The notes beneath the pieces were generated by a model. That model saw nothing but the letters and a program-made list of their open reading frames with translations, had not been told where the DNA came from and did no database searches. Shown here piece after piece: positions 1-64,000 of a stretch of 64,000 nt of DNA (position 1 is its first letter; each line of letters begins with the position of its first letter). Position numbers and translations under genes: made by a program. Source of the stretch: Prochlorococcus sp. AG-363-M21 (GTDB lineage Bacteria > Cyanobacteriota > Cyanobacteriia > PCC-6307 > Cyanobiaceae); the NCBI GenBank assembly GCA_003278305.1, contig QCFU01000006.1, positions 1 to 64,000 of the forward strand, in the 5' to 3' direction.

Positions 1-998
1 ACCCTAGTTATCAGGGTCAGTTGGTTACATTCACTTATCCTGAATTAGGTAATACAGGTGTTAATCCTGATGATCAAGAAGCAGATAAACCATATGCAAA
101 AGGTGTAATAGCAAGACAAATTACTCATAAACCAAGCAATTGGCGCTTGTCAGACACTCTTGATAATTGGCTTAAACAAGAAAAAGTAGTTGGAATTTAT
201 GATTTAGACACTAGAGCTTTAGTGAGGCATTTAAGAGAATTTGGAACAATGAATGCTGCTATTTGTGGTGATGGGGAGTTTTCGCCATCACAACTATTGC
301 AAAAATTAAGAGATTTCCCTTCTATGGCAGGACTTGATTTGGCTAGTCAGGTCTCAACTCATAAAGCATATAAATGGAATATGCCTACATCAGTTGCTTT
401 TGATAAAAGGCTTAAATCAAGTAGATCAAAACCTTTTAAAGTTTTGGCTATTGATTTTGGTATTAAAAGATCAATATTAAATAGATTGGTTGCTTATGGA
501 TGCGAGGTTGAGGTGTTGCCTTTAACTGTTGATTTTCAAGAAATTTTAGATTTATCTCCAGATGGAGTTTTTCTTTCAAATGGACCAGGTGACCCAGCAG
601 CAGTGATAAAAGGAATCTCATTGGCTGATCGTTTAATCAATGAGACGGAGATACCTTTGTTTGGAATATGTTTAGGGCATCAGATTCTTGGATTAGCACT
701 AGGTGGAAAAACTTTTAAGCTTGCTTATGGTCACAGAGGCTTGAATCATCCGTGTGGGGAAACTGGCAAGATAGAAATTACAAGTCAGAACCATGGGTTT
801 GCTTTGGATGCATCATCTTTGGATCCTGAAAAGGTTGCAATAACACATTTGAATCTTAATGACGGGACTGTTGCAGGAATTGCAATGCTTAACAGATCTG
901 TATTTGGTATTCAATATCACCCAGAAGCCAGTCCTGGCCCGCACGATGCAGATCATCATTTTTCGCGTTTTGTTGAACTAATGTCAGAACGGCGTTGA
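1..998 (+). CDS. carA: Carbamoyl-phosphate synthase small subunit (5' truncated by window)
   Basis: Glutaminase subunit of carbamoyl-phosphate synthetase; it releases ammonia from glutamine for CarB in arginine and pyrimidine synthesis. The frame is open from base 3 at the window edge, so roughly the first 50 residues of a usual CarA of about 380 are outside. Numbering from codon 21, the CPSase N-terminal domain remnant covers about 1-130 and the class I glutamine amidotransferase domain about 140-320. The nucleophile motif FGICLGHQ carries Cys217, and [15 protein letters not shown] carries His300 and Glu302 of the triad. All catalytic residues are present and the C-terminus is intact. It is followed closely by a STAS protein on the same strand. 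The identification is secure. Confidence 0.97.
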
Positions 999-1079
999 AA
1001 AATTGTTGAGTTGCTTTTTGATAACTACAATTTCTGGAAGGAGTTCAAGAGGATTAAACCCATAACAGATTCCCAGCGA

Positions 1080-1427
1080 TTGACTGTTTCTCTCCGTGGA
1101 GGGTTTGAGCGGCGTAAAGGCTGTCTAATCTTTTCTTTTACGGGACAATTAGATGCTTATTCAGAGAAGCAGTTTACAAACTTTGTAAACGATGCATTTA
1201 GTGCAAATCAATTGCCTATGGTCATTGACCTTACAAAAATTGATTTTATCGATTCATCTGGTTTGGGTGCAATGGTGCATTCAGCAAAACAATGCAAAAA
1301 GTCAAAACGATCTTTTGTCGTTGTTGGTAACCCTCGTGTTTCCCAGATAATAAAATCTGTAAGGCTTGAAGATTTTCTTCATTTGGTTTCAGATCTTGAT
1401 ACTGCACTAAATAAACTTGCAGCTTGA
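1080..1427 (+). CDS. STAS-domain anti-anti-sigma factor-like protein
   Basis: Single STAS domain of 115 residues, the fold of SpoIIAA/RsbV anti-sigma antagonists, which are regulated by phosphorylation of one serine. The motif DFIDSSGLGAMV places the candidate phospho-acceptor at Ser59 or Ser60, followed by the usual GLG turn. The frame is open further upstream to a TTG at 1011, but that adds a 23-residue lead unlike a STAS domain; the TTG at 1080 begins just before the first strand, so I prefer it, with no clear ribosome site for either. The stop overlaps the next gene's TTG start (TTGA), which suggests translational coupling. Partners are unknown; an RsbW-like kinase lies at 26495-26890 in this window. 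A structural, non-signalling STAS role is also possible. Confidence 0.85.
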   Translation: MTVSLRGGFERRKGCLIFSFTGQLDAYSEKQFTNFVNDAFSANQLPMVIDLTKIDFIDSSGLGAMVHSAKQCKKSKRSFVVVGNPRVSQIIKSVRLEDFLHLVSDLDTALNKLAA

Positions 1428-1825
1428 CAGATTGGATTCGCCAGCTAAACCCTTCTCAATGCCCTGAAGATTTAACTCCTTTACAATTGGCTTGGTTAGG
1501 AGATGCTGTTTGGGAAATGCATCAAAGGCTAAAATTATGTAAAAGCCGATCTAGGTTAAAAGATATGCATTTATCTGTAGTATCTATGGTCAAGGCAGAA
1601 GCTCAAGCAAATGCTTTGATTCAATTGGAGCATGAATTGACTGATATGGAAAAGGATATGGTTAAGCGAGGACGCAATCGAGTAGGAAGAGGATCTCGTA
1701 AACTGGATGCTTCTATCTATGCAAAGGCTACGGGTTTTGAAGCACTTGTTGGATGGTTATTTCTGAAAGATCCAAAAAGGCTTTCTCAAATTTTGGAATT
1801 ATTAGACACTACACTTAATGAATAA
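1424..1825 (+). CDS. mrnC: Mini-ribonuclease III
   Basis: Mini-RNase III family: an RNase III catalytic domain without the double-stranded RNA-binding domain, known from Bacillus to mature 23S rRNA. The 133-residue length fits. The motif LAWLGDAVWEMHQR holds the signature acidic residues (Asp27, Glu31), the basic patch RGRNRVGRGSRK is at 82-93, and the second acidic motif YAKATGFEALVGWLF carries Glu106. The TTG start overlaps the stop of the STAS gene, and an rRNA/tRNA methyltransferase follows 12 bases downstream, so the genes probably form one transcript with an RNA-maturation theme. Substrate in this organism is inferred from the family. Confidence 0.9.
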   Translation: MTDWIRQLNPSQCPEDLTPLQLAWLGDAVWEMHQRLKLCKSRSRLKDMHLSVVSMVKAEAQANALIQLEHELTDMEKDMVKRGRNRVGRGSRKLDASIYAKATGFEALVGWLFLKDPKRLSQILELLDTTLNE

Positions 1826-1837
1826 TAAATTGGAAAA

Positions 1838-3082
1838 ATGAGATATAGAGATCCGAAAAATGATACTTCCTCACGTTCTTCCTACTCCAGGAATGGACGA
1901 GGCAAGAGTGATAAGTCAAAATTTTCTGGGAATAGAAAGCAAAACGAATTACCAAAACAAAGGAGACCATTTCAAGAATCAAAGAGGAGTAAGCATTCTG
2001 AAAACTTCAATGATCATATTGGTGCTGATAACTCCAGAAGGTCCCTTAGATTTCAAAGAGCTAATAATCAAGAAGTAAATAGTGATCGGTCTCAAAGGAA
2101 AATTTATTCAGAAAACTCAAAGCATTCACTTAGGAGGTATAACTCAAGATTTGAAAATAAAGGAACAATTACATATGAAGGTAAGTCAGCTGAAAAAAAT
2201 TCATCCCAAGAAAAAAATAGAGTAAGGAACGATGATTTTGCATATGGTAAGAAGGATCAAAATAGTCAAGCTAGTCCACAAGATATTTTTTGGGGAAGAC
2301 ACGCTACATATGCAATTCTTGAATCAGGAAGGCCTTTGCATAGAATTTGGTGCACAACAGAAATAAGAACTTCTAATAAATTTCTTCAATTGCTAAGAGA
2401 TGCAAAGGCAGTAGGTGTTCTGGTTGAAGAAGTCTCTTGGGCAAGATTAGGACATCTTACAAACGGAGGGGTTCATCAAGGAATTGCTCTTCAAACTGCA
2501 GCATCAGAAACTTTTGATTTAAAAGTTTTAATTAATGGATGCAATTCCTTAAGTGAAAATCCTTTATTACTTGCTTTAGATGGGATTACTGATCCTCATA
2601 ATTTGGGAGCGATTGTTCGATCAGCTGAAGCATTAGGCGCTCATGGATTGATTCTTCCTCAAAGAAGAAGTGCAGGGCTAACGGGTTCTGTGGCAAAAGT
2701 TGCTGCAGGTGCATTAGAGCATTTGCCAGTGGCAAGAGTTGTCAATTTGAATAGAGCTTTAGAGCATTTAAAGAAAGTAGGGTATAGAATTATTGGTCTT
2801 GCAGAGGAAGGTACTGAAACAATAAATCAATTATTTTTAGATGGACCTTTGGTTGTTGTTATAGGCTCTGAAGGAAAAGGTTTATCTGTATTAACAAGAA
2901 GAAATTGTGATCAATTAATACGTATTCCATTAAGAGGAGTGACTTCTAACTTGAATGCATCTGTAGCTTCTTCAATTTTCTTGTATGAAGTAGCACGTAA
3001 AGGATGGATGAATGGAATTTCAGGGAATGATCCATCTCCTAAATTATCTCGACTTAAATTATCAAAGGTTTTGGAAACTTAA
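1838..3082 (+). CDS. rlmB: TrmH/SpoU-family 2'-O-ribose RNA methyltransferase with long charged N-terminus
   Basis: SPOUT (TrmH group 3) methyltransferase, probably the 23S rRNA Gm2251 enzyme RlmB. The SpoU substrate-binding domain starts at about residue 148 (DIFWGRHATYAILESG) and runs to about 225. The trefoil-knot domain follows: motif 1 DGITDPHNLGAIVRSAEALG (248-267), motif 2 VVVIGSEGKGLS (339-350) and motif 3 IPLRGVTSNLNASVASS (363-379). Residues 1-145 are a low-complexity tail rich in Ser, Arg, Lys and Asn with no recognisable fold; bacterial RlmB proteins usually have about 250 residues, so this is a large extension. It may bind RNA, but that is inference. tRNA Gm18 methylation by TrmH is the main alternative. 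Confidence 0.9.
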   Translation: MRYRDPKNDTSSRSSYSRNGRGKSDKSKFSGNRKQNELPKQRRPFQESKRSKHSENFNDHIGADNSRRSLRFQRANNQEVNSDRSQRKIYSENSKHSLRRYNSRFENKGTITYEGKSAEKNSSQEKNRVRNDDFAYGKKDQNSQASPQDIFWGRHATYAILESGRPLHRIWCTTEIRTSNKFLQLLRDAKAVGVLVEEVSWARLGHLTNGGVHQGIALQTAASETFDLKVLINGCNSLSENPLLLALDGITDPHNLGAIVRSAEALGAHGLILPQRRSAGLTGSVAKVAAGALEHLPVARVVNLNRALEHLKKVGYRIIGLAEEGTETINQLFLDGPLVVVIGSEGKGLSVLTRRNCDQLIRIPLRGVTSNLNASVASSIFLYEVARKGWMNGISGNDPSPKLSRLKLSKVLET

Positions 3083-3183
3083 ACCAAAATAGTTTTTATA
3101 AGTCAGTTGATATTTACTAATTAACTTTTTTACTTGCTTTCTCAACCAAGTCAACATATTTATTTTTCTTGGCCTAAATCTTT

Positions 3184-3213
3184 AATAAAGAAAATAAGTG
3201 TTTTTTCTTTATT
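3184..3213 (+). terminator. AT-only hairpin between rlmB and DUF1816 gene
   Basis: The 166-base gap after the methyltransferase contains a perfect inverted repeat: AATAAAGAAAA at 3184-3194 pairs with TTTTCTTTATT at 3203-3213 around an 8-base loop. The stem has almost no G-C pairs, so as an intrinsic terminator it would be weak; it could equally be chance in AT-rich sequence. Confidence 0.25.
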
Positions 3214-3248
3214 TATTACTAACATAAATTAAAGATTAATTTTTCCTT

Positions 3249-3479
3249 ATGGATCCACTTAAAGCTTTTCGCAATATGTTCAATCGATTGGGCTTTGCTT
3301 GGTGGGTAAAAATTCAAACTGACGATCCAATCGTAACTTATTGGTTTGGTCCTTTTTTGACTAAGAAAAGCTTGGATGGGGCTTTATCAGTTTTTCTTGA
3401 AGACCTAACTCTAGAGGGTTCAAAACCTTTAGATCACAGTATTACTCGTTCAAGAAGATCAGAGCCTTTAACTATTTAA
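3249..3479 (+). CDS. DUF1816 small cyanobacterial protein
   Basis: A 76-residue soluble protein of the cyanobacterial DUF1816 type. The family pattern is visible as AWWVKIQTDDPIVTYWFGPF (17-36) followed by a helix ending in FLEDLTLEG (48-56). The family is sometimes placed near phycobilisome-linker-like domains, but no function is established, and no phycobilisome genes occur in this window. It stands alone between the RNA methyltransferase and gatA, separated by 166 and 52 bases. The ATG start follows a very AT-rich leader. Confidence 0.8.
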   Translation: MDPLKAFRNMFNRLGFAWWVKIQTDDPIVTYWFGPFLTKKSLDGALSVFLEDLTLEGSKPLDHSITRSRRSEPLTI

Positions 3480-3531
3480 TCTTTTTGTGACATATAAACT
3501 GATAGCGTCTTAATAAATATCCCAACTAATA

Positions 3532-4995
3532 ATGGCGATCGCTGAATGGCGCCAGAAGCTAATCAAAGGAGAGGTGTCTTCTTTAGAATTAGTTGATGAG
3601 CACTTCAAAAGAATTAAAAAAGTAGATGATAAGCTTCATGCTTTTTTGTTTGTTAATGAAGAACACGCTCGCGCCAAAGCTTTGGAGCTAGATAATGCAA
3701 GAAGTTCTGGTGTGGAGTTGCCTCCATTAGCAGGAATTCCTGTAGCGATAAAAGATAATCTTTGTACAAAAGGCATAAAAACAACTTGTTCTAGCAAGAT
3801 GCTAGAAAACTTTGTCTCACCTTATGAGTCCACAGTTACAGATAGACTTTGGAAGGCAGGTGCTCTATTGGTTGGTAAAACAAATTTAGATGAGTTTGCA
3901 ATGGGAAGTTCTACAGAAACTTCTGCATTTGGAGCAACATTAAATCCATGGAAAAGTAATAGAGTCCCAGGCGGAAGTTCTGGAGGAAGCGCTGCGGCAG
4001 TGGCGGCTGGACTTTGTATTGCTTCATTAGGCTCTGATACAGGTGGTTCGATTAGGCAACCTGCTTCTTTCTGTGGCGTGGTTGGATTAAAACCAACCTA
4101 TGGCCGTGTAAGTAGATGGGGGTTAGTGGCTTTTGCAAGTTCATTGGATCAAGTTGGTCCTTTTACTTCTAATGTTTCTGATGCAGCAGAACTTTTGCAG
4201 GTAATTGCTGGCCAAGATCCCAAAGACTCAACTTGCCTAGACCACTCTGTCCCAGACTTTTCAGAGTTTATTTCTCATCCCATCAAAGGCACTCGCATTG
4301 GATTAATTAAGGAGTGCTTTGACCAGAAAGGACTTTCAAAAGAAGTTAAAGAGTCTGTACTTAAGGCCGCTAAGCAATTGGAATCTTTAGGAGCAGAAAT
4401 CTCTGAAGTCTCTTGCCCGCGTTTTAATGATGGAATAGCTACTTATTATGTTATTGCTCCTTCAGAAGCTTCTGCAAATTTAGCTAGATACGATGGAGTT
4501 AAATATGGAGCTCGCTTTCAAGAAAAAGATAGTTTGTCCGAGATGACGGCTTTGACCAGAGCCAAAGGCTTTGGCAATGAAGTTCAACGACGCATTTTGA
4601 TTGGCACCTATGCTCTTTCTGCTGGCTATGTAGATGCTTATTATAAAAAAGCTCAACAAGTTAGAACGCTCATTTGTAGAGATTTTCAGAAAGCTTTTGA
4701 ACAAGTTGATTTTCTTCTAACACCTACTTCGCCTACAACAGCTTTTGAATCAGGGGCTCATGAGAATGACCCTCTAGCAATGTATCTTTCTGACTTATTA
4801 ACAATTCCTGCGAACTTGGCTGGGCTGCCTGCAATATCTGTGCCTTGTGGATTTGATGGGTTGGGTCTTCCAATAGGATGTCAACTAATTGGAAATGTTT
4901 TAGAAGAACCACGTTTACTCCAAGTTGCATATCAATATGAGCAAGAAGCGCAAATTATGAGCATGCAACCAAAAGGAGATTTCGTACCAAGTTGA
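3532..4995 (+). CDS. gatA: Glutamyl-tRNA(Gln) amidotransferase subunit A
   Basis: Amidase subunit of the GatCAB complex, which converts Glu-tRNA(Gln) to Gln-tRNA(Gln) in organisms lacking a glutaminyl-tRNA synthetase. The 487-residue length is standard. The amidase-signature triad is complete: Lys74 (GIPVAIKDN), cis-Ser149 in [15 protein letters not shown] and nucleophile Ser173 in [15 protein letters not shown]. The spacing (75 and 24 residues) matches known GatA enzymes. gatB and gatC are not in this window, as is usual for scattered cyanobacterial gat genes. The ATG at 3532 puts a normal N-terminal helix ([15 protein letters not shown]) in place. Confidence 0.97.
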
Positions 4996-5066
4996 TTTTT
5001 GCACCATATATTGTGTTTTGTTTTATAAATGACCCTTTATATTGAGTATTCCCATAGAATTGATAG

Positions 5067-8000
5067 ATGGGATTTGTTCCGTTACATAATCACAGTGATT
5101 ACAGCCTGTTAGATGGCGCTAGCCAGCTTCCTTTGATGGTGAAAAGAGCTAAGGAGCTTGGTTTCCCTGCTATAGCACTTACTGATCATGGGGTGATGTA
5201 TGGAGCGATAGAGCTTTTGAAGTTATGTAATGGATCTGGAATAAAGCCAATTATTGGTAATGAAATGTATATTATTAATGGCTCTATTAATGATCCACAA
5301 CCAAAGAAAGAGCGTAGATATCATTTGGTTGTTCTTGCTAAAAATGAGATTGGATATAGAAATCTTGTCAAACTAACTTCTATAAGTCATCTTCAAGGAA
5401 TGAGGGGCAGGGGGATATTTTCAAGAGCATGCATTGACAAGCAATTGCTGAAAAAGTATAGAGAAGGTTTGATTTTGTCTACTGCATGTTTGGGTGGTGA
5501 GATTCCTCAAGCTATCTTACGTGGAAGATTTGATGTCGCAAGAGAGATTGCATGTTGGTACAAGGATATATTTGATGATGATTTTTACTTAGAAATTCAA
5601 GATCATGGGTCAATTGAAGATAGAATTGTTAATGTCGAGATTGTAAAAATTGCGCAAGAACTAGATATTAAGTTGATAGCTACTAATGATGCACATTATT
5701 TAACTAAAGATGATGTAGAGGCTCATGATGCATTGCTTTGTGTTTTAACTGGAAAGCTAATAAGTGAGCAGAAGAGACTTAGATATACAGGTACAGAATA
5801 TTTAAAGTCAGAAGAAGATATGAAGAATCTCTATGTGGACCATTTACCTAGAGATGTTGTTTATGAAGCAATATCTAACACAGAAAAAGTTGCAGAAAAA
5901 GTAGGAGAATATAATATCTTAGGTAGTTATAAGATGCCAGATTTCCCATTGCCAACAGGAGTAAATCCTACTGCATATCTTAAGAAAATTGCACACCAAG
6001 GCTTATTAGAGAAACTTGATTTAAAGACATCAAGTGATATTGATAAATCTTATTTAGAACGATTAGATAATGAAATAAATATTATTAATCAAATGGGATT
6101 TCCTAATTACTTTTTGGTGGTTTGGGACTATATAAAATTTGCAAGGGAAAGTGGAATAGCAGTTGGACCAGGTAGAGGTTCTGCTGCAGGTTCATTAGTG
6201 GCATTTGCATTAGGCATTACAAATATCGACCCTGTAGAAAATGGACTTTTGTTTGAACGTTTCTTAAACCCTGAACGTAAATCTATGCCAGATATAGATA
6301 CAGACTTTTGTATAGAAAGAAGGGGTGAAGTTATAGATTATGTTACTAAGAGATATGGTCAGGAAAAAGTTGCTCAAATAATTACTTTCAACAGAATGAC
6401 ATCTAAGGCTGTTCTTAAGGATGTTGCTCGAGTTTTGGATATACCTTATGGAGATGCAGATCGACTCGCAAAGTTGATTCCAGTTGTAAGAGGAAAACCA
6501 GCTAAATTGTCAAAAATGATATCTAAAGATTCTCCTAATAGTGACTTTAGGGATAAGTATCAAAAAGATTCTTTGGTTAAGAAGTGGGTTGATATGGCGA
6601 TAAGAATTGAAGGTACAAATAAAACGTTTGGTGTTCATGCGGCAGGTGTGGTTATAGCTGCAGAAGCTTTAGATGATTTAGTTCCTTTGCAAAGAAATAA
6701 TGATGGTCAGATTATTACTCAATATTTCATGGAAGATATTGAATCTCTTGGGTTGTTAAAAATGGATTTCCTAGGCCTTAGAAATTTAACAATGATAGAG
6801 AAAACTGTTGATTTAGTCGAAGAATCCATGGGACTTAAAATAGAGTTAGACAGATTATCAATGGATGATAGTAAAACATTTGATCTTTTATCCAGGGGGG
6901 ACTTAGAAGGTATTTTTCAACTTGAATCTAGTGGGATGAGACAGATAGTTAGAGATCTAAAGCCTTCATCATTGGAGGATATTTCTTCAATTCTTGCACT
7001 TTACAGGCCTGGTCCTTTAGATGCTGGACTTATACCCAAGTTCATTAATAGGAAACATGGTAGAGAGCAAATTGATTTTCCTCATTCCTCTTTGGTTCCA
7101 ATCTTAGGAGAAACATATGGGATCATGATTTATCAAGAACAGATTATGAAGATTGCTCAGGATCTGGCTGGATACTCTCTTGGCCAAGCGGATTTATTGA
7201 GAAGAGCTATGGGTAAGAAAAAAGTTTCAGAAATGCATAAGCATCGCAATTTATTTGTAGAGGGTGCAAATAAAAAGGGCGTTAATTCAAAGACTGCAAA
7301 TGATTTGTTTGACCAAATGGTTCTTTTTGCTGAATATTGCTTTAACAAAAGTCATTCAACAGCTTATGGAGCGGTTACTTATCAAACAGCGTATTTGAAA
7401 GCTCACTATCCAGTAGCTTATATGGCTGCTTTGTTGACTGTTAATGCTGGCTCTAGTGACAAGGTTCAACGCTATATAGCAAATTGCAATTCAATGGGAA
7501 TAGAAGTTATTCCTCCTAACGTAAATTCTTCAGGCATTGATTTTACTCCTAGTAAAGATCGTATTTTATTTGGATTGTCTGCAGTTAAAAATCTTGGTGA
7601 TAGTGCCATAAAACAATTAATTGTTTCTCGTGAAAAAGATGGTCCTTTCTTGTCTTTAGCTGATCTCTGTGACCGAATCCCGGCTAATTCACTTAATAGA
7701 CGAGGGCTTGAATCTTTGATTCACTGTGGTGCATTGGACTCATTGCATGAAAATGCAAATAGGGCGCAATTAATAGCTGATCTCGAGTTAATAATTGAAT
7801 GGGCTGCTGCTCGAGCTCGTGATCGATTAAGCGGGCAAGGTAATTTATTTGATATGTCAGATTCGGTGCAAAATGCTAGGGCTGATCAACAAATCACTTC
7901 TGCCCCAAAGGCCTCTTCTGTAGAGGATTATCCACCTACCCAAAAACTCAGATTAGAAAAAGAGTTGTTAGGATTTTATTTGTCTGATCATCCGCTTAAA

Positions 8001-8582
8001 CAACTTTCTGAAGACGTTAGACTTATTGCTCCTATTGGCCTGACTAGTTTGGAGGAACAAAAAGATAAAGCAAAGATAAGTGTTATAGCAATGATTAATG
8101 ATATTAGGCAAGTTACAACTCGAAAGGGTGATCGTATGGCAATACTTAAAATCGAGGACCTTACAGGGGGATGTGAGGCAGTTGTGTTTCCAAAAAGTTA
8201 TCAGAGATTATCAGATCATTTGATGACAGAAACACGTCTTTTGTTCTGGGGATCAGTAGATCGAAGGGATGAGAATGTTCAATTAATAGTTGATGATTGT
8301 AGATTAATTGATGAAATGAGATTTGTTATTGTAGATCTTTTGCCAGAACAGATTGATAATATTGATTATCAATATCGCCTAAGAGAGTGTTTGTATAGTA
8401 ATAGGCCTGAAAGGGAAGATGTTGGTGTAAAAGTTCCTGTTGTAGCTGCTATTAGAGTCGGTAAAGATATTAAATATGTTCGTTTAGGTCATCAATTTTG
8501 CGTTAAGAACCCTGAGAAGGTAGTTGAGTCATTGAAAAGTATTTCTTTTAATGCCAGCTGCAGTAGCAGTCTTGTTAATTAG
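5067..8582 (+). CDS. dnaE: DNA polymerase III alpha subunit
   Basis: Catalytic subunit of the replicative polymerase (C-family), 1171 residues, normal for DnaE1. The N-terminal PHP domain begins at once with [18 protein letters not shown]. The palm motif PDIDTDFC lies at 408-415 with the catalytic aspartates, and [18 protein letters not shown] precedes it. The fingers and beta-binding region run to about 850, and an OB-fold follows near 1000-1080 ([19 protein letters not shown]). The start is ATG 5067, since [10 protein letters not shown] matches the family's usual beginning. The last 8 bases overlap the convergent PAM68 gene. No intein or split is present, although split dnaE with an intein is common in other cyanobacteria. 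Confidence 0.98.
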
Positions 8583-9012
8583 TTTTTTTTGTTGAGTCTT
8601 GTGGCGGTCCGATTGTTTTAAATGCACTTTTCATCCTCTGAATATTGGGACGTATGTTTTCAAGGCCTATAAAACTTCCTGGCTCTTTTTCCCAACTTGC
8701 TGAAAGTATGCCAAAACTTAAACCTATTAGCCCAATGAGAAAACATATTGCTGAAGTAGCAAGGGTTATTGCAGGAGGTACATCTATTATATCTTTGGTG
8801 ATGAGTATATAGCTAAGAATAAATACACCCATTCCACTTGCAGTTGGCAAGCCTGTTGTAAATGCAATTCTCCTTATCATTCTATTCGCAACTTCCTTAG
8901 GAATAAAGGCATCTCTTCTGCTTTTCTTTTTGCTTGATTTAATTTTATTGGGTTTTTGCTGTGTTGGAAGAGGTGTAAGTTTTAAATCCTTTAACTTTTT
9001 ATTGTCAGTCAT
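8575..9012 (-). CDS. PAM68-family photosystem II assembly protein (DUF3464)
   Basis: Thylakoid membrane protein of the PAM68 family; in plants and cyanobacteria it helps early photosystem II assembly. The 145 residues begin with a Lys-rich soluble part (1-45), then the family signature [20 protein letters not shown] (38-57). Two membrane helices follow (about 58-76 and 85-108), and then the conserved [16 protein letters not shown] (104-119). The C-terminal tail faces the same side as the N-terminus. It lies last in a minus-strand run after rpsO, 29 bases away, and overlaps the end of dnaE by 8 bases. The family assignment is good; the role is taken from homologues. Confidence 0.85.
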
Positions 9013-9041
9013 TTACCCTTTTTGTTAGTTATTTTACTTCA

Positions 9042-9311
9042 CTATCCTCTGATATTTAACTTGCCAATCAAGTCACTGTAACGTTTTTGACTTTTGCCTT
9101 TCACGTAATTAAGGAGTCTTTTCCTTTGTCCAATCATTTTTAGTAGCCCTTGCCTTGAGGAGAAATCATGTGTGTTCTTCTGAAGGTGATCGCTTAATTT
9201 CGCAATTCTTTTACTTAACATTGCAACCTGAATTTCTGCAGAACCAGTGTCAGTACCGTGGTTCTGATGAGTGTTGATAAGTTCTTGCTTTTCTTTAGTA
9301 TTGAGCGTCAT
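9042..9311 (-). CDS. rpsO: 30S ribosomal protein S15
   Basis: S15 binds 16S rRNA early in assembly of the small-subunit platform. At 89 residues it has the standard length and contains the family signature [19 protein letters not shown] (18-36), the loop [20 protein letters not shown] (residues about 46-65, written with its preceding helix) and the end [20 protein letters not shown]. It lies between ruvA and the PAM68 gene on the minus strand, 71 bases after ruvA. No autoregulatory pseudoknot could be recognised in the short leader. Confidence 0.97.
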
Positions 9312-9382
9312 GTTTTTTGAGTTGAATGAATTAGAAGGTCTCTTTGTTATTAGGCCCCTAATCTAACCTCTATAGTCCACTT

Positions 9383-10030
9383 CTAGCTAGTTTCTTGACT
9401 TAACAACATTAGGGCTTCTTTGAGAAGGGTTTGAAAATCAGCATTCTTTTGGAGCTTAATTTTAGGAGCTTTTGAAAGAGTGTTAAAAGCTTCTTGGATC
9501 TCAGATCCTTCATATTTCAGATTTTGTAATGCGCTTCTCACTTCATTTGATATCTCCTCATCAAAAAAAGTTGCTTTTATATTTGACTTTTGAGAGTTAA
9601 GTCCATTTTTTTCAACTAATTCATTAAGCTTACTCTTTAGTTCAAGAATTATCCTTTCTCCAGTTTTTTTACCTATCCCTGGAGATTTAGTTAGTTCTAT
9701 AATTTCTTCATTTATAATTGCAGAAATTAAATTAACTGAATTATTATTTTCTAAAAGAGATATTGCAATTTGAGATCCTATACCACTTACACCTATTAAT
9801 TTTCTAAATAAATCCCTTTCTAACTTATTAATAAATCCATAGAGAATATTTCCATCATCTCTAGTGATTTGATGAATCCAAAGAATTAACTTTGTTTGAT
9901 ATTTAATACTTTCTAATTCTTTTTTTAACAAAGTCACTTCATAACCAATTCCACAGCAATTAATTAGTATTCCTACACGATTGCCTTGCTCCCAAAGTTC
10001 TATTTTTTCTCCAGAGAGCCAACTGATCAT
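9383..10030 (-). CDS. ruvA: Holliday junction branch migration protein RuvA
   Basis: RuvA tetramers bind Holliday junctions and load the RuvB motor. The 215 residues show an N-terminal OB-fold (MISWLSGEKIELWEQGNRVG onward, 1-65), helix-hairpin-helix motifs around LIGVSGIGSQIAISLL (78-93) and KSPGIGKKTGERIILELKSKL (113-133), and a C-terminal three-helix RuvB-contact domain from about 160 to the end (EVRSALQNLKYEGSEIQEAF). The start ATG follows a 35-base gap from the glycine-zipper gene. ruvB and ruvC are not here. Confidence 0.95.
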   Translation of the reverse strand: MISWLSGEKIELWEQGNRVGILINCCGIGYEVTLLKKELESIKYQTKLILWIHQITRDDGNILYGFINKLERDLFRKLIGVSGIGSQIAISLLENNNSVNLISAIINEEIIELTKSPGIGKKTGERIILELKSKLNELVEKNGLNSQKSNIKATFFDEEISNEVRSALQNLKYEGSEIQEAFNTLSKAPKIKLQKNADFQTLLKEALMLLSQETS

Positions 10031-10065
10031 GGATTGGTTATTTACTGAATTTTAAAGAAATTTAT

Positions 10066-10506
10066 CTAACCCCCATCAAGTTGACAACCAATCATTGCGC
10101 CAGCAGCACCTCCTGCAGGAACTGCCCACCATCTGTCTTTGCCTCTAGTGCCTGACATTGTTAAACCTGCACCTAATAAACCTCCGATAATTGTCCCTTC
10201 TTTACAGTCGTTTTGATCAACCTTCGCATTTGGTAGAGGTGGTATGTCTGCATATTCTGGTCCAAGAGTAGTGGTTTTAGTAGTTGTTCTGGTTGTAGTT
10301 TTTGTCCTAATTGATTCACAAGGGACTTCCACAATCTCTGTCCAGGACTTGACATATCCTGGTGATAGACGATTGCCAGGAACGTATTCCTCTTTATATT
10401 CATTACGCGTACAGGTCCTTACCCTTGAGTAGCCCCGTTGATATTCATCTCCTATTGCGAAAGAACCTAAGCTTAGGGAGAAAATTAGAACAAATAAAAA
10501 TTTCAT
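10066..10506 (-). CDS. Exported glycine-zipper protein, function unknown
   Basis: A 146-residue protein with a clear signal peptide (MKFLFVLIFSLSLGSFAIG, cleavage probably after residue 18-19). The mature part is polar with a Thr/Arg run (RTKTTTRTTTKTTT, 67-80). It ends in a glycine-zipper segment, CKEGTIIGGLLGAGLTMSG (101-119) and WAVPAGGAAGAMIGCQLDGG (127-146). Such zippers occur in periplasmic and outer-membrane-associated proteins. Cysteines at about 32, 63, 101 and 141 could form disulfides. No catalytic motif is seen. It lies 35 bases upstream of ruvA and 16 bases after the EamA exporter, so it may share their transcript. Confidence 0.75.
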   Translation of the reverse strand: MKFLFVLIFSLSLGSFAIGDEYQRGYSRVRTCTRNEYKEEYVPGNRLSPGYVKSWTEIVEVPCESIRTKTTTRTTTKTTTLGPEYADIPPLPNAKVDQNDCKEGTIIGGLLGAGLTMSGTRGKDRWWAVPAGGAAGAMIGCQLDGG

Positions 10507-10522
10507 ATTTTAAGGGTTTTAT

Positions 10523-11428
10523 TTAGCTTCTTTTTAAATCTAATTCTCCTTTCGCGCTTAGGCTAATTAATGTTGCTGCAAGTACACATAATGACCCTAA
10601 GAATATATAAGGGGTTAATGGTTCTGAGAAAAGTATGACACCCCAAATAGTGCTAAAAATCACTTGTGAGTAATTGATAGAACTAGCATGACCTGCTGGC
10701 AAGAAGCTTAGTCCTTTGGTTATATAAATTTGTCCTAATTGTGTAAATAGACCAATACCTAAAAGCCATAACCACTCAATTCCATTAGGAATAACAAAGT
10801 TATTAGTTAAAAAGGGTAGGCTTGTTGGTATTGAAACTAAAGGGAAATAATAGATAATAACTAGCTTGTGCTCACTTTGAGACAATTTTCTAACAAGAAC
10901 ATAAGCAATAGCGGTTAATATTGCTCCAGTCAAAGCAATACAAATAGCAAATAATGGAATTGCCAGAGCCTTGCCATTAAAATTTGCTGGAATTACAACG
11001 AGCCTAATTCCAATCCAACCAAGGATGACAGATAAAAGGATTCTTTTTCTTAACTTCTCGTTTAAGAATAGGAATGCAAAAAGAGCTGTAAATGTTGGAT
11101 AAGTGTATTGAATTATTGTTGCAGTAGATAATGGTAAAAAAGCTAGTGATTGGAAGATACAAAACAAAGCCCCTGTACCAAGCAAACCTCGAATGAATAA
11201 TAATTTTCTATTTTTCCCCCATGGTGATATACCTGCTTTTCTAAGCATAAACCTTGTTATGACAAGACTGACGATTGCTCTTACTACGATTAATTCTGCT
11301 ATTGGAATCCGGCCTTCAAGTTTCTTTACGCAAACGGTCATTAGGCTAAAGGCAAAAGCACTAGCGATTAGGCTTAAAACTCCATGAAGTTCTTTTTCAT
11401 GGTTGTAACTCCTTAAGCTTAAAATCAT
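10523..11428 (-). CDS. EamA/DMT-family transporter
   Basis: Inner-membrane exporter of the drug/metabolite transporter superfamily, 301 residues with about ten membrane helices arranged as two EamA repeats (about 15-140 and 155-290). The repeat boundaries are visible at LGTGALFCIFQSLAFLPLST in the first half and LGIGLFTQLGQIYITKGLSF in the second, both ending in the usual aromatic/Gly pattern. Substrates in this family are diverse (amino acids, sugars, drugs) and cannot be read from the sequence. It is divergent from dnaG, with a 116-base shared promoter region. Confidence 0.85.
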   Translation of the reverse strand: MILSLRSYNHEKELHGVLSLIASAFAFSLMTVCVKKLEGRIPIAELIVVRAIVSLVITRFMLRKAGISPWGKNRKLLFIRGLLGTGALFCIFQSLAFLPLSTATIIQYTYPTFTALFAFLFLNEKLRKRILLSVILGWIGIRLVVIPANFNGKALAIPLFAICIALTGAILTAIAYVLVRKLSQSEHKLVIIYYFPLVSIPTSLPFLTNNFVIPNGIEWLWLLGIGLFTQLGQIYITKGLSFLPAGHASSINYSQVIFSTIWGVILFSEPLTPYIFLGSLCVLAATLISLSAKGELDLKRS

Positions 11429-11544
11429 ATTTTTGACCTACCCTCAGGGGTAAAAATTAATTAGTTTGTTGGATGCTTATACCATTTCATTTTTTCAAAA
11501 CCAACTACTCTATTTCTTTCAGCATGACTTGCGACAATAGTTAA

Positions 11545-13602
11545 ATGGGCAATCCTCGTATTCATCCACGCACAATTGATGCCGTTAAGGAGAGAGCTGA
11601 CATAGTTGATGTGGTTGGAGAGCATGTTGTTTTAAAGAAAAAAGGTAAGGAGTTTGTAGGAATCTGTCCTTTCCATGATGACAGCAGGCCTTCAATGACT
11701 GTTTCTCCTGCTAAACAATTTTATTATTGTTTTTCTTGTGGGGCAGGTGGAAATTCTATTAAGTTCCTAATGGAATTTCAACGTCAGAATTTTGCTGACG
11801 TTGTTCTTGGCCTAGCAAGGAAGTATCAGCTTCCCGTGGAAACAGTTGAAGGCCCTCAGCAGGAAAGGTTAAAAGAACAACTATCTCGTAGAGATCGATT
11901 GTATAAAGTGCTTTCTCTAGCAAAAGGGTGGTTTGCTGATCAATTGAAATCACCCAAAGGCACAGTAGCTTTAAACTATCTTATTCATACAAGAGGTTAT
12001 ACACAAAGCACTATAGAAGAGTTTGAATTAGGATTTGCCCCGGAAGGTTGGGATGAGATTCTTAAATATCTTTCTCATGTAGAGAATATATCTTTGGACC
12101 TGCTTGAGGAGGCAGGACTAATTATTTCTCGAAAAGGCGGTCAAGGTTTTTATGATCGCTTTCGCAATCGAATTATTATTCCAATTAAAGACCTCCAAGG
12201 TAGAGTGATAGGTTTTGGAGGACGTACATTAGATGGTTCTGATCCTAAATATTTAAATTCTCCTGAAACAGATGTTTTTCAGAAAGGGAAGCATCTGTTT
12301 GGCTTAGATAAAGCATCTACAGCAATTCGCAAGAGTGATAGAGCTGTTGTTGTAGAAGGTTATTTTGATGTTATTGCTTTGCATGCGGCTGGAATAATTA
12401 ACTCTGTAGCATCATTAGGTACGGCACTTAGCAATAATCAAATCACACAACTATGTAGATGTAGTGATAGTAAAAGAATAATTCTAAATTTTGACGCTGA
12501 TAAGGCAGGCATTCGTGCAGCTACGAGAGCTATAAGTGAAGTAGAACATCTTGCTATGCAAGGTCAGGTAGAGTTGAGAGTCTTGCAACTACCCTTAGGT
12601 AAAGATCCAGATGAATATCTTAAAACTAACTCAGCTTCTTCTTACAAAGCGCTTTTAGATCAATCCCCTCTTTGGGTTGATTGGCAAATTGACCAAGTTT
12701 TTCAAGATCTTGATATCAGTAAGGCAGATCATTTTCAGCTTGCAGTTAGTGGATTAGTTCAATTACTAGGTAAATTACCTCAATCAGCATTAAGAACTCA
12801 TTATTTACAAAAAGCTTCTGAGCGTTTAAGTGGTGGACAGGCTCGTTTGGCGTTGCAATTAGAGAATGACTTGCGGAATCAAGTAAGAGGTCAGCGTTGG
12901 CATGGTCGATCAGAACGATTAAAGAAACCTGGTGAGGTCACTTTGCGTGAGCGTAGTGAAGCAGATGTTTTGAGGCTTTATCTTCATTGTGCAGATCATA
13001 GAGGCGCTATTCGACAAGAATTAAGAAAAAGAGATTTAGAGGATTTTGTATTGCATCATCACAGACTCCTTTGGGCTGCTATTACTGAGTTGGAGGAGAG
13101 TAATGTAGGTGATTCATTCCTTGAGTCTATTTGTAGAGGAGAGTCTTCAAGTGATGTGTTGTCTCATATGGATTTACCTCGACTACTTCTTGACAAGTTA
13201 GTTATAGATAATGATACTTCTCTTTCTTCTCATTTAAGTTCTTTGTTGGAGCCTGGTGAGGTCCAAATGGCTGCAATGTCAATGCCTATCCTTCAATTGC
13301 GTGGGGCACTTGCAGTTCTGGAAAGGCAAAAGGCTCTAAAACGTTGTACTCATTTAATCGAAGCTTGGAGTGGCCAGAGGTTAGAGACCTTAGAAACCTG
13401 CATCGCAGCACTGATTGAGCAGGAGCAGGAAAACCCTGAGCAATCATTTGCGATGGAGGAACAGATTGAGCGTATGTTTGAAGAATTAAACACAGATGCT
13501 TTGGCTTTTCAAAAGCTGTATTACAGCGAACGGAAACATATTTTATTTTTAGATCAGCAACGCTGTGCAATATCTAATGATAAAGAGACTCTTTCGGCCT
13601 GA
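11545..13602 (+). CDS. dnaG: DNA primase
   Basis: Synthesises RNA primers at the replication fork. The 685 residues contain the CHC2 zinc finger with Cys41, His44, Cys62 and Cys65 (CPFHDD ... YYCFSCGAGGN). The DnaG catalytic core follows, then a TOPRIM domain with VVVEGYFDVIALHAAG (Glu271 in the first acidic motif) and ILNFDADKAGIRAA (the DxD motif near 316-318). The C-terminal 200 residues form the helicase-binding part and a Gln/Glu-rich tail. The ATG start places the usual beginning INPxTIDAVKERADIVDVV-like segment at residues 4-24. It is convergent with the HExxH protein gene, 16 bases away. Confidence 0.97.
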   Translation: MGNPRIHPRTIDAVKERADIVDVVGEHVVLKKKGKEFVGICPFHDDSRPSMTVSPAKQFYYCFSCGAGGNSIKFLMEFQRQNFADVVLGLARKYQLPVETVEGPQQERLKEQLSRRDRLYKVLSLAKGWFADQLKSPKGTVALNYLIHTRGYTQSTIEEFELGFAPEGWDEILKYLSHVENISLDLLEEAGLIISRKGGQGFYDRFRNRIIIPIKDLQGRVIGFGGRTLDGSDPKYLNSPETDVFQKGKHLFGLDKASTAIRKSDRAVVVEGYFDVIALHAAGIINSVASLGTALSNNQITQLCRCSDSKRIILNFDADKAGIRAATRAISEVEHLAMQGQVELRVLQLPLGKDPDEYLKTNSASSYKALLDQSPLWVDWQIDQVFQDLDISKADHFQLAVSGLVQLLGKLPQSALRTHYLQKASERLSGGQARLALQLENDLRNQVRGQRWHGRSERLKKPGEVTLRERSEADVLRLYLHCADHRGAIRQELRKRDLEDFVLHHHRLLWAAITELEESNVGDSFLESICRGESSSDVLSHMDLPRLLLDKLVIDNDTSLSSHLSSLLEPGEVQMAAMSMPILQLRGALAVLERQKALKRCTHLIEAWSGQRLETLETCIAALIEQEQENPEQSFAMEEQIERMFEELNTDALAFQKLYYSERKHILFLDQQRCAISNDKETLSA

Positions 13603-13618
13603 TAACTGCCTTTTGAGA

Positions 13619-14080
13619 TTAGAAGCAATATTTTTTTAACTCAGAGATTATTTTTTTGGGTTGATCTTCTATTAAATATGCTTCGTACTCTTTCTCCTTT
13701 TGACCTGTAAGTCGATACGAGCCTTGAAAGGCTTCAAGTTTTTGTTCGCTAAGCTTTAATGATTTATTTTTTTGTAAACCAAGTAAATTACCATTGTTGC
13801 ATTGCTGCGCTATATGAACGGCTTCATGTCTCAGAGCTCGCCTTATCATTAAACCAGTTTTGAAATTATCTTCTGGGTTGGTTCTAAAGGGGTGATAACC
13901 TCCATATTCTTTAGCATTTTTAGTACATATAACTACTTTTTTTTGCTCATTCTTTAGAAAACCGAAGAATTTTTTCCCAATAAGGCACAATGGAGTGTTT
14001 TCTTCTACGGTGTAATTAGCTTTATTGATTAGGTTGAGAATCTCTTTCTCGTTTGAGTTTAGAAATAAAAGGAATTCCAT
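13619..14080 (-). CDS. Small HExxH metallopeptidase-like protein, unknown function
   Basis: I recognise no named family. The 153-residue soluble protein carries a zinc-metallopeptidase motif, RRALRHEAVHIAQQCNNG, with His85, Glu86 and His89. An acidic segment EKEYEAYLIED (129-139) could provide the third ligand (Glu131 or Glu133), as in minimal gluzincins. The region before the motif (VVICTKNAKEYGGYHPFRT) looks like a short beta sheet leading into the active helix. There is no signal peptide, so it would act in the cytoplasm. It lies between dnaG (convergent) and umuC (139 bases, same strand). Peptidase activity is inferred only from the motif. Confidence 0.7.
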   Translation of the reverse strand: MEFLLFLNSNEKEILNLINKANYTVEENTPLCLIGKKFFGFLKNEQKKVVICTKNAKEYGGYHPFRTNPEDNFKTGLMIRRALRHEAVHIAQQCNNGNLLGLQKNKSLKLSEQKLEAFQGSYRLTGQKEKEYEAYLIEDQPKKIISELKKYCF

Positions 14081-14219
14081 TTGATTTGAAGCTTTGTTTA
14101 TGATTTGATCATTGACTTGCCTTTCTTATTTCGTAAGGTGATCCGTTTTTAGATTTTTCAGGCTGTTAAGAGCATCTGATTTTTTGGGAAGCATTCATAA
14201 TAATCTGAATCTTTAAAGA

Positions 14220-15488
14220 TCATGATATTACTATAGGAATGTCTGTTAATCGTGTTGTTGCGCTAGGACTCAAGTATTTTCGTCGCATTGACCATGTTGG
14301 ACTTGTCCCATATGCAGTCCACCTGACAGTATTACTTCCATACCGCTGATTTAAATTATCAATTGTTTGCATTAAAACTTTTCTTTGTATTGTTGATTGA
14401 GAATTATATGTTTCAAATAGATGCAATTGGAGGTACTTATCTTCTTGAAGGTCTTGCATTATTACACCTGCTTTTATAAGTGGAAGGTTTTGTTTGAAAA
14501 TCTCTGGTGTTAGCGCAAGAGACGCATTTAATAGGATCGAAGTATCATTGCTATGTGGCTTGAGTCGTTTGCTTGCAGATTTACTATAGAAGGTAGCTTT
14601 ATGTAAGCTAGTACGTGTAAAGATGGTAATAATGCCAGCAACTTGATTTTGTTTACGTAGCTTTTCACTTGCACGTACAGCGTAGCTTGATATGGCTTGC
14701 CGTAGCTCATCCATAGTAGTGATTGGCTTGTTAAAGCTTCTGCTAACACATGTTTCTTTTTTCGCTTTGTTGTACTTTGCGAAAGGGATGCATCTCACGC
14801 CTTTTAATTCATTTTGTAGTCGGATACCTGTAATACCAAGCTTTGCTTTTAGTTCATGACTAGGAGCATCACGTAGTTGGAGCGCATTGTTTATGCCTCT
14901 TAGGCGGCACCATTGAGCCATTTTGTGACCAATACCCCAGACATTTTCTACTGCTATTGATTCAAGCCAATCTTCTTGGTGTTTACTTATTTCTAAATCA
15001 AATATCCCTGCAGTATCGGCAACTTTTTTTGCTAGATAATTGGCAAGCTTGGCCTGAGTTTTTGTTGCCCCTATTCCTATAGCAATTGGGAGGCTAAGGT
15101 TTTGGTAAATGTGTGTACGTAGTTCCTTTGCCCATGGGTGCAGATTGCAATTCATAGGACGCTTTATATTGACAAATGCTTCGTCAATTGAATATATCTC
15201 TAGCTCTTCACAATAGTTTTTTATGAGATTCATAAACCGCTCACTCATGTCACCATAAAGTGCGTAGTTTGAGCTGCGTATTTTTACCCCATATTGTTTT
15301 AGCTTTGTCCGAACTTTAAAGAAAGGTGCTCCCATTGGAATACCAAAAGCCTTGGCTTCCGCATTTCGAGAAATGATACACCCATCGTTATTAGATAAGA
15401 CTACAAGGGGCTGATCGACGAGTGAAGGGTCAATAGATTGCTCGCATGCGGCATAAAAATTATTGCCATCAATCAGTGCTATTGTCAT
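14220..15488 (-). CDS. umuC: DNA polymerase V catalytic subunit UmuC
   Basis: Y-family translesion polymerase, 422 residues as expected for UmuC. The palm begins with IALIDGNNFYAACEQ (Asp7), and the second metal-binding pair is in IYSIDEAFVNI (Asp102, Glu103). HhH thumb motifs occur around VWGIGHKMAQW (184-194), and the little-finger domain is followed by a C-terminal DUF4113-type end (SPSATTRLTDIPIV). All catalytic residues are present. It starts three bases after the umuD stop, a tight operon controlled by the LexA box at 15961-15974. Expression is therefore expected only after DNA damage. Confidence 0.95.
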   Translation of the reverse strand: MTIALIDGNNFYAACEQSIDPSLVDQPLVVLSNNDGCIISRNAEAKAFGIPMGAPFFKVRTKLKQYGVKIRSSNYALYGDMSERFMNLIKNYCEELEIYSIDEAFVNIKRPMNCNLHPWAKELRTHIYQNLSLPIAIGIGATKTQAKLANYLAKKVADTAGIFDLEISKHQEDWLESIAVENVWGIGHKMAQWCRLRGINNALQLRDAPSHELKAKLGITGIRLQNELKGVRCIPFAKYNKAKKETCVSRSFNKPITTMDELRQAISSYAVRASEKLRKQNQVAGIITIFTRTSLHKATFYSKSASKRLKPHSNDTSILLNASLALTPEIFKQNLPLIKAGVIMQDLQEDKYLQLHLFETYNSQSTIQRKVLMQTIDNLNQRYGSNTVRWTAYGTSPTWSMRRKYLSPSATTRLTDIPIVIS

Positions 15489-15491
15489 TGC

Positions 15492-15944
15492 TCATAATGA
15501 TTTTATTGTATTGTTAAGGCTATGAATAGAATATATGGCTACACCCCAAATATAGGCATCTGCATAATTGTTTAAATTTATTGGTGGATATCTAGGATTC
15601 TCTGCTTTTAAATAAGCCATTCCTTGGTAGTAAGTTAGCTTTTTTAAAGTAAAGGCTCCATCTAGAATTGCTACGACTATGCAACCGGGTTGTGCATTCA
15701 GACTGCGATCTACAATTAATAAATCACCATCTTGAATTCCTGCTTTCACCATTGAATCACCCTTTACTCTTAAGAAGAATGTACTTGACGGATGCGGAAT
15801 AAGGTGTTCGTTGAGATCAATTCCTGTGTCAATATAGTCATCAGCCGGCGATGGGAATCCTGCAGGTATTGATTCACTTGCTAATGGCAGGATGATTTTA
15901 GAAGGGTTGCTGGCGAAAGGACATGGAAGATTCAAGTTATACAT
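15492..15944 (-). CDS. umuD: UmuD-like S24 family peptidase, polymerase V accessory subunit
   Basis: The S24 (LexA-like) self-cleaving protein that activates UmuC after RecA-stimulated autocleavage. The 150 residues show a probable Ala28-Gly29 cleavage site (ESIPAGFPSPADDY), catalytic Ser64 in RVKGDSMVKAGI and catalytic Lys101 in DGAFTLKKLTYY; the Ser-Lys spacing of 37 equals that of E. coli UmuD. There is no N-terminal DNA-binding domain, which excludes LexA itself. It is the first gene of umuDC, and its start lies 17 bases from a LexA-type operator. Confidence 0.95.
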   Translation of the reverse strand: MYNLNLPCPFASNPSKIILPLASESIPAGFPSPADDYIDTGIDLNEHLIPHPSSTFFLRVKGDSMVKAGIQDGDLLIVDRSLNAQPGCIVVAILDGAFTLKKLTYYQGMAYLKAENPRYPPINLNNYADAYIWGVAIYSIHSLNNTIKSL

Positions 15945-15960
15945 ATCAACTTAATTGAGC

Positions 15961-15974
15961 AGTACTAATGTACC
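15961..15974 (-). promoter_or_regulatory. LexA (SOS) box upstream of umuDC
   Basis: The sequence AGTACTAATGTACC fits the cyanobacterial LexA consensus RGTACNNNDGTWCB at every defined position. It lies 17 bases upstream of the umuD start codon, where a repressor would block transcription or its start. The match and the gene context support each other. Confidence 0.85.
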
Positions 15975-16028
15975 ACTATAGGCGGGTGGTGCTCGTCTGT
16001 ATGGTTCTCTTGTAATTATTTAAGCTTA

Positions 16029-16466
16029 TTAGTTTCGGTGATAAGGGCTTCCTTGAAGAATAGAGTTTGCTCGATAGAGTTGTTCTACAAGTAAAAGGCG
16101 AGCAATTTCATGGGGGAAAGTTAAGGGCGAAAGGCTCATGGAAGTATATGCTATGCGCTTTATTTCAGGGCTTAAGCCATCTGCTCCACCAATCACAAAG
16201 GCAATGCGATGTGAATTTAGATTTTGGAGTTGTTTGGCGAGGGATATAGATGTCAATTGTAGGCCTTCTTCGCAAAGGGTTATAAGTAGCTCTTTGCTTT
16301 GAATGTTTTTTTTGATTAATTCAGACTCTTGAGAAGCATTGCTATCACGCAATTCTGTAATGGTAATACCAGGAATTCTTTTCAGATAAAGCTTGATACC
16401 TTCCTCTATCCATGGTTTTCTAATTTTACCAATTGCTATTATCCTCAAGCGAGATGCATTCAGCAT
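16029..16466 (-). CDS. rlmH: 23S rRNA (pseudouridine1915-N3)-methyltransferase RlmH
   Basis: SPOUT methyltransferase that methylates pseudouridine 1915 in helix 69 of 23S rRNA. At 145 residues it is slightly shorter than the 155-residue E. coli enzyme. The SAM-binding knot is visible as IAFVIGGADGLSPEI (88-102), followed by LTFPHEIARLLLVEQLYRA (114-132) and the conserved end ILQGSPYHRN. It follows a hypothetical gene by only 5 bases on the minus strand. The start MLNASRLRIIAIGKIRKPW has a few extra residues before the usual beginning MKIxIIxIGKxK; a later start is not available as ATG. Confidence 0.93.
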   Translation of the reverse strand: MLNASRLRIIAIGKIRKPWIEEGIKLYLKRIPGITITELRDSNASQESELIKKNIQSKELLITLCEEGLQLTSISLAKQLQNLNSHRIAFVIGGADGLSPEIKRIAYTSMSLSPLTFPHEIARLLLVEQLYRANSILQGSPYHRN

Positions 16467-16471
16467 AGAGA

Positions 16472-16861
16472 TTAGTTATTGTTTTCCCCATCTTCTTCTT
16501 CAAGGAGAAGCATTTTGAAGGTAGTGTAAAGCTCAGATGAGGGGGACATTGAGTTTGGCGTAGGACAAGAAGTATTTAGATCTGGTTCATTGTTTTGCTC
16601 TAAGAAAGGAGGCTTATTGTTTTGTTGATTTTCTTCAAGCTCCTTAAGCCGTTTAATTAAATGTGTAGGAACTCCCCCATCGGGACTCGCTTGCATGAGC
16701 TCTTTAAACAATTGCTGAGGGTTCTCTTCAGTTTCTATTGGATGGAGGTTTTGTTTTCGAGAGTTGGTTTGTTGGTTTTGAATATTAGATACATTTGAGG
16801 GGGCTACAAGCCTTTGGTTCAGTTCTTGCAATCTTTTAACGTTCTCAGCATCGAGGGCCAT
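16472..16861 (-). CDS. Conserved picocyanobacterial protein, unknown function
   Basis: I do not recognise this 129-residue protein. It is hydrophilic, with an N-terminal helix (MALDAENVKRLQELNQRLVAPS, first 22 positions) and a Gln/Asn/Pro-rich middle that is probably disordered. A conserved-looking core, PQQLFKELMQASPDGGVPTH followed by LIKRLKELEENQ, lies at about 48-79, and an acidic tail ends in LLLEEEDGENNN. No membrane segment, signal peptide or catalytic motif is present. It precedes rlmH by 5 bases, so the two are probably co-transcribed; a ribosome-related role would be a guess. Confidence 0.75.
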   Translation of the reverse strand: MALDAENVKRLQELNQRLVAPSNVSNIQNQQTNSRKQNLHPIETEENPQQLFKELMQASPDGGVPTHLIKRLKELEENQQNNKPPFLEQNNEPDLNTSCPTPNSMSPSSELYTTFKMLLLEEEDGENNN

Positions 16862-16981
16862 GGCTAAATAGTGATTTCTTTAGGTTATCGGATTAGACTA
16901 ATTAACGAAAAGGATAATTTTTTAATGATTGAATTTATTAATAGATTAACTTTTGATTGTTCTTTGAACATTAGTTAAAGG

Positions 16982-17797
16982 ATGGTTGTATTAAGGCAAA
17001 AGACTAGAAAACGTTTTGGGCAGCATTGGTTAACAGATAGAAGTGTTTTAAACAAAATTATTGAGGCAGCAGATTTAAGGGTAAATGATCGCATTTTGGA
17101 AATAGGTCCTGGTTGTGGTGCTTTGACTGAATATCTGGTTGAATCGAAAGCTAATCTTATTCATGCAATAGAGTTAGATAGAGATTTGGTTGATGGATTA
17201 AGAAAACGTTTTTTTGATCAAAAAAATTTTTCATTGCAAGAAGGGGATTTTCTTTCTGTTGAGGTCAAGCCTTCTGATGGCATGCCTTTAAACAAAGTTG
17301 TTGCAAATATTCCATATAACATTACAAGTCCACTGTTAGAGAAATTGCTAGGCAATCTTGGCAAGAGGCCTGAGAAATCTTATGAAAGGTTGGTACTTCT
17401 TATGCAAAAAGAGGTTGCAGATAGGATCATTGCATTGCCGGGACAAAAGAATTTTAGCGCTATGAGCGTGAGGCTCCAACTGATTGCAAGCGCAAAAGGC
17501 ATATGTGACGTTCCTCCTAAATGCTTTAAACCATCGCCAAAAGTCAATTCAAAAGTAGTTGTTATAGAACCATTGCCATTTAAGGATAGACATGATTCCC
17601 TGATCGAGAAAAGAGTTAACTTCTTGTTGAAAATGGCTTTCTCAGCTCGGCGCAAGAAATTAAGGAATACATTAAGAGGAGTTAAGCCTTTGTCTGATTT
17701 GGAGAGGTTAACTGAGAGATTAGGCATTAATCTTGATCAAAGGCCTCAAGAATTGTCTCCAATCATGTGGGTACAGCTAGCTAAGTTGTTGAAATGA
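16982..17797 (+). CDS. ksgA: 16S rRNA dimethyladenosine transferase
   Basis: KsgA/RsmA dimethylates A1518 and A1519 of 16S rRNA late in 30S assembly. The 271 residues carry the Rossmann SAM motif ILEIGPGCGALTEYL (37-51), acidic motif II (HAIELDRDLVDGL) and catalytic motif IV NIPYNITSPLLEKLL (109-123); the start KTRKRFGQHWLTDR is typical. The C-terminal helical domain is complete. It is directly followed by ispE, the same order as in other picocyanobacteria as far as I recall, and probably shares its transcript. Confidence 0.96.
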   Translation: MVVLRQKTRKRFGQHWLTDRSVLNKIIEAADLRVNDRILEIGPGCGALTEYLVESKANLIHAIELDRDLVDGLRKRFFDQKNFSLQEGDFLSVEVKPSDGMPLNKVVANIPYNITSPLLEKLLGNLGKRPEKSYERLVLLMQKEVADRIIALPGQKNFSAMSVRLQLIASAKGICDVPPKCFKPSPKVNSKVVVIEPLPFKDRHDSLIEKRVNFLLKMAFSARRKKLRNTLRGVKPLSDLERLTERLGINLDQRPQELSPIMWVQLAKLLK

Positions 17798-17807
17798 TTG
17801 CTTGCTT

Positions 17808-18764
17808 ATGAATCAACTAATAAATTGTTCAGGGGATACCTTAAGGATTAAAGCCCCCGCAAAGATTAACTTACATTTGGAAATCCTCGGAATGCGTTCG
17901 GATGGTTTCCATGAATTGGCAATGGTTATGCAAAGTATTGATCTTTCGGATTTTATTGAAATAAAGGGAATCAGTACTTCAGAGCTAATTATTAGCTCTA
18001 ATCATTCAGGCTTAAGTCTTGGCGATGATAATTTAATCATGAAAGCTGCAAAACTAATTCGTACTAGTTCAGGACGAACTGACTTAGGTGCGTCTATACA
18101 TTTAATTAAAAATATTCCTATTGGGGCTGGGCTGGCTGGTGGTTCTACAGATGCAGCTGCAACATTGGTAGGTCTTAACAAATTGTGGAAACTTAATTAT
18201 TCATTGCAAGACTTAGAAAGTATGTCTGCGCAACTTGGCTCTGATGTGCCATTTTGTATTTCAGGAGGCACTCAGTTGTGTTTTGGTAGGGGCGAGAATC
18301 TTGAGAAAGTTGATGGCGCCAGCGCCAGAGATGTTATGGCAATTGTTTTAGTTAAAGATCCATTGGTAGAGGTTTCGACTCCATGGGCTTATGCAACATA
18401 TAAGAAAGTCAATTCAAGTAAGTATATTAATGATGAAGGTGACTTTCATGTCAGAAGACAATTGCTTAGAAACTCTAATTGGCTAAATCCACTAAATGTA
18501 TTGAGCCCTCCACCATTGAGGAATGATTTGCAAGAAGTGGTTGCTCCTATTACTCCTGCAGTGAAAAATTCATTAAAATTTCTTTCTTCTTTGAGTGGTG
18601 CAGTTTCTCTTGCTATGAGTGGATCTGGGCCTAGTTGCTTTGCTATTTTCCCAAGTTTGGATGCTGCAACATCGGCTTTAGAGAATAAAAAAGCTGAATT
18701 AAAAAAATATGGGTTAGATGGGTGGTGCTGCACTTTTAATATGAAAGGCGCTGATTGTGTTTAA
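17808..18764 (+). CDS. ispE: 4-diphosphocytidyl-2-C-methyl-D-erythritol kinase
   Basis: GHMP kinase of the non-mevalonate isoprenoid pathway, feeding carotenoid, phytol and quinone synthesis. The N-terminal motif RIKAPAKINLHLEILGMR and the ATP-binding loop IPIGAGLAGGSTDAAATL are intact, and the C-terminal motif LAMSGSGPSCFAIFPS is present. I use ATG 17808 (318 residues); a TTG at 17802 would add two residues. It lies 10 bases after ksgA. Length is normal for the family. Confidence 0.96.
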   Translation: MNQLINCSGDTLRIKAPAKINLHLEILGMRSDGFHELAMVMQSIDLSDFIEIKGISTSELIISSNHSGLSLGDDNLIMKAAKLIRTSSGRTDLGASIHLIKNIPIGAGLAGGSTDAAATLVGLNKLWKLNYSLQDLESMSAQLGSDVPFCISGGTQLCFGRGENLEKVDGASARDVMAIVLVKDPLVEVSTPWAYATYKKVNSSKYINDEGDFHVRRQLLRNSNWLNPLNVLSPPPLRNDLQEVVAPITPAVKNSLKFLSSLSGAVSLAMSGSGPSCFAIFPSLDAATSALENKKAELKKYGLDGWCCTFNMKGADCV

Positions 18765-18792
18765 TTAAAAGGTTATTCTTGGCAGCTAGACT

Positions 18793-19122
18793 ATGAAAAT
18801 TGATAGTGATATCAATATGGATGACAAGGAGAAAAAAGATTCCTCTAGCAAGAAAGGCCCTTTAAGCTTTCTTTCTGGAGCTTTGACAAGTCTTTTGCTT
18901 GGATGGCTTTCTTTGCTTTTAAGTGAAAAGGTTGTGATTTATTTCAGTACACATGCAAAGCAATATTCTTCTGAATTTGCCCAAAGTATAGCCTCAGGCT
19001 TTAAAACTTTGATAATAGGGATTTCTTTCTTGGCGACTTTTACCTTTCTTTTTATAGGAATTGGATTGACAGTTGTATTTCTAAGGAGCTTACTTCCTGC
19101 AAAGAAACTGGAAGTTGATTAG
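18793..19122 (+). CDS. DUF3082 membrane protein
   Basis: Cyanobacterial protein of 109 residues with a charged, Asp/Lys/Ser-rich N-terminus (1-23) and two membrane helices (about 27-47 and 72-97), ending in a Lys-rich tail (LPAKKLEVD). It matches the DUF3082 pattern (GPLSFLSGALTSLLLGWLSL). Function is unknown; the thylakoid or plasma membrane is likely. It follows ispE by 28 bases, in the same direction as the small peptide and pdhB downstream. Confidence 0.75.
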   Translation: MKIDSDINMDDKEKKDSSSKKGPLSFLSGALTSLLLGWLSLLLSEKVVIYFSTHAKQYSSEFAQSIASGFKTLIIGISFLATFTFLFIGIGLTVVFLRSLLPAKKLEVD

Positions 19123-19167
19123 TCTTTAATGTAATGAATTTTTTGACTAGCTAAAAGAGGTTGAATC

Positions 19168-19263
19168 ATGACTCTTCATGATCTTGGATTACTAGTGCTT
19201 TTATTAAGTCCTGGCATGTTACTCTCAGTTTTGATTCTTTCTACTTTTGCTGAAGGCGGTTAA
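19168..19263 (+). CDS. 31-residue single-helix membrane peptide
   Basis: A short frame, ATG 19168 to TAA 19263, preceded by a good ribosome site (AAAGAGG ending 7 bases before the ATG). The peptide begins MTLHDLGLLVLLLSPGML and ends in ILSTFAEGG, so about 20 central residues form one membrane helix with a Ser-Pro-Gly break in it. Size and layout resemble the low-molecular-weight subunits of photosystems or cytochrome b6f, but it does not match PsbI, PsbM, PsbT, PsaM, PetN or PetM as I know them. It fills most of the 208-base gap between the DUF3082 gene and pdhB. Confidence 0.65.
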   Translation: MTLHDLGLLVLLLSPGMLLSVLILSTFAEGG

Positions 19264-19330
19264 TTGAGCGCTAAATGTAATAGCTTGATTTAAATAAGAG
19301 ATTTGCTCTTTACTTCTCAATTTAAAAATC

Positions 19331-20314
19331 GTGACAGGAACACTTCTTTTTAATGCACTTCGGGAAGCTATTGATGAGGAAATGGCTAGAGACCCGCATG
19401 TATGCGTAATGGGTGAGGATGTAGGTCAATATGGTGGTTCATATAAAGTCACTAAAGACTTATATGAGAAGTATGGTGAGTTGAGAGTTTTAGATACTCC
19501 AATAGCAGAAAATAGTTTTACGGGCATGGCGGTAGGTGCTGCTATGACAGGTCTGAGGCCAATAATTGAAGGAATGAATATGGGTTTTTTGCTTTTAGCT
19601 TTTAATCAAATTTCAAACAATATGGGTATGTTGCGATATACCAGTGGAGGTAACTATACAATCCCTACTGTTGTAAGAGGCCCTGGAGGTGTTGGCCGTC
19701 AGCTTGGGGCAGAACATAGTCAAAGACTAGAAGCTTATTTTCATGCAGTTCCTGGGATAAAGATAGTTGCTTGCAGTACCCCCACAAATGCAAAGGGGTT
19801 AATGAAAGCAGCTATTAGAGATGAAAACCCTGTGCTGTTTTTCGAACATGTTCTTCTTTATAATTTGAGTGAAGAGTTACCTAAGGGAGAATATATTTGC
19901 GCGCTTGACCAGGCAGACTTAATAAAAGAAGGAAAAGATATAACTATCTTGACTTATTCTAGGATGAGACATCATTGCTTAAAAGCAATTGAGCAATTAG
20001 ATAAGAAAGGTATTGATGCTGAATTGATTGACTTGATAAGCCTTAAACCTTTTGATATAGAAACTATTTCTAGATCTATTAAAAAAACTCATAGAGTCAT
20101 CATTGTAGAAGAGTGTATGAAAACAGGTGGAATCGGAGCTGAGTTAATTGCCTTGATAAATGAAAATTGTTTTGATGACCTTGACTCTCGACCTGTAAGA
20201 CTTTCTAGCCAAGATATTCCAACTCCATACAATGGCCAGCTTGAGAACTTAACTATTATTCAACCTCATCAGATTGTTGAAACAGCTGAGAAGATGATTT
20301 CTAAGGAAATTTAA
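19331..20314 (+). CDS. pdhB: Pyruvate dehydrogenase E1 component beta subunit
   Basis: Beta subunit of the thiamine-diphosphate E1 enzyme of the pyruvate dehydrogenase complex, which supplies acetyl-CoA. The 327 residues contain [18 protein letters not shown] (27-44), the TPP-site segment [19 protein letters not shown] (56-74) and the C-terminal transketolase domain with [16 protein letters not shown]. The start is GTG at 19331 ([15 protein letters not shown]), the expected beginning. secD begins two bases after its stop. The alpha subunit is elsewhere, as usual in cyanobacteria. Confidence 0.95.
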
Positions 20315-20316
20315 TT

Positions 20317-21807
20317 ATGGCTATGGCTCGTCAACAAGGATGGCTTGCGTTGATACTAGCTTTGATAATTGCTTCTTTATCTGTTTGCATAAATTTGCCT
20401 TTTCAGTTGGGCTTGGACCTACGTGGAGGCAGTCAACTTTCACTTGAGGTCCAAGCTGTAGATGATATAAAGAAAATCAGTGCTGAACAAGTTGAAGCTG
20501 TTAAGGCTGTTTTAGACAGAAGAGTAAATAGCCTTGGGGTTTCCGAATCGACTTTGCAAACCATAGGGACAAACCAACTTATTTTAGAATTGCCTGGAGA
20601 ACAAGATCCTGAAAATGCAGCCAGGCTATTAGGTAAGACAGCATTGTTGGAATTTAGGACACAGAGAGCTGGTACAAAGGATTTAATGAAAACTCTTCAG
20701 GCCTTAAGGCTTCAGGTAAGAAATTCTCTGCAAACAAATCAGATTGATGGAAATGATGTTTTGGCAGGGCCTAAGTCTCAAGCTCAGCAGGAACAATTAA
20801 AGCAATTGAAGTCAGCTATGAATTTAAGTGAAATCAAAGGCAGTAATCGAGAGCAATTAGAACAAATTAGTAAGAAAATAAATCAACAAATTGTAAGTCT
20901 TTTTGAACCTTCGGAGTTGACTGGAAAAGACTTAGTAACTGCTGGTAGACGTCAAGAGCAAAATCTCTCTAGTTGGGAGGTTACATTGACTTTTAACCAG
21001 TCGGGTGCGGAGAAATTTGCTGACTTAACTAAATCAATTGCAGGGAAAGATCAGTTCTTAGGAATAATACTTGATGGCGAATCAATAAGCGAGGCCAGTG
21101 TTGGCGAGCAATTTAAGGTTGCTGGCATTACAGGTGGTGCAGCAACAATAAGTGGGAATTTTTCCTCTGATTCGGCTAGAGAGTTAGAAGTTCAACTTAG
21201 GGGTGGAGCGCTACCTTTGCCTGTCAAGGTTATTCAAGTGAAAACAATTGGTCCAACTCTTGGAGTAGAAAATATTCGCAGAAGCTTAATTGCAGCTCTT
21301 TCTGGACTGATAATGGTTGCTTTTTTTATGGTTTTTCTTTATCGATTACCAGGTTTTGTGGCTGTTATTGCACTTAGTGCATATGCATTATTTAATATCT
21401 CTATTTATGCTCTTATACCTGTCACTCTTACGCTTCCTGGGATCGCAGGATTTATTTTGAGTATAGGTATGGCTGTTGATGCAAATGTTTTAATCTTTGA
21501 GCGGTTAAAAGATGAATTGCGAAATGGTAATACATTGATTCGATCTATAGATAATGGCTTTGCACAAGCATTCTCATCAATTATTGATGGGCACACAACA
21601 ACACTAATTAGTTGCTTTTGTCTTTTCTATTTAGGGACAGGGTTTGTTAAGGGCTTTGCTGCAACTCTTGGAATTGGTGTGGTAATAAGCTTATTTACAG
21701 CTCTTTCTTGTACAAGAGTATTACTTAGGTTTTTAATGAGTTATAAAATACTAAGAAAGCCTGAAAACTTTTTACCATTAAAGCAATTGACAATTCCATC
21801 CTCTTAA
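20317..21807 (+). CDS. secD: Protein translocase subunit SecD
   Basis: Integral membrane subunit that uses the proton gradient to aid Sec-dependent export across plasma and thylakoid membranes. The 496 residues begin with one membrane helix, followed by the signature LGLDLRGGSQLSLEV (32-46). A large periplasmic P1 domain runs from about 50 to 305, and five membrane helices lie in the C-terminal part, with VDANVLIFERLKDEL between them. The periplasmic domain has a Gln-rich insertion near 125-200 (PKSQAQQEQLKQLKSAM). It lies between pdhB (2 bases) and secF (9 bases). Confidence 0.96.
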   Translation: MAMARQQGWLALILALIIASLSVCINLPFQLGLDLRGGSQLSLEVQAVDDIKKISAEQVEAVKAVLDRRVNSLGVSESTLQTIGTNQLILELPGEQDPENAARLLGKTALLEFRTQRAGTKDLMKTLQALRLQVRNSLQTNQIDGNDVLAGPKSQAQQEQLKQLKSAMNLSEIKGSNREQLEQISKKINQQIVSLFEPSELTGKDLVTAGRRQEQNLSSWEVTLTFNQSGAEKFADLTKSIAGKDQFLGIILDGESISEASVGEQFKVAGITGGAATISGNFSSDSARELEVQLRGGALPLPVKVIQVKTIGPTLGVENIRRSLIAALSGLIMVAFFMVFLYRLPGFVAVIALSAYALFNISIYALIPVTLTLPGIAGFILSIGMAVDANVLIFERLKDELRNGNTLIRSIDNGFAQAFSSIIDGHTTTLISCFCLFYLGTGFVKGFAATLGIGVVISLFTALSCTRVLLRFLMSYKILRKPENFLPLKQLTIPSS

Positions 21808-21816
21808 TAGGCTGTA

Positions 21817-22788
21817 GTGAGCATTCCTTCAATGATTTCTAAATCTAATAAACTTATTAATTTATATCGTTATAGATATACGATCTGGCTTATTTCTGGT
21901 TTTGCAATTGTTCTTTCTTTAACAGGTTTAATAACTTCTTGGTTGAACCCATCTATAGGTTATCCATTACGTCTTGGCCTGGATTTTACAGGAGGAACTC
22001 AGATTAAAGTTGAAAGAGTATGTTTGCAAGATTGTAGTGCAATTGATTCATCTGCAATAACAGGTTCTTTGATAAAGCTTTCTTCTTCAAAGAAAGGACC
22101 TTTCGAAGGGGTTAACTTGTCTTCTGCCAAGATTCAGACCCTTGATAACTATCAGACATTGCTTGTAAGGCTCCCTTTCTTGTCTACAACGCAATCTAAA
22201 GAGGTTATAAAAGCTGTTGAACTTTTAGCAGGGCCCTTTGATTCAGAGAAGCAATCAATAGATACTATTGGACCTTCCTTAGGTGCAAGATTACTTAGAA
22301 CAAGCTTGATATCCCTTTTGGCGGCTTTTGCTGGAATAGCAATATATATTGCTTATAGGTTTGATAAAAGATTTTCACTTCTAGCAATAGTTGCTTTATT
22401 GCATGACTTGATAATAGTTTGTGGAATCTTTGCTTGGCTTGGGTTGATTATAAACTTAGAAATAAATAGTCTATTCGCAGTCGCTTTGTTGACAATAGCA
22501 GGTTATTCAGTAAATGATACTGTAGTTATTTTTGATCGAATTCGTGAAATTAATAATTTAGAAACTTCTTTAACTATTAGTCAGCAAATTGATTTAGCAG
22601 TAGCTGCTACTTTATCAAGAACCCTTTACACAAGTGGCAGTACATTATTACCTTTGATTGCTTTAATCGCCTTTGGTGGAAGTACTCTTTATTGGTTTTC
22701 AATTGCTTTAGCTATAGGAGTAGTTGTTGGAAGTTGGTCAAGCATAGCGTTGTCACCCTCACTTCTTTCTATAAAGAAAAATGTTTAA
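21817..22788 (+). CDS. secF: Protein translocase subunit SecF
   Basis: Partner of SecD in the translocase accessory complex. The 323-residue protein has six membrane helices, with the signature RLGLDFTGGTQIKVERV near residue 52 after the first helix and SVNDTVVIFDRIREI near 230 in the second half. The GTG start at 21817 is used; an ATG at 21832 would remove five residues. It completes the pdhB-secD-secF run. Confidence 0.95.
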   Translation: MSIPSMISKSNKLINLYRYRYTIWLISGFAIVLSLTGLITSWLNPSIGYPLRLGLDFTGGTQIKVERVCLQDCSAIDSSAITGSLIKLSSSKKGPFEGVNLSSAKIQTLDNYQTLLVRLPFLSTTQSKEVIKAVELLAGPFDSEKQSIDTIGPSLGARLLRTSLISLLAAFAGIAIYIAYRFDKRFSLLAIVALLHDLIIVCGIFAWLGLIINLEINSLFAVALLTIAGYSVNDTVVIFDRIREINNLETSLTISQQIDLAVAATLSRTLYTSGSTLLPLIALIAFGGSTLYWFSIALAIGVVVGSWSSIALSPSLLSIKKNV

Positions 22789-22826
22789 TACGCATTAACT
22801 GATTTATATGTTAAAGCATTCTTAAA

Positions 22827-23033
22827 GTGAAAAAGTTTTTATTCTTTGCTAAATATCCTTTTAAGAAAATAATTGCCTTGGTTATTATCTCTTTAGTTGC
22901 TTGGTATTTGCGTCATGAGATTAGATTGTTATTAGATTACTTTACGTGGACTTCACTTTCTTTTGCTTTTAATAAGAACCCTATTGCTTTTTTCTCTTTA
23001 ATAATAGCAGTTTTCTTATTTAGGAAAAAATAG
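22827..23033 (+). CDS. Small two-helix membrane protein, unknown
   Basis: A 68-residue protein with two predicted membrane helices (about 14-30 and 45-64) and basic ends (MKKFLFFAKYPFKK and LFRKK). The start is GTG at 22827. There is no motif and I do not recognise the family. It follows secF by 38 bases on the same strand and is convergent with the AI-2E family permease gene, so it may be the last gene of the sec transcript. Confidence 0.5.
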   Translation: MKKFLFFAKYPFKKIIALVIISLVAWYLRHEIRLLLDYFTWTSLSFAFNKNPIAFFSLIIAVFLFRKK

Positions 23034-23068
23034 TTTTTCTTATTGATTTATTGATTGATTTTATTATA

Positions 23069-24151
23069 TTAATAATCTCTTAAATAGGGATTTGATTTTT
23101 TATCTAGAATATCATGGATTATAACCTCTTTAATTAATATTTTTAATATGACAGTTAAAGGTAATGATAATAATAAACCTATAGGTCCAAAAATTACTGT
23201 AAATATAAATTGTGATGTGAGAGTGATTGCAGGTAATAGTTTCACTTGGTATTGCATGATTGATGGAGTGATTAAATAGCTTTCTATATTTTGAATTATT
23301 ATATATAGTCCTAATACAGCAATAGATTTCCAGGGAGCATCTAATAATGCTACTGACATAGGGAAGATTGTACTAATTGTAGGACCTATATTAGGAATAA
23401 TATTTAGAATTCCTGCTAGAAGTGCATTAGCAAAGACTAATTTGATTCCAAGTGCATATAAGCAAATGCCAGCTAATATTGCAACAAAAGAAGAACTAAT
23501 TAGTACGCCAACCATCCAACTGCTAAGAGCTTCTCCGCATTTGTAAATAATATCTCTTGCTCTTCTTCTGTAAAAAGAAGGCACTAATAATATGAAGCTC
23601 TCTTTATAAGCATTTGGGTTTACTGAAATCATTAAACTTATAGAGAAAACAAATATAACTTGAACAATTCCTAGCCCTAGATTACCAGCAATATTTAAAA
23701 TTCTATTAAGACTATCAGTGATTCCATTTGCCAAAGAAACACCATCAGGCAATATTTCAATGGTGTTTTGAAAAAGATTCTGTCTTAAAATATCTTTGCC
23801 ATCTTGACCATATAGGAATTCAGATAAATTATTAATATATTTATCACTGATTGCTACAAGTGCTTTTGCGGAATTAGGCAATTGAATTATAAGTTCTTGT
23901 AATTCTTTCGTGAACTGTGGAATAACTATTATTAGAGAAAGTATGAGAATTAATAAAACACTTATTAGTGCAATTATTAGGGCAAATCCTCTTGGAATAC
24001 TTAGAGTAGTTTTTATTTTTCTTGTAAATGTACAAAGTGCAACTGCTAGTATTATTCCTGCAAAAATTATTATAAATACATTCTTTAAAGTCCAAGCAAT
24101 AAAAAGTGATGCAATAAGAGCAGTAAGACTTAGCCAGTTAGAAAATTTCAA
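23069..24151 (-). CDS. AI-2E family (PerM/DUF20) transporter
   Basis: Integral membrane protein of 360 residues with about eight helices, of the AI-2E exporter family (PF01594). The family pattern appears as ALLAGILNIIPNIGPTIST (near 240-262) after an amphipathic central region, and PITxxILxPxIM-like LITPSIMQYQVKLLPAITL near 305. Members export autoinducer-2, act as Na+/H+ antiporters or have unknown substrates, so no substrate is proposed. Its start lies 5 bases after the psb28 stop on the minus strand, so the two are probably co-transcribed. Confidence 0.88.
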   Translation of the reverse strand: MKFSNWLSLTALIASLFIAWTLKNVFIIIFAGIILAVALCTFTRKIKTTLSIPRGFALIIALISVLLILILSLIIVIPQFTKELQELIIQLPNSAKALVAISDKYINNLSEFLYGQDGKDILRQNLFQNTIEILPDGVSLANGITDSLNRILNIAGNLGLGIVQVIFVFSISLMISVNPNAYKESFILLVPSFYRRRARDIIYKCGEALSSWMVGVLISSSFVAILAGICLYALGIKLVFANALLAGILNIIPNIGPTISTIFPMSVALLDAPWKSIAVLGLYIIIQNIESYLITPSIMQYQVKLLPAITLTSQFIFTVIFGPIGLLLSLPLTVILKILIKEVIIHDILDKKSNPYLRDY

Positions 24152-24156
24152 CGCTT

Positions 24157-24510
24157 TTATGTTTGGGAATATCCAAGACCATTTAATTCAGCATATCGCT
24201 TGGCAAACCTCATAAATCTTTCAAACTCATCTTCTGATTTCCACGTAAATGTTGCTTCAATAGCACTGGGAGCACCGTTTAAGAACCTTGCTTTTACATC
24301 TCTAGTTTTCAATTCCCCTTCATTGTCAATCATTGTCATCCCTGTTATTTCTCCCATGCTTTCAGCAACTAATGCCTGGGGTTGTTCGAAGGTGAAATTT
24401 GCTTGTCCTGTATTTCCATCCCGACTTCTTGTAAGGCGTATTTCTGGGACTACAGGTTCATCAATCCCGTCCAGGAATTGGATAGTTGCTTTGTTAATGG
24501 GTTTGTTCAT
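24157..24510 (-). CDS. psb28: Photosystem II assembly protein Psb28
   Basis: Soluble protein that binds early photosystem II intermediates (RC47) on the cytoplasmic side of the thylakoid and helps assembly. At 117 residues it has the expected length and shows family motifs: [20 protein letters not shown] (10-29), [16 protein letters not shown] and the C-terminal [19 protein letters not shown] (90-108). It lies first in a pair with the AI-2E family permease. Expression control is not visible. Confidence 0.95.
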
Positions 24511-24571
24511 ATGTTCTTGTTTTTTTTATGTTAACTAGATGATATTGAATAATGAGGTAAAAATGTGACCT

Positions 24572-25615
24572 TCATTGGATTTCAGTGGCCTGGATAAATT
24601 TTTCGATTGCCTGATCACCATAAATACCTGAAAGGTCTATCTCTTTTTTATTGTCTATCTTTGATAGAGAATACTCATAGCACTTATCGTAATATTCAAG
24701 CATAATCAAGCAGGCCTGCTCCCAGTTATGTTGTTCTATAGCCTGTAAAGCTTTTGATGTCCTTTGAGGGCCTAGTCTTTTTCTGATTCTTATAGTGGCT
24801 TCTCTTAGGTCCTCTTCTTTATATTTCCCATATTCTTTAACTAGAGAGCTAACTCTTTCTTGAGAATTTTTGATAATTTCTATTAAAGGTGCTTTATTCA
24901 TTTGAGAAAAAAAGCTTTTTGGTATTCTGCATTGCCCTAAGGCGATGCTTTCATCTTCAAGCCAAATTTCAGTGATAGATTTCTCCTCAAACTGATTTAA
25001 TTTTTCTGCAAGTATATTTTCAAAATTTTCTGAAGTTGGTTGCTTTTCTAATTCAATCCCTCCAAAACTGCTCCCCCTGTGATTGGCAAGACCTTCTAGA
25101 TTGATGGTTGATATGCCTTTTTTCTCTAAATCTAAAAGTAGAGAGGTTTTCCCTGTTCCAGTTTTGCCTCCAATAATTCTTAAAGGCCATTGCTTCTCAA
25201 ATTGATTAAGCGACCATCTTCTATAGCTTTTATAACCATCTTTAAGAATAATTGTTTTAATACCTAAAAGATTGGCAAGCCAGCCCATGCTGGATGAACG
25301 TAGCCCTCCTCTCCAACAATAAATCTTTAAGCTTGATCCATTTGATTCAAAACATTTAGTTTCTAAGAGCTTTTTTAATATAGGCAGCTTGGGCTTTATA
25401 AGGTAAATACCTAAATGAATAGCTTTTCTCCTACCTTCTTTTTTGTAAGATGTACCAATTAAAGACCTTTCTTGGTCATTAAACAAAGGTATGTTAGTCG
25501 CTCCAGGCCAATGACCTTTTTGGAATTCACCTGGACTACGAACATCTATCAATGGTCCTTTTGTATTGCGGAAACACTGCAATGAAAAAGATCTTGGAAT
25601 TACAATGCCTGACAT
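24572..25615 (-). CDS. mnmH: tRNA 2-selenouridine/geranyl-2-thiouridine synthase MnmH
   Basis: MnmH (SelU) replaces sulfur with selenium, or geranylates it, at the wobble uridine of certain tRNAs. The 347 residues have an N-terminal rhodanese domain (about 1-130) with the active-site cysteine in IYCWRGGLRSSSMGWL (Cys99 by my count) and a P-loop, GGKTGTGKTSLLLDLEKKG (149-167). The ending region (LGPQRTSKALQAIEQHNWEQ) is typical. No selenophosphate synthase (selD) is in this window, so whether it works with selenium here is open. It is divergent from the GUN4 gene. Confidence 0.92.
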   Translation of the reverse strand: MSGIVIPRSFSLQCFRNTKGPLIDVRSPGEFQKGHWPGATNIPLFNDQERSLIGTSYKKEGRRKAIHLGIYLIKPKLPILKKLLETKCFESNGSSLKIYCWRGGLRSSSMGWLANLLGIKTIILKDGYKSYRRWSLNQFEKQWPLRIIGGKTGTGKTSLLLDLEKKGISTINLEGLANHRGSSFGGIELEKQPTSENFENILAEKLNQFEEKSITEIWLEDESIALGQCRIPKSFFSQMNKAPLIEIIKNSQERVSSLVKEYGKYKEEDLREATIRIRKRLGPQRTSKALQAIEQHNWEQACLIMLEYYDKCYEYSLSKIDNKKEIDLSGIYGDQAIEKFIQATEIQ

Positions 25616-25654
25616 AGTAGGTCAAAGCTGACTTATAAAGACAGGTTGCGAGTT

Positions 25655-26383
25655 ATGCCTCTAGACACATCTGATTCAACCAACCTCACCATTCAAGAAC
25701 TAATTGAGCAATTTTCAAGAGGCTCATTAAGACAACGTCGTAGGTTGATTAAATCTATTGAAACAAGATCTAATGAATTATTGGACCTTGGCCCGTCATT
25801 ATTAGATGATTTTGATCGAGAAGGCGATAATTGGTCCGTAGGATGGATTTTGCAAGTCTGCCAAAAGAAAGAACCATCGTTTCTTTTTGAAATGCTCGCC
25901 AATAAACAAAAAGGTTGGTTTTTGGCTCCCTCTAAGAAAGGAATTGATTACCAACCATTGCAAAAGGCTCTTTTAGAGCAAGATTATGAAGAAGCCGATC
26001 GTCTAACTAGTAAATTCTTGCGAGAGCTAGCTGGCCAAGAAGCAGTAGATCGCGGTTATGTATATTTTAGTGAAGTTGAATTGATGGAAGAAGTTGATTT
26101 AACGACTATAGACCGGCTTTGGAATGCATATTCGCAAGGAAGATTTTCTTTTTCAGTTCAGGGTCGAATTCTTGATTCATTAAATGGAAAATATGAAAAA
26201 CTTTGGCCAAGAATTGGATGGAAAACAAATGGAGTTTGGACTAGATATCCAACATCATTTACGTGGTCACTCGAAGCTCCGGAGGGTCATATGCCATTGA
26301 TTAATCAGCTTAGGGGCGTAAGGCTTTTTGATGCATTGTTAAATCACCCGGCTTTGTTATCAAGAAGACAAACAAAGACTTAA
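25655..26383 (+). CDS. gun4: GUN4-domain protein, Mg-chelatase activator
   Basis: GUN4 binds protoporphyrin IX and Mg-protoporphyrin and stimulates magnesium chelatase at the branch point of chlorophyll synthesis. The 242 residues have an N-terminal helical part (1-75) and the GUN4 core from about 90 to 230. Core motifs include YQPLQKALLEQDYEEADRLT, VDLTTIDRLWNAYSQGRFSF and WPRIGWKTNGVWTRYP. I use ATG 25655; a TTG at 25646 would add three residues. It stands upstream of the RsbW-like gene by 111 bases and is divergent from mnmH. Confidence 0.92.
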   Translation: MPLDTSDSTNLTIQELIEQFSRGSLRQRRRLIKSIETRSNELLDLGPSLLDDFDREGDNWSVGWILQVCQKKEPSFLFEMLANKQKGWFLAPSKKGIDYQPLQKALLEQDYEEADRLTSKFLRELAGQEAVDRGYVYFSEVELMEEVDLTTIDRLWNAYSQGRFSFSVQGRILDSLNGKYEKLWPRIGWKTNGVWTRYPTSFTWSLEAPEGHMPLINQLRGVRLFDALLNHPALLSRRQTKT

Positions 26384-26494
26384 ATCCTAAATAAAGTTAA
26401 ATTAAAAGAATAGTTGGATTCTTAACTCAATCCAATTAGGGTTATATCTAGTAACGCTATTTTTTTTAAAGATTGCTTTCTTTTAATTGGTCTC

Positions 26495-26890
26495 GTGAGA
26501 TCATCCACATGGGAAGAATTTAATCTTCCTTGCACTCTAAAATTATCTCCACTTGTCAAATTACTTTTGACATCAGTTGAATTTAGTAGTGAAAAATTAG
26601 ATCTTATTCAATTGGGCTTGCATGAGGCTTTAGTGAATGCAGTTCTACACGGTAATGCGAGTGATCACAATAAGGCTATAAGAGTTCGAAGAATAACCAC
26701 TCCAAATTGGCTTGTTTGGCAAATTCAAGATCAAGGAACTGGAATTCCTTTGATAGAAAGAAATGCTTCTTTGCCTTTTGAGTTGGATGCAGAGAATGGA
26801 CGGGGATTGTTTTTAATTCATGAATGCTTTGATGATGTGCGATGGAGTACCAAAGGGAACCGTATTCAACTCGCTTCAAGAAGGGCTTAA
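26495..26890 (+). CDS. RsbW-like serine kinase / anti-sigma ATPase domain protein
   Basis: Single GHKL ATPase domain of 131 residues, like the RsbW/SpoIIAB anti-sigma kinases. The N box is GLHEALVNAVLHGNASD (Glu and Asn ligands), the G1 box is VWQIQDQGTGIP and the G2 box is AENGRGLFLIHECFDDVRW. There is no sensor or membrane part. It may phosphorylate a STAS protein such as that at 1080-1427 and bind a sigma factor; this partner-switching role is inferred. The start is GTG 26495. It is convergent with the DUF6439 gene, with only two bases between stops. Confidence 0.82.
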   Translation: MRSSTWEEFNLPCTLKLSPLVKLLLTSVEFSSEKLDLIQLGLHEALVNAVLHGNASDHNKAIRVRRITTPNWLVWQIQDQGTGIPLIERNASLPFELDAENGRGLFLIHECFDDVRWSTKGNRIQLASRRA

Positions 26891-26892
26891 GT

Positions 26893-27147
26893 TTAATGTG
26901 ATGGACAACCAGGGTCTTTGACTTCATTTTTGACCCATTTCAAGGATTGTTCAATAAGTGATATAACATCTTCTTTTTTGCCTTTATTAATTATTTGAGC
27001 CAGTGCAGAAGTTAGTAGCTCTGCCGCCCTTCTGTCTGAGTTGGTTTTTAATTGATGCCAGTTTCTATTATTCAAGCTTATTTTTAAATAAAGCTTTTTA
27101 ATTATTTCATTAGTGCCTAATGGCCAATCATGATTGGAAGCTTTCAT
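26893..27147 (-). CDS. Small conserved cyanobacterial protein (probably DUF6439)
   Basis: An 84-residue helical protein with the picocyanobacterial pattern RNWHQLKTNSDRRAAELLTSA followed by a helix and the terminal CPSH; in evidence I give residues 28-47 and the tail. The frame is open upstream to 27186, but the ATG at 27147 directly follows the stop of the preceding hydrolase gene (TAATATG), so coupling favours it. It shows no membrane segment. Function is unknown. The DUF number is from memory of the pattern and is not certain. Confidence 0.7.
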   Translation of the reverse strand: MKASNHDWPLGTNEIIKKLYLKISLNNRNWHQLKTNSDRRAAELLTSALAQIINKGKKEDVISLIEQSLKWVKNEVKDPGCPSH

Positions 27148-27148
27148 A

Positions 27149-27880
27149 TTAGTTTTTGGTAAACAATGTATCAATTGCGTGAACAATATTTTTTATCGTA
27201 GTTGATTTTTTATCATTATCAATTACTTCTCCAAGGAGGGTTTTTCTTATTCCTATACTAGCAGGTGTAAGATGATTTCCTTCTAACTCCAAAATACTAG
27301 ATTCATCAAACTTTCTTGACTGGAGTGATCGAAGTAAAAGCATACTTTGATCAATGCTGTCATTCTTGAATTTAATTAATAAGTTTTTTGGTTGTAGGTA
27401 TTTATATGAAATAAGTTTCATTGTTTCTGAAGGACTAGGACTAAACTCACTAACCACATTTAACTTTCTCTTTACTTTACTAATCATTGGGATGGATTTA
27501 TTTACATTGAAATTATTAAAACTTAAAGCAACTAGAGACTTACTATTTCTTCCTAGGTCTGGAGAAAGTAAATGGAGCTTGCATCCAAGGCTATGGCCAA
27601 CTCTTATAGATGGAGGAGCTTCAGAAATTCTTGAAAATAGTATATCCTTGCATTCTCGAAAACTTTTCCAAGCTTGAACTGCTTGAAATTGATGATCAAA
27701 ACTTGGGATATACCTCCATGCATGTATCGCCAGATTCTTTTTAAATAGGCCTTCAATTAATCGTTTGTAACTGATATGTGGTGCCGAAGCAAGATAACTT
27801 CCACCTATTATTTCTATAATGCCTTTGGGCTTTGCTGGCCACATACACCAAGTTCCTTCAATAAGCTTCCATTTGCTCAT
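27149..27880 (-). CDS. DUF1350 alpha/beta-hydrolase-like protein
   Basis: A 243-residue protein of the cyanobacterial/plastid DUF1350 family, with an alpha/beta-hydrolase fold. The beginning EGTWCMWPAKPKGIIEIIGG (8-27) is the family hallmark, and a nucleophile-elbow-like motif IRVGHSLGCKLHLL (92-105) supplies a candidate Ser97. A late His in LELEGNHLTPAS (near 204) may complete the triad. The substrate is unknown. It is followed without gap by the DUF6439 gene, suggesting a two-gene unit. Confidence 0.82.
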   Translation of the reverse strand: MSKWKLIEGTWCMWPAKPKGIIEIIGGSYLASAPHISYKRLIEGLFKKNLAIHAWRYIPSFDHQFQAVQAWKSFRECKDILFSRISEAPPSIRVGHSLGCKLHLLSPDLGRNSKSLVALSFNNFNVNKSIPMISKVKRKLNVVSEFSPSPSETMKLISYKYLQPKNLLIKFKNDSIDQSMLLLRSLQSRKFDESSILELEGNHLTPASIGIRKTLLGEVIDNDKKSTTIKNIVHAIDTLFTKN

Positions 27881-28001
27881 TAGGGCTTTTAACTAAGAAT
27901 TGGATTATAGAAATTGTTTCATCATATGGAATAAAGGTTAAAAAATCTTATGAAGCTTTGCTTTTTAATTAGAAGTAATTGAAGAACATTCGTTTTCTTT
28001 G

Positions 28002-28748
28002 ATGCAACAGGAATTCCAGTTTTTGAATAAAGCTTCTGAGAATCAAAATGATTCTGTCCCAGAGAACTTGTTGATTTTAGATACAGAAACTACAGGCTTA
28101 AATCCTAAGCAAGATCAGTGCATAGAAGTTGGTGCAGTACTTTTTAATGTCAAATTTAAAACTCCTCTCTCTCAGCTTTCATTTTTACTTCCAGTATCAG
28201 AAAATCAGGCAGAATCAATTAATAAAATTCCTGCAGAAATAACTAAAATAGACCAACCTTACCTATATGCATTGGATTATTTTAAATGTTTAATTGATCG
28301 AGCTGATGCATTGTTTGCGCATAATGCTGAGTTCGATAGGCAGTGGTTTGGGACAGATTTACTTCCAGGAATATCTAAGCCATGGATATGTTCTATGGAA
28401 GACATGAAATGGCCATCTCATTTGAATTTAAAGAGCAGGCCTTCAGTAAGTAGTTTGGCTCTGGCTTATGGAATACCTGTTTGGACTGCACATAGAGCTT
28501 TGACTGATTGTATTTATCTAGTTGAAGTACTTAAGCGATGTGAAGATTTGGAGCAAATGCTTTCAAAAGCTCTAGAGCCAAGAAGATTAATGCGCGCACA
28601 AGTCTCATATGAAGACAGGCACTTAGCAAAGAATGCTGGTTTTAGGTGGAATGATCCCGTGCGAGGAGCTTGGACTCGTCGTTTGAGTAATCAAGAGGTT
28701 TTAGATCTTGATTTTCCAGTTTCTCCTATTGATGCACAAGACAGCTAA
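28002..28748 (+). CDS. DEDDh 3'-5' exonuclease (DnaQ/epsilon-like)
   Basis: Exonuclease of the DnaQ-like DEDDh group. ExoI is LLILDTETTGLNPKQDQ with the Asp-x-Glu pair, ExoII is LFAHNAEFDRQWF, and ExoIII is AHRALTDCIYLVEVL with the His and the last Asp. The C-terminal 60 residues (EPRRLMRAQVSYEDRHLAKN onward) add a small domain ending in WNDPVRGAWTRRLS that occurs with such proteins in cyanobacteria. It could be the replicative proofreading subunit or a repair nuclease; I cannot decide. I use ATG 28002 rather than the TTG three bases before. Confidence 0.87.
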   Translation: MQQEFQFLNKASENQNDSVPENLLILDTETTGLNPKQDQCIEVGAVLFNVKFKTPLSQLSFLLPVSENQAESINKIPAEITKIDQPYLYALDYFKCLIDRADALFAHNAEFDRQWFGTDLLPGISKPWICSMEDMKWPSHLNLKSRPSVSSLALAYGIPVWTAHRALTDCIYLVEVLKRCEDLEQMLSKALEPRRLMRAQVSYEDRHLAKNAGFRWNDPVRGAWTRRLSNQEVLDLDFPVSPIDAQDS

Positions 28749-28851
28749 TAACTTATTTTGCCTTCTAGGCTTTAGAAATTTTTCTTGAGACCTTTTGCAA
28801 ATATTTCAACGAGTTAAAGCCTAAATGTAAAATTTTTGCCAGGCTATAGAT

Positions 28852-29127
28852 ATGAAGAGTTTTCACTTTAGATTTGGCAACAGACCTCAAAGCTTATTAA
28901 AGCGGAGAAAGCTAAAAGCACCCTTGCGTCATTGGCAAAAAGCAAGAAGCTGGGCACGCTTGATTAAAGAAGCTGAGAGCCTGTGGCGCGTTGATGAGAA
29001 AGAAATTAAAAGACTAGGCGCAATTGAATTAGGTCAGTTATTGAAAGAGGTTCCTCCATCTTGTAGGAGAAGAGTTAATTTATGGTTGATTAAATATTCT
29101 GTTGCTACAAGATTTGGCAGAGAATAA
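28852..29127 (+). CDS. Small basic protein, unknown function
   Basis: A 91-residue, strongly basic protein (many Lys and Arg, e.g. LLKRRKLKAPLRHWQKARSW at 15-34) with two or three helices and no membrane segment. I do not recognise the family; it looks like a conserved picocyanobacterial protein with possible nucleic-acid affinity, an inference from charge alone. It lies alone between the exonuclease (103 bases) and hisS (303 bases). Confidence 0.6.
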   Translation: MKSFHFRFGNRPQSLLKRRKLKAPLRHWQKARSWARLIKEAESLWRVDEKEIKRLGAIELGQLLKEVPPSCRRRVNLWLIKYSVATRFGRE

Positions 29128-29430
29128 CTAGTAATTACCCCATAAGATAATAGTTCTATTTTGAAAAACGATTTTAATAACTTTGGGTTAACAAATATAT
29201 TTGGAAGAATTAGAATGAAAAAATATTTTTGACACTATTTTAATATATATAGAGTTTGCAGATAAAATTCTAATAATTGTTGTTTTCGTTTCTTGACTCT
29301 TTTATTGATTTCCAATTTTTTTCAGGCTTTGTTATGCTTTTCTTATAAACTGTTACTGTAAAACAGAACAGATTTTTTATTACATTACTTTTTATTTTAA
29401 AGAAAAATTTAACTCTCTATAGATACTGCT
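29128..29430. other. Gene-free stretch upstream of hisS
   Basis: About 300 very AT-rich bases. I see no coding frame longer than about 20 codons, no tRNA-like structure and no GC hairpin with a T run. It presumably holds the hisS promoter, perhaps the TTGACT at 29294-29299 with TATGCT about 30 bases later, but the spacing is too long for a good sigma-70 promoter. Confidence 0.4.
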
Positions 29431-30702
29431 TTGTCAAACTTTAAAACACTACGAGGAATGAATGATCTCTTGCCTGATCAAGTTAAGAATTGGCAAGCAG
29501 TAGAAAAACTTGTGCGTGAAAATTTTTCAAGAGCCGGGTTGAATGAAATTCGAACTCCATTGCTAGAAGCTACAGATTTGTTCTCTAGAGGTATTGGAGA
29601 GTCGACTGATGTTGTGGGCAAAGAAATGTATACCTTTACAGACAGGGGGGATAGATCTTGCACTCTTAGACCCGAGGGAACAGCTTCTGTAGTAAGAGCT
29701 CTTATTCAGCATGGACTTTTAACACAGGGCTCTCAAAGAATTTGGTATAGCGGACCAATGTTTCGTTATGAAAGACCGCAGGCTGGAAGGCAAAGGCAGT
29801 TTCATCAAATAGGTGCGGAATTTTTTGGACTTGCTTCTGAAAGAGATGACGCTGAAATAATCTCTATTGCATGGGACTTGTTAAAAGATCTTGGGTTGCA
29901 AGGTTTAAATTTAGAGATAAATACTCTGGGAACATTCGATGATAGAAAGAGATACAGGGACTTATTAATATCTTGGCTGGAAAAACGCTTTGATTTATTA
30001 GACAACGATTCTCAGAACAGAATACATAAGAACCCTTTAAGGATTCTAGATACTAAAGACCCAAACACTAGAAAGCTTTTAGAGGAAGCCCCTTGCTTGA
30101 ATGAATCTTTAAGCGATGAAACTAAGATAAGATTTCTAAGTCTCCAAAAAATTCTAGAAGGTTTAAAAATTCCTTTTTCCTTAAATAATCAACTGGTTCG
30201 AGGACTTGATTATTATTGCCATACTGCTTTTGAAATTAAAACTGAAAAGCTAGGAGCGCAAGCTACTGTTTGTGGAGGTGGGCGTTATGACGGCCTTGTT
30301 CAACAACTTGGAGGACCCTCTGTTGCTTCTGTTGGTTGGGCAATAGGTATGGAAAGATTAATGATGCTTCTTGACGATCGTCATTTACCTCAATTTGATT
30401 TTGATGTTTATTGTGTTAATCGAGGTGTCGATGCTGAGGTGGAAGCTCTTTCTTTGACAAGAGAACTTAGGGCAGCAAACCTAAGTGTTGAATTAGACAG
30501 TTCAGGCGCTTCATTTGCTAAGCAATTTAAAAGAGCAAATCGTTCTAATGCTAGATGGGCAGTTGTAATAGGCGATGAAGAGTTCAATTCTAGAGAAGTT
30601 CGTATTAAACGACTTATCTCAAATTCGAAAGATGAACATAATCATGAGATAATTATTAAAAGATCTGAGATACAGAAACTAATTGATACTCTAAGATCTT
30701 AA
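29431..30702 (+). CDS. hisS: Histidyl-tRNA synthetase
   Basis: Class II aminoacyl-tRNA synthetase charging tRNA-His. The 423 residues show motif 2 ([13 protein letters not shown] near 81-93, then [20 protein letters not shown]), the histidine-binding signature [14 protein letters not shown] (HisA) and [10 protein letters not shown] (HisB), and a C-terminal anticodon-binding domain from about 330. The start is a TTG at 29431; the next in-frame ATG would remove the conserved TLRGMND beginning. It is followed by two small genes in the same direction. Confidence 0.96.
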
Positions 30703-30729
30703 ATCCCAATTATTTAAAATATTTAAGCA

Positions 30730-30984
30730 ATGAGATTATTACTCACAATAATAGTAGTTTTGATTAGCTTTCTTTATTTTTTAAAAAGGTCGAAAAAGCA
30801 AAAGCTTAAATTGAATTATCCAGCAAAAATTTTAAACATCAAGCAGTGGATGCTTATTTCTTCAGCTGAAAGAAAAGAGATTGATAATCAAATAAGAATT
30901 CAGACAATGAAAAGAAAGAAGAATTTATTAAAGCAGATCAGGAGTGAATACTTAAGTTATCTTAAATCAAAAAATATGCGCTAA
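30730..30984 (+). CDS. Small membrane-anchored basic protein
   Basis: An 84-residue protein with one N-terminal membrane helix (about 2-18, LLLTIIVVLISFLYFL) followed by a very basic cytoplasmic part (SKKQKLKLNYP, then IRIQTMKRKKNLLKQIR). No family is recognised. It is 27 bases after hisS and 2 bases before the next gene, so it is probably part of that transcript. Confidence 0.55.
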   Translation: MRLLLTIIVVLISFLYFLKRSKKQKLKLNYPAKILNIKQWMLISSAERKEIDNQIRIQTMKRKKNLLKQIRSEYLSYLKSKNMR

Positions 30985-30986
30985 AA

Positions 30987-31313
30987 ATGTCATCTCAAAG
31001 CAGTTGGCCCCCAAGTATGTCTTGGACAGCTTTAGCACCTTATAAAGGTGAATCTCATTTTGTGGCCATCACTTATGGTATTAAGGCTGGAAAAAGATTT
31101 GTCAATTTGGTCTCTGTTTTATATGGCGATATTTTTTTAAGCATTACCTTTGATGAATTGAATGATCTCACCAAATGGAAACCAGGATGGATTGAAATAG
31201 CCAATGAATCTACTAGGACTAACTTTTTAAAAACAAAAGATCTTTCTTTGATTTCCTCGGAGGATTCAGGATTACCCTTACCTCTTAGTCTGAAAGGTTT
31301 CAGGTCTTGGTAA
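30987..31313 (+). CDS. Tryptophan-rich small protein (TIGR02450/DUF2389-like)
   Basis: A 108-residue protein whose middle resembles the short tryptophan-rich family TIGR02450: MSWTALAPYKGESHFVAITY, a central strand pair with FVNLVSVLYGDIFLSITFDE, and LTKWKPGWIEI. The family has no known function. It starts two bases after the preceding stop, so translation may be coupled. The assignment is tentative because this copy is longer than typical members. Confidence 0.6.
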   Translation: MSSQSSWPPSMSWTALAPYKGESHFVAITYGIKAGKRFVNLVSVLYGDIFLSITFDELNDLTKWKPGWIEIANESTRTNFLKTKDLSLISSEDSGLPLPLSLKGFRSW

Positions 31314-31413
31314 ATCAAACTAAAATGTACTGTATTTTTACCTAATTATTAGTCTAAGCACTTAACTTTTTAATTCTTATGCGTTACCAAGGGTTTAATC
31401 TTTCTTACTAGTA

Positions 31414-31656
31414 ATGACAGAATCTCAATGGTTTTCTGAAAAAGAGGCTAGTAATAGACTAGGTATTAGCGTAGCAACATTAAAACTTTGGAGAGAAGTA
31501 GGATATTTAAAGCCAGGCACGCATTGGAGAAGTGCTCCTAATGATGAATCTTTACCTTGGAAGCCAAACGTCATTTACCATTTGAGATGGTGCAAAGAAG
31601 GGATTGAGTATTGGAAAAATAAAGATGCTGCACTTTCCCATCATATTGCAGCTTAA
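31414..31656 (+). CDS. Helix-turn-helix (MerR/AlpA-like) small protein
   Basis: An 80-residue protein whose first half is a helix-turn-helix of the MerR/HTH_17 type: WFSEKEASNRLGISVATLKL (6-25) followed by WREVGYLKPGTHWR. The second half, WKPNVIYHLRWCKEGIEYWK, looks like a family-specific extension. It could be a small regulator or an excisionase relative, but no integrase or phage gene is nearby and similar proteins are common in picocyanobacterial genomes. The targets are unknown. Confidence 0.65.
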   Translation: MTESQWFSEKEASNRLGISVATLKLWREVGYLKPGTHWRSAPNDESLPWKPNVIYHLRWCKEGIEYWKNKDAALSHHIAA

Positions 31657-31681
31657 ATATTTTATGAATTTCCTTTTTAAA

Positions 31682-31858
31682 TCAATTAATTAGAGTTTCA
31701 CCTCTACAAGCATTTATTGAAGATTTTAGAACAGGGTATAAACGAGTCATTTTGCCGTAGGCTTTTGATCCTCTATAAGATTTAGCTTGCTTTCTGTAGA
31801 ACTCTTCTGTTGCCATTGTCATTCTCTTTTTCTCAAAGGCACCTTGCAATTTTTCCAT
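31682..31858 (-). CDS. Small basic protein of 58 residues, unknown
   Basis: A minus-strand frame from ATG 31858 to TGA 31682. The peptide is basic and has a coherent composition (MEKLQGAFEKKRMTMATEEF, then YRKQAKSYRGSKAYGKMTRL). It is probably a cytoplasmic protein. The later ATG codons in it could be the true start. No ribosome site is evident, and no family is recognised; support is composition and the otherwise empty position. Confidence 0.45.
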   Translation of the reverse strand: MEKLQGAFEKKRMTMATEEFYRKQAKSYRGSKAYGKMTRLYPVLKSSINACRGETLIN

Positions 31859-32023
31859 AATCTTATTAATAAGTCATATACTCTCTATTAGTTAATAAAA
31901 TCATCTAGTACTCTTTTCTTTATATTTATTAAATAATTCGAGTTGATTGTCAGAAGATTAGAATAAACTGATTGCTAAGTATGCTTGGCCCAAAGATTTA
32001 TTTCCTTAATAATTTGATTGCAA

Positions 32024-32152
32024 TTAAGAAGAAAGCTTTGAATGAATTTTCTCGGCCTTGCGAATAAGTTTCCTAGCTACTTTTCTGTCTTTGCATTCTT
32101 GGGCCTTTACGGAAAGCTTTAGTAGCTTTTGATGTTGTTTGGACATTGCCAT
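32024..32152 (-). CDS. Small Lys-rich protein of 42 residues, unknown
   Basis: A minus-strand frame from ATG 32152 (or ATG 32146) to TAA 32024. The peptide MAMSKQHQKLLKLSVKAQEC continues as a Lys/Arg-rich helix (RKVARKLIRKAEKIHSKL). It is hydrophilic and probably all-helical. Its composition looks like real small picocyanobacterial proteins rather than random AT-rich translation, but there is no homology evidence. Confidence 0.45.
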   Translation of the reverse strand: MAMSKQHQKLLKLSVKAQECKDRKVARKLIRKAEKIHSKLSS

Positions 32153-32335
32153 AGGAGGGGCTTATAAAAGGTTGTAGTCATTTGCTTTGGCTAACTTTAA
32201 CATAAATTCTTACAAATAGTGAATTATTTTTTAAAGAGAGCTCTATTTGGGGACGGCTATTTTGAAGAGCGTTTTTCTTAAGAATTCTATCTCTATATTT
32301 GCTGAAGAATCTTATGCTGCCAGTGATTTAACTTA

Positions 32336-32491
32336 TTAGCTGATGATATTGTCTGGAAGTTCTGGCAGGAATTTTTTGAAATAGAAGATGAAGAACCAAA
32401 GGATTACAACATTTCCAAGCATAGCCAAAGCAAATCTTAAACGCATATCTTTAATAAGAGGGAGAATAAATTCCCAGAGTTTTAGAAACAT
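32336..32491 (-). CDS. Single-helix membrane peptide of 51 residues
   Basis: A minus-strand frame from ATG 32491 to TAA 32336, with AAAGG 3-4 bases before the ATG as a possible ribosome site. The peptide has an amphipathic start (MFLKLWEFILPLIKDMRLRF) and one membrane helix (about 22-39, LAMLGNVVILWFFIFYF) followed by KKFLPELPDN. It looks like a genuine small membrane protein. It lies upstream of pcb on the opposite strand; any photosynthetic role would be speculation. Confidence 0.5.
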   Translation of the reverse strand: MFLKLWEFILPLIKDMRLRFALAMLGNVVILWFFIFYFKKFLPELPDNIIS

Positions 32492-32535
32492 TACCTTTGA
32501 TTTTTTATGATTATTAATACATTCTAATTCATGTT

Positions 32536-32592
32536 ATGAACTATCCAACTAAAAGAAGATTTTTGAAAAGCTTTCTAAGTCTTGTTTGTTGA
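32536..32592 (+). pseudogene. Possible remnant of a Tat signal peptide
   Basis: An 18-codon frame, MNYPTKRRFLKSFLSLVC then TGA. It carries a twin-arginine-like motif (KRRFLK) and a short hydrophobic stretch, and then stops where a signal peptide would continue. In the same frame after the stop, 16 more codons read DLPGYPRSRPPLNRIGNYP before another stop. It may be the decayed start of an exported-protein gene, or chance. Confidence 0.2.
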
Positions 32593-32641
32593 GATCAAAG
32601 GCATCTACTTGATTTGCCAGGGTATCCTCGCTCGCGACCAC
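32549..32641 (-). CDS. Possible 30-residue peptide frame upstream of pcb
   Basis: A minus-strand frame with GTG start at 32641 and TAG at 32549. The translation (VVASEDTLANQVDAFDLNKQ, then DLESFSKIFF) has protein-like composition, with acidic and hydrophobic residues in helix-like order. It overlaps the Tat-like remnant on the other strand, so at most one is functional. It may be a fragment of an older gene. Confidence 0.25.
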   Translation of the reverse strand: MVASEDTLANQVDAFDLNKQDLESFSKIFF

Positions 32642-32785
32642 CGCTCAATCGAATAGGTAATTACCCCTAGTCTTATTTGTTCTTTTGCTGTCCAAGAGCT
32701 TACACAATGTAAAAGGTCTCTTATTAATTTGCTTTAAGCTCCTTTTTTTAGTTAGGGTCTCAGCGATTTGAAATATTGCACTTTA
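32642..32785 (+). promoter_or_regulatory. pcb leader region
   Basis: The 144 bases before the pcb ATG contain no coding frame and probably hold its promoter and 5' untranslated leader. The segment at 32700-32760 is AT-rich with a C-CTTTTTTT run. No clear sigma-70 pair or ribosome site precedes ATG 32786, which is common for picocyanobacterial photosynthesis genes. Assignment is by position only. Confidence 0.4.
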
Positions 32786-33841
32786 ATGCAGACATATGGA
32801 AATTCAGACGTCACCTACGGGTGGTGGGCTGGAAATTCTGGGGTAACCAACCGCTCAGGAAAATTTATAGCTGCTCATGCAGCTCATACTGGGTTGATAG
32901 CTTTTTGGGCTGGTGCCTTCACCTTATTTGAGTTGGCTCGTTTTGATCCAACAGTACCTATGGGGCATCAACCTCTCATAGCACTTCCTCATTTGGCTAC
33001 TTTGGGGATTGGTTTTGATGAGACTGGGGCTTTCGTTGGAGGAAGCGCAGTAGTTTCTGTTGCCATCGTCCATCTTATTGCTTCTATGGTTTATGGCGCT
33101 GGAGGACTGCTTCATTCACTATTTTTTACTGGTGATATGCAGGAGTCAGAAGTTGCCCAAGCCAGGAAATTTAAATTGGAATGGGATAACCCAGATAATC
33201 AAACCTTTATTTTGGGCCATCATCTAATTTTCTTAGGTGTTGCAAATATCCAATTTGTTGAATGGGCCAGAATCCATGGCATATATGACTCTGCTATTGG
33301 AGCTGTACGTCAAGTTGAATACAACTTAAACCTAGGTTCAATTTGGAATCATCAGTTTGATTTTCTTTCAATAAGTAATTTGGAAGATGTTATGGGAGGT
33401 CACGCTTTCTTAGCATTCTTGATGATTACTGGTGGTGCTTTTCATATTGCAACCAAGCAGGTTGGAGAGTACACAAAGTTCAAGGGATCTGGACTGCTTT
33501 CTGCAGAAGCAATTCTTTCTTGGTCTTTGGCAGGTATTGGCTGGATGGCTATAGTTGCAGCTTTCTGGTGTGCAACTAATACCACTGTTTATCCAGTTGA
33601 ATATTTTGGAGAAGTACTACAACTTAAATTTGGTATATCACCTTATTGGGTAGATACTGTTGAGCTCTCTAACGGTGCTCATACTTCTCGCGCATGGTTG
33701 ACTAATGTTCATTATTATCTTGGATTCTTCTATATCCAGGGACATTTATGGCATGCCTTGCGTGCAATGGGCTTCGACTTTAAACGTGTAGCCTCAGCTG
33801 TAAGTAATGTTGGCTCTGCAACTGTTACCTTAAACGACTAA
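32786..33841 (+). CDS. pcb: Divinyl chlorophyll a/b-binding light-harvesting protein Pcb
   Basis: Six-helix antenna protein of the Pcb/IsiA/CP43 superfamily, the light harvester that replaces phycobilisomes in Prochlorococcus. ATG 32786 gives MQTYGNSDVTYGWWAGNSGV, the standard start; an upstream TTG at 32768 would add six atypical residues. The 351-residue length is normal. Conserved chlorophyll-ligand histidines occur in helices such as FIAAHAAHTGLIAFWAGAFT and MGGHAFLAFLMITGGAFHIA, and the C-terminal helix shows LGFFYIQGHLWHALRAMGFD. The short lumenal loops distinguish it from CP43. Which paralogue it is (photosystem I or II antenna) cannot be told from one sequence. A strong terminator follows. 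Confidence 0.96.
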   Translation: MQTYGNSDVTYGWWAGNSGVTNRSGKFIAAHAAHTGLIAFWAGAFTLFELARFDPTVPMGHQPLIALPHLATLGIGFDETGAFVGGSAVVSVAIVHLIASMVYGAGGLLHSLFFTGDMQESEVAQARKFKLEWDNPDNQTFILGHHLIFLGVANIQFVEWARIHGIYDSAIGAVRQVEYNLNLGSIWNHQFDFLSISNLEDVMGGHAFLAFLMITGGAFHIATKQVGEYTKFKGSGLLSAEAILSWSLAGIGWMAIVAAFWCATNTTVYPVEYFGEVLQLKFGISPYWVDTVELSNGAHTSRAWLTNVHYYLGFFYIQGHLWHALRAMGFDFKRVASAVSNVGSATVTLND

Positions 33842-33900
33842 AAACTAGTTACCATTTCTAGCATTAGGTTGTTTTGGAGTTCTCTTTAAATAGAAAATTC

Positions 33901-33934
33901 AAAAAAAGCCTCACTTTTTGTGAGGCTTTTTTTT
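33901..33934 (+). terminator. Intrinsic terminator after pcb
   Basis: Stem AAAAAGCCTCAC / GTGAGGCTTTTT around a TTTTT loop, directly followed by a run of eight T. The perfect 12-base-pair stem and T run make this the clearest terminator in the window; it lies 60 bases after the pcb stop and isolates pcb from the gltS-like gene. Confidence 0.92.
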
Positions 33935-33990
33935 AAGCTTAAATCTTGAATTTGATTTAAATAGTTTTTATATAAGTTTTCTACGAAAAT

Positions 33991-35382
33991 ATGTATTTTA
34001 AATTTCAAAATCTCATTGAGTATATTTATTTTTCTCAAGCCCCTTATTTATATATATCCATAGGACTACTTATTCTTTTTGGACTGTTATTGAGTATAGG
34101 GAGAAGATTTGAATCGGCTCTAGTATTAGAGAGGTTAGGTATACCAATAGCTCTCTTATTAGGAACAATAGCTTTGCTTATAGGTCCATTTGGGTTGATA
34201 ACACTTTTGCCCGAAGGTGTAACCAATATATGGAGAAGCTTACCTACTCCATTGCTTACTTTGGTATTTGCTTCATTAATGCTTGGCAAGCCTCTCCCAA
34301 AGGTTAATGAGATATTGGAACCTGTAACTAACCAGGCATTGTTAGGCTTATTACTTGGATTTGGTCAATATCTGGTTGGGGGCCTGGCCGTTTTATTTAT
34401 ATTAATTCCTTTATTGGATGTCAATCCTTTAATGGGTTGCCTAATAGAAGTTGGGTTCGAGGGTGGGCATGGAGCTGCGTCAGTGATGGGAGAAAGTTTT
34501 CAAAGGATTGGTTATTCAAATGGATTGGATCTTGGTTTAGCAATGGCAACAATAGGCTTGCTTTCATCGACAATAGTTGGAAGCTTGTTAGTAATAGTAG
34601 GACGTATTTTTGGATGGGTAATCCCTTCTGAAAGTAATATCAAAAATTATCAAGTTGAAGGACAGCCTTTATCTACTTCTAAGCAACTTGAGGTGTTATT
34701 TATTAATTTAGCTCTGTTAGGTTTTGCTGTGATCATTGGAGTTTTCTTACTTGAAATTATTCGAATTGTTGGAACTTTTTTTGGAGGTAATATTCAAGAA
34801 GTAACTTCTTTGCTGCCAGTATTCCCTTTTGCTTTAATTGGCTCGTTGATGGTCAGATATTTTTTAGAGATTTTTAATCAAACTGATTTGGTTGCTGAAA
34901 TTCTTCAAAGAGAAATTGGAATCCTTTCTACAGATCTTCTTATCGTAACTGCAATGGCAGGTCTTGACCTACCACTTTTAGTAAGAGATTGGCTGCCTAT
35001 TGCTGTGTTGTCAATCGTAGGATTGTCTTGGAACCTTTTAGGAATGTTTTTGTTTGGCAAGATTTGTTTTCAAGATAAATGGTTTGTCCGATCAATTGTT
35101 GAATTTGGGAATGCTACAGGAGTTGCGGCAACAGGATTGTTGCTTCTTCGCCTTAGTGATCCTACTGACAAGACTAATACCTTGCCAATATTCTCTATCA
35201 AGCAATTGTGCTTACAACCTTTTCTCTCAGGAGGCTTTATAACTGTTATTGCTCCATTAGTAATAACTAATATTGGTTTAATAGGTTGGACTGAACTCTC
35301 TGGTTTGTTGACCATATTGTTTCTTATAATTGCAGTCTTGTTAAGAAAAAGGTCTTTATTTAACCCTCTAAGTGTTAACTAA
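33991..35382 (+). CDS. gltS: Sodium/glutamate symporter (GltS/ESS family)
   Basis: Membrane protein of 463 residues, with about eleven or twelve helices in two inverted repeats, of the ESS family that imports glutamate with sodium. The conserved re-entrant-loop motif is IEVGFEGGHGAASVMGESF (first repeat) and VEFGNATGVAATGLLLLR (second repeat). The family is best known for glutamate, but marine cyanobacterial copies may carry other amino or organic acids. It starts at ATG 33991 after the pcb terminator and is probably transcribed alone or with the small gene after it. Confidence 0.9.
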   Translation: MYFKFQNLIEYIYFSQAPYLYISIGLLILFGLLLSIGRRFESALVLERLGIPIALLLGTIALLIGPFGLITLLPEGVTNIWRSLPTPLLTLVFASLMLGKPLPKVNEILEPVTNQALLGLLLGFGQYLVGGLAVLFILIPLLDVNPLMGCLIEVGFEGGHGAASVMGESFQRIGYSNGLDLGLAMATIGLLSSTIVGSLLVIVGRIFGWVIPSESNIKNYQVEGQPLSTSKQLEVLFINLALLGFAVIIGVFLLEIIRIVGTFFGGNIQEVTSLLPVFPFALIGSLMVRYFLEIFNQTDLVAEILQREIGILSTDLLIVTAMAGLDLPLLVRDWLPIAVLSIVGLSWNLLGMFLFGKICFQDKWFVRSIVEFGNATGVAATGLLLLRLSDPTDKTNTLPIFSIKQLCLQPFLSGGFITVIAPLVITNIGLIGWTELSGLLTILFLIIAVLLRKRSLFNPLSVN

Positions 35383-35436
35383 AAAATAAACAATTAATAT
35401 ATAAAGAATTATTCACCAATATTCTTTTGTTTGGCA

Positions 35437-35694
35437 ATGAATTCAAGAGTCAACAAAGAAGTGCCAGCACAGGAATCCAGAGAAAAATGGTTTAGGAGTC
35501 ATCTCCTTGGAAGGGAAATAGAGCTCAAGGAGCTTTATGAATTGCCTCAACAAGAACTTGATTTATTAATGGCAGAAACTGCAGAGTTGAGAAGTGATAT
35601 TGGAAATAGAGAAAGAAATATTGGCAAATTTTGTACTGCTGGATATTTTCTGGAACTTTCTAGGATTATTGATAAAAGAAGATTGGAAAGTTAA
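35437..35694 (+). CDS. Small acidic/helical protein, unknown
   Basis: An 85-residue protein, starting at ATG 35437 (a TTG six bases earlier is possible). It is hydrophilic and helix-rich (REIELKELYELPQQELDLLM then AETAELRSDIGNRERNIGKF), with a coiled-coil-like middle. No family is recognised. It follows the gltS-like gene by 54 bases and is convergent with the GST gene, 11 bases apart. Confidence 0.55.
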   Translation: MNSRVNKEVPAQESREKWFRSHLLGREIELKELYELPQQELDLLMAETAELRSDIGNRERNIGKFCTAGYFLELSRIIDKRRLES

Positions 35695-35705
35695 TATTTT
35701 AGTCT

Positions 35706-36392
35706 CTAAGGATAAATTAGATCTTGGCTTGCTTCAGTCCAAGGACTATACTTCCTCATTAAGACTTGAAAAACATCATTTTTGATATAACTATCTAACC
35801 AACAATCTAAATCTTCTAAGCTTTTGTCATTTTCAAATTCTAGAGGATTTATATTTTTATATTGCCTAACAAAAGGCCATATGCACCAATCTGCAATAGT
35901 TTCTTCTTTGCCTAATAACGAGCCTTGGTTAGATGATTCATTTTGCTTAGACTTTTTGATATTATTATTCCATATTATTAGAATTTCTCTTGCTTTTTCT
36001 TGATGGTATTTGTTTGATTCTATGCAAAATCTATTTGGGTACTTGTATCTATCTAAGTGATATTTGAAATCTTGATCATTTTGTTTTATAAGATTGTAAA
36101 TTTCAGAAGAAAATTTTTTTAATGAAATAATATTTTCTGATGTATAGTTTTTACTTTCTAATGCCCATTTAATAATATCAATGCTTTCATCAATAATCTC
36201 ACCTTGTGATGTTATAAGAATGGGCACAGTCCCTTTTGGAGAGTATTTATAAAGAGATGAGGGCTTATTCTTTAGGTCTACTTCTCTTAGAACTACTTTT
36301 ATATTGCAGGAAAGAATTGCCCATCTAGCCCTCATAGCATATGGACACCTTCTAAAAGAATAAAGAATTGGTTTTTTTATATTAGTATGCAT
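35706..36392 (-). CDS. Glutathione S-transferase-like protein
   Basis: A 228-residue protein with the GST thioredoxin fold at the N-terminus: LYSFRRCPYAMRARWAI (11-27) with a CPYA active-site motif, and TVPILITSQGEIIDESIDII (54-73), where Val-Pro and Glu-Ser bind the glutathione peptide. The C-terminal helical domain has YKNINPLEFENDKSLEDLD. The CPYA motif fits a glutaredoxin-2/omega or DHAR-like reductase better than a classical transferase. Substrate is unknown. Confidence 0.85.
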   Translation of the reverse strand: MHTNIKKPILYSFRRCPYAMRARWAILSCNIKVVLREVDLKNKPSSLYKYSPKGTVPILITSQGEIIDESIDIIKWALESKNYTSENIISLKKFSSEIYNLIKQNDQDFKYHLDRYKYPNRFCIESNKYHQEKAREILIIWNNNIKKSKQNESSNQGSLLGKEETIADWCIWPFVRQYKNINPLEFENDKSLEDLDCWLDSYIKNDVFQVLMRKYSPWTEASQDLIYP

Positions 36393-36532
36393 CCTTATTT
36401 AATTAGTTATAGATGTTTTATGCAATAAGTTCAAATTAAAAGATCTTTAGATGATTTGATTGCTCATATATCTTAATTATATGCGATTTGATTTATATTT
36501 CCATAGTAGAATTATTTTGATAGATTAAGTTT

Positions 36533-37084
36533 ATGAAAGCTTTAGTATACCTTTTTGAAAAAAAAGGTATTTATAAAATTGGTCATTCTAAAGATATTAA
36601 GAGTACTATCAAGCAAATTAAGCCCGATAAGGTTATTGCGAGTTTAGAAGTAGATCAGCCAGAAAACTTTGAGGCTCGTCTTTTCAGAAGGTATAGAAAA
36701 TCGAGGCTTACAGGCTCTGACTATTTTAAATTAGATAAAGAGCAAGTTGTAGATTGCATCAAACAATTAGGAGATAAAAGCCAGATCCCTAAAAATATTG
36801 ATAAAGAGTTTTCAATAGCCTTCACAGCTAGTGTCCTTTTCTTTATCCCAAGCTTTTTTATTTTGAGCTGGATTCATTTAGGAATGATAAAAAGTATGGC
36901 AATAGCTTTTGCATTATCTTCATTGTCCTTCTGGACTCTATTTTTTGCAGGCAGTTTTGGCGGATACTATTCTAGTGACTTGCCTTTATTCTCAGCTTGG
37001 CAAAATAGAACCAAAGCAGTACTATTTGCTTCAGGGCTTACAGGTTTAGCTATATCAATACTCACTCTAGGATTAAAGTACTAA
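36533..37084 (+). CDS. GIY-YIG (T5orf172/MUG113)-like domain fused to membrane helices
   Basis: A 183-residue protein. The N-terminal 75 residues follow the T5orf172/MUG113 version of the GIY-YIG nuclease fold: ALVYLFEKKGIYKIGHSKDI (3-22), and FEARLFRRYRKSRLTGSDYF (46-65) with the usual Glu47. The catalytic Arg expected after KIGHS is not clear (IKSTIKQI instead), so nuclease activity is uncertain. Three membrane helices follow at about 95-113, 119-144 and 161-181. This membrane-anchored layout is unusual. A related soluble protein occurs at 59776-60174. Confidence 0.65.
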   Translation: MKALVYLFEKKGIYKIGHSKDIKSTIKQIKPDKVIASLEVDQPENFEARLFRRYRKSRLTGSDYFKLDKEQVVDCIKQLGDKSQIPKNIDKEFSIAFTASVLFFIPSFFILSWIHLGMIKSMAIAFALSSLSFWTLFFAGSFGGYYSSDLPLFSAWQNRTKAVLFASGLTGLAISILTLGLKY

Positions 37085-37174
37085 TAATAAATATCAGGCT
37101 AATTAATAACTATCATTAAAAATCTATTGAAATTCAATTATTTCCTTATATAACTCTAGAAATACTAGACTCCT

Positions 37175-37432
37175 ATGAGCCTTAATAATTACCTCAGATT
37201 TCTTGAGCCTATACAAGATCAATTATCTGGATTTTATTCGGTCGCAACTTTAATAATAGGGTTTATTATTGTGCTTTGGTTTTTAAATTTCTTGTTTAGT
37301 TTGATATATAGAATATATTCCCTTGGCAAATCATTAGGGTCTATTTATAGAAACTATATACATAGATATATTCGAAGTTTTTTCATTTATTCTATTAAAT
37401 TAATCCCAAGGAAAAAACCAGCATTAAGATGA
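37175..37432 (+). CDS. Small membrane protein with basic C-terminus
   Basis: An 85-residue protein with one or two adjacent membrane helices (about 20-48, SVATLIIGFIIVLWFLNFLF) and a very basic tail (RNYIHRYIRSFFIYSIKLIP, RKKPALR). No family is recognised. It is convergent with the SDR gene at 37437 (4 bases between stops), and 90 bases after the GIY-YIG-like gene on the same strand. Confidence 0.5.
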   Translation: MSLNNYLRFLEPIQDQLSGFYSVATLIIGFIIVLWFLNFLFSLIYRIYSLGKSLGSIYRNYIHRYIRSFFIYSIKLIPRKKPALR

Positions 37433-37436
37433 TTCT

Positions 37437-38144
37437 CTATTTCTCTAAATTGCAATTTAAAGAAATATCAAAAGGTATGCAGCTGTTTGGAAGTTTTAAA
37501 ATACTAGAGATTATAGAAGAAATATCTTCAGGCTGAGTCATAAGACTTTTGTCTATACTTTTTACTTCATTAGCCATATCTGTATTTACCCAACTTGGTG
37601 AAATTGTTGTAACTCTAATCCCTTTATCCCAGCCTTCATTCCTTATTGTTTGACATAAGCCCATTAAAGCAAATTTACTTGAAGTATATCCCGCAAGTGT
37701 ACCTTTAGATCTCTTCCCACTCATGGATATTAGAGTAATGATTCTTGAATTGCTTTTTCTAGATAGGTATGGCCATGCTGCTCTTGTAAGCAACCATGGA
37801 CCCATTACATTTACCTTCCACAACTCATCAATATTTTTTTCTTCACCTTCATTAAAGTTCAGCTCTGTTTTGTGAAATACTCCTGCACAGTTTATAAGTG
37901 TATCAATATCACCGAACCTTTTAATTGTTTTCTCCACCCAATTTAAAGGGTCATTCTTTTCTTTTGCATCATATTTATTCACAATAACTAAATCCTTATA
38001 CTCTCCTTCTGGATCAAGGTTTGTATTAGTTAAACTTTGAATATTCCGAACACCAAGACTTAATTGATGACCTTCAAATAGCAATTTCTCTGCAATTGAT
38101 CTGCCAATTCCCCTGTTTGCTCCACTAATAAGTATCGTTCTCAA
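37437..38144 (-). CDS. Short-chain dehydrogenase/reductase
   Basis: Classical SDR of 235 residues with the NAD(P) motif ISGANRGIGRSIAEKLL (5-21), the structural NCAGV (84-88), catalytic Ser in TLISMSG and YTSSKFALMGL with the Tyr-x-x-x-Lys pair (near 151-155). The substrate is not evident. It starts 4 bases after the stop of the lycopene cyclase gene on the minus strand, so it is probably co-transcribed and may act on a lipid or pigment; that is inference. Confidence 0.88.
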   Translation of the reverse strand: MRTILISGANRGIGRSIAEKLLFEGHQLSLGVRNIQSLTNTNLDPEGEYKDLVIVNKYDAKEKNDPLNWVEKTIKRFGDIDTLINCAGVFHKTELNFNEGEEKNIDELWKVNVMGPWLLTRAAWPYLSRKSNSRIITLISMSGKRSKGTLAGYTSSKFALMGLCQTIRNEGWDKGIRVTTISPSWVNTDMANEVKSIDKSLMTQPEDISSIISSILKLPNSCIPFDISLNCNLEK

Positions 38145-38148
38145 TTTA

Positions 38149-39426
38149 TTAGATACTTGGGCTTAAGAATTTTATAAGCAATTTAAACTCTCGTCCTTTC
38201 ATTTCAAATAAACCCCATTTAACATTCAATGGTGCTTTTTGAAACATTGTCCACATTGCTTTTACAAGTTGACTCAGGCTTAGAGAGTTGGTCAGAAATC
38301 CATACCATTGTTCTTTTGAAAGGTCAAAGAAACTCAAAAAGAATGATCTAAGCTGTTCTTCTTTAAATCGCATGAGTTTTTCCAGCCCAAAATGATAAAG
38401 AGCCTGTTTCCTTCTTAATTCTTTTGGCCAAAGTGCTTTCCAACCTTCTTTTGCAATATCTAAAGGTGACTTATTTATATCTTTCATTGCAAAGGCTATT
38501 GCTTTGGCAACGCTTGGAGCCCGTCTAAGCAAACTGCCTACTAAATATCCTGATGCCGGATGCACCATTCCGGCAGAACCTCCAAAACCCAAAATAGCCT
38601 GATTTAAGTCAGGTATAGGAATATTCATTGGCAGGAAAAGGCCATGTTCTTCATGTTCAATATGCGTGATTTTTATCCCTCTATGTTCTAATCTTTTCTC
38701 AAGTCTGTTTTTTAGTACCTCTAGCTTAAGGGGGGGCGATAGCCCAAGAGATGTTTCTTCTAAAAAAAATAAATCATTACCCATATCCATTGCATATAAA
38801 AAAGTTGGAGGTTCTTCCTTTTCTGATTGACTTAGATGATCACATCTGTAATCCATTAAAATGAATTGATTTTTATCTATTGGCGGTGAACTAAACTTAC
38901 CTACAATCCCATAACAAGTTTGGACAGCTATATCTCCCTCTTTTGGTACTTTTAAAAACGCAGGTTCATAACCAGTTGCATCTACTATTAACCTTGCTTT
39001 TATAACGTCTCCCTTCGTTGTTGTAACACTACTAATAGAATCATTTATATCTAATTTTGAAGCTGTTCCTCTATACCATTCAACTGAGCCATCATCACAT
39101 TGTTTAAGCCAATATTCTTGTAATTTTTTCTTATCGAACAAACCATAGTCTAGAGAATGTTTGGTAGGGAGATTTTTTTGGGAGGATTTGTTCTTAGAGC
39201 CTTCACCAAAAAAACTCACAGTATCTACCCATCTATGCTTAAGAAGGCTCTGAAGACCAAGTGAATCTACTTCTTCTCCCCAAATCCCATAGGTATATGG
39301 CCAAATCTCTCGGGGCTCATTACTTGAGAGTATTCCCACATGAACTTTTTCATTACAAAGCGCAGCAGCAATTGCCAATGCACCTGGGCCAGCTCCTAGC
39401 ACTAATGTATCTACATTAGTGCTCAT
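38149..39426 (-). CDS. crtL: Lycopene cyclase (CrtL type)
   Basis: Plant-type FAD-dependent lycopene cyclase, making beta- or epsilon-rings for zeaxanthin, alpha-carotene and related pigments. The 425 residues begin with the dinucleotide motif VDTLVLGAGPGALAIAAALC (5-24). They then show IWPYTYGIWGEEVDSLGL and FLEETSLGLSPP, the GFGGSAGMVHPASGYLVGSL motif near 280-299, and a helical C-terminus (YHFGLEKLMRFKEEQLRSFF). Prochlorococcus carries both CrtL-b and CrtL-e; I cannot assign the ring type from the motifs alone. An SDR gene follows in the same transcript. Confidence 0.92.
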   Translation of the reverse strand: MSTNVDTLVLGAGPGALAIAAALCNEKVHVGILSSNEPREIWPYTYGIWGEEVDSLGLQSLLKHRWVDTVSFFGEGSKNKSSQKNLPTKHSLDYGLFDKKKLQEYWLKQCDDGSVEWYRGTASKLDINDSISSVTTTKGDVIKARLIVDATGYEPAFLKVPKEGDIAVQTCYGIVGKFSSPPIDKNQFILMDYRCDHLSQSEKEEPPTFLYAMDMGNDLFFLEETSLGLSPPLKLEVLKNRLEKRLEHRGIKITHIEHEEHGLFLPMNIPIPDLNQAILGFGGSAGMVHPASGYLVGSLLRRAPSVAKAIAFAMKDINKSPLDIAKEGWKALWPKELRRKQALYHFGLEKLMRFKEEQLRSFFLSFFDLSKEQWYGFLTNSLSLSQLVKAMWTMFQKAPLNVKWGLFEMKGREFKLLIKFLSPSI

Positions 39427-39709
39427 AGGTACACCTTGATATTATTTGACTTGATGTTGAATTCTTTTTATATCGCATTTCATTCTCTATTTTCACTTCT
39501 AAGAGCCTCCAGATTCTCTTAAGACAATAGCCTTTTTGGACCTTCCCCAATGACTAAAATAACTTTTAGTTACCAGTTGTATATATTTCTTTATTAGGAA
39601 TAAATAATTTCTAATTTATAATCATCAAGACTTGTTGATTATTTAATCAAAGAAATAAGTATATAATTCTATTTTAGTTAAATGCTAACCCTTCCTTTTT
39701 TCGGCTCTT

Positions 39710-40714
39710 ATGGAAGCTAATAATAGTACCATTCTTATAACTGGAGCAACATCTGGTATTGGGTATGAGGCGGTTTTGAAATTATTAAGAGCTGGAAGTA
39801 ATTTAATAATCCTATGCAGGAATCAAGAGAGAAAAAAACAAACCATTAATAAATTAAGAGAAAGTTTAACAAATTTTGAATTAATAAAACGGAATTTGTA
39901 TCTACCAATAGTAGATTTAGGTGATCTAAAGACTGTTGAACTTTTTGTTAATCAATTATTATTGGAAGCTAAACCTTTAGATAGAATCATATTAAATGCT
40001 GGCCTGCAATATACAGGTAGTAAAAATATTAAATGGTCTAAGCAAAATATTGAGCTAACATTTGCAGTTAATCATTTGAGTCATTTTTACCTTGCTAATA
40101 AATTGTTGGAATTACTTGTTTTGTCACCTGACCCCAGAGTCATTGTGACTTCATCAGAAGTTCATAATATAAAGTCCTCTGGTGGAAGAGTAGGAGCATT
40201 GGCAGGGCTTGGAAACTTAGAAGGGTTGAAACAAGGGATAGGGTTTAAAATGATTGATGGTAAATCAATTTTTAACGCAGATAAAGCGTATAAAGATAGT
40301 AAATTATGCAATATTCTTTTCTCAAGAGAACTTTCTAGAAGGTTAACTATATCAAATACAAATATTCCTGTAATCGCTTGGGCTCCAGGCCTAGTTATAC
40401 CTAGATCACGAGATGGTTTTTTTAGATATAGTAGAAAGTATAATGAGTTGGGTCAAATAATTTTTAGTTTTATAGCAAGAGATCTTTTAAGAATTACTGA
40501 AACTCCTGAGAATGCAGGGAGTATATTGGCTGATATTGCAATATCCAGTACCTATAATAAAAAAGGTTTTATCTATTTAAGCAATCAATTAGGAGTATTT
40601 TCAAATCATAAACTTGAAATGATTAAAACTAGTGATGAGGCCAATGATCAACAAAAAGCAAATATACTATGGGAACTTAGCAATAACTTGATTGAAGAAA
40701 TCCTTAGAAATTAG
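39710..40714 (+). CDS. Protochlorophyllide-reductase-like SDR without the conserved cysteine
   Basis: A 334-residue SDR closest to light-dependent protochlorophyllide oxidoreductase (LPOR). It has ITGATSGIGYEAVLKLL (10-26), the LPOR-like DLGDLKTVELFVNQLL, and the active-site segment IFNADKAYKDSKLCNILFSR with Tyr-Lys. In known LPORs the following loop is YPGCIA with a conserved Cys (Cys226 in the cyanobacterial enzyme); here it reads WAPGLVIPRSRDGF, with Leu at that place. It is therefore probably a divergent paralogue with another substrate or reaction. A 283-base AT-rich gap precedes it. It is convergent with the mscS gene. Confidence 0.85.
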   Translation: MEANNSTILITGATSGIGYEAVLKLLRAGSNLIILCRNQERKKQTINKLRESLTNFELIKRNLYLPIVDLGDLKTVELFVNQLLLEAKPLDRIILNAGLQYTGSKNIKWSKQNIELTFAVNHLSHFYLANKLLELLVLSPDPRVIVTSSEVHNIKSSGGRVGALAGLGNLEGLKQGIGFKMIDGKSIFNADKAYKDSKLCNILFSRELSRRLTISNTNIPVIAWAPGLVIPRSRDGFFRYSRKYNELGQIIFSFIARDLLRITETPENAGSILADIAISSTYNKKGFIYLSNQLGVFSNHKLEMIKTSDEANDQQKANILWELSNNLIEEILRN

Positions 40715-40728
40715 GAAATATTGATCAA

Positions 40729-41766
40729 TTAAGATGTAATGAAATCTTTCTGTTGTGATAAATTTATTGTCTGAGTTGGGAATGCAAAATCAATCTTCTC
40801 TTCCTCAAAGACCCTCATTATCTCTAGGTTTATCTTTTGTTGTGCTCCCATAGCCAATAAATAATTATTATTAGGAATATAATATACAAGTTCAAAATCT
40901 AAGCTGCTATTCCCGAATTTTATAAAGTGACATCTATCAAAATTAGCATTGTCTGTTTCTTCTACAATTGCCTTTATAAGATCAGGTATTTTTTTCATCT
41001 TTTCATATGGCGTGTCATATACAACACCCAAGTTATGAACTAATCTTCTTTTTTCCATTTCTGCATAGTTAGATATCACCCCATTTGTCAAATTGCTGTT
41101 GCTCATAACTATAATTTCACCGTTGATACTCCTTAATCTTGTAGATCTAACTCCGACTCTTTCTACTTTTGCCCAAATTCCATTGATATGGATAAACTGA
41201 CCGTCTTGAAATGGTTTGTCTAAAAGTATTGTTATGTATTCGAAGAATTCTTGAACAGGTTCTTTCAGTGCTAGACCTGCGCCTATCCCACCTGCACTTA
41301 GAATTGCCCAGATGGCTGCCATTTGGACCCCAACGTTTTGCAAATAAAAGACTATGCCTATCGTCCAGATGCTTGCTCCAATCATTGGACTTAATGATCG
41401 GAGCATTGTTCTAACAGCTGGATCATCAAGTTTCTGCGACCAGCTCTTTACTAATCTGATGGATACTCTATTTAGAACTCGAACTACAAGTATAAGGATA
41501 ATTAGTTTCGCTAAAATATTAAATGCAGTGTTGAGATAACCTTTGATTTCAAGTGCTTGCCAAGCTATTGAGCAACTAATTACAAGCCCTAGAGGCCTAA
41601 TGTTTTCAGTAATTATCTTTACTATGTAATCATCAGTTTCACTAGTCGTTTTTGTTACTATTTTTCTAAGATATTTTTTAGATAACCTTGCTAACGATAT
41701 TGTTGCAATTAAGCAAATTACAAATAACCCAGAAGTTAGTATAGCTTTGAGGTAAATTTCTCTCAT
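40729..41766 (-). CDS. mscS: Small-conductance mechanosensitive channel family protein
   Basis: MscS-type channel of 345 residues, releasing solutes on hypo-osmotic shock. Four or five membrane helices lie in the first 180 residues; the pore-lining helix is followed by the typical IGAGLALKEPVQEFFEYITI. The beta domain then shows KPFQDGQFIHINGIWAKVER and VRSTRLRSINGEIIVMSNSN, and the cytoplasmic alpha/beta domain runs to the end. Nothing suggests a special gating domain. Confidence 0.92.
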   Translation of the reverse strand: MREIYLKAILTSGLFVICLIATISLARLSKKYLRKIVTKTTSETDDYIVKIITENIRPLGLVISCSIAWQALEIKGYLNTAFNILAKLIILILVVRVLNRVSIRLVKSWSQKLDDPAVRTMLRSLSPMIGASIWTIGIVFYLQNVGVQMAAIWAILSAGGIGAGLALKEPVQEFFEYITILLDKPFQDGQFIHINGIWAKVERVGVRSTRLRSINGEIIVMSNSNLTNGVISNYAEMEKRRLVHNLGVVYDTPYEKMKKIPDLIKAIVEETDNANFDRCHFIKFGNSSLDFELVYYIPNNNYLLAMGAQQKINLEIMRVFEEEKIDFAFPTQTINLSQQKDFITS

Positions 41767-41900
41767 TACGAATGTTAATCTAAATTTAGTTTTACTGTAA
41801 ATTTATATTTATGCTAGATGTTTAAGTTGAATGTTACTCTTTCTTAGCGAAATTTACTTTGGCTAATAAATGTTCTTTTTAGCAATTTCATTTTGAATGC

Positions 41901-42527
41901 CTAAGGCTTTGACCTTTTTATTATGGCACTAATCTCTTTAAAGCAAGTGTTAGTTGATGTCTTACACAATTCAAAAATAACAGTTTCTGTTGTAGTAAGA
42001 GTTACTCCTTCATTTCCAAGTCTCTTAATAGCCACTTCGTGGTCTTTAGTATGGCGGCTTCCAGTTGCATCAACTAAAAGGTGAATATTAAAGCCATAGT
42101 CAATAAGGTCAAGACAGCTTTGAAGAATACAAACATGCGTTTCAATACCACAGATAATTAATTTATTTACGCTATCTTTTTTTAAGTTTTTTAATAGTTG
42201 TCTGGATTCAATGCAGCTAAAGCTTCTTTTACTATATGTATTAAATATAGAGCCAAGATCTATAGTTTTACCTAGCTTCTCAGGATATTGCTCTGTAGCA
42301 TAAATATTTTTATCTAGGATTTTAAAGACTTCCACTATCTTTCTAATATTCCATCTGATTGTATCTGAGTCTATTGTCTTAGAAAGAATCTTCTCTTGTA
42401 AATCAATAATCAATAGACCAGTAGTTTCCTTTTTTCTCAGTGAAGTTGAAATGCCCTTGATGACCTTGTTTGTTTGCTTGAAAAAGACCTGAAATGGACT
42501 TAATAGTACTTTTGAGAAAGTATTCAT
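41901..42527 (-). CDS. Isochorismatase-like cysteine hydrolase
   Basis: A 208-residue hydrolase of the isochorismatase superfamily (like nicotinamidase and ycaC). The core begins with TTGLLIIDLQEKILSKTI near residue 36 with the catalytic Asp, and LIICGIETHVCILQSCLDLI (136-155 by rough count) holds the nucleophilic Cys and a cis-peptide. The first 35 residues are an extra, basic segment. The substrate is unknown. It is divergent from fur with 137 bases between. Confidence 0.85.
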   Translation of the reverse strand: MNTFSKVLLSPFQVFFKQTNKVIKGISTSLRKKETTGLLIIDLQEKILSKTIDSDTIRWNIRKIVEVFKILDKNIYATEQYPEKLGKTIDLGSIFNTYSKRSFSCIESRQLLKNLKKDSVNKLIICGIETHVCILQSCLDLIDYGFNIHLLVDATGSRHTKDHEVAIKRLGNEGVTLTTTETVIFELCKTSTNTCFKEISAIIKRSKP

Positions 42528-42664
42528 CTTTATTCAGTTAATATCACTGAGGATTATATTATTACTATTATTCTTTTATAAAGCGCATATCAACTTCATC
42601 CCTTTACTTTAGGGATTTCTACCTATCAACTAAATGTTTTCATCTCTCTCATTAGCTATTATTA

Positions 42665-43141
42665 TTGAGAAATGGAATTGTATTTTGCTTACCGTTGAAT
42701 AACCGATATTCCAATTTGCCTTCACCACTTGAGCTTGAGTTGCATCAGGATGGAAGACGTCTTACTCCACAGAGGCAAAAAGTTCTTGATTTATTCCAAA
42801 CAATTGGTAGCGGAAATCATTTAAGTGCCGAAGAGGTTCATGGTCACTTGGTTCAATCAAAATCAAAGGTTTCTCTTGCAACGATATATAGAACTTTACG
42901 ACTACTTGTAAGAATGGGTTTTTTGCATGAACTTGAGTTGAATGAAGGTGGCCATAGATTTGAGTTGTTAAGCCATGATCATCCAGATCACCATCATTTG
43001 GTTTGTCTTAATTGTGGAAGAACAGAAGAATTTGAAAGTGAGGAAGTTGTTTTAGTAGGCAAGAAGGCTGCAGAAAGTGAGGGATTTAAATTAATAGAGT
43101 CAACTTTAAATGTAAGAGGAATCTGTCCAGATTGTATGTAG
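42665..43141 (+). CDS. fur: Fur-family metal/peroxide-responsive regulator
   Basis: Transcription repressor of the Fur family. The winged-helix domain occupies about 30-105 (RRLTPQRQKVLDLFQTIGSG, then SLATIYRTLRLLVRMGFLHE), and the dimerisation/metal domain follows with HDHPDHHHLVCLNCGRTEEF and a second CxxC in GICPDCM. Both CxxC pairs of a structural zinc are present. Whether it responds to iron (Fur), peroxide (PerR) or zinc (Zur) cannot be decided. The TTG start at 42665 gives 158 residues; an internal TTG at 42695 would shorten it by ten. Confidence 0.9.
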   Translation: MRNGIVFCLPLNNRYSNLPSPLELELHQDGRRLTPQRQKVLDLFQTIGSGNHLSAEEVHGHLVQSKSKVSLATIYRTLRLLVRMGFLHELELNEGGHRFELLSHDHPDHHHLVCLNCGRTEEFESEEVVLVGKKAAESEGFKLIESTLNVRGICPDCM

Positions 43142-43162
43142 ATATAAAAGAGCTTTTGGATT

Positions 43163-44101
43163 TTAACTAAGAGCTCCTCCACAACTTGACCCGCTACCAG
43201 CTGTACATCCAAAACAATGATCATCAACTGTGATTTCTTTGTTTTTAAGATTAATTTTTTTGGATATAAGTTCTTTAAGTGTACGTGGCGTCAGATGATC
43301 ATTAATTCTTAATTGTTGATTGAAATCACAGTCAAATAGATTTCCTTGCCAGTCTACACTTATGGTATTAGTACACATTACTAGTGAAAGATTAGACTCA
43401 TTATGGGTTTCTTTTAATAGATTCATATAGCTTTTAAGTTTGTTTTCTTTTTGTAATTGATCAGAGAATCTGTTTATTGGCATATTAGCTAAAACTAATA
43501 AATTGTTGAACTTTATTCCGTATTCTTTGTACAAATGATTCCTATAAGCTATTTCTAATTCTTTTTGAGAAGGTGGCAAAACAGGCCCTTGTGGATTGTA
43601 TACAAGATCAATGTAAAGCTCAGTCCCTATTTCAGCATACCCAGCCTTATTTAATTCGATTAATGCTTGGATGCTTTTTTTGAAAACTCCTTTTCCTCTT
43701 TGCAGGTCTACGTTTTCTTCTAAGTAGCATGGAAGAGATGCTACTATTTTAACTTTGTTTTGGGACAGGAAATTAATCAGATGTTCATATCCAGTTTCTT
43801 TTAAAATTGTAAGGTTACATCTATCAATTATTTCTATTTTTAGTTTCTTAGCATTAGTAACTAAATATTCAAAATCTTCGTGCATTTCTGGCGCGCCTCC
43901 AGTTATATCTAGAACATTAAAGTTATATATTGAGATTGCTTCTAGAATATTTTTAATTGTTTCTTTGGTCATCATCTCTGTTCTCGCTGGCCCTGCGTTC
44001 ACATGGCAATGCCCACAAGCCTGATTGCATTTGTACCCAAGATTTACTTGAAGAACTTCAGGATTATTTCTATATATCCTTGGGAATGAAGTATCTCTCA
44101 A
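43163..44101 (-). CDS. arsS: Arsenosugar biosynthesis radical SAM protein ArsS-like
   Basis: Radical SAM enzyme of 312 residues. The [4Fe-4S] motif CNQACGHCHVNAGPARTEMM has Cys25, Cys29 and Cys32. A C-terminal Cys-rich region, typical of ArsS (DUF3641), includes MCTNTISVDWQGNLFDCDFN and VDDHCFGCTAGSGSSCGGAL. ArsS is associated with arsenosugar formation and usually lies near arsM; no arsM is in this window. The family match is good on both domains; the arsenic role is inferred. It is convergent with fur. Confidence 0.87.
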   Translation of the reverse strand: MRDTSFPRIYRNNPEVLQVNLGYKCNQACGHCHVNAGPARTEMMTKETIKNILEAISIYNFNVLDITGGAPEMHEDFEYLVTNAKKLKIEIIDRCNLTILKETGYEHLINFLSQNKVKIVASLPCYLEENVDLQRGKGVFKKSIQALIELNKAGYAEIGTELYIDLVYNPQGPVLPPSQKELEIAYRNHLYKEYGIKFNNLLVLANMPINRFSDQLQKENKLKSYMNLLKETHNESNLSLVMCTNTISVDWQGNLFDCDFNQQLRINDHLTPRTLKELISKKINLKNKEITVDDHCFGCTAGSGSSCGGALS

Positions 44102-44165
44102 TATTATTAGTTAATTATTAATTATTATAGCTTAAAAGCTTCTTAACAGGAATTGAGTGATTTTT

Positions 44166-45368
44166 TTAATTTCTTAAGGACTCCAAGGCTTTGATGAAAT
44201 TTATGTACTCTTTATGTCCTCCAGGTAATGTTAAATCAAATTTTAAATTGTCTTCTTTGTCTGAGATCCCTTCAAGGTTTCCATTCTTCAGGCTTGGTCT
44301 ATCAACTTCTCCATCACTACTATCTACGAAAATAATTCTATTATCTTTATTATAAGCTTTTCCTAATTGCTGTATTAGGGTTAAAAATCCCCTGTCACTC
44401 CCTCCCCTAAGCCACTTCCCTTCTCCCTTAATGATTTGAGATGTGACGGTGTCACCTACTCCTACAATTAAAGGCATATCACTTTTATTTATATGATCTA
44501 GACAGTAGGCAATTAATTCGTCCATTGACTTTGGTGCTAGCTTGACATTAAAACCAGGTCCAAAGGGAGCGAAGCCTTTTTTTGACTCAATATATTTATT
44601 GATTAGTACTAGTAAACCTGCTTCTTTCAATGATCCGTTAATTATTAATTGAATATCTGTTGTTCCAACATCATTTGGTTTGGCTTTCTTAATTATCTCT
44701 CTATCACCATTTGCTCCAAGATTTGGAGATTTGTGAAGGTAAAATGAACCCCTAAGATTTGATTTATTTGATAATTTAATAATCTCTTGCATTATATTTT
44801 CCATCATTATCTGTAATTCTATCTTTAAACTTACATTATTACCTGTAATTAGAAAAAGACTATTTAAATTAATTGTAGGAGAGAAGCGTGTATCACATAT
44901 TGCTAGCTTGGCTTGTTCGTGGATTTCTTTTTCTGTAAGCATTGGCAAAACTTTAGGGATTTCTTTAACCAACAAATCCTCCATCTTTTTAGGTACTTTC
45001 GTCAGGAACAAAAGTTCCGCTTCTGTTATTCCAGGTAATGAAATATTCCCATATCTGTCTTGATATTCAACTCCACATGCTGCTAATCCTGGCAGGTACA
45101 AACCTCTCTCTTTTGCAATTTCCGTATTATTAAGTGCTCTTTCTACTATTCTATTAACACCTCTAAATCCTTCGTGCTCACCACAAGTTAGAACAAAAAA
45201 TGAATCTTTTAGATTGAAAACACATTCAAGATAGTCTTGCCTAATTGTTCTACACATAGGATCTTTTACTAGTGGTATGCATACACCATCAATGTCTTGA
45301 ATAATAAGAAGGTCTCTTTCTTTTGCAATTTCTTTTAAGAAGTTGTCTTTGTTAGCACTTTTAAGCAT
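44166..45368 (-). CDS. Glucosylglycerol-3-phosphate phosphatase-like protein (GgpP/StpA family)
   Basis: A 400-residue protein of the salt-tolerance phosphatase family (Salt_tol_Pase), whose founder dephosphorylates glucosylglycerol-3-phosphate to the compatible solute glucosylglycerol. The HAD-like start IIQDIDGVCIPLVKDP (22-37) has Asp25 and Asp27. Later motifs include LYLPGLAACGVEYQDRYGNI, FYLHKSPNLGANGDREIIKK and MPLIVGVGDTVTSQIIKGEG. No glucosylglycerol-phosphate synthase (ggpS) is in the window, so its substrate is open. It is divergent from the 500-residue unknown gene with a 180-base shared promoter region. Confidence 0.82.
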   Translation of the reverse strand: MLKSANKDNFLKEIAKERDLLIIQDIDGVCIPLVKDPMCRTIRQDYLECVFNLKDSFFVLTCGEHEGFRGVNRIVERALNNTEIAKERGLYLPGLAACGVEYQDRYGNISLPGITEAELLFLTKVPKKMEDLLVKEIPKVLPMLTEKEIHEQAKLAICDTRFSPTINLNSLFLITGNNVSLKIELQIMMENIMQEIIKLSNKSNLRGSFYLHKSPNLGANGDREIIKKAKPNDVGTTDIQLIINGSLKEAGLLVLINKYIESKKGFAPFGPGFNVKLAPKSMDELIAYCLDHINKSDMPLIVGVGDTVTSQIIKGEGKWLRGGSDRGFLTLIQQLGKAYNKDNRIIFVDSSDGEVDRPSLKNGNLEGISDKEDNLKFDLTLPGGHKEYINFIKALESLRN

Positions 45369-45548
45369 TTCTATAAGTGATTTTTATTTAATTGGTAGTC
45401 TACTATTATATATATTTTTAGTACTCTTAGAAATGTTTTGATTACTTAAATATCTAGCATGAAATTTTAATAGAGTAATGATGCTAACCTAGCTATAATA
45501 TTTTATAAGGTTTATTCTTTATAGCCAAGTATTTTTGAATAACCACTG

Positions 45549-47051
45549 ATGGAAAACAGGTTTTTTTCTACTTCTTGTGATCAAAGATCAATTGCATTAA
45601 GGATTGAGCAATTAGAAAATGGCAGAGTAGGTTTTTTTAGTGTAGGTCTTTACCCTGCCTCTTTGGCTTATAACTGTGCGATGCAAACAAATGGTGATAA
45701 TCTTTTGCTTGCTCCTAGGCCTGGCAGAGATCTTTTTGGAGCATTTGACTCAACTTCTTTGAAGGAAATGAAAACTGAATATATAGAAAGGGTTAATAAA
45801 ATGGCTTTTAATAATAAACATTCTGGATATAATAGCCTTGCTGATCTTTTATTGAATTGCGAACTGGTCATATTAAGTTCAAATAGTAATTATATAGAAA
45901 AAGATTTAAATGAGGCTTGTAGGCTTAGAAAAGAACTTAATAGACAAAATGTCGTATTAGGATGTTTGGTTGGATCTTTTTGTCACAGTAGTGATAAAAA
46001 TAGGTCATATGTTTTGTGTCAGAAAGAACCAAATCTTGCTTTTTTCTCTGGTTTCCATAGACATGGTTCGTTAAGAAATGAATCTGATAGCTTTACTGCA
46101 AACTTTTGCCATCCTGACGCATTGACAGCCTTGCTAGGTACTAGATTATTAAACAAAATCTCACCTAACATACAAGTCACCGCAGGTGTTCATAATATTG
46201 AAGCTCAATATATAAAAGCGACGAAAAATATATCCTCAATATTTGCAGGTTTTGCGCATCACTTCCATAGAGATAATACGGGTATTTTGCCAACACTTTT
46301 GACCTTGCTTTTAGAGCAATGTTTAAGTCAGGCAGCTACAGTTTCAATGCAAAGACCAGATCGAAAAAAATTATATAGTGAACAGTTGATCCCCATAACA
46401 GAGCTTGGCTATGGAGTGCAACGTATAGAAGCTGCATTGGTAAGTGATGGAGATTTTCATCAAGTAAGGGACCACACTTTCTCTCAATTAACAGCAATTG
46501 TTGCAGACTTAAAAGGTAGTATGATGCAACCTCAGATTGGAAATCCTACAAGGAATTTCCAGGTCGGCTCTGTTTTTTCTGAAAAAATTTCGTCCTATAA
46601 ACGCTGTCCTGATTCATTGGAAGAACTCATTCAATGGTGTGAAGAGTCAGGCTTAAAGAGAGGGGGGCTAGAAGGATTAAACTCTTTAAAGTATTGGCCA
46701 GAAATAATGAAGATGTATTCAATACCTTTACAGGATTCATCGATGATAAATCTTATTTATGTTAGCATCTTTGGTAGTCCACAGGCAAAGACTATTGCTT
46801 ATAAAATATTAACTAATAGTAGAGAGTTAACTTCTTACTGTATAACATCCGTTAAGCATCCTAATGGTGCAACTTTTGGAAAACTACTTTCAAGAGTATC
46901 AGATAAAAAGTTTTTAGAATATTTAGCTAAATTTATTAAAACTAAAAATAACAAATTTCTATCAACTCAAGAAATAGATACCTATAAGGAAAACATTGAT
47001 AGTAGCAGTAGTTCCGTTATCCTTAAAATCATAAAAGAAATTCTAGGTTGA
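45549..47051 (+). CDS. Conserved picocyanobacterial protein, possible dehydrogenase-like fold
   Basis: I do not recognise a named family. The 500-residue protein begins with a segment that could be a Rossmann-like first strand and turn (RVGFFSVGLYPASLAYNCAM, 27-46). After it come LLLAPRPGRDLFGAF and LLLNCELVILSSNSNYIEKD, which resembles the second half of a nucleotide-binding domain. An all-helical second half follows (FAGFAHHFHRDNTGILPTLL; TELGYGVQRIEAALVSDGDF). This layout recalls NAD-dependent 6-phosphogluconate/glycerol-3-phosphate dehydrogenases but no decisive motif is seen. It lies 42 bases upstream of a NahK-like kinase and is divergent from the GgpP-like phosphatase. Confidence 0.7.
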   Translation: MENRFFSTSCDQRSIALRIEQLENGRVGFFSVGLYPASLAYNCAMQTNGDNLLLAPRPGRDLFGAFDSTSLKEMKTEYIERVNKMAFNNKHSGYNSLADLLLNCELVILSSNSNYIEKDLNEACRLRKELNRQNVVLGCLVGSFCHSSDKNRSYVLCQKEPNLAFFSGFHRHGSLRNESDSFTANFCHPDALTALLGTRLLNKISPNIQVTAGVHNIEAQYIKATKNISSIFAGFAHHFHRDNTGILPTLLTLLLEQCLSQAATVSMQRPDRKKLYSEQLIPITELGYGVQRIEAALVSDGDFHQVRDHTFSQLTAIVADLKGSMMQPQIGNPTRNFQVGSVFSEKISSYKRCPDSLEELIQWCEESGLKRGGLEGLNSLKYWPEIMKMYSIPLQDSSMINLIYVSIFGSPQAKTIAYKILTNSRELTSYCITSVKHPNGATFGKLLSRVSDKKFLEYLAKFIKTKNNKFLSTQEIDTYKENIDSSSSSVILKIIKEILG

Positions 47052-47093
47052 TAATACCTTTTGATATTATGGTAAATATATTTTTCTAATCTT

Positions 47094-48239
47094 TTGACAA
47101 GCCAATTACAACTCACCCAAAATTATATACAAAGTATAGCAAAACATTTTGTCCCTGACAAAACAATTTCTGAAATCAATCAAATAAATTCAGGTAACAT
47201 TAATTTAACCTACTTAGTTTCTCTTGGTGCTGGATCTGATATTTTCTCAATGATACTTCAGCAGGTAAACTCTAGTATTTTCGAGGATATAGATGGGTTG
47301 AATTCTAATGCGATAAATTTAGAAAACCATCTAAAGTATATAAAAGAAATTAATTGTGTAGATCCTATTCTCAGAATACCAAAATTATTAAATAATGATA
47401 TATCGCATTCTAGGTATTTACAAAAAGATGGAAATATATGGAGGGCATATGAATATATTGATGGTAAGTGTTTTGGCTCTGGATCTATTTCAAATAATAA
47501 TTTATTTAATTTAGGTAAGGGCTTGGCCTTGTTTCATTCCTCTTTTAAGGATATGTCATCATTAAAAATTAAAGCTACTAAGCCAGACCTGCACAACTTA
47601 ATGAATTATTTATCTCTTTATGATCATAAGGTTAAGAATATTCACTCTAAGGATGTTAAATATTTACCATATTCCAGTCGTCTTGACAGACTATTTAATA
47701 TTGTTCGCCATAACAGAGATTTGTTTATGCCTTTAATTATATCATTAAATAATAATAACCATTTTAAAACTGTTATTCATGGAGATCCGAAAATCTCAAA
47801 TTTTATATTTGATAAATCTCAAAATGATGTTATAGCCTTAATAGATTTAGATACAATTAGTTATGACTATATTCTTTTTGACATAGCAGATTGCTTACGC
47901 TCTGCATGTAACAAGTTAGGTGAGGAATCACAAAATATAAATGATATTAATTTTGATCTCAAAGCTTTTGAATTAATAATAAAAGGTTACTTAACTCTTT
48001 CTTCAGGGCTCTTTGCAGAAGTAGATTGTGAGTTTTTTGTGGAATCACTAGCCCTTATACCCTTCGAGCTTGGGCTCAGGTTCCTAATCGATTATTTAGA
48101 TGGTGACATCTATTTTAAAACTTCATACCCTCTAAATAATTTATACAGAGCAGAAGTCCAATTCCAGCTTTTTCAAGACATCATCTGTAAACAAGCTGAA
48201 ATGCTAAATATTTTTCAAAAGTCTTTCAGTCAGTTTTGA
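47094..48239 (+). CDS. NahK-like sugar kinase (APH-fold phosphotransferase)
   Basis: A 381-residue APH-fold kinase resembling N-acetylhexosamine 1-kinase (NahK). The N-terminal lobe shows ISEINQINSGNINLTYLVSL and FSMILQQVNSSIFEDIDGLN, the NahK-like pattern. The catalytic loop is VIHGDPKISNFIF with His229 and Asp231, and the metal-binding motif ALIDLDTISYDYILFDIADC is near 250. The TTG start (47094) gives the full N-terminal lobe. It probably phosphorylates a sugar or sugar derivative at C1, but the substrate is unknown. It follows the 500-residue protein in the same direction. Confidence 0.8.
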   Translation: MTSQLQLTQNYIQSIAKHFVPDKTISEINQINSGNINLTYLVSLGAGSDIFSMILQQVNSSIFEDIDGLNSNAINLENHLKYIKEINCVDPILRIPKLLNNDISHSRYLQKDGNIWRAYEYIDGKCFGSGSISNNNLFNLGKGLALFHSSFKDMSSLKIKATKPDLHNLMNYLSLYDHKVKNIHSKDVKYLPYSSRLDRLFNIVRHNRDLFMPLIISLNNNNHFKTVIHGDPKISNFIFDKSQNDVIALIDLDTISYDYILFDIADCLRSACNKLGEESQNINDINFDLKAFELIIKGYLTLSSGLFAEVDCEFFVESLALIPFELGLRFLIDYLDGDIYFKTSYPLNNLYRAEVQFQLFQDIICKQAEMLNIFQKSFSQF

Positions 48240-48329
48240 TTTATTTAAAGTAAAATGAAAATTAAATTTCAGAACTACACAGATTTAATTTTACTACTTA
48301 TTCTCAAGAAGGAATAAATTATTTATTAA

Positions 48330-49034
48330 GTGGCAAAGGAATTAACCCATCGAGGATTTGAACTAAAAGAACTTGGATGGTCTAAAAGTGACGTCAGCAG
48401 GTATATAGACCTCTGGGACTACAGACAGCGATGGGGAGCTATAAATCTTGAAAGAGAAGACCGACTTTTCTTGAGGAAAGCAGAAATAGCCTTGCCAACT
48501 ATAAAACCTGGAAAAGCTTCTGTAACCAAACCAATTACAGAAAAATCTTATTTTAAGAGAATAGTTTATTTCCTAGACGTAATGAATTCTTTTGAGAATA
48601 GCATCTCTATCCCTGATGGTTCGAGAGGTTTATGGCCAGTCCTGTTAGAGGAAGAAATTAGGGCTTTAGAATATTATCAACCTGTTTTAGGGTTGCCAGA
48701 TGCTATAAAGGCAAAGGCTTTCATGCCTTTTAGGGAAGGAATTGTTGAGATATCTATGAAAAAGTTTAAGGAACAAATACAAGTCTTCGATTTTGACTTT
48801 TCTTCCTTATTAAGTTCTACTGACGAGAAATGTGATAAAAACTGGAAAGCTCTTAGAGATACTTCTTTTCAAGACGATAATTTATACCCAGTCATGAAAA
48901 AAGAAAATATTTTTGAATACCGAAAAGAAGTTAGGGGGAAAACAGTTTCTATTGTTAAAGATACTTTGCCTTCGTTATCAGAGACAGATAAACCAGAACC
49001 TTCTGATGATTGGATCCCAGAATCTAATTCTTGA
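48330..49034 (+). CDS. Conserved picocyanobacterial protein, unknown function
   Basis: A 234-residue hydrophilic protein with no recognised domain. The first 130 residues look folded (FELKELGWSKSDVSRYIDLW, 10-29; WPVLLEEEIRALEYYQPVLG), while the last 45 are Ser/Pro/Asp-rich and probably disordered, ending in DWIPESNS. The start is GTG 48330. It lies 31 bases upstream of metY in the same direction, so it may be in the methionine transcript; no functional link is visible. Confidence 0.7.
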   Translation: MAKELTHRGFELKELGWSKSDVSRYIDLWDYRQRWGAINLEREDRLFLRKAEIALPTIKPGKASVTKPITEKSYFKRIVYFLDVMNSFENSISIPDGSRGLWPVLLEEEIRALEYYQPVLGLPDAIKAKAFMPFREGIVEISMKKFKEQIQVFDFDFSSLLSSTDEKCDKNWKALRDTSFQDDNLYPVMKKENIFEYRKEVRGKTVSIVKDTLPSLSETDKPEPSDDWIPESNS

Positions 49035-49059
49035 GCTAGAAAGGGTATAGATAATCTAG

Positions 49060-50394
<1,335 letters not shown>

Positions 50395-50409
50395 TTGATT
50401 GTATTCAAT

Positions 50410-51303
50410 ATGGCTCTAATACTCCCACGTAGTTATCACAAGATTTCTTCTGTGGAGAAGAATCATATCTCTTGGATTGAACCTGATTTAGCCGAAAGAC
50501 AAGATATTAGACCCTTAAAAATAGGCATATTAAACATTATGCCACTAGGTAAACAATATGAATTTAATCTTTTGCACCCTTTAGGTCTATCGCCTCTTCA
50601 AATCGAGCCAATATGGATACGCCTAAAGTCTCATAGTTATAAAACATGGGACTTATCTCATTTGGATAATCTTTATGTTGAATGGGAAGAAGCTATGTAT
50701 CCCAACCCATTAGATGGATTGATTATAACGGGAGCTCCAGTTGAAAATTTGCTATTTGAAGATGTTACTTATTGGAGTGAATTAGTACATATAATTAATG
50801 AGGCCAGGGATCGTTGTGCAAGTACTTTAGGACTTTGTTGGGCAGGATTTGCTCTTGCTTATCTTGCTGGAGTCAAAAAAACAGTTTTTACAAAAAAACT
50901 TTTTGGGGTATACCCTCTGAAAAGCCTTGTTCCAGCTCATTCCATAATGGGTACTCAAGACGACACTTTTACTTGCCCACAAAGTCGACATGCTGGCCTC
51001 CCTGATGATGAAATGGAAGAAGCACAAAGAAAAGGTAAATTAAGATTACTTGCTTATGGAAATAAGGTTGGGTATTCGATATTTGAGACTATGGATCAGA
51101 AACAACTAATGCATTTGGGACATCCAGAATATAATGTTGCAAGATTAATTTCTGAGATGGAAAGGGATAAGGAAAGAGGAGATGTCCCTCCTCCAGAAAA
51201 TTTTAATTCTTTTGCACCTAAGACATCATGGCGTTCACACCGAAACCTGCTTTTTCAGCAATGGCTTTGGTTTTGCTATCAAAGAGTTAGCTTATCTAAC
51301 TAA
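50410..51303 (+). CDS. metA: Homoserine O-acyltransferase (MetA family)
   Basis: MetA-type homoserine O-succinyl/acetyltransferase, first committed step of methionine synthesis. The 297 residues carry PLKIGILNIMPLGKQYEFN (38-56), nucleophile Cys143 in LGLCWAGFALAYLAGVKK, and the His-Glu pair His238 and Glu240 in MHLGHPEYNVARLI; spacing equals that of E. coli MetA. The acyl donor (succinyl- or acetyl-CoA) is not clear. I use ATG 50410; a TTG at 50395 would overlap metY's stop region. It follows metY directly. Confidence 0.93.
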   Translation: MALILPRSYHKISSVEKNHISWIEPDLAERQDIRPLKIGILNIMPLGKQYEFNLLHPLGLSPLQIEPIWIRLKSHSYKTWDLSHLDNLYVEWEEAMYPNPLDGLIITGAPVENLLFEDVTYWSELVHIINEARDRCASTLGLCWAGFALAYLAGVKKTVFTKKLFGVYPLKSLVPAHSIMGTQDDTFTCPQSRHAGLPDDEMEEAQRKGKLRLLAYGNKVGYSIFETMDQKQLMHLGHPEYNVARLISEMERDKERGDVPPPENFNSFAPKTSWRSHRNLLFQQWLWFCYQRVSLSN

Positions 51304-51340
51304 TGCTAATAGTACACAATAACCTATTACTTTGTAGAAA

Positions 51341-51901
51341 ATGGTAGACATCCCATGGACGCTTTTACCTTCTTGGCTTGATTCGTCTAAGGCACTTAAG
51401 TGGAAAAATCAAATAATTAATAATGTTAAATGGGAACAACCCATTGTTAAGGTCTATGCAAAAGAATATTTGGTACCTCGATTAACTGTTTTTATTGCAA
51501 ATAAAAATACTAAATATATGTATAGTGGTTTTGAACACATAGGGGAAGGCTGGCCAGAATGGCTTTTGCCGTTATTAGAGGAGGTTAGAGAATCAACTAA
51601 TACAGACTTTAATGGTTGTCTAATCAATTTCTATAGAGATGGTAAAGATAAAATGGGATGGCATGCAGATAATGAAAAAGAATTGGACTCTGAGAAATCT
51701 ATAGCTTCTTTATCTCTAGGAGCATCCAGAGATTTTATTTTAAAGAATAAATTAAATAATATAAAGAAATCTATTTCGCTTGAGAATGGTGACCTGTTGA
51801 TTATGCATCCAATTTGCCAAACAAACTGGGTTCATTGTGTGCCTTTAAGAAAAAAGCTTAATGAGACTAGAGTTAATTTGACTTTTCGCTGTTATAAATG
51901 A
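51341..51901 (+). CDS. AlkB-like 2-oxoglutarate/Fe(II) dioxygenase
   Basis: A 186-residue non-haem iron dioxygenase of the AlkB type, which removes alkyl damage from nucleic-acid bases. The iron ligands are His108 and Asp110 (MGWHADNEKELD) and His165 (NWVHCVPL), and the 2-oxoglutarate arginines lie in ETRVNLTFR (Arg177 and Arg183). INFYRDGKDKMGWHAD is the characteristic run before the ligand. Its stop codon lies in a 22-base perfect palindrome at 51891-51912. It is convergent with the Ala/Lys-repeat protein. Confidence 0.9.
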   Translation: MVDIPWTLLPSWLDSSKALKWKNQIINNVKWEQPIVKVYAKEYLVPRLTVFIANKNTKYMYSGFEHIGEGWPEWLLPLLEEVRESTNTDFNGCLINFYRDGKDKMGWHADNEKELDSEKSIASLSLGASRDFILKNKLNNIKKSISLENGDLLIMHPICQTNWVHCVPLRKKLNETRVNLTFRCYK

Positions 51902-51912
51902 TCATTTATAAC
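51891..51912. repeat. Perfect 22-base palindrome between convergent genes
   Basis: The half-site GTTATAAATGA is followed at once by its exact reverse complement. It covers the stop of the AlkB-like gene and ends 4 bases before the stop of the convergent gene. A bidirectional hairpin that ends both transcripts is plausible, though there is no GC-rich stem or T run. Confidence 0.6.
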
Positions 51913-51915
51913 TCT

Positions 51916-52176
51916 TTAGATTTCTGAATCTTCGGGATTGACTTCTTCTAAAGCTTTGGCTTTGGCTTTAGCTTCGGCTTCGGCTTTTGCTTTAGCTTCG
52001 GCTTCAGCTTTTGCATCAGCTTTTGCTTTTGCATCAGCTTTGGCTTTTGCTTCTGTTGCGGCTTTTACAGATTGATATCTTCCTGCACTTTTTCTATCGA
52101 AGAATCCTAATACGGTTACAAGAAGTGGTACGTGAGCAATTCCACCTGCAACCACTAACGCCTCGTTGTAGGCCAT
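51916..52176 (-). CDS. Membrane-anchored Ala/Lys/Glu-repeat protein
   Basis: An 86-residue protein with one membrane helix (about 6-26, ALVVAGGIAHVPLLVTVLGF) followed by a low-complexity helix made of AKA, AEA and ADA repeats (41-74), and a short acidic tail (LEEVNPEDSEI). The repeats are imperfect 6-base units in the DNA (about 51950-52060). The layout recalls TonB- or SlyB-like anchors and histone-H1-like tails; I assign no function. It starts 126 bases from the SulP gene's end, with that gene on the same strand upstream. Confidence 0.7.
   Translation of the reverse strand: MAYNEALVVAGGIAHVPLLVTVLGFFDRKSAGRYQSVKAATEAKAKADAKAKADAKAEAEAKAKAEAEAKAKAKALEEVNPEDSEI
51950..52060. repeat. Imperfect short tandem repeats within the Ala/Lys protein gene
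   Basis: On the plus strand the unit is close to GCTTTTGCTTTAGCTTCGGC and its 6-base sub-units GCTTTT, GCTTCG and GCATCA recur across about 110 bases. They encode Ala-Lys, Ala-Glu and Ala-Asp dipeptides on the minus strand. Such arrays change length by slippage. Confidence 0.75.
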
Positions 52177-52302
52177 ATCTTCATTAAGAAACTATTTAAA
52201 TTATACATAAAACATTTCACGACGAATTTTATGTTTATAAATTGTTTTGTTGAGTATTTGAGCGTCTATTTTCTTTCTTAATTAAGAAAAATCATTTAAC
52301 AA

Positions 52303-53919
52303 CTAATGCAAAGATCCTTGACCACCTAGTCGATCGAAGAGATTTAGACTTTCTTCATTTAGGCCTACTACATTAACATCTGAACCTCCTATCGAGAGTT
52401 TCCTAATTATTTGCTCGAGAGCATTCACGCCACTTTGATCCCATATATGAGCTTTAGACATATCAATTGTTATTTTCTTAGAATGCTTGTGCGTATCAAA
52501 TCCTTGAATGAAGTAAATTTTGCTGACAAAAAATAATTGTCCAGTAACATCATAAATCAACTCTTCATCACTAACTGCCCTTGAATCTACTTTGATTACT
52601 TTTGCTACTTTGCGGCTAAATAATATTCCTGCTAGGGCTACTCCTGCAATTACTCCTAAGGCTAGATTATGTGGAGTAGTTAACATTGTCACTGAAAATG
52701 TCATTAGCATTACAGCGGTATCACTTTTAGGGATTTTCTTAATATTTTTAAGACCATTTATGTCAGCTGTACTTATAGCAATTGATATCATTACAGCAAC
52801 TAATGCAGCCATAGGAATTAGTTTTAACCAAGGCTTGCAAAGTAGAACTATTATTATTAAGGATATTCCAGAAGAGAAAGTTGATAACCTTGTTCTGCCT
52901 CCATTTTCAGTATTCATAACCGATTGACCTACAAGAGCACAACCTGCCATTCCTCCAAATAAGGATGAGATAATATTTGATATACCTTGACCTCTAGCCT
53001 CTTTATTTTTATTTGAATTTGTATCTGTTATATCATCTAATATATCCTGAGTTAGGAATGTTTCCATTAATCCAACAAGCGATATTGCTAAAGCTGTTGG
53101 AAGAATAGTTCCAAATGTCTGCAAATTAAATGGTATTTTTCCACTTTCAATTGCGCCAAATGGTATCGAAAGTCTTGGCAAACTTTCTGGGAGACCTCCT
53201 CCACCTTGTGCTAAATCATTAACTGTAGGTATATTAGGATAAAAATTAATAGAGATAATTGTAAGAATTATAATTGCTATTAATTGTGAAGGAATTAATT
53301 TTGTTAATCTAGGCAATCCATATATAATAATTAAACCTAAAATTATTAATAACCACACTACTGGTACTTGCAATCCAATAGGTAAGATCTGATCATTATG
53401 GCTTGAGCTTAATTTTTCTCCAAAATGAAGGTTTAACCCCATTTGAGGAAGTTGAGCTTGAAATATTAATAAAGCAAGAGCATTCACAAAACCACTTAAT
53501 ACAGCCGTAGGAACGAAACGCATTTGATAGGCTAAACGTAAGTAACCCCATAAGATCTGAAAGACTCCAGTCAATAAACCCGCGGCTATTAAATAAGAGA
53601 GGCCTATTTGACTAGCAGTTACATCAGAAAAGCCAAGCTCTCTACCTTGAGCCACGCCAGTTGCAACAACACCTGTCATTAGTAATGCAGTTGAACCAGT
53701 TGCAGAGGTGATCATGCCTTTTCGCCCTCCTACAAGAGCAATTGTTATTGATAAACAAAAGGCACCGTAAAGACCAACTTGGGGAGATACTCCAGCTATT
53801 CCAGAAAAAGCAATTGCTTCAGGAATCATTGCAAATGCAACTACCAGACCAGATAAAATGTCCTTTCTTGGACTTGAAAACCAATCTTGAATAGCTGCAG
53901 AAGATGATTTATTTGGCAT
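52303..53919 (-). CDS. SulP/SLC26 anion transporter with STAS domain
   Basis: Anion transporter of the SulP family, 538 residues: about eleven membrane helices followed by a C-terminal STAS domain (about 435-530; [20 protein letters not shown]). The family motif in the first helices is [20 protein letters not shown] (28-47). Cyanobacterial members include the bicarbonate transporter BicA and sulfate transporters; this one could be either. Its start lies 29 bases after the stop of a flavoprotein oxidase gene on the same strand, so they are probably co-transcribed. Confidence 0.9.
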
Positions 53920-53948
53920 TCCAAAAAGTTATCTTTCCAGAGAGTATC

Positions 53949-55226
53949 CTATAAACCAGGCAATATTCCTTTAGGGTCACAACTTGATTTTAATTCTCTT
54001 AATTTCTTTAGCCAATCATTAAAGGCGTAATCTTTTGCTTTAGCATTCCAAGGTAAATGGTTATGAAGCTGCGCTAAATGTATGCCAGGACATAATGGAT
54101 TTAATGTATCCCATACTCTTTCTATCCATTGCAAACTCAACTGTCTTTGCTTGTTATTTCCAGCTGTCCAAGTCCCAGTAATCCATGGTTTCCAAATTGC
54201 ATTTCGGTGAACAAAAGAGGTGATTCCTTTATGAACTGATGTAGATTGACCTCCTAATTGTTGAGAGGCTATATAGCACCCTTCGTCAGGCCTTTGTTTA
54301 ATTAAAATTTCTAGTTCTTTTAATATTGTATATGATTCTTTCCCCCAATTAGGGCCAAGAAGTCCAACTACTTCAGAATATTTATTCTCCTTAGTTTCTT
54401 TCGGCTTAGATATAGGGGGTAAATCACTCAAACCGTTTATAACATAAGTAATTGAATGATTAGATTGTGGTAGTTTACTTATTAAAGTTTCAATCATTCC
54501 TAGATCATAATCATATTCAATCTCAAATATTCCAAATGCTTTAATCTTTTCTTCCCAAGACCAACAAAGACTTGCATTATTAGGCCAACTTTCTGCTTCG
54601 AGAATAACCTGAAATAATTGATCTAATTCTAATATAGATTCCCAAATATATATTTTCTTCTTCTCTTGTGTTTTCAGTTTTATACTTTTAACAATAGCCA
54701 GAAAAGGAGCAGCACCAGTAAGACCTCTCCATTTTATCTTTTCGCTTTCTGTTGATTCTGCATGAGGCTTTGTTACGCTAAATTCATCACCATTACCCCA
54801 TATACCTTTAATTTGAGTAATATTATCTATTGCTAGACCATACTTCCTGCTTAGTGGGCTTACACCCCCCGTTAATACATACCCAACTCCTGTAAGTCCA
54901 GATAGACCAATAGGAAAACTTCTACCTCTTTGAGAAAGGTAATCTATTAAAGACTTCATTTTTACACCACTCTCTATTTCTACTTCATTTCGTATAGAAT
55001 CAAAAGAGATATTCGTATAGTTTTTGCTTAGATCTAATGTCCAATGACCATTGGCCGCGCATCTACTTGTAGTGCCTCCAGAAGAAACCATTAAAGGTTT
55101 TGGATCTAGTTTATTTTCCTTTATAAGCTGTATCAGCTCTGAATTGATTTCTTCATATATACCAGCTAAATAATATCCTTTGGACTGTGTGTTGGGAACT
55201 AGTATTTGAGAAATGCGTTTATTCAT
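53949..55226 (-). CDS. FAD-linked oxidase (glycolate/lactate oxidase-like)
   Basis: A 425-residue flavoprotein of the FAD_binding_4 type. The FAD-binding segments are LMVSSGGTTSRCAANGHWTL (45-64), EIESGVKMKSLIDYLSQRGR and GLTGVGYVLTGGVSPLSRKY (109-128), and the C-terminus has the common SSCDPKGILPGL. The family oxidises hydroxy acids or sugars; it lacks the Fe-S domain of GlcF. The substrate is unknown. It lies upstream of the SulP transporter gene and is divergent from the cbiX-like gene (85 bases). Confidence 0.82.
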   Translation of the reverse strand: MNKRISQILVPNTQSKGYYLAGIYEEINSELIQLIKENKLDPKPLMVSSGGTTSRCAANGHWTLDLSKNYTNISFDSIRNEVEIESGVKMKSLIDYLSQRGRSFPIGLSGLTGVGYVLTGGVSPLSRKYGLAIDNITQIKGIWGNGDEFSVTKPHAESTESEKIKWRGLTGAAPFLAIVKSIKLKTQEKKKIYIWESILELDQLFQVILEAESWPNNASLCWSWEEKIKAFGIFEIEYDYDLGMIETLISKLPQSNHSITYVINGLSDLPPISKPKETKENKYSEVVGLLGPNWGKESYTILKELEILIKQRPDEGCYIASQQLGGQSTSVHKGITSFVHRNAIWKPWITGTWTAGNNKQRQLSLQWIERVWDTLNPLCPGIHLAQLHNHLPWNAKAKDYAFNDWLKKLRELKSSCDPKGILPGL

Positions 55227-55311
55227 AAATCTTATTTATAAATTTAACTGTAATGTCAAATTAGGTTTTTAGCTGTAATCACGATATCTTTTTTATAAGT
55301 GAAATTGTCTT

Positions 55312-56361
55312 TTGGAATCTTCCAATTTAAGCGAATTGGATCCCTCCATTGGGATTCTAATTATTGGTCATGGGAGTAGAAATCGTTTGGCCATTGCAGA
55401 GTTTGCTGAACTTGCTGCATTGCTAAGAGAGGCATTCCCCAAAAACCCCGTTGAATATGGATACCTTGAATTTGCGACTCCTATCATTTCAACCGCTTTA
55501 GACCGCTTAAAAAAACAATCGGTCAAGAGAGTATTAGCAATTCCAGCAATGTTGTTTGCAGCTGGTCATGCAAAAAATGATATACCAGCCTTGCTCAACG
55601 CTTATTCAAAGAAAAATGATTTAGAAATAATTTATGGAAGAGAGCTGGGAATCAATAATCTAATGATCACTGCAGCAGGTGAAAGGATTAAAGAGGTAAT
55701 AGCTAAAGAAGATAGTTATCCCATCGCAAAAACACTTTTGGTTGTTGTTGGGAGAGGATCCTCAGACCCAGATGCCAATTCAAATGTAGCTAAAATAACA
55801 AGGATGTTAGTTGAGGGGATGGGTTTTGGTTGGGGGGAAACAGCTTATTCAGGAGTCACCTTCCCATTGGTTAAGCCTGCTTTAAAACAAGTTATTAAAT
55901 TAGGCTTTAAAAGAATAGTTGTTTTTCCATACTTTTTATTTTCAGGTGTTTTAGTTAGCCGTATTAGAAAACAAACCCAAGAGATTGCTTCTCAATTTCC
56001 AAATGTTGAATTTCTAGAAGCAAAGTATTTATGTACTCACCCTCTTGTTATAGAAACAATTATAGAAAGAATTGGTGAGGCCTTAGAGGGAAAAAATAAT
56101 ATGAATTGCTCTCTTTGCAAATATAGATCTAATCTCCTTGGATTTGAAAAAGAAGTTGGTTTGCCACAAAAAAGCAATCATCATCATGTAGAAGGATTGG
56201 CTGAAAGTTGCAATCTTTGCGAAGAAGAGTGTACTAGTGCATGTGAGTTCATAGATGAGAACAAAGATGAGAACAAAGATCATCATCATCATCATGAAAA
56301 GATTCCTTATCCTCAAGCAAACCACCCATTTGGACCTGTCACGCTTCGCAATTCAAGTTAA
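55312..56361 (+). CDS. cbiX: CbiX/SirB-type sirohydrochlorin chelatase with Cys/His-rich C-terminus
   Basis: Class II chelatase inserting cobalt or iron into sirohydrochlorin. The 349 residues contain two CbiX domains: domain 1 (about 10-125) starts with IGILIIGHGSRNRLAIAEFA, and domain 2 (about 140-255) has LLVVVGRGSSDPDANSNVAK. After it come MNCSLCKYR (Met264, Cys266, Cys269), as in the MxCxxC motif of Bacillus CbiX, and CNLCEEECTSACEF near 301-314. A five-His run is at 324-328. These could bind a [4Fe-4S] cluster and store metal. The start is TTG 55312. It is divergent from the flavoprotein oxidase gene. Confidence 0.88.
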   Translation: MESSNLSELDPSIGILIIGHGSRNRLAIAEFAELAALLREAFPKNPVEYGYLEFATPIISTALDRLKKQSVKRVLAIPAMLFAAGHAKNDIPALLNAYSKKNDLEIIYGRELGINNLMITAAGERIKEVIAKEDSYPIAKTLLVVVGRGSSDPDANSNVAKITRMLVEGMGFGWGETAYSGVTFPLVKPALKQVIKLGFKRIVVFPYFLFSGVLVSRIRKQTQEIASQFPNVEFLEAKYLCTHPLVIETIIERIGEALEGKNNMNCSLCKYRSNLLGFEKEVGLPQKSNHHHVEGLAESCNLCEEECTSACEFIDENKDENKDHHHHHEKIPYPQANHPFGPVTLRNSS

Positions 56362-56773
56362 GAGTAAATATAAAAATAATAGGTATAAATTCCTGCCTCA
56401 AGAGTCTCTTTCTTGCGTGTGTCGCAATGGACTCGTTGCAGATAAGAAGAGCTTATCGATTTGTTGGGATAGATTTCCCCAGCACTTTTCCACAGGTGAA
56501 AGGAAGTTTTCCACGTCCCGAAACTCTTGATTTCAGCTGATTACTTGGATCATGTTTTTTTCTGTTAGTTGTGAAAGAAAATTTCAAAGTAAGTGATCAT
56601 CTTAATTATTTTTTTGCTTTTTTTTATTTGATTTTCTTCAGTCTTTGAGAGTCATTGTACTGGAATGAGTCTCGCTTTATCTCAAATATTTGATATAGAT
56701 TTTTTTAATCTTTGACTCTTGCCAGATCTTTGTAGATCCTAAATATCAGGAATAATTTTTTGTTACGCGATTA
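56362..56773. other. 412-base gap with DnaA-box-like cluster
   Basis: No coding frame beyond short chance ones is seen in this gap. The first half is fairly GC-rich for this genome (GCGTGTGTCGCAATGGACTC at 56415-56434) and holds three DnaA-box-like sites, annotated separately. The second half is AT-rich and presumably contains the promoter of the DUF2811 gene. No tRNA or standard non-coding RNA is recognisable, but an unrecognised RNA in the first half is possible. Confidence 0.45.
56474..56515 (+). promoter_or_regulatory. Three DnaA-box-like sites
   Basis: Within 42 bases lie TTTCCCCAG (56474-56482), TTTTCCACA (56486-56494) and TTTTCCACG (56507-56515). The second is a perfect cyanobacterial-type DnaA box and the others differ at one or two positions. 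All have the same orientation, with starts 12 and 21 bases apart. A titration or regulatory site for DnaA is possible; no dnaA, dnaN or gidA gene is nearby, which argues against the main origin. Confidence 0.45.
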
Positions 56774-57031
56774 ATGGATTTAACTCAGATTCAAACTCTT
56801 CAAGAACCTTCGTCCAAGCCTTTAAACAATGTTGAAATTCAAGAAAGCATTAGCCTTGAGGCTGAAATACCAGAAGCTCTATATAACGGTATGAAAAAAT
56901 TTATATATAGCAATCCCAATTGGGATCAGTACAAAGTAATGAGTTCAGCTTTAGCTAATTTTTTATTTCAGAATGGATGTAGCGACAGAGCGGTTTCTGA
57001 GAGATATTTAGACGATCTTTTTAACCTTTAA
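56774..57031 (+). CDS. DUF2811 small cyanobacterial protein
   Basis: An 85-residue protein of the DUF2811 type: the conserved core is ISLEAEIPEALYNGMKKFIY (25-44) followed by NPNWDQYKVMSSALANFLFQ and CSDRAVSERYLDDLF. It is a soluble helical protein of unknown function, found only in cyanobacteria as far as I know. The last 11 bases overlap the convergent GMC oxidoreductase gene. Confidence 0.8.
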   Translation: MDLTQIQTLQEPSSKPLNNVEIQESISLEAEIPEALYNGMKKFIYSNPNWDQYKVMSSALANFLFQNGCSDRAVSERYLDDLFNL

Positions 57032-58661
57032 GATCATCAATTCCCTGAAGGCATGCTCTTCTAGTGATTGCCATCATCGTTAGTGTTGGACTTTGCCAAG
57101 AAGAAGTCGTCCAGCACGCTCCATCAACAACTAGTACATTTTTGCATTGCCATAATCTGTTATATCTGTCTAAGACACTTTCTTCTTGAATGTTACCCAT
57201 AGGAGCTCCTCCTACTTCGTGGATGTAATAGCCTGGAGGGGGTGCTTCTTCTTTTAATGCAATTGATTGATTTATAATCTGCTGAAGACAAGGAATATTA
57301 ATTAGTTCATTCATAGGAGAAATTTCCCCTCCAGAGATTTGTATACATTTTTCAATAGTTTGATTCATATCTTTAACCATTCTTTTTTCATTTGTATTCC
57401 ACTTAAAATTTATGTGAGGGATTGGTATTCCCCACTTATCTGATTTTTCGGAAAGAGTAACTTTATTGTCCTTATAAGGTAGTACTTCTCCATGACCAAT
57501 TAAAAAACCTATATCAGAATATTTCTTTTTCTTTATGAACTCAGGTAGCTCAAATCTACCTATAGCACCCCAAATTCCATACCCTCTAATAAAGTCTTTG
57601 TCTTTTTCTACTTTTAATTGGTTTCCAAATGGAATGAAGAAACTACCTGCCCCAGATAGCTTATTTTGTGCATAGTTTATATCTTCACTTTTACTATTAG
57701 TTGGATATGAGAAGAATCTACAAGTAGAGACATGATCCATTAGATTACATCCAATGCTATTCGATGGGTCTATTAATCCTTTACTTTGCTTGGCTTCTTC
57801 TGAATTAAGTAAGATTTTTAATGTTTGTATAGTAGACGCGCAAAGGATTATTAGCTTACTTTCGATTTTTTTTCTATTCCCAGTCTTCTGGTCAATGGCA
57901 ATGATTCCTTTTGCTTTGTCTTGAGATTGATTAAGTATTAATTTTTCTACAATATGTAATGGCAACAAGTCTACATTGCCAGTTTTAATTGCCATTTTTA
58001 ATGTACTTCCTTGACTACTAAATTTTGGGAACCCCTTGCCTATATGTGGGCCAAAGCCCCTTGAATGAATTACTGGATAATTAAGCTTTTGGGTAACTGT
58101 TTTTGCAAACATCTTTTCGCTATTTGTAAATGGGAAAGGTTCCAAATAATTACCATCTGGTAATTGTTCTAATCCATCTCTCATTCCATATGTTTCTAAT
58201 AAATTTTCAACAGATTCATAGTGATCTTTGAGATCTTCATAATTGATAGGCCAACACTTTCCATAACCATCAGTTTTTGCAGCTTTAAAGTCTAGATTAG
58301 AGAGGCGAAGAGTAATGCCTCCCCAGGTATGGCTTCTTCCCCCTACTTGTTTCCCTTGTGTCCACAAGAAAGGTAATCCTTCAGGGACTGTATAAGGGTT
58401 ATCTTTTTCATTGACATATAAAGAAGGATTGGCTTTCCAAAAACCAGGATGTTGAGCTTGAATTCTATTTCTACCACTTATTATCCCTGTTAATCTCCTG
58501 TATGTATTTAAAGGTTCTGAGCCAATTACTTGACTTTCATTTAGTTGAGGCCCTGCTTCTATAACTAATACTCTTAGTCCTGATTTGGCTAGTGTAAGTG
58601 CAGCAACCCCCCCAGTCGCACCAGAGCCAACTACAATTGCTTCATATTGATTTTTGAGCAC
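57021..58661 (-). CDS. GMC family FAD-dependent oxidoreductase
   Basis: A 546-residue flavoprotein of the glucose-methanol-choline oxidoreductase family, possibly closer to bacterial gluconate/fructose dehydrogenase subunits. The FAD-binding start is YEAIVVGSGATGGVAALTLA (6-25) with LVIEAGPQLNESQV, and the second conserved segment is WTQGKQVGGRSHTWGGITLR near 102-121. The C-terminal motif is VLVVDGACWTTSSWQSPTLT. No signal peptide or Cys-rich cytochrome-binding part is present. The substrate is unknown. It starts with GTG at 58661. Confidence 0.87.
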   Translation of the reverse strand: MLKNQYEAIVVGSGATGGVAALTLAKSGLRVLVIEAGPQLNESQVIGSEPLNTYRRLTGIISGRNRIQAQHPGFWKANPSLYVNEKDNPYTVPEGLPFLWTQGKQVGGRSHTWGGITLRLSNLDFKAAKTDGYGKCWPINYEDLKDHYESVENLLETYGMRDGLEQLPDGNYLEPFPFTNSEKMFAKTVTQKLNYPVIHSRGFGPHIGKGFPKFSSQGSTLKMAIKTGNVDLLPLHIVEKLILNQSQDKAKGIIAIDQKTGNRKKIESKLIILCASTIQTLKILLNSEEAKQSKGLIDPSNSIGCNLMDHVSTCRFFSYPTNSKSEDINYAQNKLSGAGSFFIPFGNQLKVEKDKDFIRGYGIWGAIGRFELPEFIKKKKYSDIGFLIGHGEVLPYKDNKVTLSEKSDKWGIPIPHINFKWNTNEKRMVKDMNQTIEKCIQISGGEISPMNELINIPCLQQIINQSIALKEEAPPPGYYIHEVGGAPMGNIQEESVLDRYNRLWQCKNVLVVDGACWTTSSWQSPTLTMMAITRRACLQGIDDLKG

Positions 58662-58800
58662 AGCAAAGCAAAGTCTATTTTTATTAAATCTATAATTATC
58701 TTGGTATTTCTTACAATTAAAAAGAAATTATTTAAAAAGAGTAAATTTAATTAGCTTGTACAAAGACTATTAGTAGTTAGTGATGGATAGTTAAGTTGAA

Positions 58801-59103
58801 TTAGCTTCTAGCAACCCAGGATGGTGCACCAGTAAACCAATCACCTAAATCTTCTTGATTAGGATTATAAAATGAATTTGGTTCAGTGGAACATAGATCA
58901 AGATCGTTTAAAAACATATCTATTGAATCAGAGTTTTGCTCACATTGTTGTATTCGACGAGACCTCCTTAGCCAAGAGTTTATAGTTTGATCTTTATCAG
59001 CTAATTGATTTATATAAAGTCTTTCCTGAAATGTGACTTGATTACCATGAGCAAGTCTTGAAAGGATTTCTTTTATTCGAATTCTAGAAGAAGGTGAAAG
59101 CAT
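58801..59103 (-). CDS. Small soluble protein, unknown function
   Basis: A 100-residue hydrophilic protein with a helical first half (SRIRIKEILSRLAHGNQVTF, 6-25; ERLYINQLADKDQTINSWLR) and an acidic, Asn/Asp-rich second half ending in GDWFTGAPSWVARS. I recognise no family, but the composition is that of a real gene and it fills the interval between the GMC gene and the pentapeptide gene. No motif is seen. Confidence 0.65.
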   Translation of the reverse strand: MLSPSSRIRIKEILSRLAHGNQVTFQERLYINQLADKDQTINSWLRRSRRIQQCEQNSDSIDMFLNDLDLCSTEPNSFYNPNQEDLGDWFTGAPSWVARS

Positions 59104-59242
59104 TTTTTCTATGACAATACCAATTTATTTCTAGCTAGATTTTTGTGCTACTAGCAATTTGAAGTAAAATTTTGAAAGACTTCTATAGCTTTTAGTATAA
59201 TGTTTATATATTTTTAATATTCTTTAGAAACTAAGTGTCAAA

Positions 59243-59752
59243 ATGCATCACTCAAAAGAAAAAAAATTTCTGAAAAACTTCCTTAATTATACCTTTTCTA
59301 TAATAGCAGTTTCTCTAAGCTTACTTCTTGCCTTTCCAGTATGGGCATCTGCAGATTATGGTAAACAAACTCTAATTGGTGCAGATTTTTCTAATACAGA
59401 TTTAAAAGGAGCGACCTTTTATTTAACCAACCTCCAAGATGCAGATTTATCTGGTAGTGATTTAGAAGGAGCTAGTTTCTTTGATGCTAAGCTTAAAAAT
59501 ACTAATTTAAGTAATACAAATTTAAAAGAAGCTACATTAGACTCAGCTATAATTGATGGTGCAAATTTAAATAATGCTTACTTAGAGGATGCATTTGCTT
59601 TTAATACACTTTTCAAGAATGTAAGTATAATAGGTAGTGATTTTACTAATGTCATTTTAGGCACTAGAGAGACCGACTATCTTTGCTCTATTGCTGAAGG
59701 TATAAATACTATTAGCAATAAATCCACTAAAGATACACTCGGCTGCAAATAA
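59243..59752 (+). CDS. Exported pentapeptide-repeat protein
   Basis: A 169-residue protein with a signal peptide (about 1-36, ending FPVWASADYG) and about seven or eight pentapeptide repeats of the A(D/N)LxG type from 43 to 130 (GADFSNTDLKGATFY, ADLSGSDLEGASFF, TNLSNTNLKEATLD). These fold into a right-handed beta helix. Cys153 and Cys168 near the end may form a disulfide. Similar proteins occur in the thylakoid lumen of cyanobacteria; the function is unknown. It is the only plus-strand gene between 57031 and 60967. Confidence 0.88.
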   Translation: MHHSKEKKFLKNFLNYTFSIIAVSLSLLLAFPVWASADYGKQTLIGADFSNTDLKGATFYLTNLQDADLSGSDLEGASFFDAKLKNTNLSNTNLKEATLDSAIIDGANLNNAYLEDAFAFNTLFKNVSIIGSDFTNVILGTRETDYLCSIAEGINTISNKSTKDTLGCK

Positions 59753-59775
59753 TTTCTTAGCAAATATTCTATATA

Positions 59776-60174
59776 TTAATAAGTTTTTTTATATAATCTT
59801 CCTAGTGATCCAACTGGCCACCCTAATAGTCGTAGATGTTTTATCAACGTTGAAGAAAAATTATAGTTAAATTGATTTCTATTAAGTGTATGACCCAGCT
59901 CTTTCAATGTAATAGATAAAAGTTTAAATTCTCTTTCCGAACCATGCCTTTTTTCAATAAGCTTATAATCACCAAGCATATAATTAATAATATTAGGATT
60001 ACTGCTATATCCAATTTTTATTTTTTTATCACGATCTCTAAAGTATGTATAGATCAAGCCTAAATTTCTTAACGTGTTGTTTTGAATAAATAATTCTATC
60101 GATGTATTAGTATCTATTATTGGTTGAATTAAACAATCTTCAATCTCATCGTATTTTTTAAAAGATTTATTCAT
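59776..60174 (-). CDS. GIY-YIG (T5orf172/MUG113)-like protein, second gene of RHH unit
   Basis: A 132-residue soluble protein. Residues 38-85 resemble the T5orf172/MUG113 fold: LGLIYTYFRDRDKKIKIGYS (39-58), then EKRHGSEREFKLLSITLKEL with the candidate Glu80 or Glu82. The catalytic Arg usually found after KIGYS is not obvious. The C-terminus is basic (HLRLLGWPVGSLGRLYKK). Its ATG directly follows the stop of the ribbon-helix-helix gene, so the two are surely co-transcribed. It may be a nuclease, a decayed nuclease or a DNA-binding partner. Confidence 0.6.
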   Translation of the reverse strand: MNKSFKKYDEIEDCLIQPIIDTNTSIELFIQNNTLRNLGLIYTYFRDRDKKIKIGYSSNPNIINYMLGDYKLIEKRHGSEREFKLLSITLKELGHTLNRNQFNYNFSSTLIKHLRLLGWPVGSLGRLYKKTY

Positions 60175-60672
60175 TTAATTAGAGAATTTAGATTCATACA
60201 TTTCCCAGGCGCTGCTTGCTTCTGCAAGCGCAATTCGTTTTTCACAAGCAATGTCATATCTTTCAATTGCAATAGAAGGGATAGATCCTGTACTTTTCAT
60301 TGCTCTCAATCCAGTTTCGAGACATTGCAATGCGATGCTTGAGAGGTCTCTGCCTTCCGCTGCTGCCCATGCTTTCATTAAATAATTCAAGCTTGAAGGA
60401 ACTGACACCTGAAGCTTGTATGTATTAGGTGTGTTAAGTGATAAATCGTCGAGGCTGTTTTCTTTAGATGTTATTTCGTGCTTGATGGCCCTTCTTAAAT
60501 TTTTGAGCTCTTCATCCAACTCAGGAAGATTCTTGTTTCCAGAACGTTCATCTAGAGAATAGATTTCTTTCTCATGCTTTGAAATAGATTCAATCGCCCA
60601 TAAAGATAATTCATCCGAGAGCGAAGTCCTCTTAATCCAATCGTTTCTTGCTTGGCCCCAGCTACGTTGCAT
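60175..60672 (-). CDS. Ribbon-helix-helix DNA-binding protein
   Basis: A 165-residue protein with a ribbon-helix-helix (Arc/CopG/MetJ-like) segment at about 85-126: TYKLQVSVPSSLNYLMKAWA (strand and first helix) and EGRDLSSIALQCLETGLRAM (second helix). The N-terminal 80 residues are helical and charged and do not match a known domain. It is the first gene of a unit with the GIY-YIG-like gene, and operator-like repeats lie upstream at 60699-60755. Autoregulation is therefore likely by inference. It starts at ATG 60672. Confidence 0.7.
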   Translation of the reverse strand: MQRSWGQARNDWIKRTSLSDELSLWAIESISKHEKEIYSLDERSGNKNLPELDEELKNLRRAIKHEITSKENSLDDLSLNTPNTYKLQVSVPSSLNYLMKAWAAAEGRDLSSIALQCLETGLRAMKSTGSIPSIAIERYDIACEKRIALAEASSAWEMYESKFSN

Positions 60673-60698
60673 ACCTTGTTCCTAGTAAAGATATTATA

Positions 60699-60755
60699 AT
60701 AGAATCTCTACAGATTGTCTACAAACTCTATTTAGATTCTATATGGATTCTGTAG
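60699..60755 (-). promoter_or_regulatory. Operator-like repeats upstream of the RHH gene
   Basis: Within 57 bases, starting 27 bases upstream of the RHH start codon, lie four related sites. They are ATAGAATCT (60699-60707), which is the reverse complement of AGATTCTAT (60734-60742), plus AGATTGTCTA (60712-60721) and GGATTCTGTAG (60745-60755). The consensus is RGATTCTRTA in direct and inverted order, as expected for repeated operator half-sites of an RHH repressor. Confidence 0.6.
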
Positions 60756-61005
60756 CCTATCCGTAATCCCTTTGTTTTTGTTGTTTGGGGTTGATGTTTT
60801 TTAGAGTTAGCTTTTGCTTTTTCTGCGTGATTTTATAAGGCTATTTTAAAAAATGGATTTACTCATCTTTTTGATTTTCAAGAGCTAGCAAGTTGATTTT
60901 GCTTCAAATTCATTCCAATAAAAGGGTTTCTAACCCCAAAAAAATTAATATGCTTGAAAGCACTCTTTGCGCCTCGCGACTTCGTTATATTTCCTTTATA
61001 TTTCA
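60756..61005. other. Spacer between the RHH unit and the NmrA-like gene
   Basis: With the repeats it makes a gap of 333 bases. I see no coding frame, tRNA or GC-rich hairpin here. It presumably carries the promoter of the NmrA-like gene. The segment GCGCCTCGCGACTTC (60970-60984) is locally GC-rich without a visible reason. Confidence 0.35.
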
Positions 61006-61992
61006 ATGGATTTATCTTTAAGGTTCTTGAAGAAGATGAGTTTGTCTTTGAGTCTTACAAAAGAAAAACCAGTAGTTGCAGTCACTATGGCTAATGGTTT
61101 GCAAGGTCGCTCTGTTATTCGCCATTTATCCAAATCTGGAAAGTTTCATATAAGAGCTTTAACTAGAAACCCTTTTAGCAGTAAATCCAAGGATTTACTG
61201 AATTATCCAAACGTAGAAATTGTTGGTGCCGATTTATTAAATATAGAAAGTTTAGAAAAGGCCTTTCAAGGGGTGCATGGGATTTTTGGCAATACTACTC
61301 CTACAAAAGGCTGGAGAGTTTTTAGAGGAAGTATGGTTAGAGAGTATGAGATGGCTCAAGGCAGAAATCTCATAAACTCCGTTAAAAACGCTTATATTTC
61401 TGGAAAGCTAAAGCACTTTGTATTTAGCTCTGTTTGCAAATCAAGCGATCCTTTACTGTCAACGCCAGCACCAGGGCATTTCTCAAGCAAATGGGATATA
61501 GAAGAATGTATATCTCATAATGACCTTCAATCTATAACTACAGTTATAAGGCCAGCAAGTTATTTTGAAAACTTTTTCTCTAATATTCCAGGGGCGCGAA
61601 TTTCAGAAACATCCTTCCCTGGCGTTGTTCACCCTGAAAGGAAATGGCAAACAATAGCAGTAGATGATGTAGGTGCTTGGACAAATGCAATATTAAATCA
61701 TCCAGATAAATTCTTAGGAGAAGCTATTAACCTTGCAGGTGAAGAGATGACAGGGAATCAAATGGCAGAACTTTTTCAGTCTTTAAAGACTTCTCAATCT
61801 AAAAAGGTTAAATACGAAATGCTTCCTAGATTTCTTCTTAGATTAATTGAACATGATATAGCTATCATGGCATCTTGGATAGAGAGGTCTGGTTATGGTG
61901 CAAATATTTCATACTTAAAATCTTTATCTAATGAACTTGATTTTTCAATGACATCCTTATCAAGTTGGTTGAGGCAGAAAAGATTTGTTTAG
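61006..61992 (+). CDS. NmrA-like NAD(P)-binding protein
   Basis: A 328-residue protein of the NmrA-like/atypical SDR group. The nucleotide-binding segment is PVVAVTMANGLQGRSVIRHL, near 22-41; it is a variant (TMANGLQG in place of GxTGxxG). Downstream are FHIRALTRNPFSSKSKDLL, VHGIFGNTTP and FVFSSVCKSSDPLL. The Tyr-x-x-x-Lys pair of catalytic SDRs is not present. It could be a redox sensor or a reductase. Start choice: ATG 61006; ATG 61036 is also possible, and a TTG at 60967 would add an unrelated segment. Confidence 0.8.
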   Translation: MDLSLRFLKKMSLSLSLTKEKPVVAVTMANGLQGRSVIRHLSKSGKFHIRALTRNPFSSKSKDLLNYPNVEIVGADLLNIESLEKAFQGVHGIFGNTTPTKGWRVFRGSMVREYEMAQGRNLINSVKNAYISGKLKHFVFSSVCKSSDPLLSTPAPGHFSSKWDIEECISHNDLQSITTVIRPASYFENFFSNIPGARISETSFPGVVHPERKWQTIAVDDVGAWTNAILNHPDKFLGEAINLAGEEMTGNQMAELFQSLKTSQSKKVKYEMLPRFLLRLIEHDIAIMASWIERSGYGANISYLKSLSNELDFSMTSLSSWLRQKRFV

Positions 61993-62140
61993 TTTAATAA
62001 ATAATCTTAATTAAGCTTTGATAAGAAAGATTGATTTCTAATAAACCTTATTAAGAATATTTAAAGATAGATCATTCCTTTGATTTTGTATTTTATTTAT
62101 ATTGGGCATTTGACATTTTTTAAGCAAATAATTTTTTATT

Positions 62141-62344
62141 ATGAAAAAATCTTTAAGGGTATTTGCTTACCTTTTCTCTTGGATGACAGCAAGTATCTTA
62201 CTTGCATTCATAATTGATATCGGCTTTATTCAAGTTGGCCTAATTGAGAGTGGGAGTAGCGCAGAAAGATTGGTGTATGTTTTATCAGCTATTGCATGCT
62301 TGTTAGGTGGGTTTTCTTTATTTGAAGAAGTTTTCTCTAAATAG
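62141..62344 (+). CDS. Small two-helix membrane protein, unknown
   Basis: A 67-residue protein with a basic N-terminus (MKKSLRVFAYLF) and two membrane helices (about 8-29 and 44-62) joined by IQVGLIESGSSAERLV. No family is recognised. It lies 148 bases after the NmrA-like gene, is convergent with the membrane protein at 62403 and has an AT-rich leader. Confidence 0.55.
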   Translation: MKKSLRVFAYLFSWMTASILLAFIIDIGFIQVGLIESGSSAERLVYVLSAIACLLGGFSLFEEVFSK

Positions 62345-62402
62345 AAATATACTTTTTATATTATTTAATTTTATCTTTATGAAAGAACAATTTTTTATTT
62401 TT

Positions 62403-63125
62403 TTAAACTTTGGATAATATACCTTTATGGTAAGCATAATTTTGAATATAAAATGCATACATAGGACAGGTTATAAAATAACCAACATTACATGTAAGTA
62501 ATGAAGATAAAGCAACAATTAAACCTCCTAAAAAACTTATTAATAGAAAATAAGGCCAATCTCGAGAACCAAATACAGATCTAAAGGAACTGTTAAAGGC
62601 TTCTAGTATTGATTGATCAGTTAAGAATATTTTATTAATATAGATTGGTCCTAGCATAGCTATAATTAACCCTGGTAAAAAACATAACATATATCCTAAT
62701 AGCATCATTGCTGTATGGAAAACACCCGCGAATATATATCTGATTCTTCTACGATTAAGTTCATTGAATGCTTTTTTAGCAGTAACCCTTTCTTCTCCGC
62801 CGTTATAATACATTGCAGGTATCGCAAATATCATTGCTAAAAGAGTGGAAAATACAAGCCATAAAGGTAAGCCTCCAAATAATCCAACTATTAAGCCTAG
62901 TATTGTAAGAGGCCCTTCCGGACCATTAGTCCCATAATGAAGAATATCCAGGAATAATCCAAGGTATAAGCAGAAATATAGAACAATTATTCCACCTAGA
63001 TATACAATAAATGCAAGCACCCATGCTACGCAAAGGGCTGGAAAATGTTTTATAAAGTCTTTCCAAGCTCTTTCAATAGAAGGCTTTTGAAAAGCAAAAT
63101 CCGAACTTTGAGATGAACTCATCAT
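62403..63125 (-). CDS. Integral membrane protein, unknown
   Basis: A 240-residue protein with about five or six membrane helices from residue 28 to 230, preceded by an amphipathic start (SSQSSDFAFQKPSIERAWKD). Internal features are GGEERVTAKKAFNELNRRRI (near 111-130), a polar loop, and GSRDWPYFLLISFLGGLIVA. The layout resembles bacterial DUF975/glycerophosphodiesterase membrane-domain-like proteins, but I do not claim a family. It is isolated between two gaps. Confidence 0.65.
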   Translation of the reverse strand: MMSSSQSSDFAFQKPSIERAWKDFIKHFPALCVAWVLAFIVYLGGIIVLYFCLYLGLFLDILHYGTNGPEGPLTILGLIVGLFGGLPLWLVFSTLLAMIFAIPAMYYNGGEERVTAKKAFNELNRRRIRYIFAGVFHTAMMLLGYMLCFLPGLIIAMLGPIYINKIFLTDQSILEAFNSSFRSVFGSRDWPYFLLISFLGGLIVALSSLLTCNVGYFITCPMYAFYIQNYAYHKGILSKV

Positions 63126-63550
63126 GATTTGATTGTGAGAAATATTCTTTGAATTGATTTCTTATTTTATTTTGATTTAAGATTTAAATATAGCAATGGT
63201 ATTTATTTTAAAAGCATTTTAATTACATATTTGCATTTATCTTTAGAAGGTTTATAATTTTTGTCCTCAGCCTTAAAGTTCAGGCTTTGACTACTGCTTG
63301 TAAGGCATTTGAGTTATTGCGAGCAAAGCCAATTATTTGACATCAGCTTGTATATTCTTGAATGATTATTTTGATAACAACTAATCTTTGCTCTATTTGG
63401 AAATAAGAATGCTGGAGCTATTAAAATACTTAAATGAGTTATTCTTATAAAAGTAGTAAGTTCTGAGTTGGATTGCCTATATTTACTCGCAATTATAAAA
63501 CTTTGAAGAAAAAAATATTATTAATTCCTTTGAATCTCCCCGTAATAGAA
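63126..63550. other. Gene-free stretch before tRNA-Ser
   Basis: About 425 AT-rich bases without a convincing frame on either strand. The segment AGCCTTAAAGTTCAGGCTTT (63269-63288) contains AGCCT...AGGCT as a short imperfect hairpin followed by TTTGA; it is too weak to call. No RNA gene is recognised. Confidence 0.35.
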
Positions 63551-63637
63551 CGGAGAGTGGGGGATTCGAACCCCCGAAGGACTTGCACCCTTGCTAGTTT
63601 TCAAGACTAGAGCCATAAACCACTCGACCAACTCTCC
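63551..63637 (-). tRNA. tRNA-Ser (anticodon UGA)
   Basis: An 87-base minus-strand gene. The acceptor stem pairs GGAGAGT at 63631-63637 with ACTCTCC at 63552-63558, and the discriminator base is G at 63551. The anticodon loop CTTGAAA gives anticodon UGA, reading UCA and other UCN serine codons. A long variable arm (AAGGGTGCAAGTCCTT) and the T arm GGGGGTTCGAATCCCCC confirm a class II tRNA-Ser. The CCA end is not encoded. Confidence 0.97.
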
Positions 63638-63743
63638 ACTAATGATTTTACATTACCAACAGTAGAAATTTCAAAAAGGATATGTATTTATGTTGTTTGG
63701 AGAATTGTTTTCTTGATGAATACAGAATTCTCTACATAGCAAA

Positions 63744-63992
63744 ATGACGATTTCAAGAGCAAATAAAAAACTTTCTGAACTCAGCTTGGATCTAAGCGTA
63801 GAATCAGATATTATTAGAGTTTTACTCATTATTTCTTTGCTGGAATTGTCATTTAAAGACTTGTTTCAATATAATGACTCAATATATAAGTTAGCGAATA
63901 TATTCATCTATATCATTAAAATAAAAATATCATTTTTATTTACTCATAATGTTATCAATTTGGTTATTAAAGGTAAAATACAAAACAAATAG
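63744..63992 (+). CDS. Doubtful 82-residue open frame
   Basis: An ATG frame at the window end. The first 25 residues (MTISRANKKLSELSLDLSVE) look protein-like, but the rest is Ile/Phe/Lys-rich in the manner of translated AT-rich DNA. There is no ribosome site, motif or neighbour to support it. It may be the beginning of a real small gene or chance. Confidence 0.3.
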   Translation: MTISRANKKLSELSLDLSVESDIIRVLLIISLLELSFKDLFQYNDSIYKLANIFIYIIKIKISFLFTHNVINLVIKGKIQNK

Positions 63993-64000
63993 AGATGTTG

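Follow-up and report, generated by a model that had tools for sequence, protein, structure and literature searches.

The osmolyte glycerol is made in Dunaliella salina by DsGPDH (PDB 6iuy), a phosphatase domain fused to a glycerol-3-phosphate dehydrogenase (GPDH). Among the GPDHs themselves the described family is that of GpsA and GPD1 (PF01210 and PF07479). The glucosylglycerol pathway of Synechocystis comprises GgpS, GgpP and GgtABCD, the acceptor for GgpS being glycerol 3-phosphate (G3P) (PMC6753628). All phospholipids and glycolipids of the cells considered here are also built on G3P, and Prochlorococcus, the most abundant phototroph, has had no recognized gene for making it: Beck et al. 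(2012) listed EC 1.1.1.94 as lacking annotation both in Prochlorococcus and in Synechococcus WH7803 and named no candidate gene (PMC3369817). Cabello-Yeves et al. (2022) described gpsA in freshwater strains and in SC5.2, and for marine and brackish strains the FAD-linked glpA (PMC9361551).

The window, the whole 64,000-nucleotide stretch of DNA analysed here, belongs to a genome of the Prochlorococcus/Synechococcus family (1.16 Mb, 70% complete). The locus under study has the following features:

44166-45368, minus strand: ggpP, phosphatase of the GgpP/StpA type, 400 aa (TIGR02399, 531 bits; fold Z 22; C62/C98 variant)
45369-45548: intergenic stretch of 180 bp between the divergent ggpP and X
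45549-47051, plus strand: X, divergent protein with a predicted GPDH fold, 500 aa; G3P dehydrogenase using NAD(P)H, as proposed here (no family match; AlphaFold fold, conserved residues, distribution complementary to gpsA)
47094-48239, plus strand: APH-fold, NahK-like kinase, 381 aa (similarity to NahK); accessory neighbour

The same 300 Cyanobiaceae genomes were searched for X, canonical GpsA (PF07479), ggpS, ggpP and the kinase, and 197 of them form the subset called good genomes below. Homologues of X (identity about 50-69%) were found in 159 of the 300, of GgpP in 165 and of the kinase in 214, so these are conserved genes rather than chance ORFs, and the three reading frames stand with the coordinates and strands that the first-pass annotation had given them. 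We propose for X the role of an NAD(P)H-dependent sn-glycerol-3-phosphate dehydrogenase, highly diverged in sequence, that takes the place of GpsA in most marine Synechococcus and in Prochlorococcus, and we regard this reading as likely.

X was first described as lacking a recognized family, and indeed no Pfam or NCBIfam family matches it at E<=1, the PF01210 and PF07479 models included. Among PDB sequences neither phmmer nor hmmsearch with a 21-sequence profile found a relative, and no GPDH was recovered. Comparison of the X profile with canonical GpsA by hhalign gave E 0.06-0.27, short of significance owing to the shallowness of the two alignments (Neff about 2-4); the best local match covered the catalytic KN in one run and the RN/EG region in another. 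That the similarity to GPDHs does not reach significance by sequence alone speaks against the proposal.

The structure of X was modelled by AlphaFold2 with 21 homologues (pLDDT 84.5, pTM 0.85). The 16 solved structures closest to the model are all NAD(P)-dependent sn-glycerol-3-phosphate dehydrogenases (Z 23.6-27.9), from bacteria (GpsA), archaea, human, yeast, Leishmania, Plasmodium and Dunaliella, and these matches cover residues 22-434 with about 300-330 residues aligned. The best of them are 3k96 (GpsA; Z 27.9, rmsd 3.1 over 310 residues), 1txg (Z 27.1) and human GPD1 (1x0v; Z 26.2); the next fold is that of ketopantoate reductase, at Z 14.3. Foldseek agrees on the GPDH match (E 1.2e-10). 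The first-pass guess of a dehydrogenase-like protein is thereby borne out by the predicted fold and, rather than a well-known unrelated enzyme, X resembles one that supplies glucosylglycerol synthesis with its substrate. In the model X is some 150 residues longer than the GPDHs, the additions including a beta-hairpin at residues 293-308 and, at the C terminus, a helical tail of low confidence. Two other dehydrogenase assignments were rejected: opine dehydrogenase, as N-(1-D-carboxylethyl)-L-norvaline dehydrogenase reached only Z 12.1, far below the GPDHs (VIA-align), and mannitol dehydrogenase, none being among the matches listed (VIA-align), where GPDHs stand far above other families.

Residue conservation was assessed in 26 X sequences, ranging from high-light Prochlorococcus to Leptolyngbya. 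K226-N227, D320, S324, R335-N336 and E375-G376 are invariant in all 26. The profile alignment, the score of which is not significant, pairs K226-N227 with the Lys-Asn of the GPDHs, D320 with their Asp, R335-N336 with their Arg-Asn and E375-G376 with their C-terminal EG, all in the same order. S324 lies four residues past D320, a spacing like that of Thr264 in GPD1. In human GPD1 the counterparts would be K204-N205, D260, T264 and R269-N270. It is thus supported, but not proven, that these residues of X correspond to the catalytic Lys-Asn, Asp and Ser/Thr and to the phosphate-binding Arg-Asn of the GPDHs. The GxGxxG dinucleotide motif is not kept: its place is taken by S31-x-G33-x-Y35-P36, with SxGxYP in 25/26 sequences and the first glycine replaced in 26/26. 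The second active-site lysine (K120 of GPD1, in the KG motif) is likewise missing in an alignment-dependent comparison, position 141 being V, A or S and followed by an invariant G142. Because of these two changes the substrate or mechanism of X may differ from that of GPDH. Nothing in the GPDH sequences compared corresponds to the invariant H170-R171-H172 of X, and R57 and R60, invariant after the second strand, suggest a preference for NADPH.

The distribution of X is complementary to that of gpsA. X alone occurs in 100 good genomes, canonical gpsA alone in 74, both in 21 and neither in two (G013, 90% complete; G073, 94% complete), which gives a Fisher p of 7e-32 with phylogeny ignored, several lineages sharing one event; the presence of at least one of the two in 195/197 is a count independent of shared ancestry. 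In eight complete or near-complete Prochlorococcus genomes (G151, G269, G017, G078, G093, G065, G129 and G003) and in Synechococcus G071, gpsA, glpD and glpK are all absent, and PlsY, the acyltransferase that consumes G3P, is present in every one of these, so that X is the only visible source of G3P there. The strain groups to which numbered genomes are assigned here are inferred. Synechococcus WH7803, in which the reaction had been left without a gene, also carries X. A search of the open-access literature, most subscription papers lying outside it, found no paper proposing X as a G3P dehydrogenase.

The neighbouring phosphatase is a true GgpP, its 531 bits against TIGR02399 (GgpP/StpA; PF09506 in Pfam) exceeding the curated cut-off of 365.5, in agreement with the initial assignment to the GgpP/StpA type. 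The fold is a HAD fold of the trehalose-6-phosphate phosphatase type, with an invariant nucleophile motif, D25xD27. X and ggpP co-occur in 157 of the 159 genomes with X, and in RCC307-type genomes X lies inside a ggpS-ggtBCDA-X-ggpP cluster with a TreS-like GH13 gene after it. A connection with solute metabolism, suspected at the outset, was called correctly. The proposed sharing of one divergent region among three genes holds for X and ggpP, which are together in most genomes (divergent within 600 bp in 89/139 and within 13 kb in 126/139); scattering of the homologues in most genomes, named beforehand as a refutation, largely applies to the kinase. In a promoter scan of the 180-bp divergent region, promoter-like matches were no more numerous than in shuffled sequences.

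As first noted, no synthase accompanies this phosphatase: GT20/ggpS was found neither in the source genome (at 70% completeness) nor in complete Prochlorococcus relatives. It is absent from most Prochlorococcus and from 69 genomes with X, 50 of them good assemblies. In genomes like the source GgpP must therefore act on another substrate. The catalytic residues are kept in the GgpP of ggpS-less genomes; C62 and C98 occur in 31 of 35 such sequences, and N62 and G98 in 9/9 from ggpS-containing genomes. This change may represent one ancestral event, and since residue 62 lies just after the presumed threonine of HAD motif II, a changed substrate is plausible. No glucosylglycerol is made by Prochlorococcus MIT 9303, which has ggpP and no ggpS, and it has been suggested that such GgpPs act as sucrose-phosphate phosphatases (PMC11505929). 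Alternatively, they may hydrolyse G3P to glycerol. X and the C62/C98 GgpP of ggpS-less Prochlorococcus might even constitute a two-gene glycerol module, DHAP -> G3P -> glycerol, with glycerol as a solute or exudate, an idea that we consider quite doubtful.

X could have the fold of a GPDH and yet act, together with GgpP in a solute pathway, on a different phosphorylated keto-compound, with G3P coming from an unrecognized enzyme. The novel HRH motif and the loss of both the glycine motif and the K120 lysine would fit such a role, as would the tight co-occurrence with ggpP; X is tied to ggpP more tightly than a purely lipid-related enzyme would need. However, this explanation requires a second, unrecognized enzyme to make G3P, leaves the complementarity with gpsA unexplained and sits poorly with phosphate-binding and catalytic residues that appear to have been kept, and we judge it unlikely. 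X would have nothing to do with G3P if marine picocyanobacteria relied on FAD-linked GlpA/GlpD and glycerol kinase, and glpD-type and glpK genes do occur in many Synechococcus and in a few genomes of the Prochlorococcus lineage, GlpA being the marine/brackish variant (PMC9361551). Yet neither gene occurs in Synechococcus G071 or in the high-light and low-light Prochlorococcus with complete genomes that were tested, all of which lack gpsA, and an FAD-linked glpA cannot serve strains without it. These genomes already imply that G3P is made in Prochlorococcus strains that have neither glpD nor glpK. GlpD, moreover, normally runs in the direction of G3P oxidation. Such a supply in place of X thus seems very improbable.

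The kinase enters the argument through the first-pass suggestion that all three genes interconvert sugar phosphates in a single pathway. Its assignment as an NahK-like APH-fold kinase was upheld by a whole-length match to the NahK structure 4ocj (E 4e-32, residues 11-370). The gene adjoins X and ggpP in the source genome and in many genomes of low-light Prochlorococcus and marine Synechococcus, as one pathway would predict. It is, however, absent from every genome sampled of g17 (inferred high-light-type Prochlorococcus), where X and ggpP are kept, and is found in many genomes without X; in several Synechococcus an SbcCD-like pair stands between it and X. The kinase is a neighbour of the X-ggpP pair and not a fixed partner, and we give a three-gene pathway hardly any credence.

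As a diverged GPDH, X would convert DHAP and NAD(P)H to sn-G3P. The product would be used by PlsY in making phospholipids and glycolipids and, in genomes with ggpS, would provide the acceptor for glucosylglycerol synthesis by GgpS and then GgpP. On the simplest account, X probably arose in the glucosylglycerol gene set as a dedicated G3P source and became the sole source once gpsA was lost, in that presumed order. Outside the Cyanobiaceae X is rare, with one non-family genome among those sampled and two Leptolyngbyaceae; these copies group with brackish Synechococcus on branches of their own, suggesting transfer among saline cyanobacteria. Contamination of the assemblies, considered for the non-family copies, found no support, as the neighbours in L130, L157 and L202 match no picocyanobacterial loci compared and the copies branch on their own. 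No X was found in phages or plasmids, where it was also looked for.

X is a directly testable candidate for the missing G3P gene of Prochlorococcus. It suggests that an essential enzyme has been swapped for one unrecognizable by sequence, would connect a set of genes for solute synthesis with the loss of a core gene of lipid metabolism at the divide between marine and freshwater, and makes the puzzle of the orphan ggpP testable. If the glycerol module were true, it would be a separate-gene analogue of the fused Dunaliella enzyme, and the most abundant phototroph would make glycerol.

Among the described systems, N-acetylhexosamine 1-kinase is matched by the kinase over its whole length, although even among picocyanobacteria the kinase sequences share no more than about 30-40% identity. 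The Synechocystis glucosylglycerol pathway shares with this locus a GgpP member, recognized by its sequence, and in RCC307-type genomes X sits within the complete cluster; unlike that pathway, the source genome and most Prochlorococcus have no ggpS, and X lies outside the pathway as described. DsGPDH resembles X in its GPDH fold (X against 6iuy, Z 26.0) and has its parallel in the HAD-fold phosphatase encoded beside X, but here the two are encoded by separate genes in divergent orientation, the phosphatase belongs to the GgpP/trehalose-phosphate type and glycerol production is hypothetical. The closest comparison is with GpsA/GPD1, from which X differs in matching no Pfam or NCBIfam model, in having SxGxYP for GxGxxG and no K120 equivalent, and in its additional length, with the extra beta-hairpin, helical tail and invariant HRH. 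In common with that family X has the predicted full-length fold (Z up to 27.9), its candidate catalytic and phosphate-binding residues come in the same order, and it replaces gpsA in genomes. On this evidence, X would work like a GPDH yet fall outside the GpsA/GPD1 sequence family as described.

The X gene, encoding the proposed divergent glycerol-3-phosphate dehydrogenase, is separated from the kinase gene by an SbcC/SbcD-like gene pair at two loci (L071:10048-14018 and L147:7506-11386), and several marine Synechococcus, WH7803 among them, carry such a pair in this position. In genus g5 a tyrosine recombinase gene adjoins X (locus L069:8005-9483) and the kinase lies approximately 8 kb from X, together suggesting a genomic island insertion site.

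Homologues of X also occur in Leptolyngbyaceae and one other non-picocyanobacterial genome (L130, L157 and L202), where they are nested in the tree with those of brackish Synechococcus; this is an apparent case of horizontal transfer. At L130, an MscS channel gene adjoins X.

Three genomes (G101, G013 and G073) possess ggpS and ggpP, and X was not found in them. G101 has gpsA; neither X nor gpsA was found in G013 and G073, perhaps reflecting assembly gaps.

Downstream of ggpP in the window, 64 bp away and on the same strand, is the following gene:

43163-44101, minus strand, ArsS-type radical SAM protein (TIGR04167, 438 bits; arsenosugar biosynthesis)

This order is kept in Prochlorococcus and several Synechococcus, and the two genes are possibly co-transcribed. 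GgpP itself is marked, in Prochlorococcus lacking ggpS, by C62, which adjoins the presumed HAD motif II, and C98, a pair of cysteines that could represent a substrate change or redox control; the corresponding residues of GgpP from genomes with ggpS are N62 and G98.
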